Part shown: positions 1 through 64,000 of the stretch, piece after piece
How the letters are laid out: each line of letters begins with the position of its first letter
How positions within the stretch are numbered: position 1 is the stretch's first letter
Assembly: GCF_000620145.1 (NCBI RefSeq)
Contig: NZ_JHVM01000008.1
Span: 254,806-318,805 of the forward strand
Source: Deefgea rivuli DSM 18356
Lineage (GTDB): Bacteria > Pseudomonadota > Gammaproteobacteria > Burkholderiales > Chitinibacteraceae
Reading direction: 5' to 3'
Length of the DNA stretch: 64,000 nucleotides
Made by a program: the position numbers and the translations under genes
Notes under the pieces: generated by a model
What the model was told of the DNA's origin: nothing
What the model saw: the letters and a program-made list of their open reading frames with translations, nothing else
Databases searched by the model: none

Positions 1-259
1 TTACCCTACCAACTAGCTAATCAGCCATCGGCTGCTCCAATCACGTGAGGCTCTTGCGAGTCCCCCACTTTCCCCCTCAGGGCGTATGCGGTATTAGCAC
101 TCCTTTCGAAGCGTTATCCCCCATGACTGGGTACATTCCGATGTATTACTCACCCGTTCGCCACTCGTCAGCGGAGCAAGCACCCTGTTACCGTTCGACT
201 TGCATGTGTAAAGCATGCCGCCAGCGTTCAATCTGAGCCAGGATCAAACTCTTTCGTTT
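1..259 (-). rRNA. rrs: 16S ribosomal RNA, 5' portion (truncated by window edge)
   Basis: The first 259 bases are the reverse complement of the start of a bacterial small-subunit rRNA. The universal 27F site (AGAGTTTGATCCTGGCTCAG on the minus strand) is at 233-252, and the sequence runs through the V1 region towards the window edge. The mature 5' end near 259 is placed by analogy with E. coli, about eight bases before AGAGTTTG. The remainder of the rrn operon lies outside the window to the left. A 63-codon reading frame inside it is not a gene. Confidence 0.97.
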
Positions 260-422
260 AATCTCTGTGCTAATTTGTACAACTTGGCTTACTTTTGAAA
301 TGGTTTTAAGGCCATTCCTACATCACTTCTAACCGATTAGATTTACATCTAACCGATCATTTTGAGAGTGTAAGCACTTGTTTGACTGGCAAACTAAGCA
401 CTCACACTCATCGGCTGTATTT

Positions 423-434
423 TGTTAAAGATCA
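423..434 (-). promoter_or_regulatory. rrn leader boxA antitermination site
   Basis: Minus-strand TGATCTTTAACA closely matches the boxA element of rRNA leaders (E. coli TGCTCTTTAACA), where NusB and S10 load the antitermination complex. It lies between the predicted rrn promoter and the 16S start, the expected position. The whole leader (about 498 down to 260) has no coding potential. Confidence 0.75.
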
Positions 435-504
435 GTGGCTTAGACACCGAAACTAGCTGGAAAACTGCTTGTTTCGTTTGCTGTGTCAGCAGCAGAGAGG
501 CCGA

Positions 505-533
505 AATATACGGCACAGCCCCACACACGTCAA
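505..533 (-). promoter_or_regulatory. Predicted sigma-70 promoter of the rRNA operon
   Basis: On the minus strand the -35 box is TTGACG (533-528), the spacer is exactly 17 bases, and the -10 box is TATATT (510-505). The discriminator after the -10 is GC-rich (GGCC), as in stringently controlled rRNA promoters. An AT-rich stretch upstream of the -35 could act as an UP element. The predicted start near 498 gives a leader of about 240 nt containing boxA. Confidence 0.7.
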
Positions 534-628
534 CACCTACGTGCAAAGAAAATTCAAGTAGGTAGATAAGTCGTTGATTTACATAGAAACCAAATTGAAA
601 CAAAAATACAGCAAAGGCTAGAAACCAA

Positions 629-650
629 AAAGGGCGCTAACGCGCCCTTT
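629..650 (-). terminator. Hairpin with T-tract upstream of the rrn promoter
   Basis: A perfect 9-bp stem (AAAGGGCGC / GCGCCCTTT) with a 4-base loop is followed on the minus strand by TTTTT. It sits about 95 bp upstream of the rrn -35 box and would insulate that promoter from minus-strand read-through. No minus-strand gene is visible immediately upstream. From 651 to 839 there is only the presumed grxC promoter region. Confidence 0.6.
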
Positions 651-839
651 GTTAAAAACAATTCAAAACCATCGAAATTCAGATCAATCGCATCGATAAA
701 TCAATCGCGCGCGTTACTTAGAGTGAGTTTTTACACTGTAAATCGCCAAGCAATCCGTACATTGACTCTTGTTTCCCTTTATTTTGCCCTTATGTTGTAA
801 GAACAAACAATCAATGGCCAAGTGCCACAGGAGTTCCAA

Positions 840-1091
840 ATGGCCAAAGTCGTTATGTATAGCACGGGCTATTGCCCATATTGCGATCGTGCGGAGCGTT
901 TGCTGCAACATAAAGGTGTTACTAATTTAGAAAAGATTCGCGTTGATCTTGATCCTAGCCAACGTGAAGTGATGGTGGCTCGTGGACAGCGCACCGTACC
1001 GCAGATCTATATAGATGATTTTCATGTTGGTGGTTTTGATGACTTGGCAGCACTAGACCGTGCTGGCAAACTCGATCCACTATTAAATTAA
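840..1091 (+). CDS. grxC: Glutaredoxin 3 (GrxC)
   Basis: This 83-residue cytoplasmic thiol-disulfide oxidoreductase reduces disulfides and glutathionylated proteins using glutathione. The dithiol active site CPYC is at residues 12-15, the TVPQIYID cis-proline motif follows at about 53-60, and a GGFDDL glutathione-binding motif comes after it. Length matches E. coli GrxC (83 aa). An in-frame upstream start at 822 would add six residues. The start at 840 is preferred because CAGGAG lies 6-7 bases before it and it gives the family N-terminus. It precedes secB, as in other proteobacteria, but is separated from it by a dispersed repeat. Confidence 0.95.
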   Translation: MAKVVMYSTGYCPYCDRAERLLQHKGVTNLEKIRVDLDPSQREVMVARGQRTVPQIYIDDFHVGGFDDLAALDRAGKLDPLLN

Positions 1092-1185
1092 GCAAAACTT
1101 TTCTTGCATCGTTATCTTGCCTCGCCGTACTTCACGTACTGATCTTCGGCTTTGATGCCTTGCCATAAAATATTTTGCACGATTT
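1092..1185. repeat. Dispersed ~85-90 bp inverted-terminus element, copy A
   Basis: Copy A of a family with copies at about 14344-14437, 20441-20528 and 37221-37310. The ends are inverted (GCAAAACTTTT at the left, and GTGCAAAATATTTTA when the right end is read on the minus strand). The core holds GTAC motifs (GTACTTCACGTAC). Orientation is opposite to copies C and D. No open frame is present. Confidence 0.75.
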
Positions 1186-1300
1186 AGGTTTAAACAAATA
1201 ATGATTCGCAGGTGGCATCCAAGCTGCAAACTATGCGATGATTTCCGCCGAACCCAATAGAGTTCTATTTATATAACAACCGCTTTAAAAAGGGATGGAC

Positions 1301-1786
1301 ATGAGCGAAGAAACTCAAGCAGTACAAGAAGAATCACAACAACCGATTTTTGCCGTACAAAAACTCTATGTAACCGATATTTCGCTTGAGTCGCCAAGTG
1401 CGCCGAACGCGTTTATGGAACAAGAGCAACCAGAATTCAATATTCAATTCCGCAACCAAGCTCGCGGCTTTGATAATGGTTTCTTTGAAGCCAGCCTGAC
1501 TGTGACTGCGACGGCTAAAGCTGAAGACCGCACCGTGTTCTTGGTTGAAGTAACGCAAGCCGGTTTGTTCCAAATCGAAAACGTGCCTGAAACTGAAATG
1601 GATCCATTGCTTGGCATTGGCTGCCCAAGCATTTTGTTCCCGTACTTGCGCGAAGCCGTTTCTGATTTGACGACCCGTGCTGGCTTCCCACCGCTATTGT
1701 TGCAGCCGATCAATTTTGAAGGCATCTATATGCAACAGCGCCAACAAGCTGCCGCACAAGAAGCCAATGAACAAACCACTCATTAA
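1301..1786 (+). CDS. secB: Protein-export chaperone SecB
   Basis: SecB is the tetrameric cytoplasmic chaperone that keeps preproteins unfolded and hands them to SecA. The 161 residues include the family segments FAVQKLYVTDISLESP, NPQ-type beta strands and GCPSILFPYLREAVSDLTTRAGFPPLLLQPINF (given here only as a landmark near residues 107-139). The start at 1301 is chosen over an in-frame ATG at 1295 because AGGG (1291-1294) directly abuts the earlier ATG but is six bases from the later one. The 3' end overlaps the next gene. Confidence 0.95.
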   Translation: MSEETQAVQEESQQPIFAVQKLYVTDISLESPSAPNAFMEQEQPEFNIQFRNQARGFDNGFFEASLTVTATAKAEDRTVFLVEVTQAGLFQIENVPETEMDPLLGIGCPSILFPYLREAVSDLTTRAGFPPLLLQPINFEGIYMQQRQQAAAQEANEQTTH

Positions 1787-2243
1787 TTTAATGGCGCGAT
1801 CTGCGCTATTGAGCCGAGTGTTCGCTGTGAGCCTACTTGCCGTTATGGCAAGTGGCGCTCAGGCGATTGAATATCGCTCCACGGCCAGACATGGCGTTAT
1901 TTTTTATGACGCTCCGGCAGAAACCTCTGCCAAACGTTTTATCCTCAGCGCCAACATTCCGCTCGAAGTGATGAGTGAACAAGGCGACTGGCTCCGGGTT
2001 CGCGACCGCGACGGAACGCTAAGCTGGATCAAAAAATCAGATGTGGCAACGCGCCGCTTTGTCCAAGTCAATCGCCTTAGCGATGTGCGGCAAGCCGCCA
2101 ACCCCCAATCCCCTATTCTATTTAAAGCAGAACGTAATCTCCTGCTTGAACGCATCGATGCCAGCAACACTGGCTGGATCAAAGTGAAATACCGCGACGG
2201 CCAAACTGGCTACATTCGTATCGAAGATGTTTGGGGCGCTTAG
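1767..2243 (+). CDS. Secreted protein with two bacterial SH3 domains
   Basis: This is a 158-residue exported protein. A signal peptide spans about residues 1-33 (hydrophobic run ending ASGAQA). Two SH3b-like units follow at about 35-92 and 95-158, each ending in a GTLSWI/GQTGYI-type turn, with WLRVRDRDG and WIKVKYRDG repeated in register. Such SH3 proteins usually bind the periplasmic cell wall, and the exact role is unknown. The start overlaps the end of secB by 20 bases, suggesting translational coupling. A later ATG at 1791 has no better ribosome site and would shorten the signal peptide. Confidence 0.85.
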   Translation: MNKPLINLMARSALLSRVFAVSLLAVMASGAQAIEYRSTARHGVIFYDAPAETSAKRFILSANIPLEVMSEQGDWLRVRDRDGTLSWIKKSDVATRRFVQVNRLSDVRQAANPQSPILFKAERNLLLERIDASNTGWIKVKYRDGQTGYIRIEDVWGA

Positions 2244-2395
2244 AGCGTATTTTTAAAGTGCTGCGCATACCGTGATAACGGGTCGGGCGGTGCTCAGAAT
2301 CCTCATGTACAAAGCGTACATTCCGGTTCCTGCGCTCCGGCCTCGCCGTTCTGACGGGCACTCGCTACTTTTAAAACACACTCTTAAGCTGCACC
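2240..2395. repeat. Intergenic inverted-repeat element with GTAC core
   Basis: About 155 bp fill the gap between the SH3 gene and gpsA. The outer ends are inverted (GAGCGTATTTTTAAAGTGC on the left; GAGTGTGTTTTAAAAGTAGC is the right end read on the minus strand). The centre contains CATGTACAAAGCGTACATTC flanked by GC-rich arms. It begins inside or directly after the stop codon of the upstream gene. A 60-codon minus-strand frame here is not considered real. It resembles dispersed elements of betaproteobacteria, and only one copy is in this window. Confidence 0.6.
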
Positions 2396-2432
2396 AACTC
2401 AGCATCAACAACACCATCACGAGGACTTTCCA

Positions 2433-3425
2433 TTGAAACTTGCTGTTTTAGGTGCTGGCGCTTGGGGAACCGCGCTCGCCATTCGTTTTGCTGATCGCCA
2501 AACCGTCAGCCTATGGTCGCGTGAAGCGGAACAAGTCGCCCAAATGCAAGCCGCAGGCTGCAATGAACGTTACCTCGCCAATGCGCCCTTCCCAAGCAAT
2601 CTCACTGTCACCGCCTCATTGGCAGACGCTGTTCTTGATGCAGGATTGATTTTGATTGTGACGCCAATGGCGGGATTACGCAGCACGCTCAAAGCCTTGC
2701 GTGAACTCGGCAGCACCGCGCCCGTATTGTGGGCATGTAAAGGCCTAGAAGCGGGAACAATGAAATTGCCGCATCAAGTGGCGCTTGAAGAAATGGATGA
2801 TGCGATCCCGCGCGGCATGTTGTCTGGCCCAAGTTTTGCACAAGAAGTCGCCAAAGGCCTGCCGGCGGCAGTGACTATTGCATCAAGCGACGCCGCTTTT
2901 GCGCAGCATGTCGTGCAAGAACTCAATACCTCGGTACTGCGCCTCTATGCTAGCGACGATTTGATCGGCGTTGAAATCGGCGCGGCAGTGAAGAACGTCA
3001 TGGCGATTGCCGCTGGTGTGGCTGACGGTTTAAACCTCGGCCTGAACGCGCGCGCCGCATTATTGACGCGTGGCCTCGCAGAAATGGCGCGCTTCTCGAC
3101 GGCGCTCGGCGGCAAAGCTGAAACGATGATGGGTTTGGCAGGGATTGGTGACTTGATGCTGACCGCGACTGGCGATTTATCGCGCAACCGCCGTGTGGGT
3201 CTGTTGCTCGCACAGGGTTTGAACTTGGACGAAGTGTTAAAAAACCTCGGCCACGTCGCCGAAGGCGTACCGACTGCGCGTGAAGTCGTCAGCCAAGCCG
3301 CCGCACTGAATATTGAGATGCCCATCAGCCGAGCCGTTTGCCAAGTGCTGTTTGAAAATGTGCCCGTCAGCGAAATCATCACCGACCTGATGGGCCGCAG
3401 CCCAAAGATGGAAACGATGCAATAA
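2433..3425 (+). CDS. gpsA: NAD(P)-dependent glycerol-3-phosphate dehydrogenase (GpsA)
   Basis: GpsA reduces dihydroxyacetone phosphate to sn-glycerol-3-phosphate, the backbone for phospholipid synthesis. The 330-residue protein begins with the Rossmann motif [11 protein letters not shown] (residues 5-15). Other family landmarks are [32 protein letters not shown] with the catalytic lysine, and [14 protein letters not shown]. The initiation codon is TTG, with GAGG about eight bases upstream (2421-2424); no better start is available without removing the nucleotide-binding motif. It is followed two bases after the stop by a 47-bp element and a terminator. Confidence 0.95.
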
Positions 3426-3427
3426 GA

Positions 3428-3474
3428 GGTATTTAACTCTAGCTATTTACTGATAATGGCTACATTGATATACC
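3428..3474. repeat. 47-bp GGTAT/ATACC palindromic element, copy 1
   Basis: Exactly 47 bp, beginning GGTATTT and ending GATATACC, with imperfectly complementary halves (CTAGCTATT / AATGGCTAC). It starts two bases after the gpsA stop codon. First of fifteen copies in the window. Confidence 0.85.
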
Positions 3475-3481
3475 AAAGGGA

Positions 3482-3507
3482 AAGCCACTCGATTGAGTGG
3501 CTTTTTT
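3482..3507 (+). terminator. Rho-independent terminator of gpsA
   Basis: A perfect 9-bp stem AAGCCACTC / GAGTGGCTT with loop GATT is followed by a T-tract on the plus strand. It is positioned to end the secB-gpsA transcript. The same hairpin recurs at 3875-3905. Confidence 0.85.
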
Positions 3508-3614
3508 AATTCAGAGACCACGAAACCGCGGTCGGCATTTAATAGGAAATCGTAGATAACGAATGGCAAAAACATGCAGCGCGATAATTATGGCGTTGCA
3601 GTATCGATGCGGCC

Positions 3615-3777
3615 GTAGGGTGGGTTAGGCCGCCGCATGGCATCGAGAAACAGTATTGCGTTTCGGCCGCGTACCCACCGGAACGCGATTTTAGATAGGA
3701 CAGCGTCACGGTGGGTTACGTCCGCTTTAGCAGCTGCGCCTCTGAAACACAGTGTGGCGGACTATAACCCACCCTAC
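3615..3777. repeat. GTAGGGTGGGTTA inverted-repeat element
   Basis: A roughly 163-bp element with inverted ends: GTAGGGTGGGTTAGGCCGCC at the left and GGCGGACTATAACCCACCCTAC-type sequence at the right. It also carries an internal GGTGGGTTACGTCCGC segment. Elements of this kind are scattered in many bacterial genomes. A 61-codon frame inside it is not a gene. The rest of the 3508-3955 stretch holds only this element, the second 47-bp copy and the second hairpin. Confidence 0.7.
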
Positions 3778-3823
3778 GATTGCACCAGATTCGGCTTTAT
3801 TGCGGCTTACGAGTTGCAATAGG

Positions 3824-3870
3824 AGTATTTAACTATAGCCATTTATAAACAATGGCTAGATAGCAATACC
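3824..3870. repeat. 47-bp palindromic element, copy 2
   Basis: 47 bp from AGTATTT to GCAATACC, closest in sequence to copy 1. Like copy 1 it is followed directly by a CCACTCGATTGAGTGG hairpin, so the repeat-plus-hairpin module is duplicated about 396 bp apart. Confidence 0.85.
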
Positions 3871-3874
3871 CATA

Positions 3875-3905
3875 AAGAAGCCACTCGATTGAGTGGCTTC
3901 TTTTA
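3875..3905. terminator. Bidirectional hairpin terminator downstream of the Sel1 gene
   Basis: A 12-bp stem AAGAAGCCACTC / GAGTGGCTTCTT with loop GATT and T-rich flanks on both strands. It would end the minus-strand Sel1 transcript. Its core is identical to the gpsA terminator. Confidence 0.75.
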
Positions 3906-3955
3906 ATGAGAGAAATAAAGAATCCGATAAAGTAGCAGCAGGTAGCTCCGATACT

Positions 3956-4549
3956 TTAGTTTTTTAAGTACACTGCAATCGCTTTGTTTAAATTGTTTGG
4001 TTTTGCCATTTCACGGCTTAATATCTGACCCGCAGCAATTTGCTTTGGTGTCATTGAAGTCAACACTCGCTCCCTGCCCTCGCTCCCATTAGTCGTAGAG
4101 TCCATTGCTGCAAGGTTAAATAAAGCATAAGCGATTACTTTATTCTGTGGAACTCCACGACCACTTGCATACATAACCGCGAGATTGTTTATTGCTGAAG
4201 CCTCCCCTTGCTCAGCGGCCTTCCGATACCAACTCAGAGCATTTGCAAAATCTTGAGGTACGCCTTTCCCATTGTCGTACATCCATCCAATACCCACTTG
4301 CGATGCCGCATCGCCTTTCTGTGCTAGTGGCATAAGAGCTTCAAACGCCCGAGTGAAATCTTCTGCTTTTAGTGTCGAAAAAAGCTCATTTACGTCAGAA
4401 CTCGCCCCCACTACCTTTGTCGATTTTTTAATGGGATTGTTTGCAAAAGATACATTTCCATTTTCATCGATATGTTTATCTATACCCGCATTTACTGTGG
4501 TAGATAACATAAAAGTGAAACCTATAACAACAAAACAAAAAATTTTCAT
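3956..4549 (-). CDS. Secreted Sel1-repeat protein
   Basis: This 197-residue exported protein has a signal peptide (about residues 1-22, ending VNA). A short DUF4124-like stretch (HIDENGNVSFANNP) follows. Sel1/TPR-like repeats span about 55-160, with the typical GWMYDNGKGVPQDFANAL and LAVMYASGRGVPQNKVIAY units. Sel1 arrays are protein-protein interaction scaffolds, and the partner is unknown. ATG at 4549 is chosen because AAAGG lies 11 bases upstream; an in-frame TTG at 4558 is too close to that site. It appears to be a single-gene unit. Confidence 0.85.
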   Translation of the reverse strand: MKIFCFVVIGFTFMLSTTVNAGIDKHIDENGNVSFANNPIKKSTKVVGASSDVNELFSTLKAEDFTRAFEALMPLAQKGDAASQVGIGWMYDNGKGVPQDFANALSWYRKAAEQGEASAINNLAVMYASGRGVPQNKVIAYALFNLAAMDSTTNGSEGRERVLTSMTPKQIAAGQILSREMAKPNNLNKAIAVYLKN

Positions 4550-4594
4550 TTGAAACAAATCCTTTAAAAAAATTACTTCACTAACGCATTATCC

Positions 4595-5659
4595 TCACTG
4601 AATAATCCCACCACCCAAGCAAACCTCATCCTTATACAGCACCATCGATTGTCCCGGTGTCATCGCCCATTGGGGTTCGTCGAACACCAGCTTCACACCG
4701 CCGTCGACATAGCTTAGCGTACACGCCGCGTCTTGTTGGCGGTAACGGGTTTTGGCGGTGTAACGCCCTTCCGCTGGCGTTTCGCCCAGAATCCACGAGC
4801 AATCTTGCGCGATCATCGTGTTATTCAGTAGCAGCGGGTGATCGTGGCCTTGCACCACCAGCAGCTCGTTGGTTTCTAGATTTTTGCCGGCAACAAACCA
4901 CGGCTCGGTATTACCTTTGGTACCGCCGATGCCAAGTCCGCCGCGTTGACCGAGCGTGTGGTACATCAGGCCTTGATGCTCGCCCATCACTTTGCCTTCA
5001 GGCGTCACCATTTTGCCCGGTGTTTTCGGCAAGTAACGATTTAAAAACTCGCGGAATGGCCGCTCGCCGATAAAGCAAATTCCAGTGGAATCTTTTTTCT
5101 TGGCATTCGGCAGATTGATTTGCTCGGCAATCACGCGCACTTCAGTTTTTTGCAAATCACCCAACGGGAACACCGCATGCGAAATTTGCTCTTGGCTCAG
5201 GCGATACAAGAAATAGGTTTGATCTTTGCTTTGATCGGCTGCGCGCAGCATTTCGGTGCGGCCGTCGCTCCGCAGACGCGTTTTCGCGTAATGCCCTGTC
5301 GCCAATTTTGCACCGCCAAGCTTAATCGCGAATTCCAAAAACGATTTAAATTTGATTTCGCTATTACACAAAATATCGGGATTCGGCGTGCGGCCAGCCG
5401 AGTATTCGGCGAGGAAATGCGCGAATACGCGGTCTTTATATTCGGTCGCGAAATTGACCAGCTCGATGTCGATGTCCAACAAATCGGCCACCGCAATTGC
5501 GTCCATGCTGTCTTCTTTGATCGAGCAATATTCGTCGCTATTGTCGTCTTCCCAGTTTTGCATAAACACGCCGTGCACTTCATGCCCCGCCGCTTTGAGT
5601 AAATGCGCGGCTACTGACGAATCCACACCGCCCGACAATCCAATTACAATTTTCGTCAT
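4595..5659 (-). CDS. mnmA: tRNA-specific 2-thiouridylase MnmA
   Basis: MnmA adds sulfur to C2 of wobble uridine-34 in tRNA-Lys, -Glu and -Gln, using ATP to adenylate the base. The PP-loop SGGVDSS is at residues 9-15, and the catalytic cysteine pair is Cys98 (NPDILCN) and Cys195 ([12 protein letters not shown]). The 354-residue length is typical. It is co-transcribed with the preceding nudJ, with an ATGA overlap at 5656-5659. Confidence 0.96.
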
Positions 5660-6138
5660 TTCGCTAATCCATCAAACTTTTGAATTTCATCGAACGTCTG
5701 TAGTACCGCCAGCGGGTAAGACTTACCCGCCAAATAATCATCCACACATGCCAAAATCAAGGGGCTGCGATGCTGCTCGCGCCGCGCCACCAGCTCATCG
5801 CGCGTCAACCACACCGCAGCTTCAATGCCTTCGTCAAGCAACCCCAGCACCAGCGATTCATCGTGCTCGCCTAATTCGCCCGTAAAGGCAAAACGCAGAT
5901 AGGTTAAATCCGTGCCCGGCACCGTCCACTGATACAGGCCTTGAAACGCGGTTGGCGTAAAGTGATACGCGGTTTCTTCCCGCGTTTCGCGCGCGCAGGC
6001 GGCGGCAATCGACTCGCCAAATTCAACATGCCCAGCAGGTTGATTGAGTTTAATCTCGCCGTTGATGCGCTCTTCGACCATTAAAAAACGGCCGCCCTGC
6101 TCAATCACCGCGGCAACGGTAGCATTGGGTTTCCACAT
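5656..6138 (-). CDS. nudJ: NUDIX phosphatase, NudJ type
   Basis: A 160-residue NUDIX hydrolase. NudJ of E. coli hydrolyses thiamine pyrophosphate derivatives and nucleoside di- and triphosphates. The NUDIX box runs from Gly36 (GHVEFGES) to RETREET at about residues 50-56. It is directly upstream of mnmA with a 4-base overlap, the same order as in E. coli, which supports the NudJ assignment over generic MutT. A frame upstream extends to 6258, but family proteins start near [13 protein letters not shown], so ATG 6138 is preferred. Confidence 0.85.
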
Positions 6139-6276
6139 ATCGATTTCTTGTGAATTTTTGAATACGGCGATTTTACCTGATCGCGGTAATGGGCGGGGTA
6201 AGCTTGCGACGGCAGGATTGCCGCCAGAGCGGCTTTTTATCGCAGCACTGAATGCCAATAGAAAACAATGAATTAG

Positions 6277-6323
6277 GGTATATCGATACAGGCATTAATA
6301 ATTAATGGCTACATCAATATACC
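6277..6323. repeat. 47-bp palindromic element, copy 3
   Basis: GGTATATCG...CAATATACC, exactly 47 bp, in the gap between the histidine kinase gene end and nudJ. The core AATGGCTACAT matches copy 1. Confidence 0.85.
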
Positions 6324-6377
6324 CATAGTTTTCAACAATAAGTACTGACTATCCTAGCAAAATGATTAAGCTAGGCA

Positions 6378-8117
6378 TCACGTCCACTCGTGCAGCGCTT
6401 GCTTTAATAATTCAGGGCGAATCGGCTTGGCGAGGAAATCGTCCATGCCCGCATCTAGGCAACGCTGTCTATCTTCGGCCATTGCATTGGCGGTCAACGC
6501 GATAATCGGTACGCGCGTTGGCGCGGTTTGTTCAGTAACGCGAATTCGCCGCGTAGCTTCTAAACCATCCATTTCTGGCATTTGCATATCCATCAACACC
6601 ACATCGACCGTTTGCTGCGCCAAAATCGCTAATGCAATGTGGCCATTTTCGGCGCAAATGACGCTATGGCCTTGGCTTTCTAGCAAGCGCGTCGCGACTA
6701 AACGATTGGTTGGATTGTCTTCAGCCAATAAGACCTGCAAAGGGCGCAATTGCAATGGCAGCACATAAGGCGCGGGCTCTAATGCTTCAGCCGAAAACGG
6801 CCACATCAACTCAAAGCGAAAGAGCGTTCCGCCTTGTGGATTGGCCGCCGCAATCAGCTCGCCGCCCATACCACGCACCAAACGACGCGCAATGGTTAAG
6901 CCCAAACCTGTACCGCCATGCGCCCGAGTTGACGAGCCGTCGGCCTGTACAAAAGCATCAAACACGGTCGCCAATTGCGCAGGCGGAATGCCAACGCCAG
7001 TGTCGATGACAGCAATATTGAGCTGGCAAAATTGTGCATATGACTGCGCTCGCACGCGCAGCGTGACTGAGCCTTGCTCGGTAAATTTAATCGCATTACC
7101 CAACAAATTAACGAGCACTTGGCGTAAACGCAATTCATCGCCGAGCAAACAAAGCGAATCGCTGCCCTGAAAATCGAGCAGCAACTGAATGCCTTGGCTT
7201 TTGGCGCTCAAACTAAACATCTGCAACACGCCATTGAGCAAAGTATTTATTTGCACGGGCTGCGCCTGCAACTCCAAACGATTGGCTTCAATTTTGGATA
7301 AATCCAGCACGTCATTGACCAGCGCCAGCAATAAATCAGCCGATTGATTAATCACATCGACTTTCTCTTTTTGCAGCGGCGACAGCGATGTTTGCGCTAG
7401 CAAATGCGCCATGCCGACAATGCCATTCATCGGAGTACGGATTTCATGGCTCACATTGGCGATAAATTCGGTTTTGGCGCGATTGGCTTGTTCGGCTTGA
7501 TTGCGCGCGGCGACCAAATCTTCGGCCAAGCGCGTTTGTGTGAGTTCTAGCTCCAAACTTTCCAACATCGTATCGCGGTAGTTGTCGGCGCTTTTGAGCA
7601 GCGCAAAAAAGAAAAATACATACATAATCGCCAACGTCATATTCATCGACGTCGGATTCACAATACCATTGAGCCACATCGGTAGCGTCATACAAAAAGC
7701 ATAAATTCGCATTGCCGAGCGCATCGGTGATAGCACCGGCATGGCGCCCACGGTCAGCCCTGAAAACACCAGAGCAGTCAAAATCGACAACAACATCGAA
7801 CTCGACAGCATCAAATAAACGCCACCGATGCCCCACAATGTGCTCGAAATACTAACGCCGATGAGATGAATTTTGCGCCAATACTCATCACGATATCGCG
7901 CAGGATTGCGCTGATAGCGGCGAAAAACCGATAGGCGATACAGCGCAAAACCACAAACACAAAACCACCACAGCCCCAGCAACCAAATCGAATGCTCGTT
8001 GCGATGCAAAATCAAAAGCGTAGTCGCCGCGACAATACCAACATATTGCCCGCTGGCCGCCTTGCGATAACTCAGCGCCGTTGTGCGCTGTAAAATTGCG
8101 GCATCGTTTACCGTCAT
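6378..8117 (-). CDS. Membrane hybrid sensor histidine kinase / response regulator
   Basis: A 579-residue hybrid kinase with several hydrophobic segments at about residues 20-180 forming an integral membrane sensor without a large periplasmic loop. A short coiled coil follows, then HisKA with the phosphoacceptor His in [15 protein letters not shown]. HATPase_c has N (LLGNAIKF), G1 (DTGVGIP) and G2 ([14 protein letters not shown]) boxes. The C-terminal receiver has the acidic pair in LLAEDNPTN, the phospho-Asp in [13 protein letters not shown] and the conserved Thr/Lys (ALTANA, LAKPI). No partner regulator is adjacent, so the signal and output are unknown. Confidence 0.92.
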
Positions 8118-8157
8118 CCATTGCCATCCAAATTTTTAAGCTGCTTAGACGTTATAA

Positions 8158-8181
8158 AGGCGGCCAAACTACTGGCCGCCT
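8158..8181 (-). terminator. Probable argS terminator hairpin
   Basis: A 9-bp GC-rich stem AGGCGGCCA / TGGCCGCCT with a six-base loop lies about 75 bases after the argS stop. It is followed on the minus strand by TTTATAAC, a weak T-tract. Confidence 0.5.
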
Positions 8182-8257
8182 GAACAAAGCTTATCATTAC
8201 ATCAAGAGACAGATATTACACTGCCATTTTACTTGTTGTAATTTTTAATGCGCTACA

Positions 8258-10380
<2,123 letters not shown>

Positions 10381-11532
10381 ATGAAAAACCTCAAACTGTT
10401 TTTAGCCACGGCAGTGCTTTCCACCTGCGCGATTGCCGCCAATGAGCTTCCACTGCGCACAGACTTAAATGAAAAAGTGCTGATGATCCCTGTCGACAAA
10501 ACGTTTTACGGCGGTGATATCAGCTTAGAAACCACTTTATTCAAACCCGATGGCGATGGGCCGTTTCCTTTAGTCATCATTAATGATGGTAAGTCGCTCG
10601 GTAATCCGTCGTTTCAAGATCGTTCCCGTTACTCGCTGATGGCGACAGAATTTCTCAAACGTGGTTATGCTGTGGCCCTGCCGATGCAGCGAGGATTTAG
10701 CAAATCAGGCGGCTCAAATTTTTACTTGGAAGGTTGCAATAGCCCTTATGGCGCTGCGCTCAAGCAGGCTGCTGACGTGCGTACAGTGATCGCCCATTTT
10801 GCGAAAACACCCGAAATTGATACCAAGAAAGTCATCGTTGCAGGTCAATCGTTTGGCGGCCTCGGCACTATGGCGCTAGCAAGCGACGCGCCGGATGGCG
10901 TGAAGCTACTCTTGAATTTTGCTGGCGGTTTGAAATATGAGGGTTGTCAGTGGGAAAGTACATTGAAGTATACATTTGAGAAATTAGGTGAAAATGCCAA
11001 AACACCTTCTCTATGGTTTTATGGTGAAAACGATAGCTTTTTCCCGCCTGAGTTATCCAAGCAACTGTACAGCAATTTTAATAAAACCAACGCCAGCGCA
11101 GAAATGATCTCCTTCGGCAAATTCAGAGGCGATGCGCATGGCATGTTTGGTACCCGCGAAGGTTTTGATAGCATTTGGTGGCCTGTTGTTGAAAAGAAAT
11201 TAATTTCATTAAATATGCCGACGGCGATTATTCATCCGCAATATGATTCAAATAATAAAACAGAGAGCACCGGTTATGCACAAATAGATCAGCTTGAAAA
11301 GCTGCCCGAGTTTACAAGACCTAAATGTAAAGAAAAGTACGCCAGCTTTATTAAAGAAACAGCAGGGCAACGCGTTTTTGCAATTGCTGAAAATGGTGGC
11401 TGCGGATTTTCTTGGGGCGAGGATGATAAAGAAAACCAATTTATGGCGATGAATTACTGCGAACGAGTGTCCAAAGGCACACCATGCCAACTGTATTTAG
11501 TCGACGATAAAGTGGTTTGGCCGAACAGCTAA
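10381..11532 (+). CDS. Secreted alpha/beta hydrolase (dienelactone-hydrolase type)
   Basis: A 383-residue protein with a signal peptide (residues 1-20, ending AIA). An alpha/beta-hydrolase fold carries a plausible triad of Ser157 (GQSFGG), Asp218 (YGENDSFF) and His253 (GDAHGMF). It resembles the dienelactone hydrolase/prolyl oligopeptidase superfamily, and the substrate is unknown. A Cys-containing C-terminal region (about 305-383; FAIAENGGCGFSWG, YCERVSKGTPCQLYLVDDKVVW-type ending) resembles a small add-on module and may be disulfide-bonded. The gene stands alone and is followed by a strong terminator. Confidence 0.85.
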   Translation: MKNLKLFLATAVLSTCAIAANELPLRTDLNEKVLMIPVDKTFYGGDISLETTLFKPDGDGPFPLVIINDGKSLGNPSFQDRSRYSLMATEFLKRGYAVALPMQRGFSKSGGSNFYLEGCNSPYGAALKQAADVRTVIAHFAKTPEIDTKKVIVAGQSFGGLGTMALASDAPDGVKLLLNFAGGLKYEGCQWESTLKYTFEKLGENAKTPSLWFYGENDSFFPPELSKQLYSNFNKTNASAEMISFGKFRGDAHGMFGTREGFDSIWWPVVEKKLISLNMPTAIIHPQYDSNNKTESTGYAQIDQLEKLPEFTRPKCKEKYASFIKETAGQRVFAIAENGGCGFSWGEDDKENQFMAMNYCERVSKGTPCQLYLVDDKVVWPNS

Positions 11533-11557
11533 TTGATTAATCAATCGCCTGAAATCA

Positions 11558-11590
11558 AAAATAGAGCAGCCGCAAGCTGCTCTATTTTTT
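11558..11590 (+). terminator. Rho-independent terminator of the hydrolase gene
   Basis: A 13-bp stem AAAATAGAGCAGC / GCTGCTCTATTTT with loop CGCAA, followed by T residues; 25 bases after the stop codon. Confidence 0.88.
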
Positions 11591-11687
11591 TGCATTATTT
11601 CAAGAAACCAAAACCATCCCTATATAAGAGCATCCCGCGACTAAAAGTGAAAGAATAAGCGACCAATCTATTCTCTCAAGCAACCAG

Positions 11688-13316
11688 CTAAATCTTAAAG
11701 CGCGCGACCACTTGCTGCATGCTCTGCGCGGTTTGGCTCAGCGTGTCGGCGGCAACTGTGGTTTCATGGATAGCGCGGCTGGTTTGTTCGGCTTGCGCTG
11801 ATATTTGCTCGATACGCACAGCGACATCAGTCGATGCTTCGGATTGCTCGCTGAGCGAGCTACTCAAATTACGCACAATCGCCGATACCTGTTGCGCCAT
11901 TTGCCGCAAATTAGCAATCGCATCACCAGCCGATTGCGCCAACGTAACGCTGCTATCAACCAGCTGAACGCCGCGGCCTACGCCTTGCACAACGACCGCA
12001 GTAGAGCTTTGAATATCTTGCACTGTTCTGGAAATCTCGCGAGTTGATTCAGCGGTTCGCTCAGCCAATTTACGCACCTCATCGGCGACGACCGCAAAGC
12101 CTCGCCCCATATCGCCAGCGCGTGCAGCTTCAATCGCGGCATTGAGTGCCAGCAAATTCGTTTGATCGGCAATATCGCGAATAATCGCCACAATCTGTGA
12201 AATCTTGGCTGATTCATTCGCCAATTGACCGATTTGTTCTGCCGCTTCTTTAACGACCACGGCCACTTGCTCAATTTGCAATTGCAACGCTGACAGCGCT
12301 TCATTTCCTAATTGAGCCTGATGATCTGAATTGTGCGCCAAATTCGCCGCATCCCCCGTACTCACAGCAACATGGTTAATCGACACAACGAGTTCTTCGA
12401 CATTAGCGGCAATGGCCGCCGCCGCGCTGCTTTGAATTTCGGATGCGTGATCAATTTGATGGACGGTGGCGTTCAATCGCGTGCTGGAGCCTTGGATGAT
12501 TTCAGCGCTTTTTCTGGTTTCGCCCATTGAAATACGCAATGCGCTTTGCATATCACCGACCGAAGTTACCAACTGGCCAACTTCATCTCGGCTGGCTACT
12601 GGCAATTGCCCGCGTAAATCACCGTTTGCGATTAAATTGGCCGCGTTGATTAAGCCTTTAAGACGCAGCTCAATATGTCGTGCGATTAAATACGCCAAAA
12701 ACAGGGCAAAAATCGAACCCAATATCAAAGCAAAAGTACCAATTTGGGTTGCCGAATTTACATTTTTCTCGGCTTTGGCCGCAGCGGCATCCGAGCCTTC
12801 GCGATTATATTTCACTAAAGCATCGGTTTGATCACGAAGTAAATTAGCCGCCTTAACCCATGTAGTTTTACGCAATTGCTGCGCTTCGTCTTCTTTACCC
12901 GCTTTTGCCAACTCAATGGCTTCAGATACGGCACTGCGATAAGCATTGGCAGCTTCGATAGAGCGCATATAAATGCCGCGTTCTTCATCACTTTGAATCA
13001 GTTTTTCATAGCTTTGAAATGCCGCGATAACTTCTTCATCGAGTTTTTTTAATGATGATTCCAGTTTGGTTTTTTCTTCCGCAGAGCCCGGTAATAAATA
13101 CTCCAAACTGCGTACGCGATAGCGCAAACGTAACTGACTAATTTCACCCGCCGCTTGCACTGAAGGCAGCCAGTTTTTGGCAATCTGTAGTGTGTCTTTA
13201 CCTACATTTTGAATTTGAAACACACAAAATAAAATGGCGATAATTAAGATGCCGCCCGTGAGCAGAAAATTAATAAATAACTTATATCGCAAGCTAATAT
13301 CATCAAACCAGCGCAT
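11688..13316 (-). CDS. Methyl-accepting chemotaxis protein
   Basis: A 542-residue chemoreceptor. TM1 is at about residues 10-35, followed by a periplasmic helical-bundle ligand region (4HB_MCP-like) at about 40-185. TM2 (about 190-210) is followed by a HAMP domain. The cytoplasmic signalling domain holds the conserved hairpin tip ([31 protein letters not shown]) that binds CheA/CheW. ATG 13316 is chosen because AGGGGA lies about six bases upstream; an earlier in-frame start (13334) lacks this. No che genes are nearby, and the ligand is unknown. Confidence 0.92.
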
Positions 13317-13386
13317 CGCGTTCCCCTGCATCATTCACATTAAGCCGACTTAATTTATAGCCTTTATTGCAAAATAAACTTAAACA

Positions 13387-13426
13387 AAAAAGCCCCGCTT
13401 CATCCAAAAATGAAGCGGGGCTTTTT
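13387..13426 (-). terminator. htpX terminator
   Basis: A 16-bp perfect stem AAAAAGCCCCGCTTCA / TGAAGCGGGGCTTTTT with an eight-base loop and T residues on both strands, starting 17 bases after the htpX stop. Confidence 0.9.
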
Positions 13427-13442
13427 GAAGAGTAAAGCAAAG

Positions 13443-14321
13443 TTATCGCATAGCTTGCAGCGCGGCGATGCGATCTTCCATCGCTGGGTGAGAGCTAAAT
13501 AGCGATGACCAACCCGCTTTGGCCGAAATACCCGAGGCCGCCATATTGCTCGGCAATGAGTTCGGCTGCATGCCGCCCAAACGACGCAGTGCGTCTATCA
13601 TCGGCGCCCTGTCGCCCATCAATTGCGCCGCACCCGCATCGGCACGGAATTCGCGTTGGCGTGAGAAATACATAACGATGACGCTAGCCAAAATCCCGAA
13701 CACGATGTCACAGACGACCACGGTAATCCAATAGCCAATACCTGGGCCAGATGATTCTTCGTTGTCGCGGCGCAAAAATGAATCGACCAAATAACCGACG
13801 ACGCGGGCGAGGAAAAATACAAAGGTATTCACAACGCCTTGAATCAAAGTCATCGTCACCATATCGCCATTTTTAACGTGGGCGATTTCATGTGCTAAAA
13901 CCGCTTCGATTTCGCGGTGCGTCATGCTGTAGAGCAAGCCAGTCGACACCGCGACCAGCGAATTATTTTTACTTGGGCCGGTCGCAAATGCGTTCGGCTC
14001 GCCTTCGTAAATCGCCACTTCAGGCATCGCAATTTGCGCGCGTTGCGCTAAGCGCGCCACCGTATCAAATAGCCATTTTTCATCCGCATTGCGCGGCTGA
14101 GCAATCACTTGCGCGCCCGTGCTCCATTTGGCCATTTGTTTTGAGATGGCCAAAGAGATAAACGCACCACCAAAACCCAATACGCCAGCGAACATCAATA
14201 GCATCGGCAAATTCAGGCCGTTCGCGCTAATAAAGCGATTTAATCCAAATATATTAATAAAAATACCCAACACCACCATGATGGCAATATTGGTGCCGAT
14301 TAATAGTATCGTTCGTTTCAC
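13443..14321 (-). CDS. htpX: Heat-shock zinc protease HtpX
   Basis: An inner-membrane M48 metalloprotease that degrades misfolded membrane proteins together with FtsH. The 292 residues include TM segments near 5-25 and 38-58, the zinc motif HEIAH at residues 144-148 with a downstream glutamate ([12 protein letters not shown]), and two further TM segments after it. The initiator is GTG at 14321, preceded by GGAGGG (14326-14331). The frame stays open to 14396, but upstream of GTG it runs into a dispersed repeat. Confidence 0.95.
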
Positions 14322-14343
14322 AATTCCCTCCTTATTTAGACCC

Positions 14344-14437
14344 GCAAAAGTTTTCGTGATTGCATCGTCGTTTCCCAAAACGTACTTCACGCACAAACCG
14401 AGGTATCAACGCCTTGCCATCCAACTTTTGCACGAGT
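14344..14437. repeat. Dispersed ~85-90 bp inverted-terminus element, copy B
   Basis: Same orientation as copy A. The left end is GCAAAAGTTTTCGTGATTGC, the right end reads CGTGCAAAAGTTGGATGGC on the minus strand, and the core is CGTACTTCACGC. It lies just upstream of htpX, so it may carry or separate the htpX promoter. Confidence 0.75.
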
Positions 14438-14445
14438 CTTTAATA

Positions 14446-14565
14446 TTACTTAGTCGATTGACTGATCCGAATCGGAATAAGTTCCTTGGCTACCATTTTG
14501 CGTTTGAACGCGCGGCTCAAGGTATAAATGGCAATGAGTGCGAATAAAATCAAGATGCTGTTCAT
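14446..14565 (-). CDS. Candidate 39-residue single-pass membrane protein
   Basis: An ATG-started 39-codon frame beginning MNSILILFALIAIYTLSRAF. One N-terminal hydrophobic helix (about residues 3-16) is followed by a basic stretch (RAFKRK). AAAGG lies about ten bases upstream. It sits between the HPF gene and htpX on the same strand. It has the look of a small membrane protein, but no family is recognised and coding is not proven. Confidence 0.45.
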   Translation of the reverse strand: MNSILILFALIAIYTLSRAFKRKMVAKELIPIRISQSTK

Positions 14566-14602
14566 TATCGGTAGGCCTTTTATTATTTCTAATGTTTGTT
14601 TC

Positions 14603-14633
14603 AATCAACCCATTCACCCCGAATGGGCTGATT
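14603..14633 (-). terminator. Hairpin after the HPF gene
   Basis: A 13-bp near-perfect stem (AATCAACCCATTC / GAATGGGCTGATT) with a five-base loop begins six bases after the HPF stop. There is no T-tract, so it may be a weak terminator or an mRNA-stabilising hairpin. Confidence 0.4.
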
Positions 14634-14638
14634 CAGTT

Positions 14639-15037
14639 TTAAATCGCCGCTGCGACAGCGGCTTCATCGGCCATATCGGCAGCGATCAGCATTTCATTGG
14701 CCAGCACTTTACGGCTGGCAATTTTGCGCACGACTTTTTGTCGTTTGGCATTCACGCGCTGAATAGTTTGTGCCGCGCGGTGAATTGCTCTATCCACGAC
14801 TGATCGCAAATCACTGCCGCGCTCATGCACAATCACCGCCTCATGCCCAGGCACGATCAGCTTCACTTGGACCGATTTATCCGCGCCGCCTTTCGGGCCG
14901 TTTTCGTCGCTGAGGCGCACGGTAATCGCGCCGATTTTACTGAGGGTACGATCCAGCGCGAGGCGCAGACGATGCAGAATATAGCTGTGCATAGATGAAT
15001 CGATAGCTAATCTGTGAGTCAAAATGAGTGGTCGCAT
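14639..15037 (-). CDS. HPF/RaiA-family ribosome-associated protein
   Basis: A 132-residue member of the ribosome hibernation/sigma-54 modulation family, which binds the 30S A/P sites and limits translation under stress. The region includes VRLSDENGPKGGADKSVQVKL (landmark near residues 43-63) and a basic helix with SDLRSVVDRAIHRAAQTI. It lacks the long-HPF dimerisation tail. ATG 15037 has GGAG eight bases upstream, whereas the frame extends to 15118 without a ribosome site. This is probably not the main HPF next to rpoN, which is not in this window. Confidence 0.8.
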   Translation of the reverse strand: MRPLILTHRLAIDSSMHSYILHRLRLALDRTLSKIGAITVRLSDENGPKGGADKSVQVKLIVPGHEAVIVHERGSDLRSVVDRAIHRAAQTIQRVNAKRQKVVRKIASRKVLANEMLIAADMADEAAVAAAI

Positions 15038-15217
15038 TGTCAATCTCCAAAAAGGATAAATTAAACCAAGCCTCACTGGGTGCAATTTATAGATTGCGGC
15101 ATTCCAGTGAACCTTCAAGTTAACGCAATAAAGCGCAGAAGGAAATCAGAGTATGACTGATACACCTTCAATTTTTATCGATAGATCGTGGCAGTATTCA
15201 CAGCCTTTGATTTGGAA

Positions 15218-15490
15218 CTAAATCGACTCCCGCCAGAGTACTGTTTTGCAGCAAGTACAAATAGTGTAACGTCTTGCATCAACCTGATCCACCCGCTGCT
15301 CGAGGTTGCCACATTGATAACAAGCAATCTTCTCTCCCCGTACCAACTCTGAAAATAACTCTCGATATTCAGCTTGGCTGATCCTTCGATGCCAGTGTTT
15401 CTGCAGCCACGGGTTATGAATCACAAAAGGAGCCATAACGCTCAACACAGCTGATGCTGTTAGTGTCCCGATAATTCGTAATGCGTTCAT
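15218..15490 (-). CDS. Membrane-anchored zinc-ribbon protein, paralogue 1
   Basis: A 90-residue protein with an N-terminal hydrophobic anchor (about residues 4-25) and an NPW motif. The C-terminal two-CxxC zinc ribbon is CYQCG ... CTCCKTVLWRES. It is homologous to the gene just upstream: both share the NPW-K-W spacing, a YR(E/Q) helix, CxCG and the C-K-LWRE ending. Start ATG 15490 overlaps the stop of its partner (ATGA), with GGGAG upstream. Function unknown. Confidence 0.7.
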   Translation of the reverse strand: MNALRIIGTLTASAVLSVMAPFVIHNPWLQKHWHRRISQAEYRELFSELVRGEKIACYQCGNLEQRVDQVDARRYTICTCCKTVLWRESI

Positions 15491-15774
15491 TGATCCATCT
15501 CCCGCCATAAGCGATTTTTACATTGCCGACAAATCGTTTGCCGCCGCCAATCGGTGTATTGCAACAAGCCCACATCCAATTGCAGCGTCGAACCGCAATG
15601 GCAACACGCGGTGTCATCACCTTGCACGCAGTACGGATGAGTTTGCCGATACTCTTTTAAAGTCGGCAACTGTTCCCACTCCTTTTGTGCCCAAGGATTG
15701 TAGGCAATGAAATACCAGATCAAGCACGCAGCCAGCACAAGGCCGATCACACTCAGCCAATGCGTCATATCCAT
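15487..15774 (-). CDS. Membrane-anchored zinc-ribbon protein, paralogue 2
   Basis: A 95-residue protein with one TM helix (about residues 7-24, ending AYNPWAQKEWEQL) and a C-terminal ribbon CCHCGSTLQLD ... CRQCKNRLWRE. It is first in a two-gene unit and overlaps paralogue 1 by four bases. ATG 15774 has GGAG seven bases upstream; a second ATG lies two codons later. The pair looks like a tandem duplication. Candidate roles (metal or redox sensing, membrane scaffold) are only guesses. Confidence 0.7.
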   Translation of the reverse strand: MDMTHWLSVIGLVLAACLIWYFIAYNPWAQKEWEQLPTLKEYRQTHPYCVQGDDTACCHCGSTLQLDVGLLQYTDWRRQTICRQCKNRLWREMDQ

Positions 15775-15925
15775 CCCACTTCTCCTCTTTAGATTGCGGT
15801 GTAAATCGAATAGCAAAGCGTGAAATTATTCATACGCTTTAGCTTGGCTTACTTTAACTGCGCTTTACAGATTCAAACAGCAGGCTTACATTGACTCATC
15901 ATCAGCTTTTTTCGATCTATAAACC

Positions 15926-16798
15926 ATGAGCGACGCCGTACTGAATTACCGACATTTATATTATTTTTGGGTGGTCAGCCAAGAAGGTGGTATTAGCGCG
16001 GCAGCGCGCAAATTGCAGATGACACCGCAAACCATCAGCAGCCAGCTGTCTTTACTCGAAGCGCAAATCGGCAAAGCCTTGTTTACGCAAGTGGGGCGCA
16101 AGCTTGAACTCACTGACGCTGGCCGCAGCACACTACCGTTTGCCGATCAGATTTTTATGCTCGGCGAGCAATTACAACAAACGCTCGCCAGCGACAGCAC
16201 ACCGCGCCAGCGATTTCATGTTGGCGTTGCCGATGCGCTACCCAAGGCTGTCGCCCAGCAATTGCTCGCCAAGACGCACAGCGCCCATAACCGCTTATTA
16301 TGTATCGAAGGCTCTCCCGACGAATTGATGGCCAAGCTGGCTATGCATCAACTTGATGTCGTACTGGCAGATCGCCCTGCCGCACACGGTGCACATTTAC
16401 GGCTGGAAAGCCAAGCCTTAGCGCAATGTCCGGTGATGATTTTGGGTAATGCCGCGCAAGCAGCGGCACATTCTGCGCAATTTCCAGCCAGCCTGCATGG
16501 CGCGCCTATGCTCTTGCCTACGAGGGATACGGCGCTGCGAACGCAATTAGATTTATGGTTTTCAGATCGAAATATCGTACCCGATATTGTCGGTGAATTT
16601 GCGGATAGCGCTTTGATGCAAGCTTTTGGTATAGCAGGTATTGGCCTCTATCCATCACCAATCATACCTTTCAGTGCAATACCCACAAGTGAATTACAAT
16701 CACTCGGCCATCTTGAAGGCTTATACGCCGATTATTACGCCATCTACGCACAGAAAAAAATTAACCATCCAACGCTCGATCAGTTACTGCAGCGCTAA
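15926..16798 (+). CDS. nhaR: LysR-family regulator, NhaR type
   Basis: A 290-residue LysR-type regulator whose N-terminus LNYRHLYYFWVVSQEGGI closely fits NhaR, the sodium/alkaline pH-responsive activator of the nhaA antiporter gene in E. coli. The winged HTH is at residues 5-65 (ISAAARKLQMTPQTISSQLS), and a periplasmic-binding-like effector domain spans about 90-290. There is no antiporter gene beside it, so the target is unknown and the name rests on N-terminal similarity. Confidence 0.8.
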   Translation: MSDAVLNYRHLYYFWVVSQEGGISAAARKLQMTPQTISSQLSLLEAQIGKALFTQVGRKLELTDAGRSTLPFADQIFMLGEQLQQTLASDSTPRQRFHVGVADALPKAVAQQLLAKTHSAHNRLLCIEGSPDELMAKLAMHQLDVVLADRPAAHGAHLRLESQALAQCPVMILGNAAQAAAHSAQFPASLHGAPMLLPTRDTALRTQLDLWFSDRNIVPDIVGEFADSALMQAFGIAGIGLYPSPIIPFSAIPTSELQSLGHLEGLYADYYAIYAQKKINHPTLDQLLQR

Positions 16799-16839
16799 TC
16801 CTTAAGGCTGAAAATTCCAGAGTTAGAAACGACAGAACA

Positions 16840-16873
16840 AAAAATAGCCCGCTGTAAAAAGCGGGCTATTTTT
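16840..16873. terminator. Bidirectional terminator between nhaR and the Lys-rich protein gene
   Basis: A 13-bp stem AAAAATAGCCCGC / GCGGGCTATTTTT with an eight-base loop and T/A tracts on both sides; it serves two convergent genes. Confidence 0.88.
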
Positions 16874-16892
16874 CATTCAAGCTGATGGTGAC

Positions 16893-17243
16893 TTATTTTC
16901 GCTTTTTTGCCGAACGCTGTGTTTTGCTGGCTTTATTCGCCTTGCTCGATGGTGAGTGCGCGGCAGAGCGCTGTGCGGACTTCTTCGTTGCCGAGCTCGA
17001 CTTAGATTTAGATGTCTTTGATTGCTTCGCTGATTTCTTCGTCGCGGATTTGCCCGAGGCTTTAGTGTGCGATTTAGCCTTCGGCGGCGAAGCAAGCACT
17101 GGCGTACTAACTTTGGCAGGGCTGGCTTTACGCACAATCGGTGGCGCCGCCGCTGCATCATCAAAAGGCAAAGGCGCATCTTCCGCCAATACCAATCCTG
17201 AACACAACAAAGAACCAATCAATAACATTATTTTTCGCAGCAC
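16893..17243 (-). CDS. Secreted Lys/Ser/Ala-rich low-complexity protein
   Basis: A 116-residue protein with a signal peptide (about residues 1-20, ending LVLA). After residue 50 it is almost entirely Lys, Ser, Ala and Thr, with repeated KKSA/SKSK units and a strongly basic C-terminus (RSAKKRK). It starts with GTG and has GAGGAA about six bases upstream. Two other long frames overlap this region, but only this one has a signal peptide and ribosome site. It could bind DNA, polyanions or wall polymers; function unknown. Confidence 0.65.
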   Translation of the reverse strand: MLRKIMLLIGSLLCSGLVLAEDAPLPFDDAAAAPPIVRKASPAKVSTPVLASPPKAKSHTKASGKSATKKSAKQSKTSKSKSSSATKKSAQRSAAHSPSSKANKASKTQRSAKKRK

Positions 17244-17627
17244 ATTGCTTCCTCTATTTCAAAATGGCTGAGCCCAGACTCGGCCAAGCACACAGCGGCA
17301 CATTATAAACGAGCTAGATCTAAATGACTTAGGACTTTCCCTTGCGCCAAAGCCTAAATATCGACAACAGAAAAGCATGACGTCAGCATTTTACGCTAGT
17401 TATTTACAGTGCAAATAAGACTATGAAATGATTGAAGATATTTGTTTTGTAGTGATTGACAGCGCAACTACAGATGGTAGGATTCACAGCATAACTTAAA
17501 TACCAGTCAGGGCTTGATGCACTGATCAATCAAAAGTGTAAGTTATAGCAGTAATAGGATATTCCCAAAAAACAAGGCCGGACTTCAATCCAAACGGATC
17601 AGTACCGACCAACGAGGAGTGAGACAA
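17244..17627. other. Upstream region of the chitinase gene
   Basis: 384 bp with no gene between the divergent Lys-rich protein and chitinase genes. It is more AT-rich than the flanks. A possible promoter is TTGACA (17456-17461), 16 bases, then TAGGAT (17478-17483), which would give a leader of about 140 nt. No clear operator was identified. Confidence 0.4.
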
Positions 17628-19379
17628 ATGAATAAAGCGATCAAACTTTCTGCACTGATTAGCGCTGTATTTCTAAGCGCAAGTGTGTGGGCTGCTGACT
17701 GGAGTGCCAGCTCGGTTTATACCGCCGGTGAAACCGTTACTTATCAAGGCAATACCTATACCGCCAAATGGTGGTCCAGTGGTGAAATCCCAGGCTCTAG
17801 CCAATGGGGCGCATGGAAACTAGTCAGCACAGGCGGTGCAACACCAGCGCCGACTGTTGCACCAACGGTCAAACCAACAACAGCACCAACGGCAGCGCCG
17901 ACAAGCCAACCTACCGTAGCACCCACTGCAACACCTACGGTGAAGCCAACTACAGCACCGACTATTGCACCAACTGCCACGCCAACCGTAGCGCCAACTG
18001 CTGTACCTACCGTAGTGCCTACAGTGGCACCAACACCAACTGCAGCCCCCACTGCCACACCAGCACCAGGTAACGGTTTGCCTAAATGTGCAGCCGCATG
18101 GAGTGCCGCATCATCGTATGCCGGTGGCTCAGTTGTAAGCCACAACAATACCAGTTACACAGCAAAATGGTGGGTGAATGCGGGGGTAACACCAGGCACT
18201 GCAGCAGACTGGAACACAGGCAGCGCTTGCGATGCATCGGCATTACCGACCCCTGCACCAGGTGGTGGTACGACGACAGGCGGCTTGCCAACGAAAGCCC
18301 AAGCCGAAGCTTACGCAGCAACGCTGACCAACAGCGACATTTTCAACAAAGTAAAAGCTTCAGTTCGCACTTTGCCGAACTCCGTCGTTGAGGCCGTTGC
18401 ACCGGGACTGATGAGCAATCCAAGCAATGTGAAACGCATCGAAGGCATCATGCCAAAAGCGAAATGGGATTTCTATTTCTCTAAAGCGCACCCAAGCTAC
18501 ACCTACACTCGCTTCTTGCAAGCATCCGCTAAATTCCCGGCATTCTGTGGTGACTACACCGATGGCCGCAATGCCGACGAAATCTGCCGTCGCTCATTGG
18601 CTGCTTCGTTTGCTCACTTTGCGCAAGAAACTGGCGGTCACAGCGTAACGCAGTACGGCAATCCAGAATGGTTGCAAGCACTGGTGCATGTCCGTGAAAT
18701 GGGTTGTTCTGACGACGGCACCAATTGTGGTTACAACGGCGAGTGCGCTGATCCAGTATTCAACAAAGTCTGGACTTGCGGTACTGATGCCAAAGGCGGC
18801 TACATGAAATACTTTGGTCGCGGCGCGAAACAATTGTCGTACAACTATAACTACGGTCCATTTAGCCAAGCGATGTTTGACGGCGACCAATCGGTATTGT
18901 TGAAAGATCCAGATCGCGTAGCGGAAAGCTGGTTGAACTTGGCCTCTGCCGTGTTCTTCTTCGTTTACCCACAGCCACCAAAACCATCGATGTTGCACGT
19001 GATCGACGGCACTTGGGTTCCAAACGACTTTGATAAAGCGCGTCAATTGGGTAACGACTTCCCAACGTCGATTCAAATTATCAATGCCGAATGCCAAGAC
19101 ACACCGACTAAACCAGCTGCACAAAATCGTCTTGATTACTACACCGAGTTTGCCCGTGACTTGGGCTGGGATATCAAACGCGAATCAATGAAATGCGCAG
19201 GTATGGGTCGTTTTGACGGTGGTTCATCCGCAGCATTCAATATCTACTGGGAAAAAGATTGGAAAGTGGGCGGCGATAACAAGTGCCAACTCGTTAGCTA
19301 CCAAACGCCGTACAACGCTTTGATCGATGGCCAATACGTGAAATGCGTAGATGCTAACTGGGGTATCACTCTGAAGTAA
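17628..19379 (+). CDS. Secreted modular chitinase: CBM5/12 - PT linker - CBM5/12 - GH19
   Basis: A 583-residue endochitinase hydrolysing beta-1,4-GlcNAc polymers with inversion. A signal peptide (1-22) is followed by a first CBM5/12 module (about 24-68; WSASSVYTAGETVTYQGNTY, AKWW). A Pro-Thr-Ala/Val linker of about 80 residues leads to a second CBM5/12 (about 155-205; AAWSAASSYAGGSVVSHNN, AKWW). The GH19 catalytic domain spans about 225-583, with putative acid Glu334 (SFAHFAQETGGH) and the signature YFGRGAKQLSYNYNYG. ATG 17628 is chosen because GAGGAG lies nine bases upstream; an in-frame GTG nine bases earlier overlaps that site. It has its own terminator. Confidence 0.95.
   Translation: MNKAIKLSALISAVFLSASVWAADWSASSVYTAGETVTYQGNTYTAKWWSSGEIPGSSQWGAWKLVSTGGATPAPTVAPTVKPTTAPTAAPTSQPTVAPTATPTVKPTTAPTIAPTATPTVAPTAVPTVVPTVAPTPTAAPTATPAPGNGLPKCAAAWSAASSYAGGSVVSHNNTSYTAKWWVNAGVTPGTAADWNTGSACDASALPTPAPGGGTTTGGLPTKAQAEAYAATLTNSDIFNKVKASVRTLPNSVVEAVAPGLMSNPSNVKRIEGIMPKAKWDFYFSKAHPSYTYTRFLQASAKFPAFCGDYTDGRNADEICRRSLAASFAHFAQETGGHSVTQYGNPEWLQALVHVREMGCSDDGTNCGYNGECADPVFNKVWTCGTDAKGGYMKYFGRGAKQLSYNYNYGPFSQAMFDGDQSVLLKDPDRVAESWLNLASAVFFFVYPQPPKPSMLHVIDGTWVPNDFDKARQLGNDFPTSIQIINAECQDTPTKPAAQNRLDYYTEFARDLGWDIKRESMKCAGMGRFDGGSSAAFNIYWEKDWKVGGDNKCQLVSYQTPYNALIDGQYVKCVDANWGITLK
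17841..18075 (+). repeat. Degenerate tandem repeat encoding the chitinase PT linker
   Basis: The linker between the two chitin-binding modules is built from three-residue units (xPT with x = A, V, T, K or S) arranged in longer repeats such as APTVKPTTAPT, occurring twice. At DNA level it is a GC-rich ACC/CCA-type tandem array. It probably varies in length between strains by slippage. Confidence 0.8.
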
Positions 19380-19420
19380 TTACTAGCCATAGGCTACAGA
19401 GAAATACTGCCATAGCACAC

Positions 19421-19451
19421 AAAAACGGGAGCCTAGTCTCCCGTTTTTTAT
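19421..19451 (+). terminator. Chitinase gene terminator
   Basis: A stem AAAAACGGGAG / CTCCCGTTTTTT-type hairpin with a T-tract, about 40 bases after the chitinase stop and also reading towards the convergent transporter gene. Confidence 0.85.
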
Positions 19452-19462
19452 TTAAGCCCAAA

Positions 19463-20341
19463 TTATTTAATTATTAAACGAGATCGGCCACTGCGCTGCG
19501 CCAGAAGCACCCCCGCCAAAATCAAAGCACCGCCGAGGATATGATAAATTTCTATCGTTTCACCCAAGGCCAGCACCGCGATCAGCGCGGTAAATAGCGG
19601 CAATAAATTCATAAAAATTGCGGTTTTATCACTACCCATCGCTTGCACCCCACGCATCCAGCAATACGCCGCAACGACGGATGAAGCGATCCCTGCAAAT
19701 AGCACTAGACCGAGCGCGGGCATCGGCAACGCCATACTTTGCGCGGTCATCGCCACTGGAATCAGCAGCAACACGCCGATCAGCACTTGCACGTATAAAT
19801 TGAGCCACGCCGAAAAAGGCAAAGCCCAGCGCTTTAACAAAATCCCATACAGCGCATACGCCGCCGCGCCGATCAGCATCAGCACATCACCGAGATTCAC
19901 ACCGCCGTGCAGTAAATTGAGCGGCTGACCTTGGCCAAGCAAATACAACACACCCGCCAAAGACAGCGCCACGCCGATCAAAGCCAGCGCACGCGGTTTG
20001 TGCTGAAAAAATAGGCTATTGAGCAACAGCCCCAATAAAGGAATTAGCGCACAAATTACGCCCATATTGGTCGCCGACGTGCTGTGCGCGGCGTAATACG
20101 CCAAGCATTGATACAGCACCATACCCAACAGCGCGAGCACTGCAAATTTGGGTAAAAATGGTCGTATCGCCACGCGCTGCTGCCACAACAAGCGGCCACA
20201 AAATGGCGTCAGCACCAGCGCGGCAATCAGCCAGCGATAAAATGAAATTGCAGCCGGATCAATCACCGTCGCAGCCGCTTTTGATACCACGGTATTGGCC
20301 GCCCAAATCAATACCGCCAACAATGGAAACCACGCTTGCAT
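19463..20341 (-). CDS. EamA-family (DMT) transporter
   Basis: A 292-residue inner-membrane permease of the drug/metabolite transporter superfamily. Ten predicted TM helices form two EamA repeats of about five helices each (residues 5-130 and 145-285), with the typical WxANxxxxK and PxxxxxYRW signals near the N-terminus. Substrates of this family are amino acids, nucleotides or drugs; none can be assigned. It is divergent from the AraC-type regulator at 20511, which may control it. Confidence 0.85.
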   Translation of the reverse strand: MQAWFPLLAVLIWAANTVVSKAAATVIDPAAISFYRWLIAALVLTPFCGRLLWQQRVAIRPFLPKFAVLALLGMVLYQCLAYYAAHSTSATNMGVICALIPLLGLLLNSLFFQHKPRALALIGVALSLAGVLYLLGQGQPLNLLHGGVNLGDVLMLIGAAAYALYGILLKRWALPFSAWLNLYVQVLIGVLLLIPVAMTAQSMALPMPALGLVLFAGIASSVVAAYCWMRGVQAMGSDKTAIFMNLLPLFTALIAVLALGETIEIYHILGGALILAGVLLAQRSGRSRLIIK

Positions 20342-20374
20342 CGTATTCTTCTCTGTTGATTTATAACACCCAGT

Positions 20375-20403
20375 TTAACGCCGTCTTATTTCATGCTTAT
20401 AAT
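20375..20403 (+). promoter_or_regulatory. Possible promoter of the AraC-type regulator
   Basis: TTAACG (20375-20380), a 17-base spacer and a perfect TATAAT (20398-20403). Transcription would begin about 100 bases upstream of ATG 20511 and pass through dispersed element copy C. Confidence 0.45.
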
Positions 20404-20440
20404 GCAATCCAGACAAAACACTCTTTCATTTCAGACAACT

Positions 20441-20528
20441 TGTGCCAAATTTTTATGGCAAGGCGGGGAAGCCGCAGACAGTACATCTCGTACGACAAGG
20501 CGACACAACGATGCAAGAAAACTTTGGC
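20441..20528. repeat. Dispersed ~85-90 bp inverted-terminus element, copy C
   Basis: Opposite orientation to copies A and B. It begins GTGCCAAATTTTTATGGCAAGG, has a core GTACATCTCGTACG and ends GATGCAAGAAAACTTTGGC. Its right end contains the ATG used by the regulator gene, so the first codons of that gene are element-derived. Confidence 0.8.
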
Positions 20529-21347
20529 TTTACTACGTCCTTAGCCCCGTATAGCGCGAGCGATATTAGTCTCGCCGCGCCCGAGCCTTTATATTTTCGC
20601 CGCGAGCGAGTCGACGCTCATACTGGCTATGCGCCGCATCGCCATCGTTGGGGGCAACTCAATCGGATTAGTCTGGGTCTGATCGAAATCACCGTTGGCG
20701 ATGAAAAACTCATAGCGCCTGCTGATTACATTGTTTGGGTTCCTGCCGAATTGGTCCACGCGGCGTATATCAAGCAAGCGCTGGACTACACCTCAGCCTA
20801 TGTGTCAGACGAATGGGCGCAGCACTTACCCAAGGCCACGACCTTAATCGCGCAAACGCCGTTGATTCGCGCGCTATTTGATGACTTTGCACAGCGGAAA
20901 ATTAGCAGTACGGCCGATGCCAATGAACAGCCACAAGCCCAATTGCTGCTACAACGCCTGTGCCAGTCTGAGCAACGCCCCAACTATCTGCCAAGCAGTT
21001 CGCATCGGCAACTCACCATCATTTTGCAAACCTTGCACGATAATCCGGGCGACAGCACGCCGCTGGCGCAATGGGCAGCGCAAGTACACACCAGCGAACG
21101 AACGCTGGCGCGGCAGTTTCAAAAGGAATTGGGAATGAGCTTTGTGCAGTGGCGCAATCGGCTGCGTTTGCTGAGCGCGCTGGCGCAACTTAAAGATGGC
21201 GTTGCAATTCAAGATATCGCATGGCGACTCGGCTACGGCCATCCATCCGCATTTATTGCAATGTTTCGCCAGCACACGGGGCTGTCCCCCGAGCGCTATC
21301 GGCGACAAATGCAAGGAGGAACCAACTTTGCAGGATTACTGGCCTAA
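20511..21347 (+). CDS. AraC-family transcriptional regulator
   Basis: A 278-residue regulator. An N-terminal cupin-like sensor domain (about residues 25-120; PHRHRWGQLN) precedes two C-terminal HTH motifs (about 180-275; LAQWAAQVHTSERTLARQF and IQDIAWRLGYGHPSAFIAMFR). The frame opens at 20442, but those extra residues are encoded by dispersed element C, so ATG 20511 is preferred. It is divergent from the EamA transporter, its likely target. Its end overlaps the convergent nagZ by 12 bases. Confidence 0.88.
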   Translation: MQENFGFTTSLAPYSASDISLAAPEPLYFRRERVDAHTGYAPHRHRWGQLNRISLGLIEITVGDEKLIAPADYIVWVPAELVHAAYIKQALDYTSAYVSDEWAQHLPKATTLIAQTPLIRALFDDFAQRKISSTADANEQPQAQLLLQRLCQSEQRPNYLPSSSHRQLTIILQTLHDNPGDSTPLAQWAAQVHTSERTLARQFQKELGMSFVQWRNRLRLLSALAQLKDGVAIQDIAWRLGYGHPSAFIAMFRQHTGLSPERYRRQMQGGTNFAGLLA

Positions 21348-22907
21348 TAACTTTTTCGCCACGGAAATCAGCGCCGCTGGCCGATTGCTATACGCCGCCA
21401 AGCGCCCTTTTGCATTCGGCAGTAGATTCAAGTCATAATGCAAACGCCCCGCCACCAGCCAGAGACGCTCAGCAGGCAGTTGTGCCAACAAGGTTTGCTG
21501 CGCAGTCGACAAACACGCGTTATAACTTTGCACAATCACTTGCGGATACGACTCAGCCGCCAGTAGCAGTGCGCTAATTTCAGCCTCCGTCGGCGACGGA
21601 GAAACGATCAGTTCATCGACTTGGCAGTTCGCCGCCAATAGCAAAGGCAACAAAGTGCCGCGCGCGGCGGTGCTTTTTCCTAGCGCTACTTCATCAATTT
21701 CGGTGCGCGTTTGCACTTCGACAGTCATCAATAAAATTGGCAAGCTTAAATCAACAGCTTGAAACTGTTCGCTCACCTGCAAAGCCTTCGCCTGTACTGA
21801 AGCCGCCAAGGCCAAGGCTTCCGGCGTTTGCAATTGCTGCGGCTCAAACGGAGCTGCCCAATCGCTCACCGCTGCGGATTGCTTTAAGCGCGCAATTCGC
21901 GCCAGGGATTGCTGGACTCGCTCACGACTCAGCACACCACTGGCGATGTGCTCTTGCAGCGCCAATACCGTCGCTTGCTGCAAAGCATGTGTATGCGACA
22001 CCAAAATCAAATCTGCCCCCGCCTGCAAAGCCTGTACCGCGCCAGCCACCACGCCAACGCCTGAAGCAATCGCCGCCATCTCAAGACAATCAGTGAAAAT
22101 CACCCTGTCAAAACCCAGCTCATCTCGCAACAAACCCGTCAGCACCGCGTGCGACAGTGTTGCGGGCGTATTGGGATCAGGCTCAAACTCTGGGAACACC
22201 ACATGCGCCGTCATCATCGCATCGACGCCAGCGGCAATCGCCGCTTTAAACGGCGCCAGCTCAACCTCATCGAGGCGTGCTTTTGCATGTGGCACCACCG
22301 GCAGCGCGTAATGCGAATCCATCGCCGTATCGCCGTGCCCAGGAAAATGCTTGGCCGTCGCCGCCACACCCGCCGCCTGAATGCCACGGATCGCCGCCAA
22401 GCCGTATTCACTTACCGTAGCGGCATCTTCACCAAACGCGCGAATGCCAATCACCGGATTAGCCGGATTATTATTAATATCCAGCACCGGCGCGAAATTA
22501 ATATTGATCCCCAGCTGACGTAACTCCGCCGCACCAATGCGATGCAAAGCCTCACAATCGGTCGCGCTACCGCTGTCCGTGGACTGATTGGCTGACGCTC
22601 GGGCATACGCCATCGCAGAAGGTAACGGCGTGACGCCCGCCTCAATCCGCATCACCATCCCCCCCTCTTGATCAATGGCAATCAACAGCGGAATGTCTGA
22701 CACTTCGGCATTAATGGCTTGCAAACCACGGCACAGCGCCGCCACCTGCGCGGGTGATTCAATATTGCGGCGAAACAAAATCACGCCACCGATACGTTGC
22801 TCGCGAATTAAGCCGGCAATCTGCGCATTCGGCACAAAGCCATCAAAACCCACCATGACGAGCTGACCGACTTGCTGTTTTAAAGATTCAGAAAGATTTG
22901 GATTCAT
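21336..22907 (-). CDS. nagZ: Beta-N-acetylhexosaminidase, GH3 family (NagZ-like)
   Basis: This enzyme removes terminal GlcNAc from chitooligosaccharides or peptidoglycan fragments. The 523 residues have no signal peptide, so the enzyme is cytoplasmic. The GH3 barrel (about residues 10-345) carries KHFPGHGDTAMDSH, the NagZ catalytic Asp-His loop, and the nucleophile Asp in VIFTDCLEM. A second domain of about 170 residues makes it longer than single-domain proteobacterial NagZ (about 340 aa) and more like two-domain GH3 glucosaminidases. With the neighbouring chitinase it fits chitin catabolism, though peptidoglycan recycling is equally possible. Confidence 0.88.
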   Translation of the reverse strand: MNPNLSESLKQQVGQLVMVGFDGFVPNAQIAGLIREQRIGGVILFRRNIESPAQVAALCRGLQAINAEVSDIPLLIAIDQEGGMVMRIEAGVTPLPSAMAYARASANQSTDSGSATDCEALHRIGAAELRQLGININFAPVLDINNNPANPVIGIRAFGEDAATVSEYGLAAIRGIQAAGVAATAKHFPGHGDTAMDSHYALPVVPHAKARLDEVELAPFKAAIAAGVDAMMTAHVVFPEFEPDPNTPATLSHAVLTGLLRDELGFDRVIFTDCLEMAAIASGVGVVAGAVQALQAGADLILVSHTHALQQATVLALQEHIASGVLSRERVQQSLARIARLKQSAAVSDWAAPFEPQQLQTPEALALAASVQAKALQVSEQFQAVDLSLPILLMTVEVQTRTEIDEVALGKSTAARGTLLPLLLAANCQVDELIVSPSPTEAEISALLLAAESYPQVIVQSYNACLSTAQQTLLAQLPAERLWLVAGRLHYDLNLLPNAKGRLAAYSNRPAALISVAKKLLGQ

Positions 22908-22982
22908 TGCGCAAGGCTTCCTTCAAACGGTGGAGTGAGTTGGCTTGGTCGGCAAATCGCCGCAGCCCTTAATTTACCAGAC

Positions 22983-23549
22983 TTAAGCCTTTGCGTTCAC
23001 AGCCCAACGCGCTTTAGAGAGGCGATACAGACAATGCTCGCGCAGTTCATGCCCGAGCAGCACTTTAGGATGCTGAAAATTTTCGGTCTCTTGAAGCATT
23101 CCCAAGCGGCGCATCACCGCTTGCGATGGCTGATTGTGAATACTGGTGAACGACACAATTTCCGCCAAATTAAGCTGAGTAAAACCACAGCGTAATGCAC
23201 CTTGCGCAGCTTCGGTCGCGTAGCCTTTACCCCAAAATTCATGCGCCAAACGCCAGCCGATTTCGGTACACGGCGAAAATGGTAATTCGGGTGAAGGGAT
23301 ATTCAAACCGACAAACCCAATGAAACGTTGCGTAGCCTGCTCCTCAATCGCCCAAAACCCCCAGCCCTGCTCGGTAATAATGCTACGCATCGCTTCAAAC
23401 GCCGCATCACTTTTATCGCGGCTTAAACACGCCGGAAAATATTGCATCACACGCGGATCGGCATTCATTTGCGCGAAAGCTTCCGCATCTTCATCGCGCC
23501 ACTGGCGAGCGATTAATCTATCCGTTTTAAATTCGATGATGTCCGCCAT
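22983..23549 (-). CDS. GNAT N-acetyltransferase (RimJ/RimL-like)
   Basis: A 188-residue GNAT protein. It has TDRLIARQWRDEDAEAFAQM at the N-terminus, the family's (Acetyltransf_3) ExGW strand (TEIGWRLAHEFWGKGYATEA) with the acetyl-CoA loop, and SxNxxSxxVMxRLGM (IHNQPSQAVMRRLGM). These proteins acetylate ribosomal-protein N-termini or small molecules, and the substrate is not determined. The start MADIIEF at 23549 is preferred over 23567 because AAGGAAG lies upstream. Confidence 0.85.
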   Translation of the reverse strand: MADIIEFKTDRLIARQWRDEDAEAFAQMNADPRVMQYFPACLSRDKSDAAFEAMRSIITEQGWGFWAIEEQATQRFIGFVGLNIPSPELPFSPCTEIGWRLAHEFWGKGYATEAAQGALRCGFTQLNLAEIVSFTSIHNQPSQAVMRRLGMLQETENFQHPKVLLGHELREHCLYRLSKARWAVNAKA

Positions 23550-23589
23550 ATCAAAACTTCCTTGCAAAATTCCCAGCTCAATAACAAAA

Positions 23590-23613
23590 AAGCCAAGTTA
23601 ACCTTGGCTTCTT
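23590..23613 (-). terminator. gltX terminator
   Basis: An 8-bp stem AAGCCAAG / CTTGGCTT with a short loop, followed on the minus strand by TTTTTTG; about 20 bases after the gltX stop. Confidence 0.75.
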
Positions 23614-23633
23614 TGTTTCACTCAGTGCAAAAC

Positions 23634-25022
23634 TTAAGCGCGTAGACGGCGCAAGACTTCTTCACGACCAATCAGCGCCAATACCGCATCCACTGATGGG
23701 GTATTAGTAATGCCGCACACTTTCGCGCGAATCGGCATGCCGACTTGTGGCATTTTCACGCCTTGCTGTTTGACGAAATCTTTAATCAACGCGCCCAAGC
23801 TCGCTGCATCCCAAGACTCTAGCGCAGCGGCGGCTTCAGCGAACAGCTTCAAGCGCTCTTCGTCTTCTGGCGTGAGGTGCTTATCGGCGATTTCTTGTGT
23901 TGGCGTTAAAGCTTGGTAGAAATACTCGGCTTGATCGGCCATTTCGACCAAAGTTTGGCAACGATCTTTCAGCAAGACGCACACTTCGGCCAGCGCTGGA
24001 CCTGCTTCGGTTTTCACGCCTTTGTCGGCCAAGAAGCCCGCAACGCGCTCAGCCAATTTAGCTGGCTCTGCGGCTTTGATATATTGCGCATTAGTCCACA
24101 GCAATTTGTCGCGGTCCATCCGGCTTGGGCTGCCGCTGACGTCTTTCAAATCGAACCATTCTACGAATTGAGTCATCGAAAAGATTTCGTCATCGCCATG
24201 GCCCCAACCGAGTCGCGCCAGATAATTGAGCAATGCTTCAGGCAGAATCCCTTGCTTATCGTAATCGACCACCGACACGGCGTCGCGACGCTTGGATAAC
24301 TTAACGCCTTGATCGTTATGAATCATCGGCAAGTGCGCAAACACTGGCACAGCAACGCCCATCGCTTCGTAAATTACGATCTGGCGCGGCGTGTTGTTCA
24401 CATGGTCATCACCGCGAATAACGTGGCTGATTTTCATATCGGCATCATCAACGACGACGCAGAAGTTATACGTTGGCGTGCCGTCGGGGCGCGCGATGAT
24501 TAAATCATCCAGTTCGCTATGGCCAATTTCGATGCGGCCTTTGACTTGATCTTCCCACACCACCGAGCCGCCGATTGGCGTTTTAAAGCGCACCACAGGT
24601 GTTATGTCTGCTGGAATTGCGGGCAAAGTTTTGCCAGCTTCTGGACGCCAAGCGCGGTTATAACGTGGCTTTTCGCCTTTCGCCTCAGCTTCGGCGCGCT
24701 GTGCTTCGAGTTCTTCTTTGCTGCAATAGCAAAGGTAGGCGTGACCGCTGTCCAGCAATTGCTGGATCACCACTTTATATCTATCCATGCGTTGCATTTG
24801 GTAGAACGGACCTTCGTCGTAGCCGATATTAACCCAATGCATGCCGTCCATAATCGCTGCCACCGATTCAGGCGTCGAGCGCTCCAGATCGGTATCTTCA
24901 ATCCGCAGCACAAACTGGCCGCCGTGTTTTTTGGCATACGCCCAAGAAAACAGCGCAGTGCGAACACCACCAATATGAAGTAAACCTGTTGGGGAAGGGG
25001 CAAAGCGAGTGCGTACGGTCAT
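23634..25022 (-). CDS. gltX: Glutamyl-tRNA synthetase
   Basis: A class I synthetase charging tRNA-Glu, 462 residues from the chosen start. Motifs are RFAPSPTGLLHIGG (HIGH), IRVEDTD-type LRIEDTDLERS, and GVKLSKRRDA (KMSKS equivalent), followed by the helical anticodon-binding domain. The ATG at 25022 (MTVRTRFAPSPTG) matches the family N-terminus; an in-frame start eight codons upstream does not. Confidence 0.96.
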   Translation of the reverse strand: MTVRTRFAPSPTGLLHIGGVRTALFSWAYAKKHGGQFVLRIEDTDLERSTPESVAAIMDGMHWVNIGYDEGPFYQMQRMDRYKVVIQQLLDSGHAYLCYCSKEELEAQRAEAEAKGEKPRYNRAWRPEAGKTLPAIPADITPVVRFKTPIGGSVVWEDQVKGRIEIGHSELDDLIIARPDGTPTYNFCVVVDDADMKISHVIRGDDHVNNTPRQIVIYEAMGVAVPVFAHLPMIHNDQGVKLSKRRDAVSVVDYDKQGILPEALLNYLARLGWGHGDDEIFSMTQFVEWFDLKDVSGSPSRMDRDKLLWTNAQYIKAAEPAKLAERVAGFLADKGVKTEAGPALAEVCVLLKDRCQTLVEMADQAEYFYQALTPTQEIADKHLTPEDEERLKLFAEAAAALESWDAASLGALIKDFVKQQGVKMPQVGMPIRAKVCGITNTPSVDAVLALIGREEVLRRLRA

Positions 25023-25181
25023 GGCAGCAAGTCCAGCAAAATGCAAAAGCGTTATTGTACTTTAAATGCAGGCTATTGCTGTAGATGCAGGACTTCACCG
25101 CAGCGATACACACGGCAATAAGCCCAGCACAGGAGTAAAACTTTACGGCGGCAATTCGTGGGTTATTTGAATTTAAAGCGA

Positions 25182-25228
25182 TGTATTGAGCTGTATCCAT
25201 TATTTTATAATGGATACAGCTCAATACC
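25182..25228. repeat. 47-bp element, copy 5: near-perfect palindrome
   Basis: Within this 47-bp copy, 25183-25203 and 25207-25227 are perfectly complementary (21-bp stem, TTT loop). The left arm reads GTATTGAGCTGTATCCATTA and one more base. It begins seven bases after the mltF stop on the minus strand. It could act as a terminator or mRNA 3' end, but has no T-tract. It is the most symmetrical member of the family. Confidence 0.88.
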
Positions 25229-25235
25229 TAGATAA

Positions 25236-26705
25236 TTATAAAGCAGCCAAGCGCCTCGGCTTGGCTATGCTCAGTTTGCTATTGATATCCAAGGTCAGAT
25301 TGCCCGGATTGTAAACGACAACTTCGCTAGAAAACTCCGGCAAGGTGACTTTGCTCGGTTTTTCAAAACGCACCAAAATATCGTAATACGATTTCAATGT
25401 TTCTACGTACACCACCGGTGCGCCGCCTCGCGCGTAGCCGTATTTAAGCGTACTAAAATGCTCGGGCTTCCTCAGTAGCGGCAATACGCCTTTCAGGTCG
25501 GTCCAGCTATCTGGGTTGATGTTGAGGCGCAGCGCCAAAGTGCGGGCGTCTTCCACGTGGCCTAGGCCAATATTATAGGCCGCCAGTGCTTGCCAAGTTC
25601 GATCCGGCTCGGGAACGGTTGCAGGGATGTTTTTACGCATCATTTGAATATAACGCGCACCGCCCAGAATACTCTCACGCGGGTTTAAGCGATCAACGCG
25701 CAATAAAGACGCCGTATCGTTGGTCAGCATCATAATGCCGCGCACGCCGGTCGGCGAAATCGACTCATTATTCCAATGTGATTCTTGATAGGCTAAAGCG
25801 GCTAATAAGCGCCAATCAATGCCGGTTTCTTCTTCGGCTTTTAGAAAAGTAGCGCGAAATTGCGGTAAGGTGGATTTAATTCGCCCCAAATAAGTTAGCG
25901 CATCGACCGGATCAATCCGATTGACGTGGCCATAATAGCGATCTTGCAAACGGCTCAACGAGCCTTCCGCAATCACTTGGCGGAAATACGCCGAGATCAT
26001 CGTACGCAATTGCGGATCTTCATCGCGCACCGCCCACGACAATTGCTGGCCGCTGTTAGTAGATGAGTTTGTAAACGATTTAGAAATCGCCACATTAGGA
26101 TAATAATTTTGCGCTACATCCGCCGCATGAGAATCAACGACGGCATAGGCCAGCTTGCCGCTTGATACTTGCTCGATCAAATCTTCGTTATCGACTTGCG
26201 CTACGGTATTAAGCTGCAACAGCGGATATTGAGCTTTTTGCTGACTGAGCGAATCCACATATTGCGGCAAAGTGCTCAGTACCGCTTTGCCTTGCTGGAT
26301 CTCACGCAGCGCATCGGCTTCGCTACGCGACGAAGCGTAAACCAAAACTGGCGTGATATTTTGATACGCAGGGCCAAATAATAAGCCTTCGCTCTCCATA
26401 CCACGATGCACGCCGACGGCTAGATGTGCCTCGTGTTGCTTGAGGCGCTGCACCACTTCGCCATACGTGGCCGCCATAATAAAGCGCACTTTCAGGCCAT
26501 TGATTTCAGCGAAACGCGTCACTAAATCATATTCAAGCCCAGCATAACGGCCCTCGGCGTCCACATATAAAGTGGTCGGGCCATTTTGCACCAGCACGGT
26601 TAATTCTTTGGATTCCGCCCATGGTAATACACGTTGTGCTTGCGACGAATGTTCGCCACAGCCCAAAAGTACGCACGCTGAAAGCGCAATCAAGAATCTC
26701 TTCAT
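25236..26705 (-). CDS. mltF: Membrane-bound lytic murein transglycosylase F (lipoprotein)
   Basis: MltF cleaves peptidoglycan between MurNAc and GlcNAc, forming 1,6-anhydro ends. The 489-residue protein has a lipoprotein signal with lipobox LLGC near residue 16. A periplasmic binding (SBP_bac_3-like) domain spans about 35-260. The SLT catalytic domain spans about 280-420, with the catalytic Glu in ALAYQESHWNN and the GIMMLT strand. An upstream in-frame start at 26768 would bury the lipoprotein signal, so ATG 26705 (GGA seven bases upstream) is chosen. Confidence 0.93.
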   Translation of the reverse strand: MKRFLIALSACVLLGCGEHSSQAQRVLPWAESKELTVLVQNGPTTLYVDAEGRYAGLEYDLVTRFAEINGLKVRFIMAATYGEVVQRLKQHEAHLAVGVHRGMESEGLLFGPAYQNITPVLVYASSRSEADALREIQQGKAVLSTLPQYVDSLSQQKAQYPLLQLNTVAQVDNEDLIEQVSSGKLAYAVVDSHAADVAQNYYPNVAISKSFTNSSTNSGQQLSWAVRDEDPQLRTMISAYFRQVIAEGSLSRLQDRYYGHVNRIDPVDALTYLGRIKSTLPQFRATFLKAEEETGIDWRLLAALAYQESHWNNESISPTGVRGIMMLTNDTASLLRVDRLNPRESILGGARYIQMMRKNIPATVPEPDRTWQALAAYNIGLGHVEDARTLALRLNINPDSWTDLKGVLPLLRKPEHFSTLKYGYARGGAPVVYVETLKSYYDILVRFEKPSKVTLPEFSSEVVVYNPGNLTLDINSKLSIAKPRRLAAL

Positions 26706-26784
26706 GCTGGTCCTGTTCCTTACTAAGATGCCCGCATTGTGCCTAAACCTAGGCAAAAAAACAAACAAAACAACAAACTAATTC

Positions 26785-26813
26785 TTGGCAAACAAGGACT
26801 TGCAGCGTAGAAT
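26785..26813 (+). promoter_or_regulatory. Promoter of tRNA-Ser
   Basis: TTGGCA (26785-26790), an exact 17-base spacer and TAGAAT (26808-26813), ending 13 bases before the tRNA gene. Confidence 0.65.
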
Positions 26814-26826
26814 CCGCGATCTTGTT

Positions 26827-26916
26827 GGAGAGGTGGCAGAGTGGTTGAATGTACCTGACTCGAAATCAGGCGTAGTAGCGATACTATCGGGGGTTCGAAT
26901 CCCCCTCTCTCCTCCA
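26827..26916 (+). tRNA. tRNA-Ser (anticodon CGA)
   Basis: A 90-nt class II tRNA with a long variable arm. The anticodon stem-loop CCTGACTCGAAATCAGG gives CGA (decodes UCG). The T arm is GGGGGTTCGAATCCCCC, the acceptor GGAGAGG pairs with TCTCTCC (one G-U pair), and CCA is encoded. The discriminator base appears to be U; it is usually G in bacterial tRNA-Ser. It has its own promoter and a terminator directly after. Confidence 0.95.
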
Positions 26917-26925
26917 GCGGAATAA

Positions 26926-26963
26926 AAAATAAAGCCCTGATTGATTCAGGGCTTTATTTTTAT
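26926..26963. terminator. Bidirectional terminator between tRNA-Ser and the ankyrin gene
   Basis: A long stem AAAATAAAGCCCTGA / TCAGGGCTTTATTTT with a short loop and T/A tracts on both sides. Confidence 0.88.
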
Positions 26964-26999
26964 CTAAAAATGAAGTCAGGCGCTAGCGCATCAGCCGCG

Positions 27000-27881
27000 T
27001 CACAAATCAAATAAGGGTTTAATTTTGGCGGAGTCAGGGTGCAGCATCGCCAATTCGTATGCCGATTGCCCACGCAGATCCAGCGTGCGCGCATCCGCAC
27101 CATGGCTGAGTAATAATTCAATAACACGGCGATGCCCAGCTTCGGCGGCGTAGTGCAAAGCGGTTTTTCCTTGTTGGTCTTGCTCATTAACGATCAAGCC
27201 TTGCTCAAGCAACAAAGCCACTGCGCCGACTCGCCCTTTAGCGGCGGCGGCCATCAATGGCGTAAACCCATGATGATCGCTAACATTTAAACGCACGCCA
27301 AAACGTAACAATAAATTCAAGCCATTGCTATGGTCACCTGCAGCAAACAAATGCGCGGCTTGCTGGCCTTCTGAATTAGCAGCATGAGCGCGAGCGCCGT
27401 TTTGTAACAGTAATTCAGCGGCATCGAAATGCCCGTAAAACACCGCCCACCAAAAAGCTGTTAAGCCATCGCCATCGGGCGAATCAACGTGTGCGCCGCC
27501 CTGCAATTGCTCACGCAATACCTCCAGCCTGCCGCGCTTGGCAGCCTCAAGATAAGCTGGAAGATCAAATTCGTTTAAATGAATCGCCGATTCAGTTCGC
27601 ACCGCTTCTTCATAACCCCAAATCGCTGCCTCACTGCCTATCCCCATTACGCGGTCATGTTCACGCTGAATGGTAAATAGCTCATGTGCTACATCAGGCG
27701 GAAAGCCTTCCCGATCACCGCGCGTATCAAATAGAAGTTCGTTTAAAAAAACGACCAGTGTTTCTCGGCCCCACATCTGCGCCACGCGCTCGGCGATACG
27801 TGGGTAGTGTTCGATCAATAGTTGCGGCTTATTTTCAGGCCCTAAAACCTGAAGAAGCCGAGAAGCCAATGCTGCGTCCAT
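27000..27881 (-). CDS. Ankyrin-repeat protein
   Basis: A 293-residue cytoplasmic protein (no signal peptide). An N-terminal helical region (1-100) of unknown type is followed by about five ankyrin repeats (about 105-290), for example DGLTAFWWAVFYGHFDAAEL, HGFTPLMAAAAKGRVGAVAL and GKTALHYAAEAGHRRVIELL. It is probably a protein-binding scaffold with an unknown partner. ATG 27881 has GGAGG about eight bases upstream. Downstream it faces tRNA-Ser across a shared terminator. Confidence 0.88.
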   Translation of the reverse strand: MDAALASRLLQVLGPENKPQLLIEHYPRIAERVAQMWGRETLVVFLNELLFDTRGDREGFPPDVAHELFTIQREHDRVMGIGSEAAIWGYEEAVRTESAIHLNEFDLPAYLEAAKRGRLEVLREQLQGGAHVDSPDGDGLTAFWWAVFYGHFDAAELLLQNGARAHAANSEGQQAAHLFAAGDHSNGLNLLLRFGVRLNVSDHHGFTPLMAAAAKGRVGAVALLLEQGLIVNEQDQQGKTALHYAAEAGHRRVIELLLSHGADARTLDLRGQSAYELAMLHPDSAKIKPLFDL

Positions 27882-27974
27882 GATTCACCTCCATGCTAAT
27901 TTCATCCTTAATCTATAGACCGATTTTTGGCTAGCACGATGATTATTTGCAGTAAATCTGGCGCAATAATGAAC

Positions 27975-28229
27975 TTAAGGCGTCGCTTTGGCCGCGCAGT
28001 ATTTGGCGTAATCGGCCTGCAACACTTTTTGCTTTTCCAGCATCTTCCGAATGTCGTACGGTTGATTATTTCCAGTCAAGCGGCGCTGAATTAGACTTTG
28101 CTCTTTACTAATTTTGGCGCAGCGCTGTGCCTCTAATTCAGCCAGTTTTTCTGGGCTCGCTTTATAATATTCTTGCGCCTGCGCCGTGCTCGCAATCAAA
28201 ACGATAGTAATCAATAAACTCAATTTCAT
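27975..28229 (-). CDS. Small periplasmic protein of unknown function
   Basis: An 84-residue protein with a signal peptide (residues 1-18, ending TAQA) and a mostly helical charged body with two cysteines (QRCAKIS, AKYCAAK), which could form a disulfide. It overlaps the pabC stop by four bases (ATGA), so it is translated with pabC. No family is recognised. Confidence 0.75.
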   Translation of the reverse strand: MKLSLLITIVLIASTAQAQEYYKASPEKLAELEAQRCAKISKEQSLIQRRLTGNNQPYDIRKMLEKQKVLQADYAKYCAAKATP

Positions 28230-29032
28230 TTAAATACACTCAATTGTTGCTGAACGATATGGATCAAATTGGCATCAATCGCCCAATGCTGCTGCTCAAA
28301 CTGCCGCACCGGTACGCAGCCCGCCAAACTATTGCAGACAAAAACCTGCGTAGCAGAATATACGTCGCTCAAACTGACCTGACGCTCTTTAATGGGTATA
28401 TCGTCAAGAACTACAATTTTTAATAGCATAGAACGATATACCCCTGCCACACCCGATTCGTCCAGTTGCGGCGTACACCAGGCCCCATCGATCAGCGCAA
28501 AAAGATTACTCATCACGCCTTCAATGACAAAACCATCACGATCGAGCATCACGCCATCAAAGATGCTTGGATCAGACCATTCACGCCGCGCGATAACGTT
28601 TTCCAAACGATTCAAATGTTTAATACCCGCCAACGCTGGTTGCCAGCTCGCACGCGTTCTGCACAGCCGCAGCACTGCGCCTTCGGTATAAAGCTCTGGA
28701 GAATACGCAGGCAAAGCGGCCAATTGCACGATGCGATTCGACTGCAAATCGGCGGCGGCCACATAGCCCCGCGCCGATTCGCCGCGCGTGATAATGATTT
28801 TAATGCTGTGGTTTTGTGGCATGAGCAGCGCAATATCGGCCAGCAGCAGCGCTTCGCTCGGCGCGACAATACCAATCCGAGCGCAATCGCTGACGAGTTT
28901 GGCATATTGCTGCGACCAAAACTCAATCCGGCCATCGACTACTTTCATCGTACGAAACACGCCATCGCCAAACTGGATCGCACGGTCATTCAAACTCAGG
29001 CTTTCAGCCAAAACCCCATTCACCAAGCGCAT
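28226..29032 (-). CDS. pabC: Aminodeoxychorismate lyase
   Basis: A PLP-dependent fold-type IV enzyme that converts 4-amino-4-deoxychorismate to p-aminobenzoate and pyruvate for folate synthesis. The 268 residues include the family N-terminus RAIQFGDGVFRTMKV, the PLP lysine in LAGIKHLNRLENV, and VMLDRDGFVIEGVMSNLF. ATG 29032 has GGGAG eight bases upstream. It lies downstream of pabB on the same strand, across a repeat-filled gap of about 150 bp. Confidence 0.93.
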   Translation of the reverse strand: MRLVNGVLAESLSLNDRAIQFGDGVFRTMKVVDGRIEFWSQQYAKLVSDCARIGIVAPSEALLLADIALLMPQNHSIKIIITRGESARGYVAAADLQSNRIVQLAALPAYSPELYTEGAVLRLCRTRASWQPALAGIKHLNRLENVIARREWSDPSIFDGVMLDRDGFVIEGVMSNLFALIDGAWCTPQLDESGVAGVYRSMLLKIVVLDDIPIKERQVSLSDVYSATQVFVCNSLAGCVPVRQFEQQHWAIDANLIHIVQQQLSVFK

Positions 29033-29076
29033 CAATTTGCTCCCTGCACATTGGCAGTAAAGTCAAAAACGGGGAT

Positions 29077-29163
29077 CACGAAAAGCACGAAAAAAAGCCG
29101 AAAGACACGAAAAAAATCAAAGCTGCCAAGTTGCTGTTCGTGTCTTTTCGTGTGTTTCGTGGA
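29077..29163. repeat. CACGAAA-type inverted repeat between pabC and pabB
   Basis: The left arm has CACGAAAAGCACGAAAAAAA and the right arm GTGTCTTTTCGTGTGTTTCGTG, with further CACGAAA units between them. It is an inverted-repeat intergenic element of a type seen in many bacteria. No coding potential was seen. Confidence 0.6.
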
Positions 29164-29183
29164 CCAATGAATTGTTATTTGAA

Positions 29184-30497
29184 TCAACCCGCCACACCCA
29201 ATGCGCGCAATAAACCACGCGCTTTGTGCCGTGTTTCTTGCAGCTCTTTTTCCGCATCCGAATCAGCGACAATGCCTGCGCCTGCGCGGAAATACAGTTG
29301 CTCGCCGCGCTGGACAAAGGTGCGAATCAAAATATTGCTATCCATGCTGCCGTCGCGGTTGATGTAGCCCAAGCTGCCGGTGTAGGCCAAGCGAGGGCGA
29401 TCTTCTAGCTCGCGGATAATTTGCATACAGCGTACTTTCGGGCAACCGGTAATCGTGCCGCCCGGAAACAGCGCGCGCAGTACATCGGCAGTATTCAGAC
29501 CCGCGCGCAGCTCGGCGCGGATATTCGATTCGATATGATGCACAAAAGAATACGTCGCCACCGCCATTAGCTCATCGACTTTCACCGTACCCGGCACCGC
29601 GATTCGCCCCAAATCATTACGCTCTAAATCGACCAGCATAATGTGTTCGGCGCGCTCTTTGGGTGTATCGAGCAGGCGTTGCTTCAATGCCGCGTCTTCA
29701 ACGGGATCAAGCGATCGGGCAAACGTACCCGCAATCGGCCGCGTTTGCACAATGCCGTCTTTGACTTGCACCAAGCGCTCGGGCGATGAGCTGATAATCT
29801 GCCCCGCCGCGCCTAAATTCAAATATGCTGAAAACGGCGCTGGATTGGCAATTCGCAATGCCGCGTACACATCCGTCGCCGCGCCTTGCGAAAGCGAGAC
29901 ATCCCAGCCGCGCGATAAATTCACCTGAAACACATCGCCATCGACGATGTATTGCTTGGCGCGCGCCGCGCCGTCGAGAAACTGCTGCGGATCGTCTTCT
30001 GAGATCGCCGCAATCTGCAAAGGCTGCGCCTGCCATGCTTTGGCAGATGCAAGCAGTTCTTGTAACTGCGCCAACAATTCCGGCGTTTCAGCAACAAGCG
30101 TTGCAGCTTGTGTTTCACGTTGCAGCACAATCGCCGCCGGGCAGCGAATGAGTACGCCCACTGGGAAATCAGCATACTCACCCAGAGTACGTGAGATTAC
30201 GCTAGGCTCAAAAAGCTCTAGAAGCTCATACCCCGCATAAAACACCCAGCCCCCCTGAAAGGGTAAATCGGACGCAATCGGCGCAGATTCTCCAATCATG
30301 GCCAAGTCGCGCAGCAAAGCCGCGCCTTCATGCGCCGCATACAGGCGGAACTCGCTCGGCAGGGCAAATAGGATATCCCAACCCTGCGTTTGCGAAGATT
30401 GCAGCAGAGCGGGAAAATGTTGGGGCGCATTTGCGGCCAGCGCTAGCAAATCCGGCGCTTGGGGCAAATCGCTCGTAAAATAGTTAAATTCAGGCAT
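29184..30497 (-). CDS. pabB: Aminodeoxychorismate synthase component I
   Basis: PabB aminates chorismate to 4-amino-4-deoxychorismate with the glutamine amidotransferase PabA. The 437 residues hold the chorismate-binding fold: VNLSRGWDV, SSPERLVQV, KERAEHIMLVDLERNDLGR and FPGGTITGCPKVRCMQII (PabB-like GGTITG). The PIxGT motif is PIAGT, with Ala where E. coli PabB has a catalytic Lys, the TrpE-like form. Linkage to pabC favours PabB. The start MPEFNYF at 30497 is favoured because a TACAAT -10-like box at 30505-30510 lies just upstream, implying a very short leader. Confidence 0.85.
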   Translation of the reverse strand: MPEFNYFTSDLPQAPDLLALAANAPQHFPALLQSSQTQGWDILFALPSEFRLYAAHEGAALLRDLAMIGESAPIASDLPFQGGWVFYAGYELLELFEPSVISRTLGEYADFPVGVLIRCPAAIVLQRETQAATLVAETPELLAQLQELLASAKAWQAQPLQIAAISEDDPQQFLDGAARAKQYIVDGDVFQVNLSRGWDVSLSQGAATDVYAALRIANPAPFSAYLNLGAAGQIISSSPERLVQVKDGIVQTRPIAGTFARSLDPVEDAALKQRLLDTPKERAEHIMLVDLERNDLGRIAVPGTVKVDELMAVATYSFVHHIESNIRAELRAGLNTADVLRALFPGGTITGCPKVRCMQIIRELEDRPRLAYTGSLGYINRDGSMDSNILIRTFVQRGEQLYFRAGAGIVADSDAEKELQETRHKARGLLRALGVAG

Positions 30498-30547
30498 AGG
30501 CGCTATTGTAGCAAAGCCCGCCAACTCACCGCACATGAAGGCACACG

Positions 30548-31078
30548 ATGAAACAACTTTTAATCAGCGCCCTCCTCGCCAGCTCCTCATTAATGGCGGC
30601 CGATTTACCGCCCGTGCAATCGGTCGCCAATGTTGATTTGGCGCGCTATGTCGGCCAATGGCATGAAATCGCCCGCTTCCCGATGTACTTTCAAAATCAA
30701 TGCGTCGGCGACGTCACGGCCAATTACAGCCAGATGGACAATGGCAAAATCAAAGTCATCAACCGCTGCCGCACCAAAGACGGTGAATTTGATCAAGCCG
30801 AAGGCAGCGCCAGCGTCGTCGAAAACACCGGCAATGCGCAACTGAAAGTGAGCTTTTTCTGGCCGTTTCGCGCCGATTATTGGGTGATTGGCCTTGATCC
30901 CGATTATCGCTGGGCGGTGGTGGGCAATCCGAATCGCAAATACCTGTGGATTTTATCGCGCACTAAAACTATGACGTCTAGCGATTTAGCGGCGGCCAAA
31001 GCCAGTGCTGCAGCACAAGGCTTCCCTTTACAGCAATTAATCCAAAGCGAGACTGCAGCGGTTCAAGTCAATAGCTAG
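30548..31078 (+). CDS. blc: Bacterial lipocalin (Blc-like)
   Basis: A 176-residue exported lipocalin with a signal peptide ending LMA (about residue 17). It has the lipocalin box YVGQWHEIARFPMYFQNQC, NRCRTKDGEFDQAEGSA, the second conserved motif YWVIGLDPDYRWAVVGNP and the C-terminal RTKTM motif. Blc proteins bind lipids under envelope stress. The usual lipobox Cys is missing, so this one is probably soluble in the periplasm. It diverges from pabB. Confidence 0.9.
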   Translation: MKQLLISALLASSSLMAADLPPVQSVANVDLARYVGQWHEIARFPMYFQNQCVGDVTANYSQMDNGKIKVINRCRTKDGEFDQAEGSASVVENTGNAQLKVSFFWPFRADYWVIGLDPDYRWAVVGNPNRKYLWILSRTKTMTSSDLAAAKASAAAQGFPLQQLIQSETAAVQVNS

Positions 31079-31171
31079 TTGCCGCAGTAAGCTTACCGCC
31101 TATCGGTCACAGACTCCGAATTGTCAGAATTGGGCTAATACTGATGTGAAATGCTGTTAGGAAATAGGCAC

Positions 31172-32128
31172 ATGACATTTCAATTTCGCTTCCAGCGCAT
31201 GCTTTTGGCACTGTTGCTCGCAACTTGCTGCCTCTACACGCTTGCCGCCGAGCCTTGGCCACGCTCGATCGGCGTGAGTATTTCTAGTTTGGAAAATCCT
31301 TACTTTGTCGCGCTAGCGCAAGGTGTGCGCCAAAAAGCTAAACAACTCAACCCGAAAACCAAATTTATCATCACATCAGCAGGCTATAGCGCCGAAATGC
31401 AAATCGAGCAAATCAGCACGATGATCAAGCAAAAGGTGGATTTGATTCTCGTTAGCGCCTCTGACGAGAACGCGCTGGCCGACATTTTATTAGCGGCGCG
31501 CAAGCAAGGAATTATCGTGATTGGTGTCGATGTGCGTGCCCAAGGGGCGATGCAAACCGTGCTGACGCACAATGTACTCGCCGGCCAGCTGGTTTGCGAA
31601 TATCTCGCGAACAGTCTCAGCGGCAAAGGCCGCGTCGCGATTCAAACTGGGCCACAAGTTTCCTCGGTCATTGATCGCGTCAACGGCTGTAAACAGGCGT
31701 GGAGTAAATATCCGAATCTACAATTAGTAAGCCAAACCGAAGATGGTGAAGGCTCAATTTGGGGCGGTTACACCGCGATGCAGCAGCTAATCAAGCAACA
31801 CGGCCATGTTGATGCGATTTTTACCATTAACGATAGACAGGCGCTAGGCACATTACAGGCGTTGCAAAAAGCCAAACAAACGCAGACAAAAATTGGCTCA
31901 GTGGATGGCTCTCAAGCTGTCGTGAACGCGATTACTCAAGGTTCGGCGATTATCGCCACCGCCAGCCAATCACCCGGCACGATGGGCCAGCGAGCAATTG
32001 AGATGGCTGTCGCGCTACATCAAGGCGGCAAAGCCACGCCTGAACTGGAGTTGATGCAACCCACTTTAGTCACGCCAAACAATTCAGCGCAATTTAAAGC
32101 TTGGGATGCAAACAACCCAAGACAATAG
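31172..32128 (+). CDS. Sugar ABC-type periplasmic substrate-binding protein (orphan)
   Basis: A 318-residue exported protein with a signal peptide ending TLAA. The Peripla_BP_4 (ribose/galactose) fold shows IGVSISSLENPYFVALAQGV, VDLILVSASDENAL, the hinge region and IFTINDRQALGTLQAL. It would bind a pentose, hexose or autoinducer-like sugar. No permease or ATPase gene is nearby, so it may feed a distant transporter or a chemoreceptor. ATG 31172 has an AGG-rich ribosome site; an upstream frame start at 31151 does not. The stop codon TAG shares its G with a 47-bp element. Confidence 0.85.
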   Translation: MTFQFRFQRMLLALLLATCCLYTLAAEPWPRSIGVSISSLENPYFVALAQGVRQKAKQLNPKTKFIITSAGYSAEMQIEQISTMIKQKVDLILVSASDENALADILLAARKQGIIVIGVDVRAQGAMQTVLTHNVLAGQLVCEYLANSLSGKGRVAIQTGPQVSSVIDRVNGCKQAWSKYPNLQLVSQTEDGEGSIWGGYTAMQQLIKQHGHVDAIFTINDRQALGTLQALQKAKQTQTKIGSVDGSQAVVNAITQGSAIIATASQSPGTMGQRAIEMAVALHQGGKATPELELMQPTLVTPNNSAQFKAWDANNPRQ

Positions 32129-32174
32129 GTATATGCACATGACCCTTTATCTAAAATGCCTGTAATTAAATACC
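32128..32174. repeat. 47-bp palindromic element, copy 6
   Basis: GGTATATGC...TAAATACC, 47 bp. Its first G is the last base of the preceding TAG stop codon. Confidence 0.85.
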
Positions 32175-32284
32175 CATCATAGAAATAAATAATCGATTGA
32201 AAACTTTGAGAGCGCTTGCTTGTGAATATTTGCTTTCACATGCCCACCCACGCCGACAAGAAGCAAGACGTTTTTTTAATCAGC

Positions 32285-33445
32285 TTATCGAGCCGACCAT
32301 TGCCAAGGCGGCCTTTCTAAATCGTGCAGCCCCACAATTGCCGTTTCACCGAATTCTTTGTTCAAAATAATCGAGTTGCAGTCACTCTCACGCTCCAGCG
32401 CGGCGACCAGACGATTGGCGTGACTAACGACAATCACTTGGCTACGCTGCGCAGCGGCACAAATCAAGCGCGCTAAAGCCGGTAATAAATCAGGATGCAA
32501 GCTGGTTTCTGGCTCGTTAAGCACGAGTAATTCCGGCGGGCGCGGACTCAGCAGTGCGGCAACTAACAGCAAATAACGCAGTGTGCCGTCCGATAGCTCA
32601 CTCGCCGCCAAAGGCCGCAACAGCCCATGCTGCCACATCAACACGCTAAATCGGCCTTGCTGCACCTCAATTTCAATCCGTGCGCCAGGAAAGGCATCGT
32701 CAATTGCCGCCGCCAGCGCCTCAGTCTCACCAATTTCAATAATCGTTTGCAAAGCCGCCGCTAAATTAGCGCCATCATTAGCCAGAATCGGCGTATACGT
32801 GCCGATTTGTGGCTGCCGCGCAGACGCGGCGGCATCGGTGCGCAGATGATCGTAAAAACGCCAGCGACGCATCGCTTCACGCAATTGCAGCACTTCGGGC
32901 GCGTTGATCGGATCGGCACATTGTGTAAATACGCTCTCGTACGTCGGCACATGCTGATTGACGACTTGCCATGCACGACCATCGCGCGTTCGCGCCACTG
33001 CGCCGCGCCGATCCAGCAATAGCGCTGCGTCGCGCTGAATTCGCCCGGCCCAGATTTGCTCGCGTTTGATTTCTGGATCACCCGCAAACATTGAGATCGA
33101 TGGTGTCGGCAATCCCAAATCAATCACATACGAAAAATCATCGCCAGCAAAACCCAGTTTCAGCGCCACCGTGGCTTGCCGCACCGTGCCTTGAATCGGC
33201 ACATCACCGCGCCGCATTGCTGCGCTGATATTTTCTGGGCCAGCCCACAGCGTTGAAGCAAAACCGCCTTCTTGCGCCAAATGCGCGATCAAGCGCCCTT
33301 CCGCCGCCTCGGCAGTTAAACGCAAGGCGCGGTACAGGCTCGATTTCCCGCTGCCATTCGTACCGCTGATGACGTTCAGTTGCGCCAACGGCACGATCAA
33401 ATCGCGTAGTGAGCGGTAATTGGCAATGGCAAGGGTGTGTAGCAT
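32285..33445 (-). CDS. AAA ATPase of the COG4637/RecF-like family
   Basis: A 386-residue predicted ATPase with an N-terminal ANYRSLRDLIVPLAQLNVIS strand and Walker A GTNGSGKSS (about 29-37). A long central insert precedes the ABC-like signature ELSDGTLRYLLLVAAL, Walker B LLVLNEPETSLHP and an H-loop VVSHANRLV. These SMC/OLD-related ATPases act in DNA repair or defence, but this one has no nuclease or TOPRIM domain and no partner gene. Exact function unknown. Confidence 0.85.
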   Translation of the reverse strand: MLHTLAIANYRSLRDLIVPLAQLNVISGTNGSGKSSLYRALRLTAEAAEGRLIAHLAQEGGFASTLWAGPENISAAMRRGDVPIQGTVRQATVALKLGFAGDDFSYVIDLGLPTPSISMFAGDPEIKREQIWAGRIQRDAALLLDRRGAVARTRDGRAWQVVNQHVPTYESVFTQCADPINAPEVLQLREAMRRWRFYDHLRTDAAASARQPQIGTYTPILANDGANLAAALQTIIEIGETEALAAAIDDAFPGARIEIEVQQGRFSVLMWQHGLLRPLAASELSDGTLRYLLLVAALLSPRPPELLVLNEPETSLHPDLLPALARLICAAAQRSQVIVVSHANRLVAALERESDCNSIILNKEFGETAIVGLHDLERPPWQWSAR

Positions 33446-33785
33446 GGCGGGTTGGAGTCGATCAGAAGAGTCATCATCATAATGATTTGTTCACATGCTG
33501 TGCGTGTTTAAAGGCACAAAAAAAAGTCCATTCATGGCTACAAGACGTTGATTTTACGCACTCGACTACACCCAAATGGATGTTATCAAAATTAATTCTT
33601 ACAGAAAACACAGCAAAAAAATCGGCAGACAAGCAACATCACCAAGCAAAATACTGACTTAAAATAAATAAAAACGTAAGCTTAGAGTTTGCATTGGACT
33701 TGATGATGGGTATCCAAGTCCCCCCCTCCCTATTCTAAGCAAATCATCCCTATCCAATGGGATCTAACCTCAATAGCGAAAACTG
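33446..33785. other. Gene-free AT-rich stretch
   Basis: About 340 bp between divergent genes with markedly higher AT than the surroundings. An 82-codon plus-strand frame overlaps the ATPase start and lacks protein features. No terminator or clear promoter was recognised. Confidence 0.5.
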
Positions 33786-35210
33786 ATGAAAATAAATAAT
33801 TGGATTACTTGCAGCCTTGTTACGGCACTTTCAGCTTGTGGCGGTGGCGGCTCATCATTACCCGTAACGCCAACGCCCCCAGCAGAATTGGGAACCACAT
33901 TTAAAACTAAATCTTCAAACGTCATTGTTGAAGTTTTTTTACCCGATGCAATACGTGATTGGGTGAAAGGTGCAGCCAGTCCAATCCGCAGCATTTCAGC
34001 TCAAGCGAATGATGATTTTGCTGATCTGGCAGCGTTTGGCAACGCCATCGGCGATGCTCGAATCGTCTCTATCACTGAATATGCACATGGTGATGCGAAT
34101 GCTTTTGAATTGATGAATCGTCAGGTGCAATATTTGCATCAGAAGAAAGGCTTTGATGTTCTCATCATGGAAAGTGCGATGTTCGATGTAGAGGCGATCT
34201 GGCGTAGTGCGATGACGAAAAATGCATCGGTTGCCGACCTAGCAGCTGGCCGAGTTTTTTTTATGTATTCAAAAACCGATTCGGGCCGCAAGGTACTGCA
34301 TTATATTGATCAGCAAAAAACCAGTGCTCGGCCATTGATTTTTACTGGGCTTGGTATTCCTGCGGGTGGCGATGCCTCCATCAAAGAAATCGCGCCAGCG
34401 CTGCAGCTCTTCCTGCAAAATCGTAAATCGACTATTCCACAACAGAGCAACTGGGCACAATTTGCCAATATCGCACAACAGGCTGCCGCCTTAACTTCAG
34501 CAGATATAGATAAATCCGTTTTTTACACTGTTGCAGACCAGATCAAAGCAGAAATTTGTAGCGACCCCACTATCGCCGCCACACCGCGCGAAACGGCAGG
34601 CTGGTGGTGCCTCCAAATCAAAGGACTGGTCGCTGCTGCTCAACGCCAAACCACGCTCGCCAAGACGGGTGAACTCCCACGATATGATCCGCGTGAAACA
34701 CAAATGGCAAGCAATGCACTGTGGACGATTCAGCAGATGCATCCCAATAAAAAAATTATCATTTGGTCAAATGAAGTTCACGGACTCAATCTAAAGAAAG
34801 AAAAATGCTTTTTAGATAACGTAAGATGCGAACAACTAGTGAACCCAGAAATAGCGTACAGCATGGCCGCTCACCTACGCGATGCGCTTGGCAAACAACT
34901 CTACATTGCGAAAAATACAGCCCAAGCTGGGGAGTTAACTTCATTCGAAGGGCCTGGAACCTTTACCCTCAGCAATAGCTTAGATAATGTACTGCTGTCA
35001 CTCAATTTATTAAACTCAAATCAAGTCTTTATCAATGCGCCATCTGACGGCAGCATGCGTACAAAACTTGAGAAAGTGAAGCTACCGCAAAATCCTTCTA
35101 TCTTGGATAGATCTTTTGCCGTACTTGGACGGGAAATGGACGGCCTCTTCTATTACCCACTTGCAACGCCCGCCATCCGTAAAGATTATCCAACTAATCC
35201 ACTACCTTAA
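33786..35210 (+). CDS. Erythromycin-esterase-superfamily lipoprotein
   Basis: A 474-residue protein with a lipobox-like LSAC (Cys18) followed by a Gly/Ser and Pro/Thr stretch. An erythromycin-esterase-like domain spans about 75-470, with SITEYAHGDANAFELMNRQV, GFDVLIMESAMF and IIWSNEVHGLN carrying the conserved His/Glu residues of the EreA/EreB superfamily. Most members are not macrolide esterases, so resistance should not be assumed. It is AT-richer than its neighbours and stands alone. Confidence 0.82.
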   Translation: MKINNWITCSLVTALSACGGGGSSLPVTPTPPAELGTTFKTKSSNVIVEVFLPDAIRDWVKGAASPIRSISAQANDDFADLAAFGNAIGDARIVSITEYAHGDANAFELMNRQVQYLHQKKGFDVLIMESAMFDVEAIWRSAMTKNASVADLAAGRVFFMYSKTDSGRKVLHYIDQQKTSARPLIFTGLGIPAGGDASIKEIAPALQLFLQNRKSTIPQQSNWAQFANIAQQAAALTSADIDKSVFYTVADQIKAEICSDPTIAATPRETAGWWCLQIKGLVAAAQRQTTLAKTGELPRYDPRETQMASNALWTIQQMHPNKKIIIWSNEVHGLNLKKEKCFLDNVRCEQLVNPEIAYSMAAHLRDALGKQLYIAKNTAQAGELTSFEGPGTFTLSNSLDNVLLSLNLLNSNQVFINAPSDGSMRTKLEKVKLPQNPSILDRSFAVLGREMDGLFYYPLATPAIRKDYPTNPLP

Positions 35211-35255
35211 TTGATGCATCCCTAAGCAAATTGAGGATTTATTAACACCACAGTG

Positions 35256-35302
35256 GGTATATGAATTAGAACCTTTACAGGAAACGACTAGAGAGAAATA
35301 CC
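35256..35302. repeat. 47-bp palindromic element, copy 7
   Basis: GGTATATGAATT...GAAATACC, 47 bp, directly before the shared terminator. The interior is more diverged than in most copies. Confidence 0.78.
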
Positions 35303-35305
35303 CAC

Positions 35306-35335
35306 AAAAAAGCCACCCGAAGGTGGCTTTTTTCA
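35306..35335. terminator. Bidirectional terminator of fabF and the esterase-like gene
   Basis: A 12-bp stem AAAAAAGCCACC / GGTGGCTTTTTT with loop CGAA, serving two convergent transcripts. Confidence 0.9.
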
Positions 35336-35349
35336 ATTGTGAATCACAC

Positions 35350-36591
35350 TTAAACTTTCTTAAACACCAGCGTACCGTTGGTGCCGCCAAAACCGAAAGA
35401 ATTGGAGATCGCAACTTCAATCTTCATATCCCGTGCCGTATTAGCGCAATAATCCAAATCGCAACCCGCTTCAAAGTCTTGATCGTGCAGATTAATCGTC
35501 GGTGGCGACACTTGATTGTGCAGCGCCAAGATCGAGTAAATCGCTTCAACACCACCCGCACCGCCCAGTAAATGGCCAGTCATGGATTTAGTTGAATTAA
35601 TCACCAGTTTTTTAGCATGATCGCCAAACGCGATTTTCAGCGCATTGGTTTCATTGGCATCACCCAATGGCGTCGATGTGCCGTGTGCATTCACATATTG
35701 CACTTGATCGACATTCACACCGGCATCACGGAGTGCATTTGCCACGCCGCGCGCAGGGCCTTCGGCGCTTGGTGCGGTAATGTGGTGTGCATCAGAACTC
35801 ATCCCAAAACCAGCGAGTTCAGCGTAAATCGTTGCGCCGCGTTTTTTCGCGTGTTCGTACTCTTCGAGCACCAAGACACCCGCGCCCTCACCCATGACGA
35901 AACCATCACGGCCTTTATCCCACGGGCGTGAAGCGGTTTTTGGATCGTCGTTGCGCGTCGACAATGCTTTCATCGCGCCGAAACCACCAATCGCCATTTT
36001 GCAGATAGTGCCTTCAGCACCACCGGCAATCATCACATCAGCGTCGCCGTACTGAATAATCCGCGCGGCGTCACCAATACTATGCGCACCAGTGGTACAC
36101 GCTGAAACGATCCCATAACTTGGGCCTTGATAGCCTTTCATAATGGAAACGTGACCAGCGATCATATTGATCAATGAGCCAGGAATAAAGAAGGGGCCGA
36201 TTTTACGCGTGCCGCCTTCGATATACGCCGCATTGGTTTGCTCGATCAATTGCAAGCCACCAATACCCGAACCGATATTCACGCCAACGCGAGTTTTATC
36301 TAGGTCGGCCACATCATCCAATCCAGAATCCGTGATCGCTTGCATCGCAGCGGCGATACCGTAATGGATAAAGTCATCCATACGGCGCGCGTCTTTTGGA
36401 TTCACGTATTGGGTAACGTCGAAATCTTTTACTTGGCCTGCTACATGGCAGCCCATATCACTCGGATCAAAGCGAGTGATTAAATCAATGCCGGATTGAC
36501 CAGCAAGCAGGTTGGCCCAGCCAGTGGCAACATCATTGCCAACTGGGGAAACTTGGCCCAAGCCGGTGACAACTACTCTGCGTTTCGACAC
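35350..36591 (-). CDS. fabF: 3-oxoacyl-ACP synthase II (FabF)
   Basis: An elongating condensing enzyme of type II fatty acid synthesis that extends acyl-ACP with malonyl-ACP. The 413 residues carry the Cys-His-His triad: Cys in [14 protein letters not shown], His in [12 protein letters not shown] and His in [13 protein letters not shown]. The initiator is GTG (36591) with GGAG eight bases upstream. It is the last gene of the fab cluster, following acpP. Confidence 0.96.
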
Positions 36592-36742
36592 GGGGGAACT
36601 CCGCTAAAGGCTGGGTATTCCCAGCCGCATCAATAAAATACCGGGCAAGCCGGCCACGCCAATAAAATCGATTCAGCTCAAGGCACGACGCAAAAAGTGC
36701 AAGCCATGCCGTTGTCGATCAAATTTTATCGCGCTAAATATG

Positions 36743-36782
36743 AAAAAACCCCCGCGACGACACAGGTGTGCCGCAACGGAGG
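36743..36782 (-). terminator. Attenuating terminator between acpP and fabF
   Basis: An imperfect GC-rich stem (CCTCCGTTGCGGCACA / TGTCGTCGCGGGGG on the minus strand) is followed by TTTTTT. It starts 15 bases after the acpP stop. It would let acpP mRNA accumulate above fabF mRNA. Confidence 0.65.
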
Positions 36783-36797
36783 TCGGGTCGTACTGAA

Positions 36798-37037
36798 TTA
36801 CTTGCTCAGGTGAGCTGACACATAGTCAACAGCTTGCTGAACTGTAGTGATCTTTTCTGCATCTTCGTCAGGGATTTCGCACTCGAATTCTTCTTCAAGC
36901 GCCATAACGAGTTCAACGGTGTCGAGAGAGTCGGCGCCGAGGTCGTTTACGAATGATGAATCAATCTTAACGTCAGTTTCTGGCACGCCGAGTTGTTCAG
37001 CAACGATCTTCTTCACGCGTTGTTCTAGGTTTTCCAT
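36798..37037 (-). CDS. acpP: Acyl carrier protein
   Basis: A 79-residue acidic acyl carrier that holds the growing fatty acid on 4'-phosphopantetheine at Ser37 ([15 protein letters not shown]). The reading frame extends 50 codons upstream, but the family N-terminus is [12 protein letters not shown], so ATG 37037 is used. Upstream lie a TAGAAT -10-like box (37090-37095) and an unusual TGTACA palindrome (37127-37167), suggesting that acpP also has its own regulated promoter inside the fab cluster. Confidence 0.97.
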
Positions 37038-37126
37038 GGATGTATATTCCCAAGCCTTTATTAGCTTAATATTCGAAAAAAACGTTCGCATTCTACCAAA
37101 AAAATGGCAATGCAAACAGGTTTTGG

Positions 37127-37167
37127 GGTTTTCTTGTACAAAATGTACAAAAATGTACAAGAAAACC
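37127..37167. promoter_or_regulatory. Candidate operator upstream of acpP: 14-bp inverted repeat with three TGTACA boxes
   Basis: GGTTTTCTTGTACA (37127-37140) and its exact complement TGTACAAGAAAACC (37154-37167) flank a 13-base centre with a third TGTACA (37144-37149). The boxes start at 37135, 37144 and 37154, nine and ten bases apart, about one helical turn. It lies 90-130 bp upstream of the acpP ATG, just upstream of a -10-like TAGAAT. The binding factor is unknown. Confidence 0.55.
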
Positions 37168-37220
37168 GCTGTAAAAAAGTCCACCAATCCAGCAATAATG
37201 CGGCCTAGCCGCGCAAGTAA

Positions 37221-37310
37221 CCCTACAAAATTTTTCTCGCAAGACGCAGAGTCGAAGGCAGTACAAATCGTACGACAAGACGATGCAACGATGCGATAGC
37301 GCTTTTGCCT
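37221..37310. repeat. Dispersed ~85-90 bp inverted-terminus element, copy D
   Basis: Same orientation as copy C: CTACAAAATTTTTCTCGC at the left, core GTACAAATCGTACGACAAG, then AACGATGCGATAGCGC at the right. It lies in the fabG-acpP gap, between the fabG stop and the TGTACA palindrome. Confidence 0.72.
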
Positions 37311-37327
37311 TACTATTTATTGCTCGA

Positions 37328-38071
37328 TTAATTCATAAACATGCCACCATTTACATGAATCGTGTTGCCGGTGATGTATCCCGCCTTATCCGAGGCCAAA
37401 AAGCCCACCGCATCGGCGATGTCTTTTGGATCACCCAAACGACCCAAGGCAATATTAGCGACTAATTGCGCTTTTTGCTCGTCAGGTAGACCACGGGTCA
37501 TATCGGTATCAATAAAGCCCGGAGCAACGGCATTCACCGTCACGCCACGGCTGCCGATTTCTTTGGCCAGCGATTTAGTAAAACCAAATAACGCAGCTTT
37601 CGCAGCCGAATAATTCGTTTGCCCTGCATTGCCGGTTGCGCCAACGACTGAAGCGATATTAATAATTCGTCCCCAGCGCGCTTTCATCATGCCGCGCATC
37701 ACCGCTTTAGACAATTTGTAGACGGGTTTCAGATTGGTATCCATGATGGCATCCCAGTCTTCATCTTTCATGCGCATCAGCAAATTATCCCGTGTGATGC
37801 CAGCGTTATTCACCAGCACGGCAATCGGGCCAAATTCTTTTTCAATCTGCGCCACGATGGCTTCACAGGCACCGTCTTCAGTCACTTGCAAACGCAGACC
37901 AGAACCTGTTGCGCCCGCTGCTTGGAGGTAATCTGAAATCGCCGCTGCACCTGAATCACTGGTCGCCGTGCCAATCACTGTTGCGCCTTGCGCGGCTAAT
38001 TCTAAAGCAATGGCTTGGCCAATTCCGCGTGAAGCGCCAGTCACCAGCGCTACTTTACCTTGCAAACTCAT
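37328..38071 (-). CDS. fabG: 3-oxoacyl-ACP reductase (FabG)
   Basis: A short-chain dehydrogenase that reduces 3-oxoacyl-ACP with NADPH. The 247 residues have the cofactor motif TGASRGIG (about 12-19), NNAG, the catalytic Ser-Tyr-Lys set (NIASVVGATGNAGQTNYSAAK) and a C-terminal ending GGMFMN typical of FabG. Start ATG 38071 has AGGGG upstream. Confidence 0.96.
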   Translation of the reverse strand: MSLQGKVALVTGASRGIGQAIALELAAQGATVIGTATSDSGAAAISDYLQAAGATGSGLRLQVTEDGACEAIVAQIEKEFGPIAVLVNNAGITRDNLLMRMKDEDWDAIMDTNLKPVYKLSKAVMRGMMKARWGRIINIASVVGATGNAGQTNYSAAKAALFGFTKSLAKEIGSRGVTVNAVAPGFIDTDMTRGLPDEQKAQLVANIALGRLGDPKDIADAVGFLASDKAGYITGNTIHVNGGMFMN

Positions 38072-38089
38072 TCTCCACCCCTATATCTA

Positions 38090-38136
38090 GGTATATCTCA
38101 CCAAGGTATAGCTGCTAATAGCTGGCAGCATATACC
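38090..38136. repeat. 47-bp palindromic element, copy 8
   Basis: GGTATATCTC...CATATACC, 47 bp, lying inside the fab operon between fabD and fabG, 18 bases after the fabD stop. Confidence 0.82.
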
Positions 38137-38154
38137 CAAAATAAAAAAGTTTTA

Positions 38155-39081
38155 TTACAAGGCCGCTTTCAGTTGCTCAATACTAGCTGAATCGACCAAA
38201 GCCACACCCTGCACATCCGCAGAAATCCGTTTAGTCAGGCCTGCTAACACTTTACCCGGACCACATTCGGCCAACACGGTCACGCCATCAGCGGCCATTT
38301 TTTGCACGGTTTCTACCCAACGAACGGGCTGATACAGCTGGCGCACCAAGGCATCACGAATCTGCTCGGCATCGTTATACGCGCTCACATCCGCATTGTG
38401 CAAGACAGGCACAATCGGTGTATTAATTTGGATGCTCGCCAATTTTGCCGCGAGTTTTTCTGCAGCTGGCTTCATCAAATCGCAATGCGATGGCACCGAT
38501 ACCGGCAACAACATCGCCCGCTTCGCACCGCGCGCTTTACACGCTTCACAAGCGCGCTCCACCGCCGCTTTGCTACCGGCAATCACCACTTGGCCGGGCG
38601 AATTGAAATTCACCGCTTGTACCACTTCGCCTTGCGCCGCCTCTGCACACGCTTCGATGATGAGTTCGTCGCTCAAACCCAAGATCGCCGCCATTGCACC
38701 CGTACCAGCAGGAACAGCTTCTTGCATCGCTTCCGCGCGCAAACGCACTACAGACAAGGCATCACCAAAGCTTAGGGCTTCCGCCGCCACCAAGGCGGTG
38801 TACTCGCCCAAGCTGTGCCCGGCCATCACGGCTGGCATTGCGCCGCCTTGCGATTGCCAAGCACGCCAAGCGGCGACACCCGCAGTCAACATCAAAGGCT
38901 GCGTATTCACCGTGGCATTGATGGCTTCCAGCGGGCCTTCTGTGGCCATCGCCCACATATCGTCGCCCAATACACCCGAAGCTTCGTCAAATGTGGCCTT
39001 AACAACCGCTAAATCAGTCCAGCCATTCATCATGCCGATCGATTGCGAACCTTGACCTGGAAATACAAAAGCGAATGACAT
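38155..39081 (-). CDS. fabD: Malonyl-CoA:ACP transacylase (FabD)
   Basis: FabD transfers malonyl groups from CoA to ACP. The 308 residues hold FVFPGQGSQSIGM at the N-terminus, the nucleophile Ser in MAGHSLGEYTALV, the active-site Arg in VRLRAEAMQ and the His in VSVPSHCDLM. The start at 39081 (MSFAFVFPGQG) has AAAGGAA upstream; the frame extends 16 codons further without support. Confidence 0.96.
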   Translation of the reverse strand: MSFAFVFPGQGSQSIGMMNGWTDLAVVKATFDEASGVLGDDMWAMATEGPLEAINATVNTQPLMLTAGVAAWRAWQSQGGAMPAVMAGHSLGEYTALVAAEALSFGDALSVVRLRAEAMQEAVPAGTGAMAAILGLSDELIIEACAEAAQGEVVQAVNFNSPGQVVIAGSKAAVERACEACKARGAKRAMLLPVSVPSHCDLMKPAAEKLAAKLASIQINTPIVPVLHNADVSAYNDAEQIRDALVRQLYQPVRWVETVQKMAADGVTVLAECGPGKVLAGLTKRISADVQGVALVDSASIEQLKAAL

Positions 39082-39141
39082 ATTTTTTCCTTTCAGACAG
39101 TAAAACGGCGCTGTATCAGCGCCGTTCACAATTTACTTAAA

Positions 39142-40098
39142 TCAATATTTAACGAGGACAGAACCCCAAGCGAAGCCACCACCAATACCTTCCATCAGCA
39201 AGGTTTGGCCGCGTTGGATTTTACCACTGCGGATTCCGGCGTCCAAGGCCAATGGAATCGATGCCGCCGACGTATTACCGTGCTCGGCCACTGTTACAAT
39301 GACATTGTCCATGCTCATATGCAGATGCTTAGCCGTGGATTCAATAATCCGAATATTCGCTTGATGCGGCACCAGCCAATCCACGTCCGATTTTGCCAAG
39401 CCGGCTTTGGCTAAAGTGCTTTCAGCGACTTCGGCCAAGGCTTTGACGGCAAATTTAAACACCGCATTGCCTTCCATATACACAAACGGATTGCCAACTA
39501 GCTCGCCTTGCTTAGGACGCGCATCGGTTTTCAAAATACCATTGTAGCGGCCATCGGCGTGTAAATGTGTCGCCAAAATACCAGGCTCTTCTGACGCTTT
39601 CAGTACCACTGCGCCCGCGCCATCACCAAACAAAATGCAGGTGCCGCGATCAGTCCAATCGATCAAATTCGATAGCGTTTCTGCGCCAACCACCACCGCG
39701 CATTTCACCGCACCGCTTTTAATAAATTGATCGGCCGTCGTCAAGGCATACACAAAACCCGCACAGACGGCTTGCATATCAAAGGCTGGGAAGCCATGTA
39801 CGCCGAGCTTGTTTTGCAAAATGCAGGCAGTCGATGGGAAAATATTATCCGGCGTGGTCGTCGCAACGATCAGCAAATCCACTTCGCTTTTATCCACGCC
39901 AGCCGCAGCCAAGGCACGCTCAACCGCGATCAAGGCTAGATCAGACGTTAATTGATCGGGAGCCGCTAAATGGCGTTGGCGAATGCCGGTGCGCGACACA
40001 ATCCATTCATCGGTGGTGTCGACTTTTTCCGCCAATTCGGCGTTGGTCAGAATTTTTTCTGGTAGATATGAACCAGTACCTGCAATACGGGAATACAT
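39142..40098 (-). CDS. fabH: 3-oxoacyl-ACP synthase III (FabH)
   Basis: FabH starts fatty acid synthesis by condensing acetyl-CoA with malonyl-ACP. The 318 residues contain the Cys-His-Asn triad: Cys in [13 protein letters not shown], His in [10 protein letters not shown] and Asn in [12 protein letters not shown]. The N-terminus includes [15 protein letters not shown]. Start ATG 40098 has AGGGG seven bases upstream. Confidence 0.96.
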
Positions 40099-40130
40099 AA
40101 ACGTCCCCTAATAATTTCAAACAAGGGCTA

Positions 40131-40177
40131 GGTATTAGCCTGTAGCTATTAATCAACAATGCCTACAGAGTAATACC
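40131..40177. repeat. 47-bp palindromic element, copy 9
   Basis: GGTATTAGCC...GTAATACC, 47 bp, inside the fab operon; on the minus strand it begins three bases after the plsX stop codon. Confidence 0.85.
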
Positions 40178-40180
40178 CAA

Positions 40181-41221
40181 TCAATCTACGGTCGATTCCA
40201 CCGCAGCATTCAGGTGCAATAGTTCTTGCTGCACCTGCTCGGTAATACGTTGAATCATGCCGGAGCGTGCTTCCTCAACGGCTTGAGACAGCGCCCAGTA
40301 AAATGCGTTTTTGTTCGCGCCGCCATGACTTTTTACCACGATGCCGCGTAAACCCAAGAACGACGCGCCATTGAAACGGTCCGGATCAAGGCGTGATTTA
40401 AAACGTTTGAGCAGCGGCATCGCCAACACGGCAACAAATTTGCTAAATAAATTACGGGTAAACTCTTCTTTTAAGAAGGTCGAAATCATTTTGACCAAAC
40501 CTTCCGAAGCCTTCAACGCCACATTGCCGGTAAAACCATCGCAAGCGACGACATCCACCGTGCCACGATAAATATCATTACCTTCGACATTGCCGTGGAA
40601 ATTAAGACGCGTTTTACGGATCATTTCCGCCGCTTCTTTCACCACTTCATTGCCTTTGATGTCTTCCGAGCCGATATTAAGCAGACCCACCGTCGGCGCA
40701 TCAACGTGTTTCAGCGCAGCAAACATCGCCGAGCCCATGATGGCAAATTGCGTTAATTGCAAAGGCGTTGAATCGACATTCGCGCCCAAATCGAGCATCG
40801 CCGTTTGGCCCTTCATCGTCGGCATCAATTTGGCAATCGCTGGTCTATCAATCCCGGGAATGGTTTTAAGCACAAAGCGCGCCGTCGCCATCAAGGCGCC
40901 AGTGTTACCTGCCGATACGCAAGCATTGGCTTCGCCGGATTTAACCAAGTTAATCGCCACGCGCATCGATGAATCTTTTTTGTTCTTCATCGCAGATTGC
41001 GGTGATTCATCCATAGTGACGACCTCAGTCGCCGGATGAACGCGCAAACGGGGGTGCGTCACGGCATGGTGTGCTTTCAGTTCGGCAGCAATGGCATCGA
41101 CCAAGCCCACCAAAACGATGTTCACATCAGGGTTATCGCGCAAAAAACGCAATGCAGCGGGCACAGTAACATGGGTGCCATGATCGCCACCCATGGCATC
41201 GACTGCGACAGTGATATCCAT
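40181..41221 (-). CDS. plsX: Phosphate acyltransferase PlsX
   Basis: PlsX makes acyl-phosphate from acyl-ACP for the first step of phospholipid synthesis. The 346-residue protein begins [15 protein letters not shown] and includes [28 protein letters not shown] and the C-terminal [13 protein letters not shown], all family marks. ATG 41221 has AAGGTG upstream. The rpmF-plsX linkage is conserved in bacteria. Confidence 0.95.
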
Positions 41222-41421
41222 TAGCACACCTTAAATATCAAAGACAGCGGGCAAGATAATTGCCAGCCATTCGATTCGACAGCCACAGTCATATTCATTC
41301 CAACACCTAAAATGACGAACGGCGCAAGGGAGTTATTCTCATAGAGACACTCACTTGCGCCGTAAAGCTAGCCAGCTTGGCTAAAGAATTAACCCGCTCT
41401 GCTAAATTCAGCAAGCTGCGA

Positions 41422-41601
41422 TTATTCGCCCTTAGCTTTGATCACACGACGGCCATTGTAAAAGCCGTTTGGAGAAATGTGGTGCGGGCGATGAACTTCA
41501 CCAGTCGCTGCATCAACAGACAATGCTGGTGCAACTAGGAAGTCATGTGCACGGTGCATGCCACGTTTCGAAGGTGATTTTTTGTTTTGTTGAACTGCCA
41601 T
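41422..41601 (-). CDS. rpmF: 50S ribosomal protein L32
   Basis: A 59-residue basic ribosomal protein starting [20 protein letters not shown], with [15 protein letters not shown] near the C-terminus. Zinc-ligand cysteines are absent, as is usual for this zinc-independent form. ATG 41601 has GGAG upstream. It is the second gene of the yceD-rpmF-plsX-fab cluster. Confidence 0.97.
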
Positions 41602-41628
41602 GTTTAATACTCCTAAGTACTCAGTTGT

Positions 41629-42123
41629 TTATTCCGCTTTCCTGGTTTTCAACTGAGCCAGGGCTGCAAACGGATTAGGTTTATCGCTTGCCAATTTGGC
41701 CAGCGCGTCATCGCCACCACATACATCATGTGAAAGCGCTACGGGTAAAGTGAGTAAAATCTCATCTTCAACCAGTGCTTCAATATCCAGCTCCGGATCG
41801 ATCAGAATGCCGTCGAGGTCTTCGTCGAGCGCTTCGGCTTCGTCGATTTGTTCTTCGGTCACAAACTGCGTCAATACCGTTTCACTGTGGAGCTGCCAAG
41901 GCGCGCCTAAAAGGCAACGCTGACAAATCAACTGCAAAGTGCCTTTCACTTCTAAATAAAGCCAAGGGCGCTGCAATTTATCTACACCACTTTCGATATG
42001 CCAGAATACTTCGCCTGACGCATCGGCCAACAGGTCACTCAAACGTGAGAGCTGCGTAAGTGGGATAGAACCTTTAAGTTCTCGACCTTCTTGCGCAAAT
42101 TCCGCGCTATGAATCACCGTCAT
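41629..42123 (-). CDS. yceD: YceD/DUF177 family protein
   Basis: A 164-residue protein of the DUF177 family, reported to affect 23S rRNA maturation or accumulation and nearly always located before rpmF. The conserved CQRCL (a CxxC) lies near residue 71, with the acidic EDEILLTLPVALSHDVC segment after it. ATG 42123 is used since the promoter start predicted near 42149 excludes the longer frame. First gene of the operon. Confidence 0.88.
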   Translation of the reverse strand: MTVIHSAEFAQEGRELKGSIPLTQLSRLSDLLADASGEVFWHIESGVDKLQRPWLYLEVKGTLQLICQRCLLGAPWQLHSETVLTQFVTEEQIDEAEALDEDLDGILIDPELDIEALVEDEILLTLPVALSHDVCGGDDALAKLASDKPNPFAALAQLKTRKAE

Positions 42124-42155
42124 GTGGCTGCCGCGTAGAACCGGAAACCGCGCAT

Positions 42156-42183
42156 GATATAATCGACCACTACCCGCTGTCAA
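42156..42183 (-). promoter_or_regulatory. Promoter of the yceD-rpmF-plsX-fab operon
   Basis: Minus-strand -35 TTGACA (42183-42178), a 16-base spacer and -10 TATATC (42161-42156). The predicted start near 42149 gives a short leader before yceD. The divergent maf gene shares this gap; a TATAAT also reads on the plus strand at 42158-42163. Confidence 0.6.
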
Positions 42184-42218
42184 AGTATTTTGCGCTTTTC
42201 AAACCATGGTAACCACGT

Positions 42219-42824
42219 ATGCAAACCCCTTCACTCCAAACTAATGCACCGCAACTCGTTCTGGCGTCTACATCGCTGTATCGAAAAGAACTTTTGTCTC
42301 GACTCGGCATTCCGTTTATCACCGCCGCGCCCGACTTAGATGAATCGCCGCTGGCAGGCGAAACCGCCGCACAAACCAGCGAGCGCCTCGCGATTGCTAA
42401 GGCCAAAGTGCTGGCGACGCAGTTTTCCAACAGCCTGATTATTGGTTCAGACCAAGTTGCGCTACTCAATGGCGAGCAGCTCGGAAAACCGGGCAACCAT
42501 GAACGCGCCGTTCGGCAGTTAACCGCGATGCGCGGACAAACGATCGCCTTTCATACTGCGCTGTGCCTTTACAATACGGCAACCGGCCACACGCAAAGCC
42601 ACGTCGACATTACGGCAGTGAGAATGCGCGATTACAGCGATGCGCAAATTGAAACCTATCTACAGCGCGAACAACCCTACAACTGCGCTGGCAGTGCTAA
42701 GACCGAAGGCTTAGGCATTGTGATGATCGCGGCGATTGAGGGCACGGATCCAGCAGCGATTATTGGCTTGCCGCTGATTGAATTGATTACGATGCTGGAT
42801 GCGGAAGGTTTTTCTATTTTATAA
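42219..42824 (+). CDS. Maf-like nucleotide pyrophosphatase (YceF type)
   Basis: A 201-residue Maf-family pyrophosphatase that hydrolyses modified or canonical NTPs; the YceF subgroup prefers 7-methyl-GTP. The N-terminus has LVLASTSLYRKELLSRLGI (S-S-x-R-R-x-L type), then ETAAQTSERLAIAKA, IIGSDQVA with the catalytic Asp, and GKPGNHERA. It diverges from yceD; in E. coli yceF is also next to yceD-rpmF. Confidence 0.9.
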   Translation: MQTPSLQTNAPQLVLASTSLYRKELLSRLGIPFITAAPDLDESPLAGETAAQTSERLAIAKAKVLATQFSNSLIIGSDQVALLNGEQLGKPGNHERAVRQLTAMRGQTIAFHTALCLYNTATGHTQSHVDITAVRMRDYSDAQIETYLQREQPYNCAGSAKTEGLGIVMIAAIEGTDPAAIIGLPLIELITMLDAEGFSIL

Positions 42825-42846
42825 AGCATCACGAAACCAATAGATG

Positions 42847-42893
42847 GGTATTTGAATATAACCCTTATTTAATAATGGCTAGATTAATATACC
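42847..42893. repeat. 47-bp palindromic element, copy 10
   Basis: GGTATTTGAA...TAATATACC, 47 bp, about 22 bases after the maf stop; the core AATAATGGCTAG matches copies 1 and 3. Confidence 0.87.
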
Positions 42894-42953
42894 CTTCTTG
42901 AATAAAATCAAGCTACGACGTCTTTTTACCGTACACACGTTTGGAACAAAACC

Positions 42954-43661
42954 ATGTCTGGAACGCTCTATCTTATTCCCGCCCCTATGGGTGGCGACAC
43001 GCTCAACGATATTTTACCGGCTGACGTGCTTGAAATCGCCAAACGCCTAACCTATTTCGTTGTCGAAAACGCAAAGACGACGCGCGCGCATCTGAAAATG
43101 TTCGGCACGCCGCATGAATTGCGCAGCCTGCAAATGGATGAATTGTCCGAGCACACCAAAGACCATGAAGTGTTTGCGCTGCTCAAGCCGCTGCTGGATG
43201 GCATTGATGTCGGTTTGATGTCCGAAGCGGGCTGCCCTGGCGTGGCTGATCCTGGCGCGCGCTTAGTGCAATTGGCGCATCAACGCGGCATCAAAGTTGT
43301 GCCGCTGGTGGGGCCGTCGTCCTTGCTGCTGGCGCTGATGGCATCAGGCGCGAACGGGCAAAAATTCCGTTTTAATGGCTATTTGCCGTCGGACGCAGCT
43401 GGCCGCGTCGTCGCGATTCGCCAACTGGAAGCCACTTCCGCCAAAGAAGCTCAAGCTGAGCTATTTATCGAAACGCCGTATCGCAATGGCGCACTATTTC
43501 AAGCACTGGTCGCGACGCTAAAACCGAACACACGCCTGACTGTGGCTTGCGATATCACGCTAGTTAGCCAAGAAATTCTGACTTTAGAAGCTGCCCAATG
43601 GAAGAAAAAACCGGAACCAAACATCCATAAACGGCCAACGGTTTTTATCATTCAGGCGTAA
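42954..43661 (+). CDS. SAM-dependent tetrapyrrole-methylase-fold methyltransferase (RsmI-related)
   Basis: A 235-residue protein of the TP_methylase fold. It has LYLIPAPMGGDTLNDILP, FVVENAKTTRAHLKMFG, VGLMSEAGCPGVADPGARLVQLA and VVPLVGPSSLLLALMASGANGQKFRFNGYLP. These are characteristic of the RsmI/YraL superfamily, which 2'-O-methylates 16S rRNA C1402, but this shorter form is a paralogue subgroup that may have another target. It has no partner genes. Confidence 0.85.
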   Translation: MSGTLYLIPAPMGGDTLNDILPADVLEIAKRLTYFVVENAKTTRAHLKMFGTPHELRSLQMDELSEHTKDHEVFALLKPLLDGIDVGLMSEAGCPGVADPGARLVQLAHQRGIKVVPLVGPSSLLLALMASGANGQKFRFNGYLPSDAAGRVVAIRQLEATSAKEAQAELFIETPYRNGALFQALVATLKPNTRLTVACDITLVSQEILTLEAAQWKKKPEPNIHKRPTVFIIQA

Positions 43662-43729
43662 TAGACTACGGCGGAAAATAGAGTCGTTCATTTCGGCTCT
43701 ATTGACATCTTCGGCAATCAAATATCATA

Positions 43730-43776
43730 GGTATATCATTACAAGCATTGATAAATAATAGCAACAAGGAAATACC
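43730..43776. repeat. 47-bp palindromic element, copy 11
   Basis: GGTATATCAT...GAAATACC, 47 bp; begins seven bases after the stop of the minus-strand GGDEF-EAL gene. Confidence 0.85.
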
Positions 43777-43783
43777 TATAACA

Positions 43784-46381
43784 TCATGGCGCTGCAATCT
43801 GCTCTGGCGGCCCTGGACGGCCATAAAAATAGCCTTGAAACGCATCGCACCCCATTTGAGCCAATTTATCTCGCTGCGCAGCGGTTTCTACACCTTCGGC
43901 AATTACACGCAAATCCATGCTATGCCCCAGCGCAATAATCGTTTGCGCGATCATCGCATCATTCGGGTCTTGCAAAATATCCCGCACAAACGACATATCG
44001 ATTTTTAACTGCTCCAGCGGCAGCCGCTTCAAATACAGTAATGAAGAATAACCAGTGCCAAAATCATCCAGCGCAAAACGCACCCCCACCGCTTTGAGCG
44101 CGTTCATTTTCTCGATCACATCTTCGGCATCTCTGAGCAAAGTGCTTTCGGTCAGCTCCAATTTTAGCCGTAAAGGCTTGGCTCCCGTGCTCGCCAATAT
44201 GCCTTTAAGCATTACAACAAAGTCCGGCTGCGCGATCTGAAACGCACTGATATTCACCGCCAGCAACCAATTTTCGCTTTCTGCATGCTCGCTCCAGCGG
44301 CGTAACTGGCGGCAGGCTTGCTGCAGTACCCATTCCCCCAAGGGCACAATGATGCCGGTTTCTTCGGCCATTGGAATAAACACCGCTGGCGACACAATCC
44401 CCAGCCGTTCATGCCGCCAGCGCAGCAGTGCCTCAGCGCCAATGACGCGTCCGAAGAGATCGACCTGTACCTGATAATCCAGATAAAACTCCTCACGCGC
44501 CAACGCCTCGCGCAGGTTTTTCTCTAGCTCGGCCTGAATCGCCGCTGCAGCTTGCATTTCGGGGTCAAAAAAACAGGCGGTATTTCGCCCTGCCGCTTTG
44601 GCTTGATACATGGCCACATCGGCTTTTTTGAGCAGTTCATCGATGGCATCTTGCTCGCCCTGAAACACCACAATCCCAATACTGGGCGTACTGCGGTGCA
44701 CAATTTCATTCAAAGTATAGGGCGCACCGAGACTGGCTAAAATTTTATTCGCGATAGCTTTCGTTTGATTGGCCGCTTCAGACTCATAGATGCTCAGCGT
44801 TTCCAGCAGCACCACAAATTCATCGCCGCCCAAACGCGCCACGCTATCGCTTTCACGCACGCAAGACAGCAAACGCGCCGATACTTGCTGCAATAAAATA
44901 TCGCCAATATCGTGGCCATGCGAGTCATTGAGTTGCTTAAAATGATCCAAATCCAAAAACATCAGCGCACAAAAATAAGTACTGCGCGCCGATGCCACCA
45001 TGGCTTTTTTAATTCTATCCATCAGCAGGCGACGATTAGGCAGGCCGGTGAGCGGATCATAAAAAGCCAAACGGTGAATCTCTTGTGTACGCTGATGATC
45101 CAAGGTTGCATCGCTCACCAAACCAATAAAAATGGCCTGTCCAGCGCGCATAATCTTAGAGACGGATAAACGCATAGGAAACAGGCTACCGTCTTTGCGC
45201 CGCCCTTCTACCTCGCGCGGAACTCCAATAATTCGCACCTCGCCCGAATCAAGATGATTGTGCAAATAGCCATCGTGATGGCTCGCATGCGGCTCGGGCA
45301 TCAGCATAGCCACATTGTTGCCCAGCACCTCATCGACCGCATAGCCAAAGATTCGGCAGGCGGCGCGATTAAACGTCTCGATCAAGCCACGTGCATTGAT
45401 GGTAATCACACCATCGCCCATATTGTCGAGAATGGTTTGCGTGTGCTGAGCAGATTCAAGCTGCGCCAAACGATCTTGAGCCAGCTGCTTTTCGCTTAAA
45501 TCATGCTCAATCATCAGTCCCAGCAAATAAGCGCCGCGTTTAATCGCCTGTAATTCATTCGGCCGCGGCTCACACGGATAACGATGGTAATTGGCAAACG
45601 TCCCCAGCACCCGCCCTTTGGTAGACAAAATCGGGATCGACCAGCATGAAGCTAGGCCATGCTCCAAAGCCAAGCTGGCAAAATGAGTCCAAAACGGATG
45701 GCTGGCAATATCCACCACAATCGTGTCTTGCCCTGTACTGGCGGCATTCCCGCACGAGCCAACCCCCGCACCAATCGCAGTGCCGTCAATCTCCTGACAA
45801 TAAGCACGCGGCAAACTTGGCGCAACGCAATGCACCAAATGCTGCCCTGCTTCATCCAGCAATAAAACCGAGGCGATCACCTCGGGAAAAGTCGCCTCGA
45901 AACCGATCACAAATTGCTGCAAAATCTGCGGAAGCGGCACATCCGCCACCTGCAGCTTTAGCATTTCAAGCTCATGATCAATCTGCTGCTGAAATTGTTT
46001 TTGCTCTGTAATATCCAGCGTCGAGCCGATAATAAATAACGGTCGCCCCTGTGCATCAAATACCGGATTTTTAATTACATAACCAATCCGATTCTGCTGA
46101 AATTTCGCGCTCCAGAATGTCTCCTCATACGCCGCAGTCTGCTGACTAGCAAAAATTTCCTGATCTCGCCGCAAAAACCGCGCCCATTGCTCTGGCGGAA
46201 AAAACGAATAGATTTTTTCACCCTCAATCGACGCAAACGACACGCCCAAAGCGTCTTGGCAGGCTTTGTTCATCAGCAAAGCACGGCCTTGCGGATCTTT
46301 CACAAAGCATTGAATCGGCAAGGTATCCAAAAAATCACGAAGGAAATTGAGATTTTCTGCTGCTAACTTTTGTAATGGCAT
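43784..46381 (-). CDS. PAS-GAF-PAS-GGDEF-EAL cyclic-di-GMP signalling protein
   Basis: An 865-residue cytoplasmic protein with PAS (about 10-130), GAF (about 145-300), a second PAS (about 315-430; DNMGDGVITINARGLIETFN), GGDEF and EAL domains. The GGDEF domain has an intact LGGDEFVVLL and an inhibitory RxxD five residues before it (RESD). The EAL domain has an intact GAEALLRW and a DDFGTGYSSL loop. It may therefore both make and degrade c-di-GMP under control of its sensors. No TM segments were seen. A GTG at 46405 is an alternative start eight codons upstream; ATG 46381 is used. Confidence 0.92.
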   Translation of the reverse strand: MPLQKLAAENLNFLRDFLDTLPIQCFVKDPQGRALLMNKACQDALGVSFASIEGEKIYSFFPPEQWARFLRRDQEIFASQQTAAYEETFWSAKFQQNRIGYVIKNPVFDAQGRPLFIIGSTLDITEQKQFQQQIDHELEMLKLQVADVPLPQILQQFVIGFEATFPEVIASVLLLDEAGQHLVHCVAPSLPRAYCQEIDGTAIGAGVGSCGNAASTGQDTIVVDIASHPFWTHFASLALEHGLASCWSIPILSTKGRVLGTFANYHRYPCEPRPNELQAIKRGAYLLGLMIEHDLSEKQLAQDRLAQLESAQHTQTILDNMGDGVITINARGLIETFNRAACRIFGYAVDEVLGNNVAMLMPEPHASHHDGYLHNHLDSGEVRIIGVPREVEGRRKDGSLFPMRLSVSKIMRAGQAIFIGLVSDATLDHQRTQEIHRLAFYDPLTGLPNRRLLMDRIKKAMVASARSTYFCALMFLDLDHFKQLNDSHGHDIGDILLQQVSARLLSCVRESDSVARLGGDEFVVLLETLSIYESEAANQTKAIANKILASLGAPYTLNEIVHRSTPSIGIVVFQGEQDAIDELLKKADVAMYQAKAAGRNTACFFDPEMQAAAAIQAELEKNLREALAREEFYLDYQVQVDLFGRVIGAEALLRWRHERLGIVSPAVFIPMAEETGIIVPLGEWVLQQACRQLRRWSEHAESENWLLAVNISAFQIAQPDFVVMLKGILASTGAKPLRLKLELTESTLLRDAEDVIEKMNALKAVGVRFALDDFGTGYSSLLYLKRLPLEQLKIDMSFVRDILQDPNDAMIAQTIIALGHSMDLRVIAEGVETAAQRDKLAQMGCDAFQGYFYGRPGPPEQIAAP

Positions 46382-46405
46382 CCAGAACGCTACCTGTTCA
46401 AGCAC

Positions 46406-46690
46406 TACTCATTGACGGTACTTTCAGAACAAAAACATCATGTCTATCGGCTCGCTCAAACCCACCGCCTAATCCGTATTAGGCAATACTTATCATGGTT
46501 GACGAGATCGCCAAATGCAAAGCACGCAGCTCACTCATAAGGGCTTTTTAGCTAAGCACTGCCGTTGGTCGCCTCAAAGCAAAAACACGCCGTTTAAAGC
46601 ATGCACTGTCAATATTTACCTATTGATTCAATTGTTTATGCCGATATAAAGATACACAGCCGTTTTTTTATTGCTTGCAAGGTGATTATT
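46406..46690. other. Gap between the GGDEF-EAL gene and the 201-aa gene
   Basis: About 285 bp of divergent upstream sequence. The plus-strand frame is open from 46601, but nothing before ATG 46691 looks coding. No terminator, repeat copy or strong promoter was recognised. Confidence 0.5.
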
Positions 46691-47296
46691 ATGTCGCTCT
46701 CTATTAGCAGCACCATCAGCACCACGACCCCCTCAGTCAACAGCGTCAAAAAAACCGCCAGCGACGCCAGCGCAGTCAAACCCGACAACGCCACTTCGCA
46801 AGACAAGGTGACCATTAGCGAACAAGAAACCGAAGCGCTCACCTATAGCAAGCCACGGGCGCTACCAGAAAATCTATCGGCGATGCTGGCTGAATCAGAT
46901 CGTAAAGTCGAAGAATTGATGAGTATGCTGCGGCCATTGCTAGAGCAACAAGGTCTGACGATGGCTAAAGTGGTTCGTGGCGAGCAAAAACTCACCGTCG
47001 ATCAAGGCACGATTGATGCCGCTAAAGAAGCTATTTCTGAAGACGGCGAAATGGGCGTGAGAAAAGTATCCGAGCGTATTCTGAGCTTCGCCAAATTTGC
47101 CATGGGCAACGATCCTGCCCAACTGGGCAAAATCCGCGATGCAGTCGAATTAGGCTTCTCACAAGCCAAAGAAATACTCGGTGGCACGCTACCCGAAATC
47201 AGCCAAAAAACCTACGACACCATCATGGCTGAATTTGATCGCTGGGAAACAGAAGGCATTCCGACTGGCGATACAGTGAGCCTAAAAAAAGAATAG
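46691..47296 (+). CDS. Conserved-looking protein of unknown function, 201 aa
   Basis: The protein has a Ser/Thr-rich flexible N-terminus (MSLSISSTISTTTPSVNSVK). A DKVTISEQETEAL motif of the kind seen in flagellin- or anti-sigma-factor-like proteins follows, then a mainly helical C-terminal part (about 60-195; SDRKVEELMSMLRPLLEQQG, ILSFAKFAMGNDPAQLGKI). No signal peptide or TM. The start at 46691 has AAGGTG upstream. The stop TAG directly abuts a 47-bp element. The family is not recognised. Confidence 0.75.
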   Translation: MSLSISSTISTTTPSVNSVKKTASDASAVKPDNATSQDKVTISEQETEALTYSKPRALPENLSAMLAESDRKVEELMSMLRPLLEQQGLTMAKVVRGEQKLTVDQGTIDAAKEAISEDGEMGVRKVSERILSFAKFAMGNDPAQLGKIRDAVELGFSQAKEILGGTLPEISQKTYDTIMAEFDRWETEGIPTGDTVSLKKE

Positions 47297-47343
47297 GGTA
47301 TTTAGATGCAATCCTTAGCTAATAAGCGCCACATCGATATACC
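47297..47343. repeat. 47-bp palindromic element, copy 12
   Basis: GGTATTTAGA...CGATATACC, 47 bp, beginning at the base after the preceding TAG stop. Confidence 0.85.
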
Positions 47344-47478
47344 AACAAGTATTACTCCAGCACGCTTACCCCGCTGAGCGCAAGCTCATCGCTTGCATTC
47401 ACCGCCTGTCTTAGTCACATAGCATTCCGCCCCACCTCGTCTTAACTGAACCATCGGACGCAAACGCGAGGTGAGGTG

Positions 47479-50400
47479 ATGACTCTGACCATTCGCTTGG
47501 CACAGCTTTTTTTACTGCTGTTGCTGACTTGCATCGCACTGGCAGACGATGATTTCGCAACGGATGAAGATCCGGTCCGAATGAGCAGCAGCGTCGCCAA
47601 AAGCACCTTGGCGCAAACATTACCTAGCAACGCCAAACCCGCCGTCGAAATCGACTATTTAATCCGCCGCCAACAAGCCGCCTACGTGGCGGGTGACAGT
47701 CAGGCGCGCATTAGCGCGCTGCGCCGCTTAGTTGAACTCACCAGCAGCGACAGCCAACCTTCCCGCTATTTGGGCTACCTTGCCACCGAGGAATGGCGCA
47801 ATGGCAATCAAAGCACCGCGCTTGAACTGGGTGAAAAATTACTCAAAGATCCCGGCTATTCGGCCAATGCACGCGCGGGCTATGCAGCGATTTTAGGCCA
47901 GCATTATTTATCGATGGGTAAAGATGCGAGCACGCTTTTGGCGCAAGCCGAACGTTTTAAACGCGAAGCCGCAGCGAGCGGAAAAACGAATGATGTCTTA
48001 TTTATCTCGGCGCAAATCGCCAGCCTGCGCTCCGCTATTTTGCGCCGCGAAGGCAATCTAGCAGCCGCCAATACTGAAATCCACGCGGCGCTGAATTTTG
48101 TGAACCAAGAAATCCAACGTGCGCGCAACATCACTAATCCCACGGATCGCAATGTCATCGCAGATCGCGCGCAACGCACGCGGGACGGCATTTTGCACAT
48201 CATGATTCGGCAGCAAATTGCAGAAGGAAAAAATATCGAAGCAGAAGCCACCGCACGTTTAGGCATGAAAAACATCCAAACAGAGCAACGCGGCGGCGCC
48301 AATCAAGGCGATTGGTTGGGTCGCTTAGCGCAAGCCAAACTGGCCCAACGCCGCTACACCGAAGCGGCTGATTTAGCGCAACAAGCAATTATCTTGCTGC
48401 AAAAAAATCCAGAAGGCCAAAGTTCCAACTGGCTACTTAATGCCCAAATGACTTTATTGCAGTCTTATTTTGGCTTGGCGCAATGGCAAAACGCCGATCA
48501 GCTCGCCAGCCAAATGCGCAGCGCCGCCAGCAATGATGAAGTCGCCCAAGCCCAGCTCGACAGCCCTATTTTGCGCGCCATTTTGGATTTGAATAACGAT
48601 AGAGTCGATGCCGCGCTCAAAACCATCGATGCCTCAGTGCGCTACCGCGCGCGCAATTACGGCGAAAATCACATTGCAACGATCGAAGCCAAAGCCGTTC
48701 GCGCCATGGTGTATCAAGCCAAAAACGAGCAACGCAAAGCGCTCAATGATTATACCGATGTATTTAAAGCCATTTTCTCGCAAGAAACCTCGTTTGCCGA
48801 TGCCGAGCCTGCCGGCCTACGCGGTAGCTATTTGCCACTGGCATTGCGCGCCTATTTGCAACTAGTGCAAAAGATCTATCAAGACAACGGCAATCGCCTG
48901 ACTGACAGCGATTTAATGAACGACAGTTTTCGCGTTGCCGATCGCTTACGTGCCAGCATTGTGCAACGCGCGCTCATCGATAGCGCGGCCAACCTCGCCG
49001 CCAGCACACCCGAACTCGCCGCTTTAATCAGCAAGGAGCGGCAACAGCAAAGTGAGATGCGCGAAAAAATCCGCCAAATCACGCAATTGCTCGAAATCGA
49101 CAAACAGCTCGATCAAGAACGGCGCGCCAAAGATCCCGCCAGCTACCCTGCCGCCGAAGAAAAAAAAGATAAAGAGCTCGCCAAACAACGCACCGAAGTC
49201 ATCAATCTAAACCGCCAGCAAATCATCGACTTGACCAATCAACGTGGACAAACGCTCAAAGACATCGCGCAGCGTTTCCCTAATTACCAAGCGTTGATCA
49301 ACCCCAAACCACCCACACTCAACCAAATCGGCAAGCTGCTCCAAACTGGCGAATCACTGATCAGCATTTACCCCAGCGCATCCGGCACTTTGATTTGGTC
49401 TATCTCCGCTGACGGCAGCAAAGCCTTTCACTTTTCTAGTCTGAATGACGCGCAAATTCACCGCTTAGTGAGCCAACTACGCAGCACGCTTGATATTGGC
49501 GACTTGCCCAATCCAGCCGAAGCGCATTTTGACTTTGCCGCTAGCTTTCAGCTCTACCGTGAACTCATTGCGCCGGTACTGAATCGTAAAGGCGACAGTG
49601 TCACTTTCGCCATCAGCGGTGATTTGGCGCAAATCCCATTGGCGACACTGACCACGCAAGCCAGCAGCGACCTCAAGACCGCGCCGTGGCTGATTAAAGA
49701 CATCGCGATCAATCAAATTGCATCCGTCGCCGCTTTTCAAGCGCTACGCAGCACGCCACACAGCACGGCCAGCCAAGCGTTTATTGGCTTTGGCGATCCG
49801 CTGTTTAAATTGCCCAGTAGCGTGGCGAGCAAACCCGCGAATGCAAAAAAATCCACGCCCAAAACCACGGCACTTGCAACTACGCCCACGGCGTCCAGCA
49901 AGCCTAATCCCGCCGTGCGCGCACTACTGCGCGCCAACCTCAATGAGGCAGCATTTGATTACGGTAAAGTCCCCGCGCTACCTGAAACCCGAGATGAAAT
50001 TTTGGAGCTGGCCAATCTACTCGGCGCAGACGTGAACCTTGATGTGTTCTTAGGCAGTGCCGCCAGCCGCAACAAGGTCATGACCAGCCCATTACTTAAC
50101 TACCGTATTGCCGCCTTTGCCACACATGGACTAAAGCCTGGCGATATACCCCTATTATCTCGTCCAGCACTCGCGCTTGCGGCAAATAACAATCCACAAG
50201 ACTCGCCCTTATTAACGCTCGACGATGTGCTCACGCTGAAACTCAATGCCGATTGGGTGATTTTATCGGCATGCAATACCGCATCGAATGATGGCCGCGC
50301 CGAAGAAGCGTTTTCTGGATTAACGCGGGGTTTTTACTTTGCTGGCGCACGCGCCGTGCTGGCAACCCAATGGGCGGTTGAAACGCAATCAGCCAAACTG

Positions 50401-50556
50401 CTGGTCACTGGCACGCTGCGCCACTACAGCAGCAATCCCAAACTGAGCCGAGCGGCGAGCTTGCGCTTAGGACAGCTGGATTTGATCGGCAACAGCCAAT
50501 TTCAGCATCCCTTCTTTTGGGCTGCGTATGTGACATCCGGCGATCCGGGAAGATAA
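47479..50556 (+). CDS. Exported TPR-CHAT protein (caspase-like protease)
   Basis: A 1025-residue protein with an N-terminal signal-like helix (about 1-21, ending CIALA). TPR-like helical repeats span about 40-430, then a coiled-coil region (about 480-600; SKERQQQSEMREKIRQIT). The C-terminal CHAT domain (about 640-1025) has its predicted dyad His883 (AAFATHGLKP) and Cys932 (VILSACNTAS), with GLTRGFYFAGARAVLATQW. CHAT proteases cut partner proteins in response to signals, as in CRISPR-linked Craspase and HetF. The start ATG 47479 has a GAGGTGAGG site. First gene of a tight operon. Confidence 0.88.
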   Translation: MTLTIRLAQLFLLLLLTCIALADDDFATDEDPVRMSSSVAKSTLAQTLPSNAKPAVEIDYLIRRQQAAYVAGDSQARISALRRLVELTSSDSQPSRYLGYLATEEWRNGNQSTALELGEKLLKDPGYSANARAGYAAILGQHYLSMGKDASTLLAQAERFKREAAASGKTNDVLFISAQIASLRSAILRREGNLAAANTEIHAALNFVNQEIQRARNITNPTDRNVIADRAQRTRDGILHIMIRQQIAEGKNIEAEATARLGMKNIQTEQRGGANQGDWLGRLAQAKLAQRRYTEAADLAQQAIILLQKNPEGQSSNWLLNAQMTLLQSYFGLAQWQNADQLASQMRSAASNDEVAQAQLDSPILRAILDLNNDRVDAALKTIDASVRYRARNYGENHIATIEAKAVRAMVYQAKNEQRKALNDYTDVFKAIFSQETSFADAEPAGLRGSYLPLALRAYLQLVQKIYQDNGNRLTDSDLMNDSFRVADRLRASIVQRALIDSAANLAASTPELAALISKERQQQSEMREKIRQITQLLEIDKQLDQERRAKDPASYPAAEEKKDKELAKQRTEVINLNRQQIIDLTNQRGQTLKDIAQRFPNYQALINPKPPTLNQIGKLLQTGESLISIYPSASGTLIWSISADGSKAFHFSSLNDAQIHRLVSQLRSTLDIGDLPNPAEAHFDFAASFQLYRELIAPVLNRKGDSVTFAISGDLAQIPLATLTTQASSDLKTAPWLIKDIAINQIASVAAFQALRSTPHSTASQAFIGFGDPLFKLPSSVASKPANAKKSTPKTTALATTPTASSKPNPAVRALLRANLNEAAFDYGKVPALPETRDEILELANLLGADVNLDVFLGSAASRNKVMTSPLLNYRIAAFATHGLKPGDIPLLSRPALALAANNNPQDSPLLTLDDVLTLKLNADWVILSACNTASNDGRAEEAFSGLTRGFYFAGARAVLATQWAVETQSAKLLVTGTLRHYSSNPKLSRAASLRLGQLDLIGNSQFQHPFFWAAYVTSGDPGR

Positions 50557-50559
50557 TCC

Positions 50560-52446
50560 ATGCCTGCCATCAGCCAGCGCCTTTGGATCATGTTCATTGC
50601 TGCTTTGGCGCTGCTGATTGCCGAATTGAGCCTGCGGACACAGCAACTTGCAACGCTCAATCACATTTATTCCGATAGTTGGCATCAATGGGCAGGCCAG
50701 CGTTACACACCGCAGCACGTGGTACTCATTACCGTGGATGATGCGTCTTTAGCCGCACAAGCCGATACGCCTTTGGTTTTTTGGAGCCCTTATTTCGCGC
50801 GTGCCGCCGCAGTACTGACGCAAGTGGGCGTGCGACGGATTGGCCTTGATTTTCTCCCTGCCATTACCCCTGAAACTTGGCTCAATCGCACAGGGCTGAG
50901 TCGCGAGGCATTGCCGCAGCCGCTGCAAAACTACGACTTGGCGTTTCGCCAAACGCTCAATCAAGGTCAGCTGATTCTCGTTGCTAGTTTTCAAGTTGAT
51001 GCACAGGGCGGACAAGATCAACTACTACTGCCGCACCCCGATTATTTACTGTCCTTACCCAATTTAGACATCCCGCGCTACGTTGGTTTTGCCAATTTGC
51101 ACCCCGACGCTGATGGCGGAGTGCGGCGATTTATCAGTAAACCAGCACTCAATTTAGCGCCCGAACTACGCAGCGGCGCGCCGCAATATGCGCTGGCCGC
51201 GCTGATGGCGGGCGCCCCCGATAAAGCGCGCAGCGGCCTTATCCATTTCGCCGGGCCGCCCGGTAGTTTTCCAAGTTTGCCGATTTCACGGCTGCTCGCC
51301 CCCAATGCCGCACAAGATCCTGCGGTGCGCGCCCTCGCAGGCAAAATCATCCTGATCGGCGCGCATTTCCAAGGCATGGGCGATACACACAGCACGCCTT
51401 ACAGCCGCGCGATGTTGAGTTTGGCGGGGCAAAATATGAGCGGTGTAGAAATTCACGCCAATATTATCGAAACGCTGTTGGCCCGCAATCCGACCCAAAA
51501 CCTCGCGACCTTGCCACGCCTAATTTTACTCACCGTTTTATTCATCAGCGCCACGCTGCTCTTTCAGCGCCTCGCCCTCAGCTGGGGCGTGCTGCTTGCC
51601 GTCGCGTTTTTGATTGGGCTATTGCTGATCGGCCAAGGATTGTTTTATTTTGGATTTTTACTGCCCGCCGCCGATGCACAGTTGGGTCTACTGATTTGCT
51701 GGGGCTTGAGCTACGGACGGCGCTTTACCCGCGAAACACGCGAGCGCCGCAAAATTCAGCAACTGTTTAGCCGCTACGTCTCCAGCGCAGTGCTGAACAA
51801 AATTATGGCGCAAGACAAGCTGCCAGATTTAGGCGGCGAAAGTTATCAGCTCACAGTACTGTTTGCCGATATTCGCGACTTCACCGCGATTAGCGAGCAA
51901 CTCAGCGCGCACGAAGTCGTTGAATTTCTAAATGTGTATTTCGAGCAAATTTGCGCGCCGGTGTTTCTATACGGCGGTAGTATCGATAAATTTATTGGCG
52001 ACGCCATCATGGTGCAATTTGGCGCGCCGCTCGCCACGCCCGATCATGCGCGCCGCGCGGTGCAAACTGCGCTGGCGATTCAAGCGGCTGCACAGCAGTT
52101 TGCGACATGGATGGAGACACGCTTTGCAGGGCGCAATTTACCGCCATTTCGCATCGGCATCGGCCTGCACACCGGCGTTGCCGTCGTCGGGCATATTGGC
52201 AGCCAGCGACGGATGGAATACACGGCAATTGGCGATACGATTAATCTGGCAGCTCGAATTGAAAGCGCGACCAAAGAGCTGGGCTGCACGCTGCTTGCCA
52301 GTAGCGAAACGCTGGCTGCTGCGGGTGGCGGCATTGTGACAGGCAGGCAAAGCCGGATTAACGTCAAAGGCCGACAGCAGAGCGTCGATGTCATCGAAAT
52401 CCTCGACAGCCGTGTCGAGCAAGATGTACGACCCACCGTGGCATAA
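50560..52446 (+). CDS. CHASE2-domain class III adenylate cyclase
   Basis: A 628-residue membrane enzyme. An N-terminal TM helix (about 7-25) is followed by an extracytoplasmic CHASE2 sensor (about 40-310) and three TM helices (about 320-395). The cyclase domain (about 425-600) has metal-binding Asp437 and Asp481 (FADIRDF, KFIGDAIMV), Lys477 and an Asp in AIGDTINLAAR as the adenine-specifying pair, and the transition-state Asn/Arg in NLAARIE. The residues predict cAMP production. It starts three bases after the CHAT gene stop, so co-translation is likely. Confidence 0.9.
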   Translation: MPAISQRLWIMFIAALALLIAELSLRTQQLATLNHIYSDSWHQWAGQRYTPQHVVLITVDDASLAAQADTPLVFWSPYFARAAAVLTQVGVRRIGLDFLPAITPETWLNRTGLSREALPQPLQNYDLAFRQTLNQGQLILVASFQVDAQGGQDQLLLPHPDYLLSLPNLDIPRYVGFANLHPDADGGVRRFISKPALNLAPELRSGAPQYALAALMAGAPDKARSGLIHFAGPPGSFPSLPISRLLAPNAAQDPAVRALAGKIILIGAHFQGMGDTHSTPYSRAMLSLAGQNMSGVEIHANIIETLLARNPTQNLATLPRLILLTVLFISATLLFQRLALSWGVLLAVAFLIGLLLIGQGLFYFGFLLPAADAQLGLLICWGLSYGRRFTRETRERRKIQQLFSRYVSSAVLNKIMAQDKLPDLGGESYQLTVLFADIRDFTAISEQLSAHEVVEFLNVYFEQICAPVFLYGGSIDKFIGDAIMVQFGAPLATPDHARRAVQTALAIQAAAQQFATWMETRFAGRNLPPFRIGIGLHTGVAVVGHIGSQRRMEYTAIGDTINLAARIESATKELGCTLLASSETLAAAGGGIVTGRQSRINVKGRQQSVDVIEILDSRVEQDVRPTVA

Positions 52447-52464
52447 GATCACTGGAGAATCAAA

Positions 52465-53064
52465 ATGCGTACGCTCATTTTCGCCATTCTACTCATCATC
52501 GCCCCACTCGCCTTCGCCACCGATATTGCACTCATCACGCAAGTGCAAGGCGATGTGCGCCTGATCAAAGCCCAAGGCGACGCGCAAAAAGCCCTTCCTT
52601 TACTCAAACTCTCGATTGATGATCGCTTGGTTTTAAATAAGGCAGCGCAAATTCAAATCGTTGTCTTTAGCCAAAATCAGCAAGAAACATGGCGCGGCGC
52701 AGGTGAAGTTCAAATCACAGAGCACGGCGGAGCGAGCAGTAATCTCAAACCCGAGCGATACGCCTTACCCGCCATCGTCAGCCGCCAGCTCGCCAAAATA
52801 CCCGCCACAGGCGACACGACCCGCAGCGGCATGGTCGTCATCCGCGCCCTACCCAACCCAGAAAAACGACGCCAGTTAGAAACTGAATATCAGGCGCTCA
52901 ACCCCAACGATCTCACCGCGCAGATTTACTACTTAACTGGGCTGATCGAACTCAATGACATGGAGCGCGCCGAAGAAGTCCTCAGCGCGCTGAAACAACA
53001 AAACCACAATCCCAATGCGCAAGCGATTGTGAAGCACTTTAGTCCTTTGATTACGCAACATTAA
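52465..53064 (+). CDS. Periplasmic FecR-like protein linked to CHASE2
   Basis: A 199-residue exported protein with a signal peptide ending AFA (about residue 18). A FecR-like beta domain (about 20-115; ITQVQGDVRLIKAQG, DDRLVLNKAAQIQIVVF) precedes a helical TPR-like tail (about 130-199; LTAQIYYLTGLIELNDMERAEEVL). FecR domains often accompany CHASE2 cyclases, so this may sense a periplasmic signal with the cyclase sensor. It follows the cyclase by 18 bases with GGAGA upstream; last gene of the operon. Confidence 0.78.
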   Translation: MRTLIFAILLIIAPLAFATDIALITQVQGDVRLIKAQGDAQKALPLLKLSIDDRLVLNKAAQIQIVVFSQNQQETWRGAGEVQITEHGGASSNLKPERYALPAIVSRQLAKIPATGDTTRSGMVVIRALPNPEKRRQLETEYQALNPNDLTAQIYYLTGLIELNDMERAEEVLSALKQQNHNPNAQAIVKHFSPLITQH

Positions 53065-53234
53065 AGAACAAGCGTTTAGGTGAGAATAAAATCGGATGGG
53101 TAAACTGGGATAGCTGTTGTCAACCAGAAACGGATTATTTGCACATTGCACAAACCCACTGTAAGCACGTAAACAAAAATATCCCCACGCGACTTTTTAC
53201 CTTAATGGCAACAACCAAGAATGACACAATAAAT

Positions 53235-54095
53235 ATGACCGACTCAGACATTCCACAGTACTTATACAAGTACAGAAGCGCAGATAGTTACTCACTCGAC
53301 GCTTTGTTTAACTCGTATGCAGTATTTACTGGGCGAAAAAACTTTAACGACTTGTTTGATTCAAACATCATGTTGATCAAGCCAACACCCAAAGATATTA
53401 AACAACTTAGGGATAGTCACAGAGGTAAAGCCTTCGATCATTTTTCGCGTTTTCTCAAAGGCACAGTATTTTCCAAATTTGGTAAAGATCAAATTCACAT
53501 AGCTAAAAAGCGCTTGGAAAGCTTAATAGACGAGTACTTATTTTACTGCGTTGCGGAGCACGACAACAACAATCTAATGTGGGCGCATTATGCAAATAGT
53601 CATAAAGGATTTTGCATTGAGTTTAACTCCAGAATGCTTGGCTCTCCATCCAAAGTTAAGTACCAAAAAACAATCCCAGAGTTTCGCCTAACTGACGCCT
53701 TTGATTTGACGTTTTCAGGCGAATGGAGATTAGAAACGGCATTCGATAACAGTGATCGCACCGGTCAGATAATTTGGGATGCACTCAGAACTAAGCTCGT
53801 TGAATGGGAGTATGAAAAAGAGTACCGAGTACAACCACCAGAGCGCGACATACAGCATCTACCACCGCCAAACGAAACAGTTCCTATCCTGCGGTATGAT
53901 GAAACTTTCATCGCGTCGATTATTTTTGGCTGCCGTATGCCCGACGCAGACAGAGTTAAAATTGTTCAGGGAATGCGCTATCCCGTTAAGTACAAAAAAG
54001 CAGTTAAAGAAACCAGCACCATCGGTATATACGAACTAACCGATGAAGAACGTATTCGCTATGGAGTTTCAACCAACCTCGGTACGTTAGGCTAG
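53235..54095 (+). CDS. DUF2971 domain protein
   Basis: A 286-residue soluble protein of the DUF2971 family, recognised by LYKYRSADSYSLDAL near the N-terminus, MWAHYANSHKGFCIEFNSR and WEYEKEYRV. Family function is unproven, and some members occur near phage-defence or abortive-infection genes. The composition is AT-richer than its neighbours and it is framed by repeats, which suggests recent acquisition. The start is uncertain: ATG 53205 is also in frame, and neither has a clear ribosome site; 53235 fits the family N-terminus. Confidence 0.8.
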   Translation: MTDSDIPQYLYKYRSADSYSLDALFNSYAVFTGRKNFNDLFDSNIMLIKPTPKDIKQLRDSHRGKAFDHFSRFLKGTVFSKFGKDQIHIAKKRLESLIDEYLFYCVAEHDNNNLMWAHYANSHKGFCIEFNSRMLGSPSKVKYQKTIPEFRLTDAFDLTFSGEWRLETAFDNSDRTGQIIWDALRTKLVEWEYEKEYRVQPPERDIQHLPPPNETVPILRYDETFIASIIFGCRMPDADRVKIVQGMRYPVKYKKAVKETSTIGIYELTDEERIRYGVSTNLGTLG

Positions 54096-54169
54096 GTAGG
54101 TTGGTGCTGAGGCACGAAGCCCAACGTTTACCGCGATTGTTGGGCTTCGCAAGCTCAGCACCAACCTAC
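54096..54169. repeat. GTAGGTTGGTGCTGAG inverted repeat
   Basis: 74 bp with long inverted arms: GTAGGTTGGTGCTGAGGCAC at the left and GCTCAGCACCAACCTAC at the right, with an inner pair CGAAGCCCAACG / GTTGGGCTTCG. It starts at the base after the DUF2971 stop codon. It would form a strong RNA hairpin and may end transcription. This type of element is widespread in bacteria. Confidence 0.75.
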
Positions 54170-54247
54170 AAAAGCGCCTACTCTGGGTCGGAAACAAAAG
54201 TACACAGGTAAACGAATAAACGACGTGACCAAGCACAAGGAGTTGAG

Positions 54248-54901
54248 ATGCAAAAACTGGTGGTACGAGGCTATGCCTTATCCATTGATGGCTTTAGCTC
54301 TGCGCTAGGGCAAAGCTTAGAGAATCCGTTCGGCAAAGACGGCCTTGCGCTGATGGACTGGGCATTTCAAACCCGCACGATCCGCACGATGTTTGGGCAG
54401 GAAGGCGGCAGCACCGGCATTGATGACGACTTCTTGGCCAAGGCCACCGACAATATTGGTGCCAATATTCTGGGGCGCAATATGTTTGGCCCCGTGCGCG
54501 GCGCTTGGAATGACGATGAATGGAAAGGTTGGTGGGGCTCCAATCCGCCTTACCATACGCCCGTTTTTGTCGTGACGCACCACGCGCGGGCGGCATTAGC
54601 CATGGAAGGCGGAACCACTTTTCACTTTGTCACTGACGGTATCGAGTCGGCCTTGCAGCAAGCATTTTCAGCGGCACAGGGCAAAGACGTGCGCTTGGGC
54701 GGCGGTGCGACGCTGATACGCCAATATCTCAAGGCTGGATTGATTGACGAACTGCATCTGGTGATAACCAACAAACTATTAGGCTCTGGTGAGCGATTGT
54801 TTGAAGGCGTCGACAACATCGCCGATGACTACGAATGCGTAGACACAGTCAGATCTGAAACCGTCACCCATGTGCATCTTGCCAAGAAGAATCGAAGCTA
54901 A
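54248..54901 (+). CDS. Dihydrofolate-reductase-like (RibD C-terminal) protein
   Basis: A 217-residue protein of the RibD_C/DHFR-like superfamily, which binds NADPH and reduces folate-, riboflavin- or similar pterin-like substrates. Visible parts are LSIDGFSSALGQSLENPFG, ILGRNMFGPVRGAW, PVFVVTHHAR, FVTDGIESALQQA, LGGGATLIRQYLKAGLIDELHL and LGSGERLFEG. It is a single gene, and the natural substrate is unknown. ATG 54248 has AAGGAG eight bases upstream. Confidence 0.88.
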   Translation: MQKLVVRGYALSIDGFSSALGQSLENPFGKDGLALMDWAFQTRTIRTMFGQEGGSTGIDDDFLAKATDNIGANILGRNMFGPVRGAWNDDEWKGWWGSNPPYHTPVFVVTHHARAALAMEGGTTFHFVTDGIESALQQAFSAAQGKDVRLGGGATLIRQYLKAGLIDELHLVITNKLLGSGERLFEGVDNIADDYECVDTVRSETVTHVHLAKKNRS

Positions 54902-54937
54902 ACATCCATTTGATTGACCAACCGAGCAACTTACATG

Positions 54938-54984
54938 GGTATATCAAGCTACTCTTTTAATATAAAGACCCACAGCACAATACC
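54938..54984. repeat. 47-bp palindromic element, copy 13
   Basis: GGTATATCAA...CACAATACC, 47 bp, just before the shared terminator; the interior is diverged. Confidence 0.8.
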
Positions 54985-54987
54985 TAC

Positions 54988-55017
54988 AAAAAAGACCGCC
55001 GCAGCGGTCTTTTTTTG
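54988..55017. terminator. Bidirectional terminator of the RND operon and reductase gene
   Basis: AAAAAAGACCGC / GCGGTCTTTTTT stem with loop CGCA, between convergent genes. Confidence 0.88.
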
Positions 55018-55026
55018 GCTTCTAAA

Positions 55027-58000
55027 TTAAGCTGATGCCGTTTTTCTTCTGAAATGCCCCATAAACCACTGCACAAAGTCATCCACATAGGTAAACACCA
55101 CTGGAATCACCAGCAAGCTGAGGAAGGTTGAGGTAATCAGGCCGCCGATAACAGCAATCGCCATTGGGGCGCGGAAGCTTGAATCAACGCCCCAGCCTGC
55201 AGCAATCGGCAACATGCCTGCGCCCATGGCGACGGTGGTCATCACAATCGGTCTGGCGCGTTTGCGGCCTGCATCCATTAGCGCATCAAATCGCTCCATC
55301 CCATCACGCCTTGCGACAATCGCGTATTCGACCAACAAGATCGAGTTTTTCGCCGCAATCCCCATCAGCATCACCAAACCAATCAAAGACGGCATCGAGA
55401 ACGAGCTTTGCGCGATAAACAGCGCGAGGAAGGCACCGGGGAATGAGAGTAAGAGCGCAAACAAAATCGTCACTGGTTGCATAAATTGGCGGAACAGCAG
55501 CACCAGCACCATATAAATACACAGCACGCCGGTCAGCATCGCCAAACCAAAGCTGGCGAACAGTTTGCCCATTTCTTCTGCATCGCCAAATGCCGCGCGC
55601 GTCACGCCTGCCGGTAGATTTTTCAGGCTAGGCAAAAGATCGGCCTCGGCACTCACATCACCGAGCGGCCTGCCATTGAGTTCCACGTCGAACGTCACAT
55701 TGCGCGCTCTATCGTAGCGACCAATCACGCTGGGGCCACTGGAGATTTCAATATCAGCCACCTGCCCCAGCATCACTTCGCCTTGGCTAGATGGCACGCG
55801 CAAACGTTTGATTTGCTCTAAATCCGTACGGAATGAATCGGGCAAACGCACCACAATCGGCACTTGGCGTTCGGGCAGATTCAATTTAGCGAGCGCGGTA
55901 TCAAAATCGCCCACCGTGGCAACACGTATCGTGTCGGCAATCGCCAGTGCGGTCACGCCCATATCAGCAGCGCGGCCCATATCAGGGCGAATAATCAGCT
56001 CAGGTCGCACCAAGCTAGCGCTGGACGTTACCGCACCGATGCCTTGCAAAGTACGCAAATCTTGCTCAACCGCTTTGGCCGCAATCGCCAGCGCATCCGG
56101 ATCATCCGATTTGATAATCATCTGCAATTTTTCGCCGCTTTGCCCCAAGCCCACCGTAATGCGCGCGCCTGGAATCGCTTGCAAGGCTTCACGCAGATTT
56201 TTCTCGATTGCAGTTTTCTTCAAACTACGTTCTTCACGCGGCGCGAGCGTCAGCGTTAGATTGGCTTTGTTCACGCCACTGCTGCCGCCCGCAAACGGAT
56301 CTGCACCGGCTTTACCATCTCCCACTGCCGTGTACACACGCGTCACGGCAGGGTTTTTCATCAAGATCTGCCGCGCCTGCTCGGCTGCTGCAAAAGTTTC
56401 TTGCAGCGTTGCACCTGGCGGTAATTCGATTTTGACCAAGGTTTGCGATCTATCATCGGCCGGTACAAAGCCTTTGGGTAGCAAAGGCACCAACGCCAAA
56501 GAGCCGACGAAAAACAGCAAAGACAGTAACATCGTCGTTTTTCTATGCTTTAAGCACCATGCCGCGCAGCGCAAATAGGCCGCTTTGAGTTTGCCTTCTT
56601 TTTCTTCGCCCAAAATCGGTTTGAGCAAATACGCCGCCATCATTGGCGTGAGTAAACGCGCGACGACCAATGAGGCCATCACCGCCATCGCCGCAGTCCA
56701 ACCAAATGGATGGAAAAATTTACCCGGAATCCCGCTCATAAACGCCGTCGGTAAAAACACCGCCACCAGCGCAAAGGTCGTCGCAATGACCGCGAGGCCA
56801 ATCTCGTCAGCCGCTTCCATAGCCGCTTGATACGGCGTTTTTCCCATGCGTAAATGGCGCACGATATTCTCGATCTCAACAATCGCATCGTCGACCAAAA
56901 TCCCGACCACCAAGGCCAGCGATAATAAAGTTACCGTGTTGAGCGTAAAGCCAAATAAATACATACCAATAAACGTTGGCAGAATCGACAAAGGCAAAGC
57001 CGCAGCCGACACCAAAGTCGCACGCCAATCACGCAAAAAGAACCACACCACAATCACCGCTAGCAGCGCGCCTTCGTACAGCAAGCCCATTGAGCCATCA
57101 AACTCGTCTTGCACTGGCGCGGCCATATCGTAGGCGGTGGTGATTTCCAGCGTTGGGTGCTCTAACTTAAATTTGGCCAAAGCTTTGGCGATTTCAGCCG
57201 CGACCTCAGTTTCACTCGCGCCGCGTGAACGGGTGATTTCAAAACCGACAACGGGTTTTCCATCCAGCTGCGCAATCGATCTGCGCTCTGCAACGGTGTC
57301 TTCAATGGTGGCGATTTGATCGAGGCGAACGCGGCGACCATCGGGCAACGCCAATTCGGTTTTGGCCAACTCTGCAGTCGATTGCACCGTCGCAATCGTG
57401 CGCAGCGCTTGCTCCGAACCGCCTAAATCAGTGCGGCCACCCGATGCGTCTTTTTGCGTACGCGCCAGTTGGCGAGAAATATCGCTGCTGCTCACACCCA
57501 GTGCGGCCATACGCTCTGGATCGAGCTCAATCCGCACTTGCCGTGTTACACCGCCCACACGCGCCACTTGGCCAACGCCCGGAATCGCCCGCACGATACG
57601 CGTGATTTTATTGTCGACCAGCCAAGACAACTGCTCTTCATCGAGCTGTTTGTCGGCTACCGTAAAGACCAAAAACGGCACGCCAGAAAACTCAACTTTA
57701 CCGACAACTGGATCTTTTAAATCGGCCGGCAATTCGCTGCGCACATTCGACACCGCATTACGCACATCATCGACCGCTTCATTGATGGGTTTTTCTAGCT
57801 CGAACTCCACCGTCATGCCCACAACACCATCGCTGATATTGCTGTAGACGTGCTTAACGCCTTGCAGCGCCGAGACCGAATTTTCTAGTTTGCGTGCCAC
57901 TTCGGTTTCTAATTGCGCTGGCGCTGCGCCCTCCAGAATGGCAGTCACCGTGACCATAGGCAATTCAACATCGGGGAAATCTTGCACTTTCATCTTGCTA

Positions 58001-58086
58001 AACGACATCAAGCCGCCCAGAGACAAAAGCACAAACAGCATAATGGCCGGAATCGGATTCTTAATCGACCAAGCAGAAACGTTCAT
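55027..58086 (-). CDS. RND efflux permease (AcrB/HAE1 family)
   Basis: A 1019-residue inner-membrane proton-driven pump. It has twelve predicted TM segments with two large periplasmic loops. The proton-relay Asp pair lies in TM4 (GILVDDAIVEIENI), together with the usual N-terminal WSIKNPIPAIMLFVLLSLGG and PVV-type ending. Third gene of the operon after the outer-membrane factor and adaptor. ATG 58086 (MNVSAWSIKN) has AAGGA upstream; the longer frame to 58230 runs through intergenic repeats. Confidence 0.93.
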   Translation of the reverse strand: MNVSAWSIKNPIPAIMLFVLLSLGGLMSFSKMKVQDFPDVELPMVTVTAILEGAAPAQLETEVARKLENSVSALQGVKHVYSNISDGVVGMTVEFELEKPINEAVDDVRNAVSNVRSELPADLKDPVVGKVEFSGVPFLVFTVADKQLDEEQLSWLVDNKITRIVRAIPGVGQVARVGGVTRQVRIELDPERMAALGVSSSDISRQLARTQKDASGGRTDLGGSEQALRTIATVQSTAELAKTELALPDGRRVRLDQIATIEDTVAERRSIAQLDGKPVVGFEITRSRGASETEVAAEIAKALAKFKLEHPTLEITTAYDMAAPVQDEFDGSMGLLYEGALLAVIVVWFFLRDWRATLVSAAALPLSILPTFIGMYLFGFTLNTVTLLSLALVVGILVDDAIVEIENIVRHLRMGKTPYQAAMEAADEIGLAVIATTFALVAVFLPTAFMSGIPGKFFHPFGWTAAMAVMASLVVARLLTPMMAAYLLKPILGEEKEGKLKAAYLRCAAWCLKHRKTTMLLSLLFFVGSLALVPLLPKGFVPADDRSQTLVKIELPPGATLQETFAAAEQARQILMKNPAVTRVYTAVGDGKAGADPFAGGSSGVNKANLTLTLAPREERSLKKTAIEKNLREALQAIPGARITVGLGQSGEKLQMIIKSDDPDALAIAAKAVEQDLRTLQGIGAVTSSASLVRPELIIRPDMGRAADMGVTALAIADTIRVATVGDFDTALAKLNLPERQVPIVVRLPDSFRTDLEQIKRLRVPSSQGEVMLGQVADIEISSGPSVIGRYDRARNVTFDVELNGRPLGDVSAEADLLPSLKNLPAGVTRAAFGDAEEMGKLFASFGLAMLTGVLCIYMVLVLLFRQFMQPVTILFALLLSFPGAFLALFIAQSSFSMPSLIGLVMLMGIAAKNSILLVEYAIVARRDGMERFDALMDAGRKRARPIVMTTVAMGAGMLPIAAGWGVDSSFRAPMAIAVIGGLITSTFLSLLVIPVVFTYVDDFVQWFMGHFRRKTASA

Positions 58087-58113
58087 TTTTAGTCCTTCAC
58101 AACACATCAACAA

Positions 58114-58160
58114 GGTATATTGATGCATACCTTTAATTGAAAGAGCTACGTAGATATACC
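58114..58160. repeat. 47-bp palindromic element, copy 14
   Basis: GGTATATTGA...AGATATACC, 47 bp, inside the efflux operon just upstream of the permease ribosome site. Confidence 0.85.
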
Positions 58161-58192
58161 CGTAGTAAACTACACCATTCACACTCGTGACA

Positions 58193-58258
58193 TGGTGGGT
58201 TACGGCCGCTTGAAGATTGGCCACACCCAAGCAGATGTGGCAGCCTAACCCACCCTAC
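58193..58258. repeat. TGGTGGGTTACGG...CCTAACCCACCCTAC inverted repeat
   Basis: 66 bp related to the element at 3615-3777 (same GTAGGGTGGGTTAG end and GGTGGGTTACG arm). On the minus strand its GTAGGG end supplies the TAG stop codon of the efflux adaptor gene. Confidence 0.75.
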
Positions 58259-59382
58259 TTGACGACTACGCGCACCACATCACCATCGGCCAAGAATCCA
58301 GCGCCGCTGGCAACGACTTGCGCATCGGCGGCGACTCCTTCCACTTCCATCAAGCCATCGGCTTGACGACCCAATTTCACGCGGACTTGTTTCACTTTAT
58401 TTCCCGCTTGCAGCACAAACACATTGGCAAAACCATCGCGCAGCAAGACGGCACTGCCCGGCAGCGCCAACGCTTTGCCTTGCCCGACCGAAATATTGCC
58501 TTTGGCAAACATGCCCGGTTTGGCTTCGCCTAACATTGAATCGTCTTTTTTGATGTCGACATACACCAGCACATTGCGGGTTTTCACATCCACCGTCGGC
58601 GCGACTTTGCGCACAGTGCCTTGCAGCACTTTGCCGGTTGGCACAGCCAGCGATACCGCTTGGCCGACTTTAATCCGCGCACTTTCAGCTGCAGTCACTT
58701 CGGCCTGCCATTCCAAACGCCCTTGGCGCACCAAGCGGAATAACTCCTGCCCCGGCTGGCTGACTGCGCCCAGTGTTGCATCACGCTTGGAAATCACACC
58801 GTCATCCGGTGCAACGATTTTGGTTTGCCCCAAACGCACTTGCGCGCTGCTCAATTGCGCTTTGGCCGATTGCACGCGCGCTTTGGCGGTGATTTCTTTG
58901 GTATAAGCTTCGGTCATTTGCTGCTCAGACATCGCACCTGTGTTACCCAGCTGGCGTACGCGATCGGCATTTTGCTTGGCTTCCGCCAGAGCAGCTTCGG
59001 TCTCGGCGACCGATGCTTTGGCTTGTGCGACTTCGGCTTGTACCGTTTCATCGTTATAACGCGCTAAAACTTGGCCTTTTTTAACCCAATCGCCCACTTG
59101 CGCGTTTAACTCAATCAAACGCAAGCCACCGATTTCGGTGCCGATCAAAGATTCTTGCCACGCCACCACATTGCCATTGGCTGCGACGGTTTGTGCCCAC
59201 TCAATCGCCTTGGGTTTCACCAAACTCACCGTCAATACAGGTTTGGCGGCTTCAACTTTTTTATCTTTACTCTCGGCCTGCACCACCGCCGCAGTTGCTG
59301 CCAAACTGGCGACAAAAGCGATCAATAACGCTTTCACTAGCGTACTGCGTTGAAATGGGAGTTTATCCAGAAAACGATTCAT
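58255..59382 (-). CDS. RND efflux periplasmic adaptor (membrane fusion protein)
   Basis: A 375-residue adaptor of the HlyD/AcrA family linking the inner-membrane pump to the outer-membrane channel. An N-terminal signal/anchor is present (about 15-36). The lipoyl half-motifs (ALIGTEIGGLRLIELNAQVGDWVKKG region), a long alpha-hairpin (about 95-165) and a beta-barrel domain follow. ATG 59382 has GGAG seven bases upstream; a frame start ten codons earlier overlaps a 47-bp element. The last residues VVVK end at a repeat-derived stop. Confidence 0.9.
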   Translation of the reverse strand: MNRFLDKLPFQRSTLVKALLIAFVASLAATAAVVQAESKDKKVEAAKPVLTVSLVKPKAIEWAQTVAANGNVVAWQESLIGTEIGGLRLIELNAQVGDWVKKGQVLARYNDETVQAEVAQAKASVAETEAALAEAKQNADRVRQLGNTGAMSEQQMTEAYTKEITAKARVQSAKAQLSSAQVRLGQTKIVAPDDGVISKRDATLGAVSQPGQELFRLVRQGRLEWQAEVTAAESARIKVGQAVSLAVPTGKVLQGTVRKVAPTVDVKTRNVLVYVDIKKDDSMLGEAKPGMFAKGNISVGQGKALALPGSAVLLRDGFANVFVLQAGNKVKQVRVKLGRQADGLMEVEGVAADAQVVASGAGFLADGDVVRVVVK

Positions 59383-59393
59383 TACCCTGCTCC

Positions 59394-59440
59394 AGTATGT
59401 GTTCATATCCATTATTTATTAAAGTCTAGCTAGGTATACC
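59394..59440. repeat. 47-bp palindromic element, copy 15
   Basis: AGTATGTGTT...GGTATACC, 47 bp, ending in ATACC and starting GTAT on the plus strand. On the minus strand it lies immediately before the adaptor ribosome site. Confidence 0.75.
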
Positions 59441-59493
59441 TAAGAAATAATTGCAAATTCAGATTGCGTATCAATCAAGTTGTATCTCTACAT

Positions 59494-59597
59494 TCCCTCC
59501 CCCTTGACGGGGGAGGGTTAGGGTGGGGGTGATACTACGGAGTGCGTCTTAGACTCAACACCCCCATCCCAGCCTTCCCCCGTCAAGGGGGAAGGAG
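59494..59597. repeat. CCCTCCCCCTTGACGGGGGAGGG inverted-repeat element
   Basis: About 104 bp with CCTCCCCCTTGACGGGGGAG at the left and CTTCCCCCGTCAAGGGGGAA at the right, plus AGGGTGGGGGTG / CACCCCCATCCC inside. It is an inverted-repeat element of a type common to many bacterial genomes, here in the gap between the outer-membrane factor and adaptor genes. Confidence 0.85.
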
Positions 59598-59670
59598 CTA
59601 TTGCTGCGATAATTCAAGCAGCCCACTTTTAATTACGACCAACACATAATCCAAACAAACCCAAAATTTT

Positions 59671-61080
59671 CTATTTTTGTTCGCTCGCCGCTTGCGGCCA
59701 TTCACCACCAACCGCTTTATAAAGCGAAATCCACAACGCCAATTGTTCGCGCTGCAAAGAAATTTGCTTGGTTTGCGCGGAGAGTAAAAAGCGTCGTGAG
59801 ATTTCTAAATCAAACAGGCTGGCGCTACCCGCTTTCCACATCGCATTCGATGCATCTTGCTGCTTTTGATAGCCCGCGACCGAGCGCAAGGTTGCAGCAA
59901 CGCGCTGATTGCTGCTATCGAGCTGAACCATGTTTTGCTCGACTTCACGCACAGCAAAGCGCACTTTTTGCTGATACATTGCCAGCGCTTGTTCATAGCG
60001 CGCTTGCGCGGCTTCTTGTTCCGATTGCAAACGTCCTGCATTAAAAATCGGCAATTTCAGCGTCGGGCCAAACGACCACGATGTACCGTTCAATTCCAAA
60101 CTGCCCGTTTCCTGACGACCAATACTGATCGCGCCAAATAAGCTGAGCGATGGCAATTTCGCCACTTTGGCAATGCCGACATCGGCGGCGGCGATTTTGA
60201 CTTTCTCGGCTTCAATCCGAACATCATGCCGCTGCGTAATCACGTCGGCTGGCAAAGCGGTGATCGCAAAACCCAAAGGCTGCGGCAATTGGCGCTCGCC
60301 TTGATTAATTTGTGCACGAACCTCAAGCTCGCTTAAGCCGGTTAAGGCCACCAGCGCCTTGATCGACATCGCAATGCCTTCATTCATCTCGATTAATTGC
60401 GCGGTAGCATCGGCGCTACTGGCATCCGACAGCGCCACATCCACTGGACTGGCCAAACCAACGCGCTCTTTATCGATGGTCAGTTGCAAGCTGCGATTGC
60501 GCGATTCCAAATCGGCAGCAACAATATCGGCCATCGCTTGATACGCGCGCAGCGCCACATAGGCATTGGCGGTTTCGGCGGCAATGCTCACTTGCGCATC
60601 ATGCCACTCCACTTCCCGTGCGGCCATATCGGCCAAAATACTTTGCGTCGCAATACGAATGCCGCCCCATAAATCGATTTCCCAATTGGCATCCAGACCC
60701 ACCGAACCGTCATTGCTCATCTTTCCCGATTCAAGCAAGCCGTTTTTACTGCGCGTACCCGCTGCCGTTGCGCCCACCGTCGGCCATAAATAAGATTTGG
60801 CCGAATAGGCTTTCGCACGCGCTTCACGAATCCGCGCTTGTGCGAACTCTAAAGTAGGATTGGCTTGCTGCGCGGCATTCAGCAGCGTGTCGAGTACGGG
60901 GTCATTCCATGATTGCCACCACTCTTTTTGCTCGGCCAAGCGTGCTGCACTAGGGCTAGACGCTTGCCAGTTTTTTTCTTGTGGCGCGAGTTGTGCTGGC
61001 TCTGGCTGCGGCAAGTTCACAGCACACGCACTGAGCGCAGCGGATACCGCAATCAGCATCAAATTTAAACGGTGGCGCAT
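59671..61080 (-). CDS. NodT-family outer-membrane efflux lipoprotein
   Basis: A 469-residue TolC-like channel. A lipoprotein signal has lipobox LSAC (Cys19). Two OEP repeats (about 65-255 and 270-460) are each rich in long helices (EFAQARIREARAKAYSAKSY, QSEQEAAQARYEQALAMYQQ). It is first in the operon NodT - adaptor - permease, with a perfect operator and promoter upstream shared with tetR. Substrates of the pump are unknown. Confidence 0.92.
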   Translation of the reverse strand: MRHRLNLMLIAVSAALSACAVNLPQPEPAQLAPQEKNWQASSPSAARLAEQKEWWQSWNDPVLDTLLNAAQQANPTLEFAQARIREARAKAYSAKSYLWPTVGATAAGTRSKNGLLESGKMSNDGSVGLDANWEIDLWGGIRIATQSILADMAAREVEWHDAQVSIAAETANAYVALRAYQAMADIVAADLESRNRSLQLTIDKERVGLASPVDVALSDASSADATAQLIEMNEGIAMSIKALVALTGLSELEVRAQINQGERQLPQPLGFAITALPADVITQRHDVRIEAEKVKIAAADVGIAKVAKLPSLSLFGAISIGRQETGSLELNGTSWSFGPTLKLPIFNAGRLQSEQEAAQARYEQALAMYQQKVRFAVREVEQNMVQLDSSNQRVAATLRSVAGYQKQQDASNAMWKAGSASLFDLEISRRFLLSAQTKQISLQREQLALWISLYKAVGGEWPQAASEQK

Positions 61081-61281
61081 ACGGATGCGTTTCCCTTGGT
61101 AAGATCAAATGGAAGGTGCGCGCCGCTTGGCGCGGCAGACTCAGAATACCGAGTATTTGTTTCAAGTCTTTAGCTACAAAAGCCTTATGAGCAGATACAT
61201 CGAGTACCACACGGCAACGATGCAATAAAACGCCCACCAGAATATTTGTGTGAGTTTGAAATTGGATTATCGTCATTGATG

Positions 61282-61310
61282 ATGCTAAACTGACCGAACG
61301 GTTCGGTCAA
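61282..61310 (-). promoter_or_regulatory. Efflux operon promoter with TetR operator
   Basis: The minus-strand promoter is TTGACC (61310-61305), 17 bases, TAGCAT (61287-61282). A perfect 19-bp palindrome TGACCGAACGGTTCGGTCA (61291-61309) lies within it, covering the spacer and -35 box. It sits in the gap between divergent tetR and the NodT gene. Binding of the TetR repressor there would block the pump and possibly tetR itself. Confidence 0.8.
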
Positions 61311-61342
61311 TACACGTTTGAATATTTATTTTGGGTATCACG

Positions 61343-61957
61343 ATGCATACAGCTAATAGCAAACTCAGCGAAGCAAAACGCGCACAAATCCTCAGCGGCG
61401 CACGCCTGATGTTTATGGAGCACGGTTTTGCCAGCACCAGCGTTGAAAAAATTGCCAAAGCCGCCGGCGTATCCAAGGGCACGATTTACAATTATTTCGA
61501 CAGCAAGGAAATTTTGTTTGTCGCGCTAATCACTGGTGAATGTGGCGGCGAAGCCTGTTTGCCACAGGCAGAAGACTTGCTTGAAATGCCAATTAGCGAG
61601 GTTTTAACGCAATTTGGCAGCCAATGGCTATTGGGCTTATTAAAAGAAGATCAGCTACAGCTGTTTCGCATTGTTTTGGCCGAAGTCATGCAATTTCCGC
61701 AATTGGGACAAATGATCGAATCCACCGGTCCCGCCCCCATGATGACGGTGCTAGCAGATTACTTGGCACGACTGAATCAAACAGGGAAATTAAAAATTGC
61801 TCAGCCACAGCTGGCTGCTGAGCAATTTACGGCGCTATGCGATGCGGGAATTATGCGCCAAATGCAGCTCTCGGTGAAAAACCCCAGCCAAGCGCAAATT
61901 GAAACGCAGGTCGCCAGCGCGGTGCAGTTATTTTTGCGTGGCTACGCTGCAGAGTGA
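61343..61957 (+). CDS. TetR-family repressor of the efflux operon
   Basis: A 204-residue regulator with an N-terminal HTH (about 12-60; STSVEKIAKAAGVSKGTIYNYFDSKEILF) and a C-terminal ligand domain resembling the AcrR/TetR_C_33 type. It is divergent from the RND operon and next to the palindromic operator, so local repression is strongly suggested. ATG 61343 is favoured over an upstream TTG at 61331. Confidence 0.9.
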   Translation: MHTANSKLSEAKRAQILSGARLMFMEHGFASTSVEKIAKAAGVSKGTIYNYFDSKEILFVALITGECGGEACLPQAEDLLEMPISEVLTQFGSQWLLGLLKEDQLQLFRIVLAEVMQFPQLGQMIESTGPAPMMTVLADYLARLNQTGKLKIAQPQLAAEQFTALCDAGIMRQMQLSVKNPSQAQIETQVASAVQLFLRGYAAE

Positions 61958-62024
61958 AGTAATACGCGAACAATGGATAAGGCGAATCAAATGGGGCTGT
62001 GGTTTTAGCACTACGCCGCCCGTT

Positions 62025-62309
62025 TCATTTGGCGGCAGTAAGGCGCGCAATTAATTCCGTTGGATCTTGATTCACAACCAAAACAGCGCGAACTTTATTA
62101 AACGCCGCCGCAGCTTCATCGGGATATTTCCCATACGACACCACGCTCGCATGCCGCCAACCCGCCGCAGTCAACACTTGCTTGGCAAATTTACTCCCAT
62201 CCACACCGCCACCGCCCAACTGCAATAAAGCCTGCTCGACTAAGACATGCGGAAAAGGATTGCGAGATAGCGTATTGAAATGCGCTGGCATAACTTCATC
62301 AAATTGCAT
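62025..62309 (-). CDS. Small protein of unknown function
   Basis: A 94-residue protein without signal peptide or TM segments, containing a LGGGGVDGSKFAKQVL loop and ending in LIARLTAAK. An in-frame GTG at 62321 would add four residues. The amino-acid make-up and absence of a competing frame suggest it is real, but no family is recognised. It is between tetR (convergent) and nadE (divergent). Confidence 0.6.
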   Translation of the reverse strand: MQFDEVMPAHFNTLSRNPFPHVLVEQALLQLGGGGVDGSKFAKQVLTAAGWRHASVVSYGKYPDEAAAAFNKVRAVLVVNQDPTELIARLTAAK

Positions 62310-62576
62310 GATTTGGCTCACTCAAATGAATTAAGAATGCAACGCTCAATGCACCCTCTGCATCAGCCCATTTCACTCTCTTCTGTCCTTGGTTTAGCCC
62401 CCCACCCTGCAAATAGCAAGCCATGCCACAGAAAGCGTCCGGCGGGCTGTATAGGATATATACGCCTGTGGCAACGTCTATTCAGCATCACAAAACGCAG
62501 CACTATGATTTTACCGACATGCGCGCGCGCAAATCGCTAAAATAGCGGTTTTATAATTGCTTGAGTTCGCCCGCCC

Positions 62577-64000
62577 ATGAAAATCGCCCTTGCTCAGATC
62601 AATCCGATTGTTGGTGACCTCGATGGCAACACCGAGCTTATTTTTGCTGCGGCGCGTGAAGCACAAGCAGCGGGCGCGGATATTATCCTGACCCCCGAAC
62701 TCGCGCTCACCGGCTACCCACCGGAAGACTTGCTGCTGCGCCCCGCTTTCTTGCAGCAATGTCGCGAAAAAATTGGCCGTTTTATCGACGAGCTGGATGG
62801 CATTACCTTGGTGCTGGGTTATCCCTCAAACAGTGGCGATGAGATTTTCAATTCGGCCTGCGTGATCCGCGATGGCAATTTCTTGGGCCGTTACGACAAG
62901 CTATTGCTGCCGAACAACGCAGTTTTCGACGAAGTTCGCTACTTTACGCCTGGCATCGTGCCGCTGGTGTTCGAGCAAAATGGCGTGAATGTTGGCATCG
63001 CGATTTGTGAAGATTTATGGGATACCGAGCCTGCCGCTGCGGCACGCGATGAAGGCGCGGATATTTTATTAGTACTCAACGCCTCGCCGTATCACCAAGC
63101 CAAGCAAAGCACGCGCCGCGAAGTTGCGCGCCAGCGCGGTGAAGAAAATGGCATGCCGATTGTGTATTGCAATTTGATCGGCGGCCAAGATGAATTGATT
63201 TTCGATGGGCATTCGTTTGCGATCAACAAAGCAGGCGAATTGGCGCTGCAACTGCCAGCGTATCAATCGCTGATTGGCTACGTCGACTACATCGATGGCG
63301 ACTTGCAAACTGGCAGCATCGCGGCAGACGAATCGATTGAAGCCAGCGTGTACGGCGCTTTGGTGCAAGGAGTAAAAGACTATATCGGCAAAAACCGTTT
63401 CCCTGGCGTGCTGCTTGGCCTTTCTGGCGGCATTGATTCGGCGCTGACGTTGGCGATTGCTGTGGATGCGCTCGGCGCAGAAAACGTCCACGCGGTGATG
63501 ATGCCGTCGCGTTATACCGCCGATATTTCGGTGAATGATTCGCGTGAGATGATTGAAATTTTGGGCTGCCAATATTCTGAAATTGAAATCTGGCCGATGT
63601 ACGAAGCGATGATGGCGGGCTTAGAAGGAGAATTCGCTGGCCGCGAAATGGATGCGACCGAAGAAAATCTGCAAAGCCGCATACGGGGTATGCTCTTGAT
63701 GGCCTTATCCAATAAGGGCGGCAAGCTGGTACTCACTACGGGTAATAAATCAGAAATGACTACCGGCTATGCGACGCTGTATGGCGATATGGCAGGCGGC
63801 TTTGCTGTGCTGAAAGACATCGCCAAAACGCTGGTGTATCGCCTAAGCAATTGGCGAAATGAACAAGGCGTCGTCATTCCAGAGCGCATCATCACGCGCC
63901 CACCGTCAGCTGAATTACGCCCTGATCAAAAAGACCAAGACAGCCTGCCTGAGTATGAAGTGCTGGATGCGATTTTGGCCGCCTACGTGGAAGACAATCT
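62577..64000 (+). CDS. nadE: Glutamine-dependent NAD+ synthetase, 3' truncated
   Basis: NadE makes NAD+ from nicotinic acid adenine dinucleotide using glutamine as ammonia source. 474 residues are visible. The amidase (nitrilase-fold) domain is about 1-260, with the Glu-Lys-Cys set in LTPELALTGY, RYDKLLLPN and GVNVGIAICEDLW. The synthetase domain follows, with PP-loop LGLSGGIDSAL and TTGNKSEMTTGYATLYGD. The window ends before the last part of the gene. A TATAAT near 62550-62555 lies just upstream. Confidence 0.95.
   Translation, partial: MKIALAQINPIVGDLDGNTELIFAAAREAQAAGADIILTPELALTGYPPEDLLLRPAFLQQCREKIGRFIDELDGITLVLGYPSNSGDEIFNSACVIRDGNFLGRYDKLLLPNNAVFDEVRYFTPGIVPLVFEQNGVNVGIAICEDLWDTEPAAAARDEGADILLVLNASPYHQAKQSTRREVARQRGEENGMPIVYCNLIGGQDELIFDGHSFAINKAGELALQLPAYQSLIGYVDYIDGDLQTGSIAADESIEASVYGALVQGVKDYIGKNRFPGVLLGLSGGIDSALTLAIAVDALGAENVHAVMMPSRYTADISVNDSREMIEILGCQYSEIEIWPMYEAMMAGLEGEFAGREMDATEENLQSRIRGMLLMALSNKGGKLVLTTGNKSEMTTGYATLYGDMAGGFAVLKDIAKTLVYRLSNWRNEQGVVIPERIITRPPSAELRPDQKDQDSLPEYEVLDAILAAYVEDN

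Follow-up and report, generated by a model that had tools for sequence, protein, structure and literature searches.

The question raised by this locus of Deefgea rivuli is whether the genes of a TPR-CHAT protein, of an adenylyl cyclase with a CHASE2 domain and of a third, small exported protein work as one system or merely lie side by side. The three genes are all located on the + strand of the window (the whole analysed stretch of 64,000 nucleotides), at 47479-50556, 50560-52446 and 52465-53064. The ORF coordinates leave gaps of only 3 and 18 bp, in agreement with the tight same-strand operon that an earlier sequence-only reading of this DNA had described. Segment prediction placed a hydrophobic segment at the start of all three proteins. 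No promoter site was found upstream of the operon by promoter scan; the single predicted site lies within the end of the CHAT gene, with 4.5 sites expected in shuffled sequences. No response regulator was present among the scanned operon neighbours.

The first gene (47479..50556) encodes a protein of 1025 aa, a candidate exported cysteine protease of the caspase fold. Its CHAT domain (residues 691-1022; 49549..50544) matched PF12770 with E 2.3e-41 and 142.6 bits against a curated cut-off of 24, which places it in the family. The AlphaFold model (pLDDT 87.6) matched TPR-CHAT/Csx29, separase and gingipain; the fit to separase (rmsd 3.2 over 318), together with the predicted catalytic dyad, assigns it to the caspase fold. 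The dyad residues His883 (codon 50125..50127) and Cys932 (codon 50272..50274) were found intact exactly where the sequence-only reading had put them, with H in 154/155 and C in 157/157 non-gap rows. Both were kept in 153 of the 154 aligned CHATs having both columns, which argues for active enzymes as far as sequence can predict. Of 63 non-redundant CHATs, 57 entered the structure alignment (A2), together with the D. rivuli CHAT. A search of the PDB with the single sequence found no relatives, and a 58-row CHAT profile matched TPR-repeat chains among the best 60 of 119 matches. The TPR repeats claimed earlier correspond to an all-helical TPR-like region of the model (residues 37-609; 47587..49305), mostly of high confidence, the sole TPR profile match (TPR_12, residues 367-428) being sub-threshold. 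A signal peptide had also been claimed, and an export signal is indeed present: a hydrophobic segment spans residues 1-19 and the predicted signal peptide residues 1-22 (47479..47544), with an ALA/D cleavage site placed by eye. It should therefore lie in the periplasm, as should the CHASE2 domain and the product of the third gene. An export-like segment was found in 20 of 24 CHASE2-linked CHATs with an uncut N-terminus and also in 90 of 114 unlinked ones, so export is not special to the linked proteins.

The second gene (50560..52446) encodes a receptor adenylyl cyclase of 628 aa, with matches to PF05226 (CHASE2, E 2.9e-33) and PF00211 (cyclase, E 2.2e-22). The CHASE2 domain (residues 20-330; 50617..51549), predicted to be periplasmic, is flanked by membrane segments at 1-19 and 315-371 (315-333, 334-352 and 353-371) and is followed by a class III cyclase domain (residues 430-607; 51847..52380), giving the architecture of a receptor cyclase. 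Alignment to the solved adenylate cyclase 1wc1 confirmed the two metal Asp residues and the adenine-specific residues named earlier: predicted metal residues D437 and D481, adenine contacts K477 and T555, and also N562 and R566, in putative roles that follow in part from this alignment. The product of the cyclase is probably cAMP.

The third gene (52465..53064) encodes a small exported companion of 199 aa, which the sequence-only reading had taken to be FecR-like. This identity had to be abandoned on sequence grounds, since PF04773 matched none of 19 family members (the protein and 18 relatives) at E up to 0.5, a limit at which HMMER filters drop most matches above 0.1, and hhalign against FecR domains gave a probability of 5%. 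FecR was also missing from the listed fold matches, which carries no weight as exclusion. In the model, built from a shallow 6-row alignment, a beta domain (residues 20-102; 52522..52770) may resemble the cell-surface anchoring domain of an adhesin, 5ix9, which it matched with Z 10.7 and rmsd 3.2 over 76, the next match having Z 4.3; Foldseek gave rmsd 1.6 over 69 columns with an E of only 0.017. The LapA-type retention module NF033682 stayed below its cut-off (16 bits vs 50, E 0.01) and, with E allowed up to 0.5, hit a single one of these 19 proteins. The C-terminal part (residues 144-188; 52894..53028) may be TPR-like, with TPR_19 at E 1.3e-4, below the curated cut-off, and low model confidence; a PDB profile search returned one designed TPR (E 1.4). 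Nine pattern matches among viral proteins included no relatives by tblastn. In all eight loci of close relatives of the D. rivuli cyclase, the third gene lies at most 7.2 kb from the cyclase gene, while the protease varies: CHAT in two, a C14 caspase in three and neither within the fetched stretch in three. The protease is therefore not essential to the cyclase-companion pair.

The proposal of a common system depended on these genes being neighbours elsewhere, and the neighbourhood survey came out in favour of a recurrent association. In the class-wide sample, a CHASE2 protein was encoded within 8 kb in 10 of 71 CHAT loci, each time with a cyclase domain, against a chance expectation of about 0.70 loci (Poisson P 4e-9), an enrichment of about 14-fold. 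The 75 CHAT rows of this sample consist of the 71 loci, the D. rivuli locus and three second pieces of one gene. Sixty of the loci were examined best-scoring first and 11 afterwards, CHASE2 occurring in none of those 11; our own HMM assigned CHAT to 68 of the 71, the other three being without CHASE2. In the named-genome sample, CHASE2 was found in 11 of 80 CHAT loci, eight of the 11 with a cyclase domain. On the CHAT tree (fasttree; CHATs with fewer than 200 aligned residues omitted), which has several long branches, linkage within 5 kb requires 20 changes, at least 11 of them forced by starred branches; of its 151 rows, 19 had flanks too short for a label. The label is only a little more clustered than shuffled labels (20 vs 25 changes). 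Both distance limits, 8 kb and 5 kb, were our choice. The order CHAT, cyclase, third gene on one strand is repeated in another family of the order (L020, G038:C50), with identities of 31%, 43% and 28%. CHASE2 was absent from the remaining 61 class-wide CHAT loci, and most of the CHASE2 stretches examined were without CHAT, which was present in 7 of 22 short ones (up to 700 aa, picked by eye among the matches listed) and 0 of 25 long ones (picked by hand). Two CHAT-linked CHASE2 cyclases from the CHAT-side sample are long, with 1103 aa (L134) and 766 aa (L138), so that the short/long contrast (P 0.003) is biased and carries no argument here. The pairing of CHAT with CHASE2 is thus well supported by gene neighbourhood and is not due to chance.

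Further genes accompany the pair at sister loci. A cNMP-binding gene was found in 8 of 26 CHASE2-linked CHAT loci (in four, a CRP-type regulator) versus 1 of 132 unlinked loci, the hits being checked with Pfam. Matches below 70 bits were excluded by a cut set post hoc, and their inclusion gives 3 of 132 unlinked loci (P 2e-5). At one locus (L022) the gene order is CHAT, CRP, cyclase, companion. The D. rivuli genome has seven cNMP-binding genes, none of them on the contig of the operon, which counts against the envelope module favoured below. The caspase fold itself is swapped or doubled across loci, C14 genes with His and Cys being found in place of CHAT, beside cyclase and companion (L033, L034; farther apart in L030), or alongside CHAT and CHASE2 (L040, L057, L060, L091). 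The frequency of C14 in linked CHAT loci (4/26) and unlinked ones (6/132) did not differ significantly (P 0.06). Class-wide, no C14 gene lay within 8 kb of CHASE2 on the same contig among the matches listed, which were compared by eye, so the C14 cases stem from the named genomes and from the samples at family and order level. Unlinked loci were partly on shorter contigs, which inflates the linked/unlinked contrasts. Near short CHASE2 cyclases, an M48 peptidase was observed at seven loci (L036, L183, L186, L189-L192).

The reading that we prefer, with a probability of about one half, is that the three genes form one envelope signalling module: the secreted protease, of caspase fold, would set cAMP by acting on the CHASE2 receptor or its companion, or together with one of them. 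The TPR-CHAT protease and the small beta/TPR companion would reside in the periplasm beside the CHASE2 sensor of the transmembrane cyclase. A signal from the envelope, be it damage, a ligand or a protein that is secreted or surface-exposed, would be received by the companion, by the TPR region of the protease or by both; the protease would then cleave the companion or the CHASE2 domain, or merely bind if inactive, and alter cyclase output. The cAMP would act on a CRP-type or other cNMP-binding protein, encoded near the cyclase at some sister loci. In this chain the protein contact, the cleavage, its substrate and direction, and cAMP as the product are conjectures; the gene content, domains, catalytic residues, export signals and recurrent linkage are read from sequence. 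The sequence-only reading had drawn a path from a periplasmic sensor to both cAMP and a caspase-like protease. The recurrent association and the shared periplasm speak for it, but two outputs do not fit the topology, because the protease is located outside the cytoplasm, the compartment in which cAMP arises. The protease more likely precedes the cyclase in the path or works at its side, or is controlled only via transcription, and is not a direct target of cAMP. A narrower version can be put forward tentatively and at clearly lower odds: a widespread circuit in which a secreted CHAT or C14 protease, the two being interchangeable, would cut the periplasmic CHASE2 ectodomain or the companion and so switch cAMP and a dedicated CRP. 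In its logic, such a protease-gated cyclase would be a bacterial counterpart of protease-activated receptors.

The protease could instead be an output, a possible but somewhat doubtful alternative: CHASE2 and the companion would sense the envelope, cAMP-CRP would govern how the operon and surface genes are transcribed, and CHAT, without regulating the cyclase, would mature or shed secreted surface proteins such as two-partner-secretion (TPS) products. The cNMP-binding regulators at some loci and the possible adhesin likeness of the companion's beta domain are consistent with this, as are DUF928, found in another CHAT-CHASE2 cyclase branch (6/26 linked and 0/132 unlinked loci), and secreted TPS-domain proteins (4/26 vs 4/132). 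The TPS contrast is weak, however (P 0.026), TPS genes adjoin unlinked CHATs too, and none of the five operon neighbours scanned with Pfam carries a TPS or adhesin domain. That TPR-CHAT is an inert scaffold, serving the receptor in the periplasm as a sensor or a binding platform with no proteolysis, seems unlikely. With E 2.8e-11, the top Foldseek match of its model is DdvA, a membrane signalling protein that acts as a transmembrane anti-sigma factor (VIA Z 21.7, rmsd 5.1 over 553), but loss of the dyad would be expected in some lineages, and it is retained in nearly all CHATs and in each of the 14 C14s identified. It is more improbable still that two or three accessory genes are simply carried together as unrelated neighbours; most CHAT genes and most CHASE2 genes examined do stand apart, but the enrichment, the many separate associations on the tree, the tight spacing and the gene order repeated in another family argue against it. 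Least probable of all is an anti-phage defence with a Pycsar-like cyclase and a caspase-like killer, an island that is not supported here. In its favour, the cyclase matches PADLOC PycC models (6.8e-26), the next downstream gene matches the candidate defence family PDC-S31 (5.4e-41) and the operon is missing from six congeners, in the manner of accessory genes. Against it, the PycC match is limited to residues 393-569, the cyclase part, whereas CHASE2 marks a receptor; the neighbours scanned (five with Pfam, two with PADLOC) include neither a TIR nor a membrane effector of Pycsar type; an exported protease should not reach targets in the cytoplasm; and the PDC-S31 gene lies 74 bp away with a different base composition (GC 41.5% vs 52-56%).

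The envelope module that we favour shares features with several known systems. TPR-CHAT/Csx29 of the type III-E CRISPR Craspase has the same two-part TPR and CHAT fold as the D. rivuli model (Z 29.0, rmsd 7.1 over 505). It is part of a CRISPR effector, whereas the D. rivuli protein has an export signal, and no gRAMP/Cas7-11 or other Cas protein was found among the five neighbouring proteins scanned with Pfam. Adhesin retention by LapA/LapD/LapG combines a periplasmic cysteine protease, a membrane protein tied to c-di-GMP and a retention-type beta domain. This is a likeness in manner of working only, with the companion's fold match to 5ix9 as a possible counterpart of that beta domain; the protease and receptor families differ, c-di-GMP takes the place of cAMP and the companion has 199 aa and is not a giant adhesin. 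In Sinorhizobium meliloti, according to the available text of the reports, the CHASE2 adenylyl cyclases CyaD1/CyaD2/CyaK respond to a plant protein sensed via the outer-membrane barrel NsrA (PMC13001267) and likewise feed cAMP to a CRP-family regulator, Clr. That text mentions no CHAT or caspase protease, and a FecR-domain protein and a TPR protein are among the Clr targets there, reported as dispensable for signal perception (PMC5498481). The Burkholderia BiofilmReg operon, as described in the accessible part of its report, also joins a CHASE2 receptor with an exported partner, but it consists of a LysM-FecR protein, a CHASE2 histidine kinase and a response regulator, with no protease named (PMC5192318); the D. 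rivuli operon has a cyclase and no FecR. FecR-type domains, sought with our own profile seeded from PF04773 hits, occurred in 14 of 25 long-CHASE2 stretches and were absent from the D. rivuli operon. DdvA, in the portion of the source at hand, is the anti-sigma factor of an ECF sigma factor (PMC4374960) and transmembrane, and differs from TPR-CHAT, a separate, soluble protein beside the cyclase. A metacaspase-CHASE2 fusion of Trichodesmium couples a caspase-fold protease to CHASE2 (PMC3501461); in the passages available it is a single polypeptide of C14 and not CHAT type, with a protease predicted to be cytoplasmic and no cyclase named.

In the openly licensed literature searched, no account of a CHAT-CHASE2 cyclase module was found, and neither were "CHASE2" with "CHAT domain", "orthocaspase" with "adenylate cyclase", or "FecR" with "caspase" and "TPR". 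To our knowledge, the role of exported CHAT and C14 proteases in bacteria is largely open. The sensing input of CHASE2 is called unknown in the available text of two reports (PMC5192318, PMC10581220). In a recurrent gene association whose caspase-fold protease and CHASE2 receptor domain would both lie outside the cytoplasm, and which has a cAMP reader in some copies, these two questions merge into one testable circuit. The recurrent pairing of a secreted caspase-like protease with a cyclase that probably makes cAMP may represent a little-known signalling route from the envelope to gene control.

The three genes proposed in the sequence-only reading as one signalling operon are located on the + strand at 47479-50556 (the TPR-CHAT gene, 1025 aa; PF12770, 2.3e-41), 50560-52446 (the cyclase gene; CHASE2 PF05226, 2.9e-33, and class III cyclase domain PF00211, 2.2e-22) and 52465-53064 (the third gene, encoding the companion), and these coordinates confirm its spacing of 3 bp (CHAT/cyclase) and 18 bp (cyclase/companion). 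The CHAT dyad, His883 and Cys932, is also in place as that reading had it, and an alignment showed both residues kept in 153 of 154 CHATs with both columns covered. In the CHAT structure model (pLDDT 87.6), an extended stretch of helical repeats precedes a caspase fold. The model resembles the CRISPR TPR-CHAT protease with Z 29.0 (rmsd 7.1 over 505), separase with Z 27.1 (rmsd 3.2 over 318) and gingipain with Z 18.5 (rmsd 3.6 over 280); its first Foldseek match was DdvA, a transmembrane anti-sigma factor and membrane signalling protein. Cyclase residues D437, D481, K477, T555, N562 and R566 are present and align with those of the solved adenylate cyclase 1wc1. Upstream of the operon, on the opposite strand, a PAS-GAF-PAS-GGDEF-EAL protein is encoded at 43784-46405. 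Directly downstream (53139-54095) lies a DUF2971 gene matching the PADLOC candidate defence family PDC-S31 (5.4e-41), with a GC content of 41.5% versus 52-56% in the operon.

All three proteins start with a hydrophobic segment, and the cyclase carries three further ones past CHASE2, at 315-371. Based on these segments, CHAT, CHASE2 and the companion are expected outside the inner membrane and the cyclase domain inside. Among CHATs with an uncut N-terminus, an N-terminal export-like segment was found in 20/24 linked (CHASE2 gene nearby) and 90/114 unlinked proteins, with internal control stretches positive in 19/132. Since unlinked CHATs share this segment, predicted export is a general property of these TPR-CHATs and not a mark of linked ones.

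CHAT and CHASE2 genes are recurrent neighbours elsewhere, in favour of the operon proposal. In 274 evenly drawn genomes of the class, CHAT was present in 37 (75 rows, corresponding to 71 loci besides the window, all fetched). CHASE2 was found within 8 kb in 10 of the 71, always with a cyclase domain, versus ~0.70 expected by chance (Poisson P ~4e-9, estimated from 66 CHASE2 matches in ~127 Mb of the 37 CHAT-bearing genomes); against the proposal, the remaining 61 CHATs, the majority, stood apart from CHASE2. For 80 CHAT loci from named genomes, chosen by CHAT similarity alone, CHASE2 was present in 11, eight of them with a cyclase, the hosts including Burkholderiales, Rhodospirillales, Ferrovibrio, Azospirillum and Syntrophobacter. 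Family and order CHAT loci, a small set that supplied the first leads, showed CHASE2 in 5/10. On a fasttree tree of 151 CHAT domains, which has several long branches, the linkage label (within 5 kb) requires 20 changes versus 25 in shuffles, and starred branches force at least 11 of the 20. Gain or loss of the link has thus happened repeatedly, and linked CHATs cluster only slightly. Among the CHASE2 matches listed, CHAT lay nearby in 7/22 short and 0/25 long genes, so that most of these CHASE2 genes also stood apart from CHAT; because these sets were hand-picked and the CHAT-side sample holds two long CHASE2 cyclases with CHAT (L134 and L138), no inference is drawn from CHASE2 length.

The CHAT query matched 9/61 genomes, the window's own included, and none of six congeners. 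In the family sample of 43 genomes, a CHAT-family match and a close cyclase (E up to 1e-80) occurred in six genomes each and together in the window's genome only; the operon is thus accessory. Its GC (52-56%) is near that of neighbouring genes (for example 53.3% and 53.8%; window 50.5%) and so does not clearly point to a recent foreign source.

The description of the third protein as FecR-like did not hold at the sequence level. PF04773 matched 0/19 proteins (the companion and 18 relatives) at E up to 0.5, and comparison with our own profile of 21 FecR-type domains, seeded from two PF04773 hits in the window's genome, gave a probability of 5%. The companion model (alignment of 6 rows) is confident for residues 20-102 only, a predicted all-beta domain that clearly matches one solved structure, 5ix9, titled 'Cell surface anchoring domain', with Z 10.7 and rmsd 3.2 over 76 residues (the second-best match had Z 4.3), although with a Foldseek E-value of just 0.017. 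For the NCBIfam LapA retention module there was a match below its cut-off (E 0.01), in one of 19 family members. Elsewhere in the window's genome (L220, G000:C14), a FecR gene with a LysM-like start by eye immediately precedes a long CHASE2 gene, an arrangement resembling the known FecR-CHASE2 pairing.

Window-type cyclases (E up to 1e-80, in the genomes searched) were found in eight loci: the window, L020, L030, L031, L032, L033, L034 and L221. The companion family lies within 7.2 kb in all eight and adjoins the cyclase in seven, making cyclase and companion the steadier pair. Two of the loci (window, L020) include CHAT, three (L033, L034, L030) a secreted C14 caspase, and L031, L032 and L221 neither. 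In L033 and L034 the C14 protein is fused to an FGE-sulfatase domain, and the C14 and companion genes share a four-base overlap. Thus the pair can have another caspase-fold protease beside it. In L030 (G055:C1:208500-228000), C14 is separated from the companion by 2 to 5 kb and from the cyclase by at least 10 kb; about 15 kb here, mostly on one strand, encodes C14 (Pfam), a second C14 recognised solely by our own profile, several proteins that look exported, and the companion and cyclase. A row of genes in a Limnohabitans MAG (L040:1-12289) comprises CHASE2, truncated at the contig end, an SH3-C14 caspase and three CHAT genes in tandem.

Further parts accompany linked CHATs, in contrasts inflated by the longer stretches that linked loci have by construction: a cNMP-binding gene within 8 kb (8/26 linked versus 1/132 unlinked, P 1.6e-6; 3/132 and P 2e-5 with weaker matches), the companion family (9/26 versus 2/132) and DUF928 (6/26 versus 0/132); for C14 (4/26 versus 6/132) the difference was not significant. 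CRP-type regulators with an HTH (Pfam) occur in linked loci L022, ordered CHAT>CRP>AC>companion on one strand, L025, L060 and L140, and also in L130, an unlinked CHAT locus with another cyclase; other cNMP-binding proteins (Pfam) occur in L017, L103, L114 and L139. Two types of linked locus are seen: the companion type of the window, and a DUF928 type in which a TPS-domain secreted protein may or may not be encoded (L127, L132, L133, L139, L140, L142).

Other partnerships were also seen. A protein combining a cNMP-binding domain with a patatin phospholipase (L114:12313-14127, L204:5254-7122), encoded in stretches that both contain a CHASE2 cyclase gene, is possibly a direct cAMP-controlled lipase. 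Short CHASE2 cyclase genes lie near an M48 metallopeptidase in L190, L036 (with an SH3 protein in between), L183, L186, L189, L191 and L192; L190 (G000:C3:334500-350500) is in the window's own genome and contains a further CHASE2 cyclase. Near CHAT in loci such as L064, L068, L102 and L115, a small exported-looking protein and a zinc-ribbon-like protein take the place of CHASE2 (names by eye; two clusters of 25 loci each, largely overlapping), a different CHAT partnership.

Since cAMP would be made inside and the protease would reside outside, the most likely order is that an envelope signal acts first through protease and companion, which would then act on CHASE2; CHASE2 would set cAMP, acting in turn via CRP. 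Conservation of the dyad argues for putative cleavage over mere binding, with the companion or the CHASE2 domain as candidate targets. The main rival is the reverse order, with cAMP controlling transcription of a protease working on surface proteins. A cAMP receptor may exist without linkage to the operon, as the window's genome holds seven cNMP-binding genes, none on the operon's contig.

Each part of the operon is already known singly. Published examples are the S. meliloti CHASE2 cyclases that work with Clr (PMC5498481, PMC13001267), a FecR protein paired with a CHASE2 kinase (PMC5192318) and a fusion of metacaspase and CHASE2 (PMC3501461); the S. meliloti cyclases respond to an outside protein via an outer-membrane barrel, with output to a CRP-family regulator (PMC13001267). 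In the open-licence literature searched, no paper described CHAT together with a CHASE2 cyclase. What appears new is a CHASE2-cyclase system in which a predicted secreted caspase-fold protease would be a recurrent, exchangeable part.
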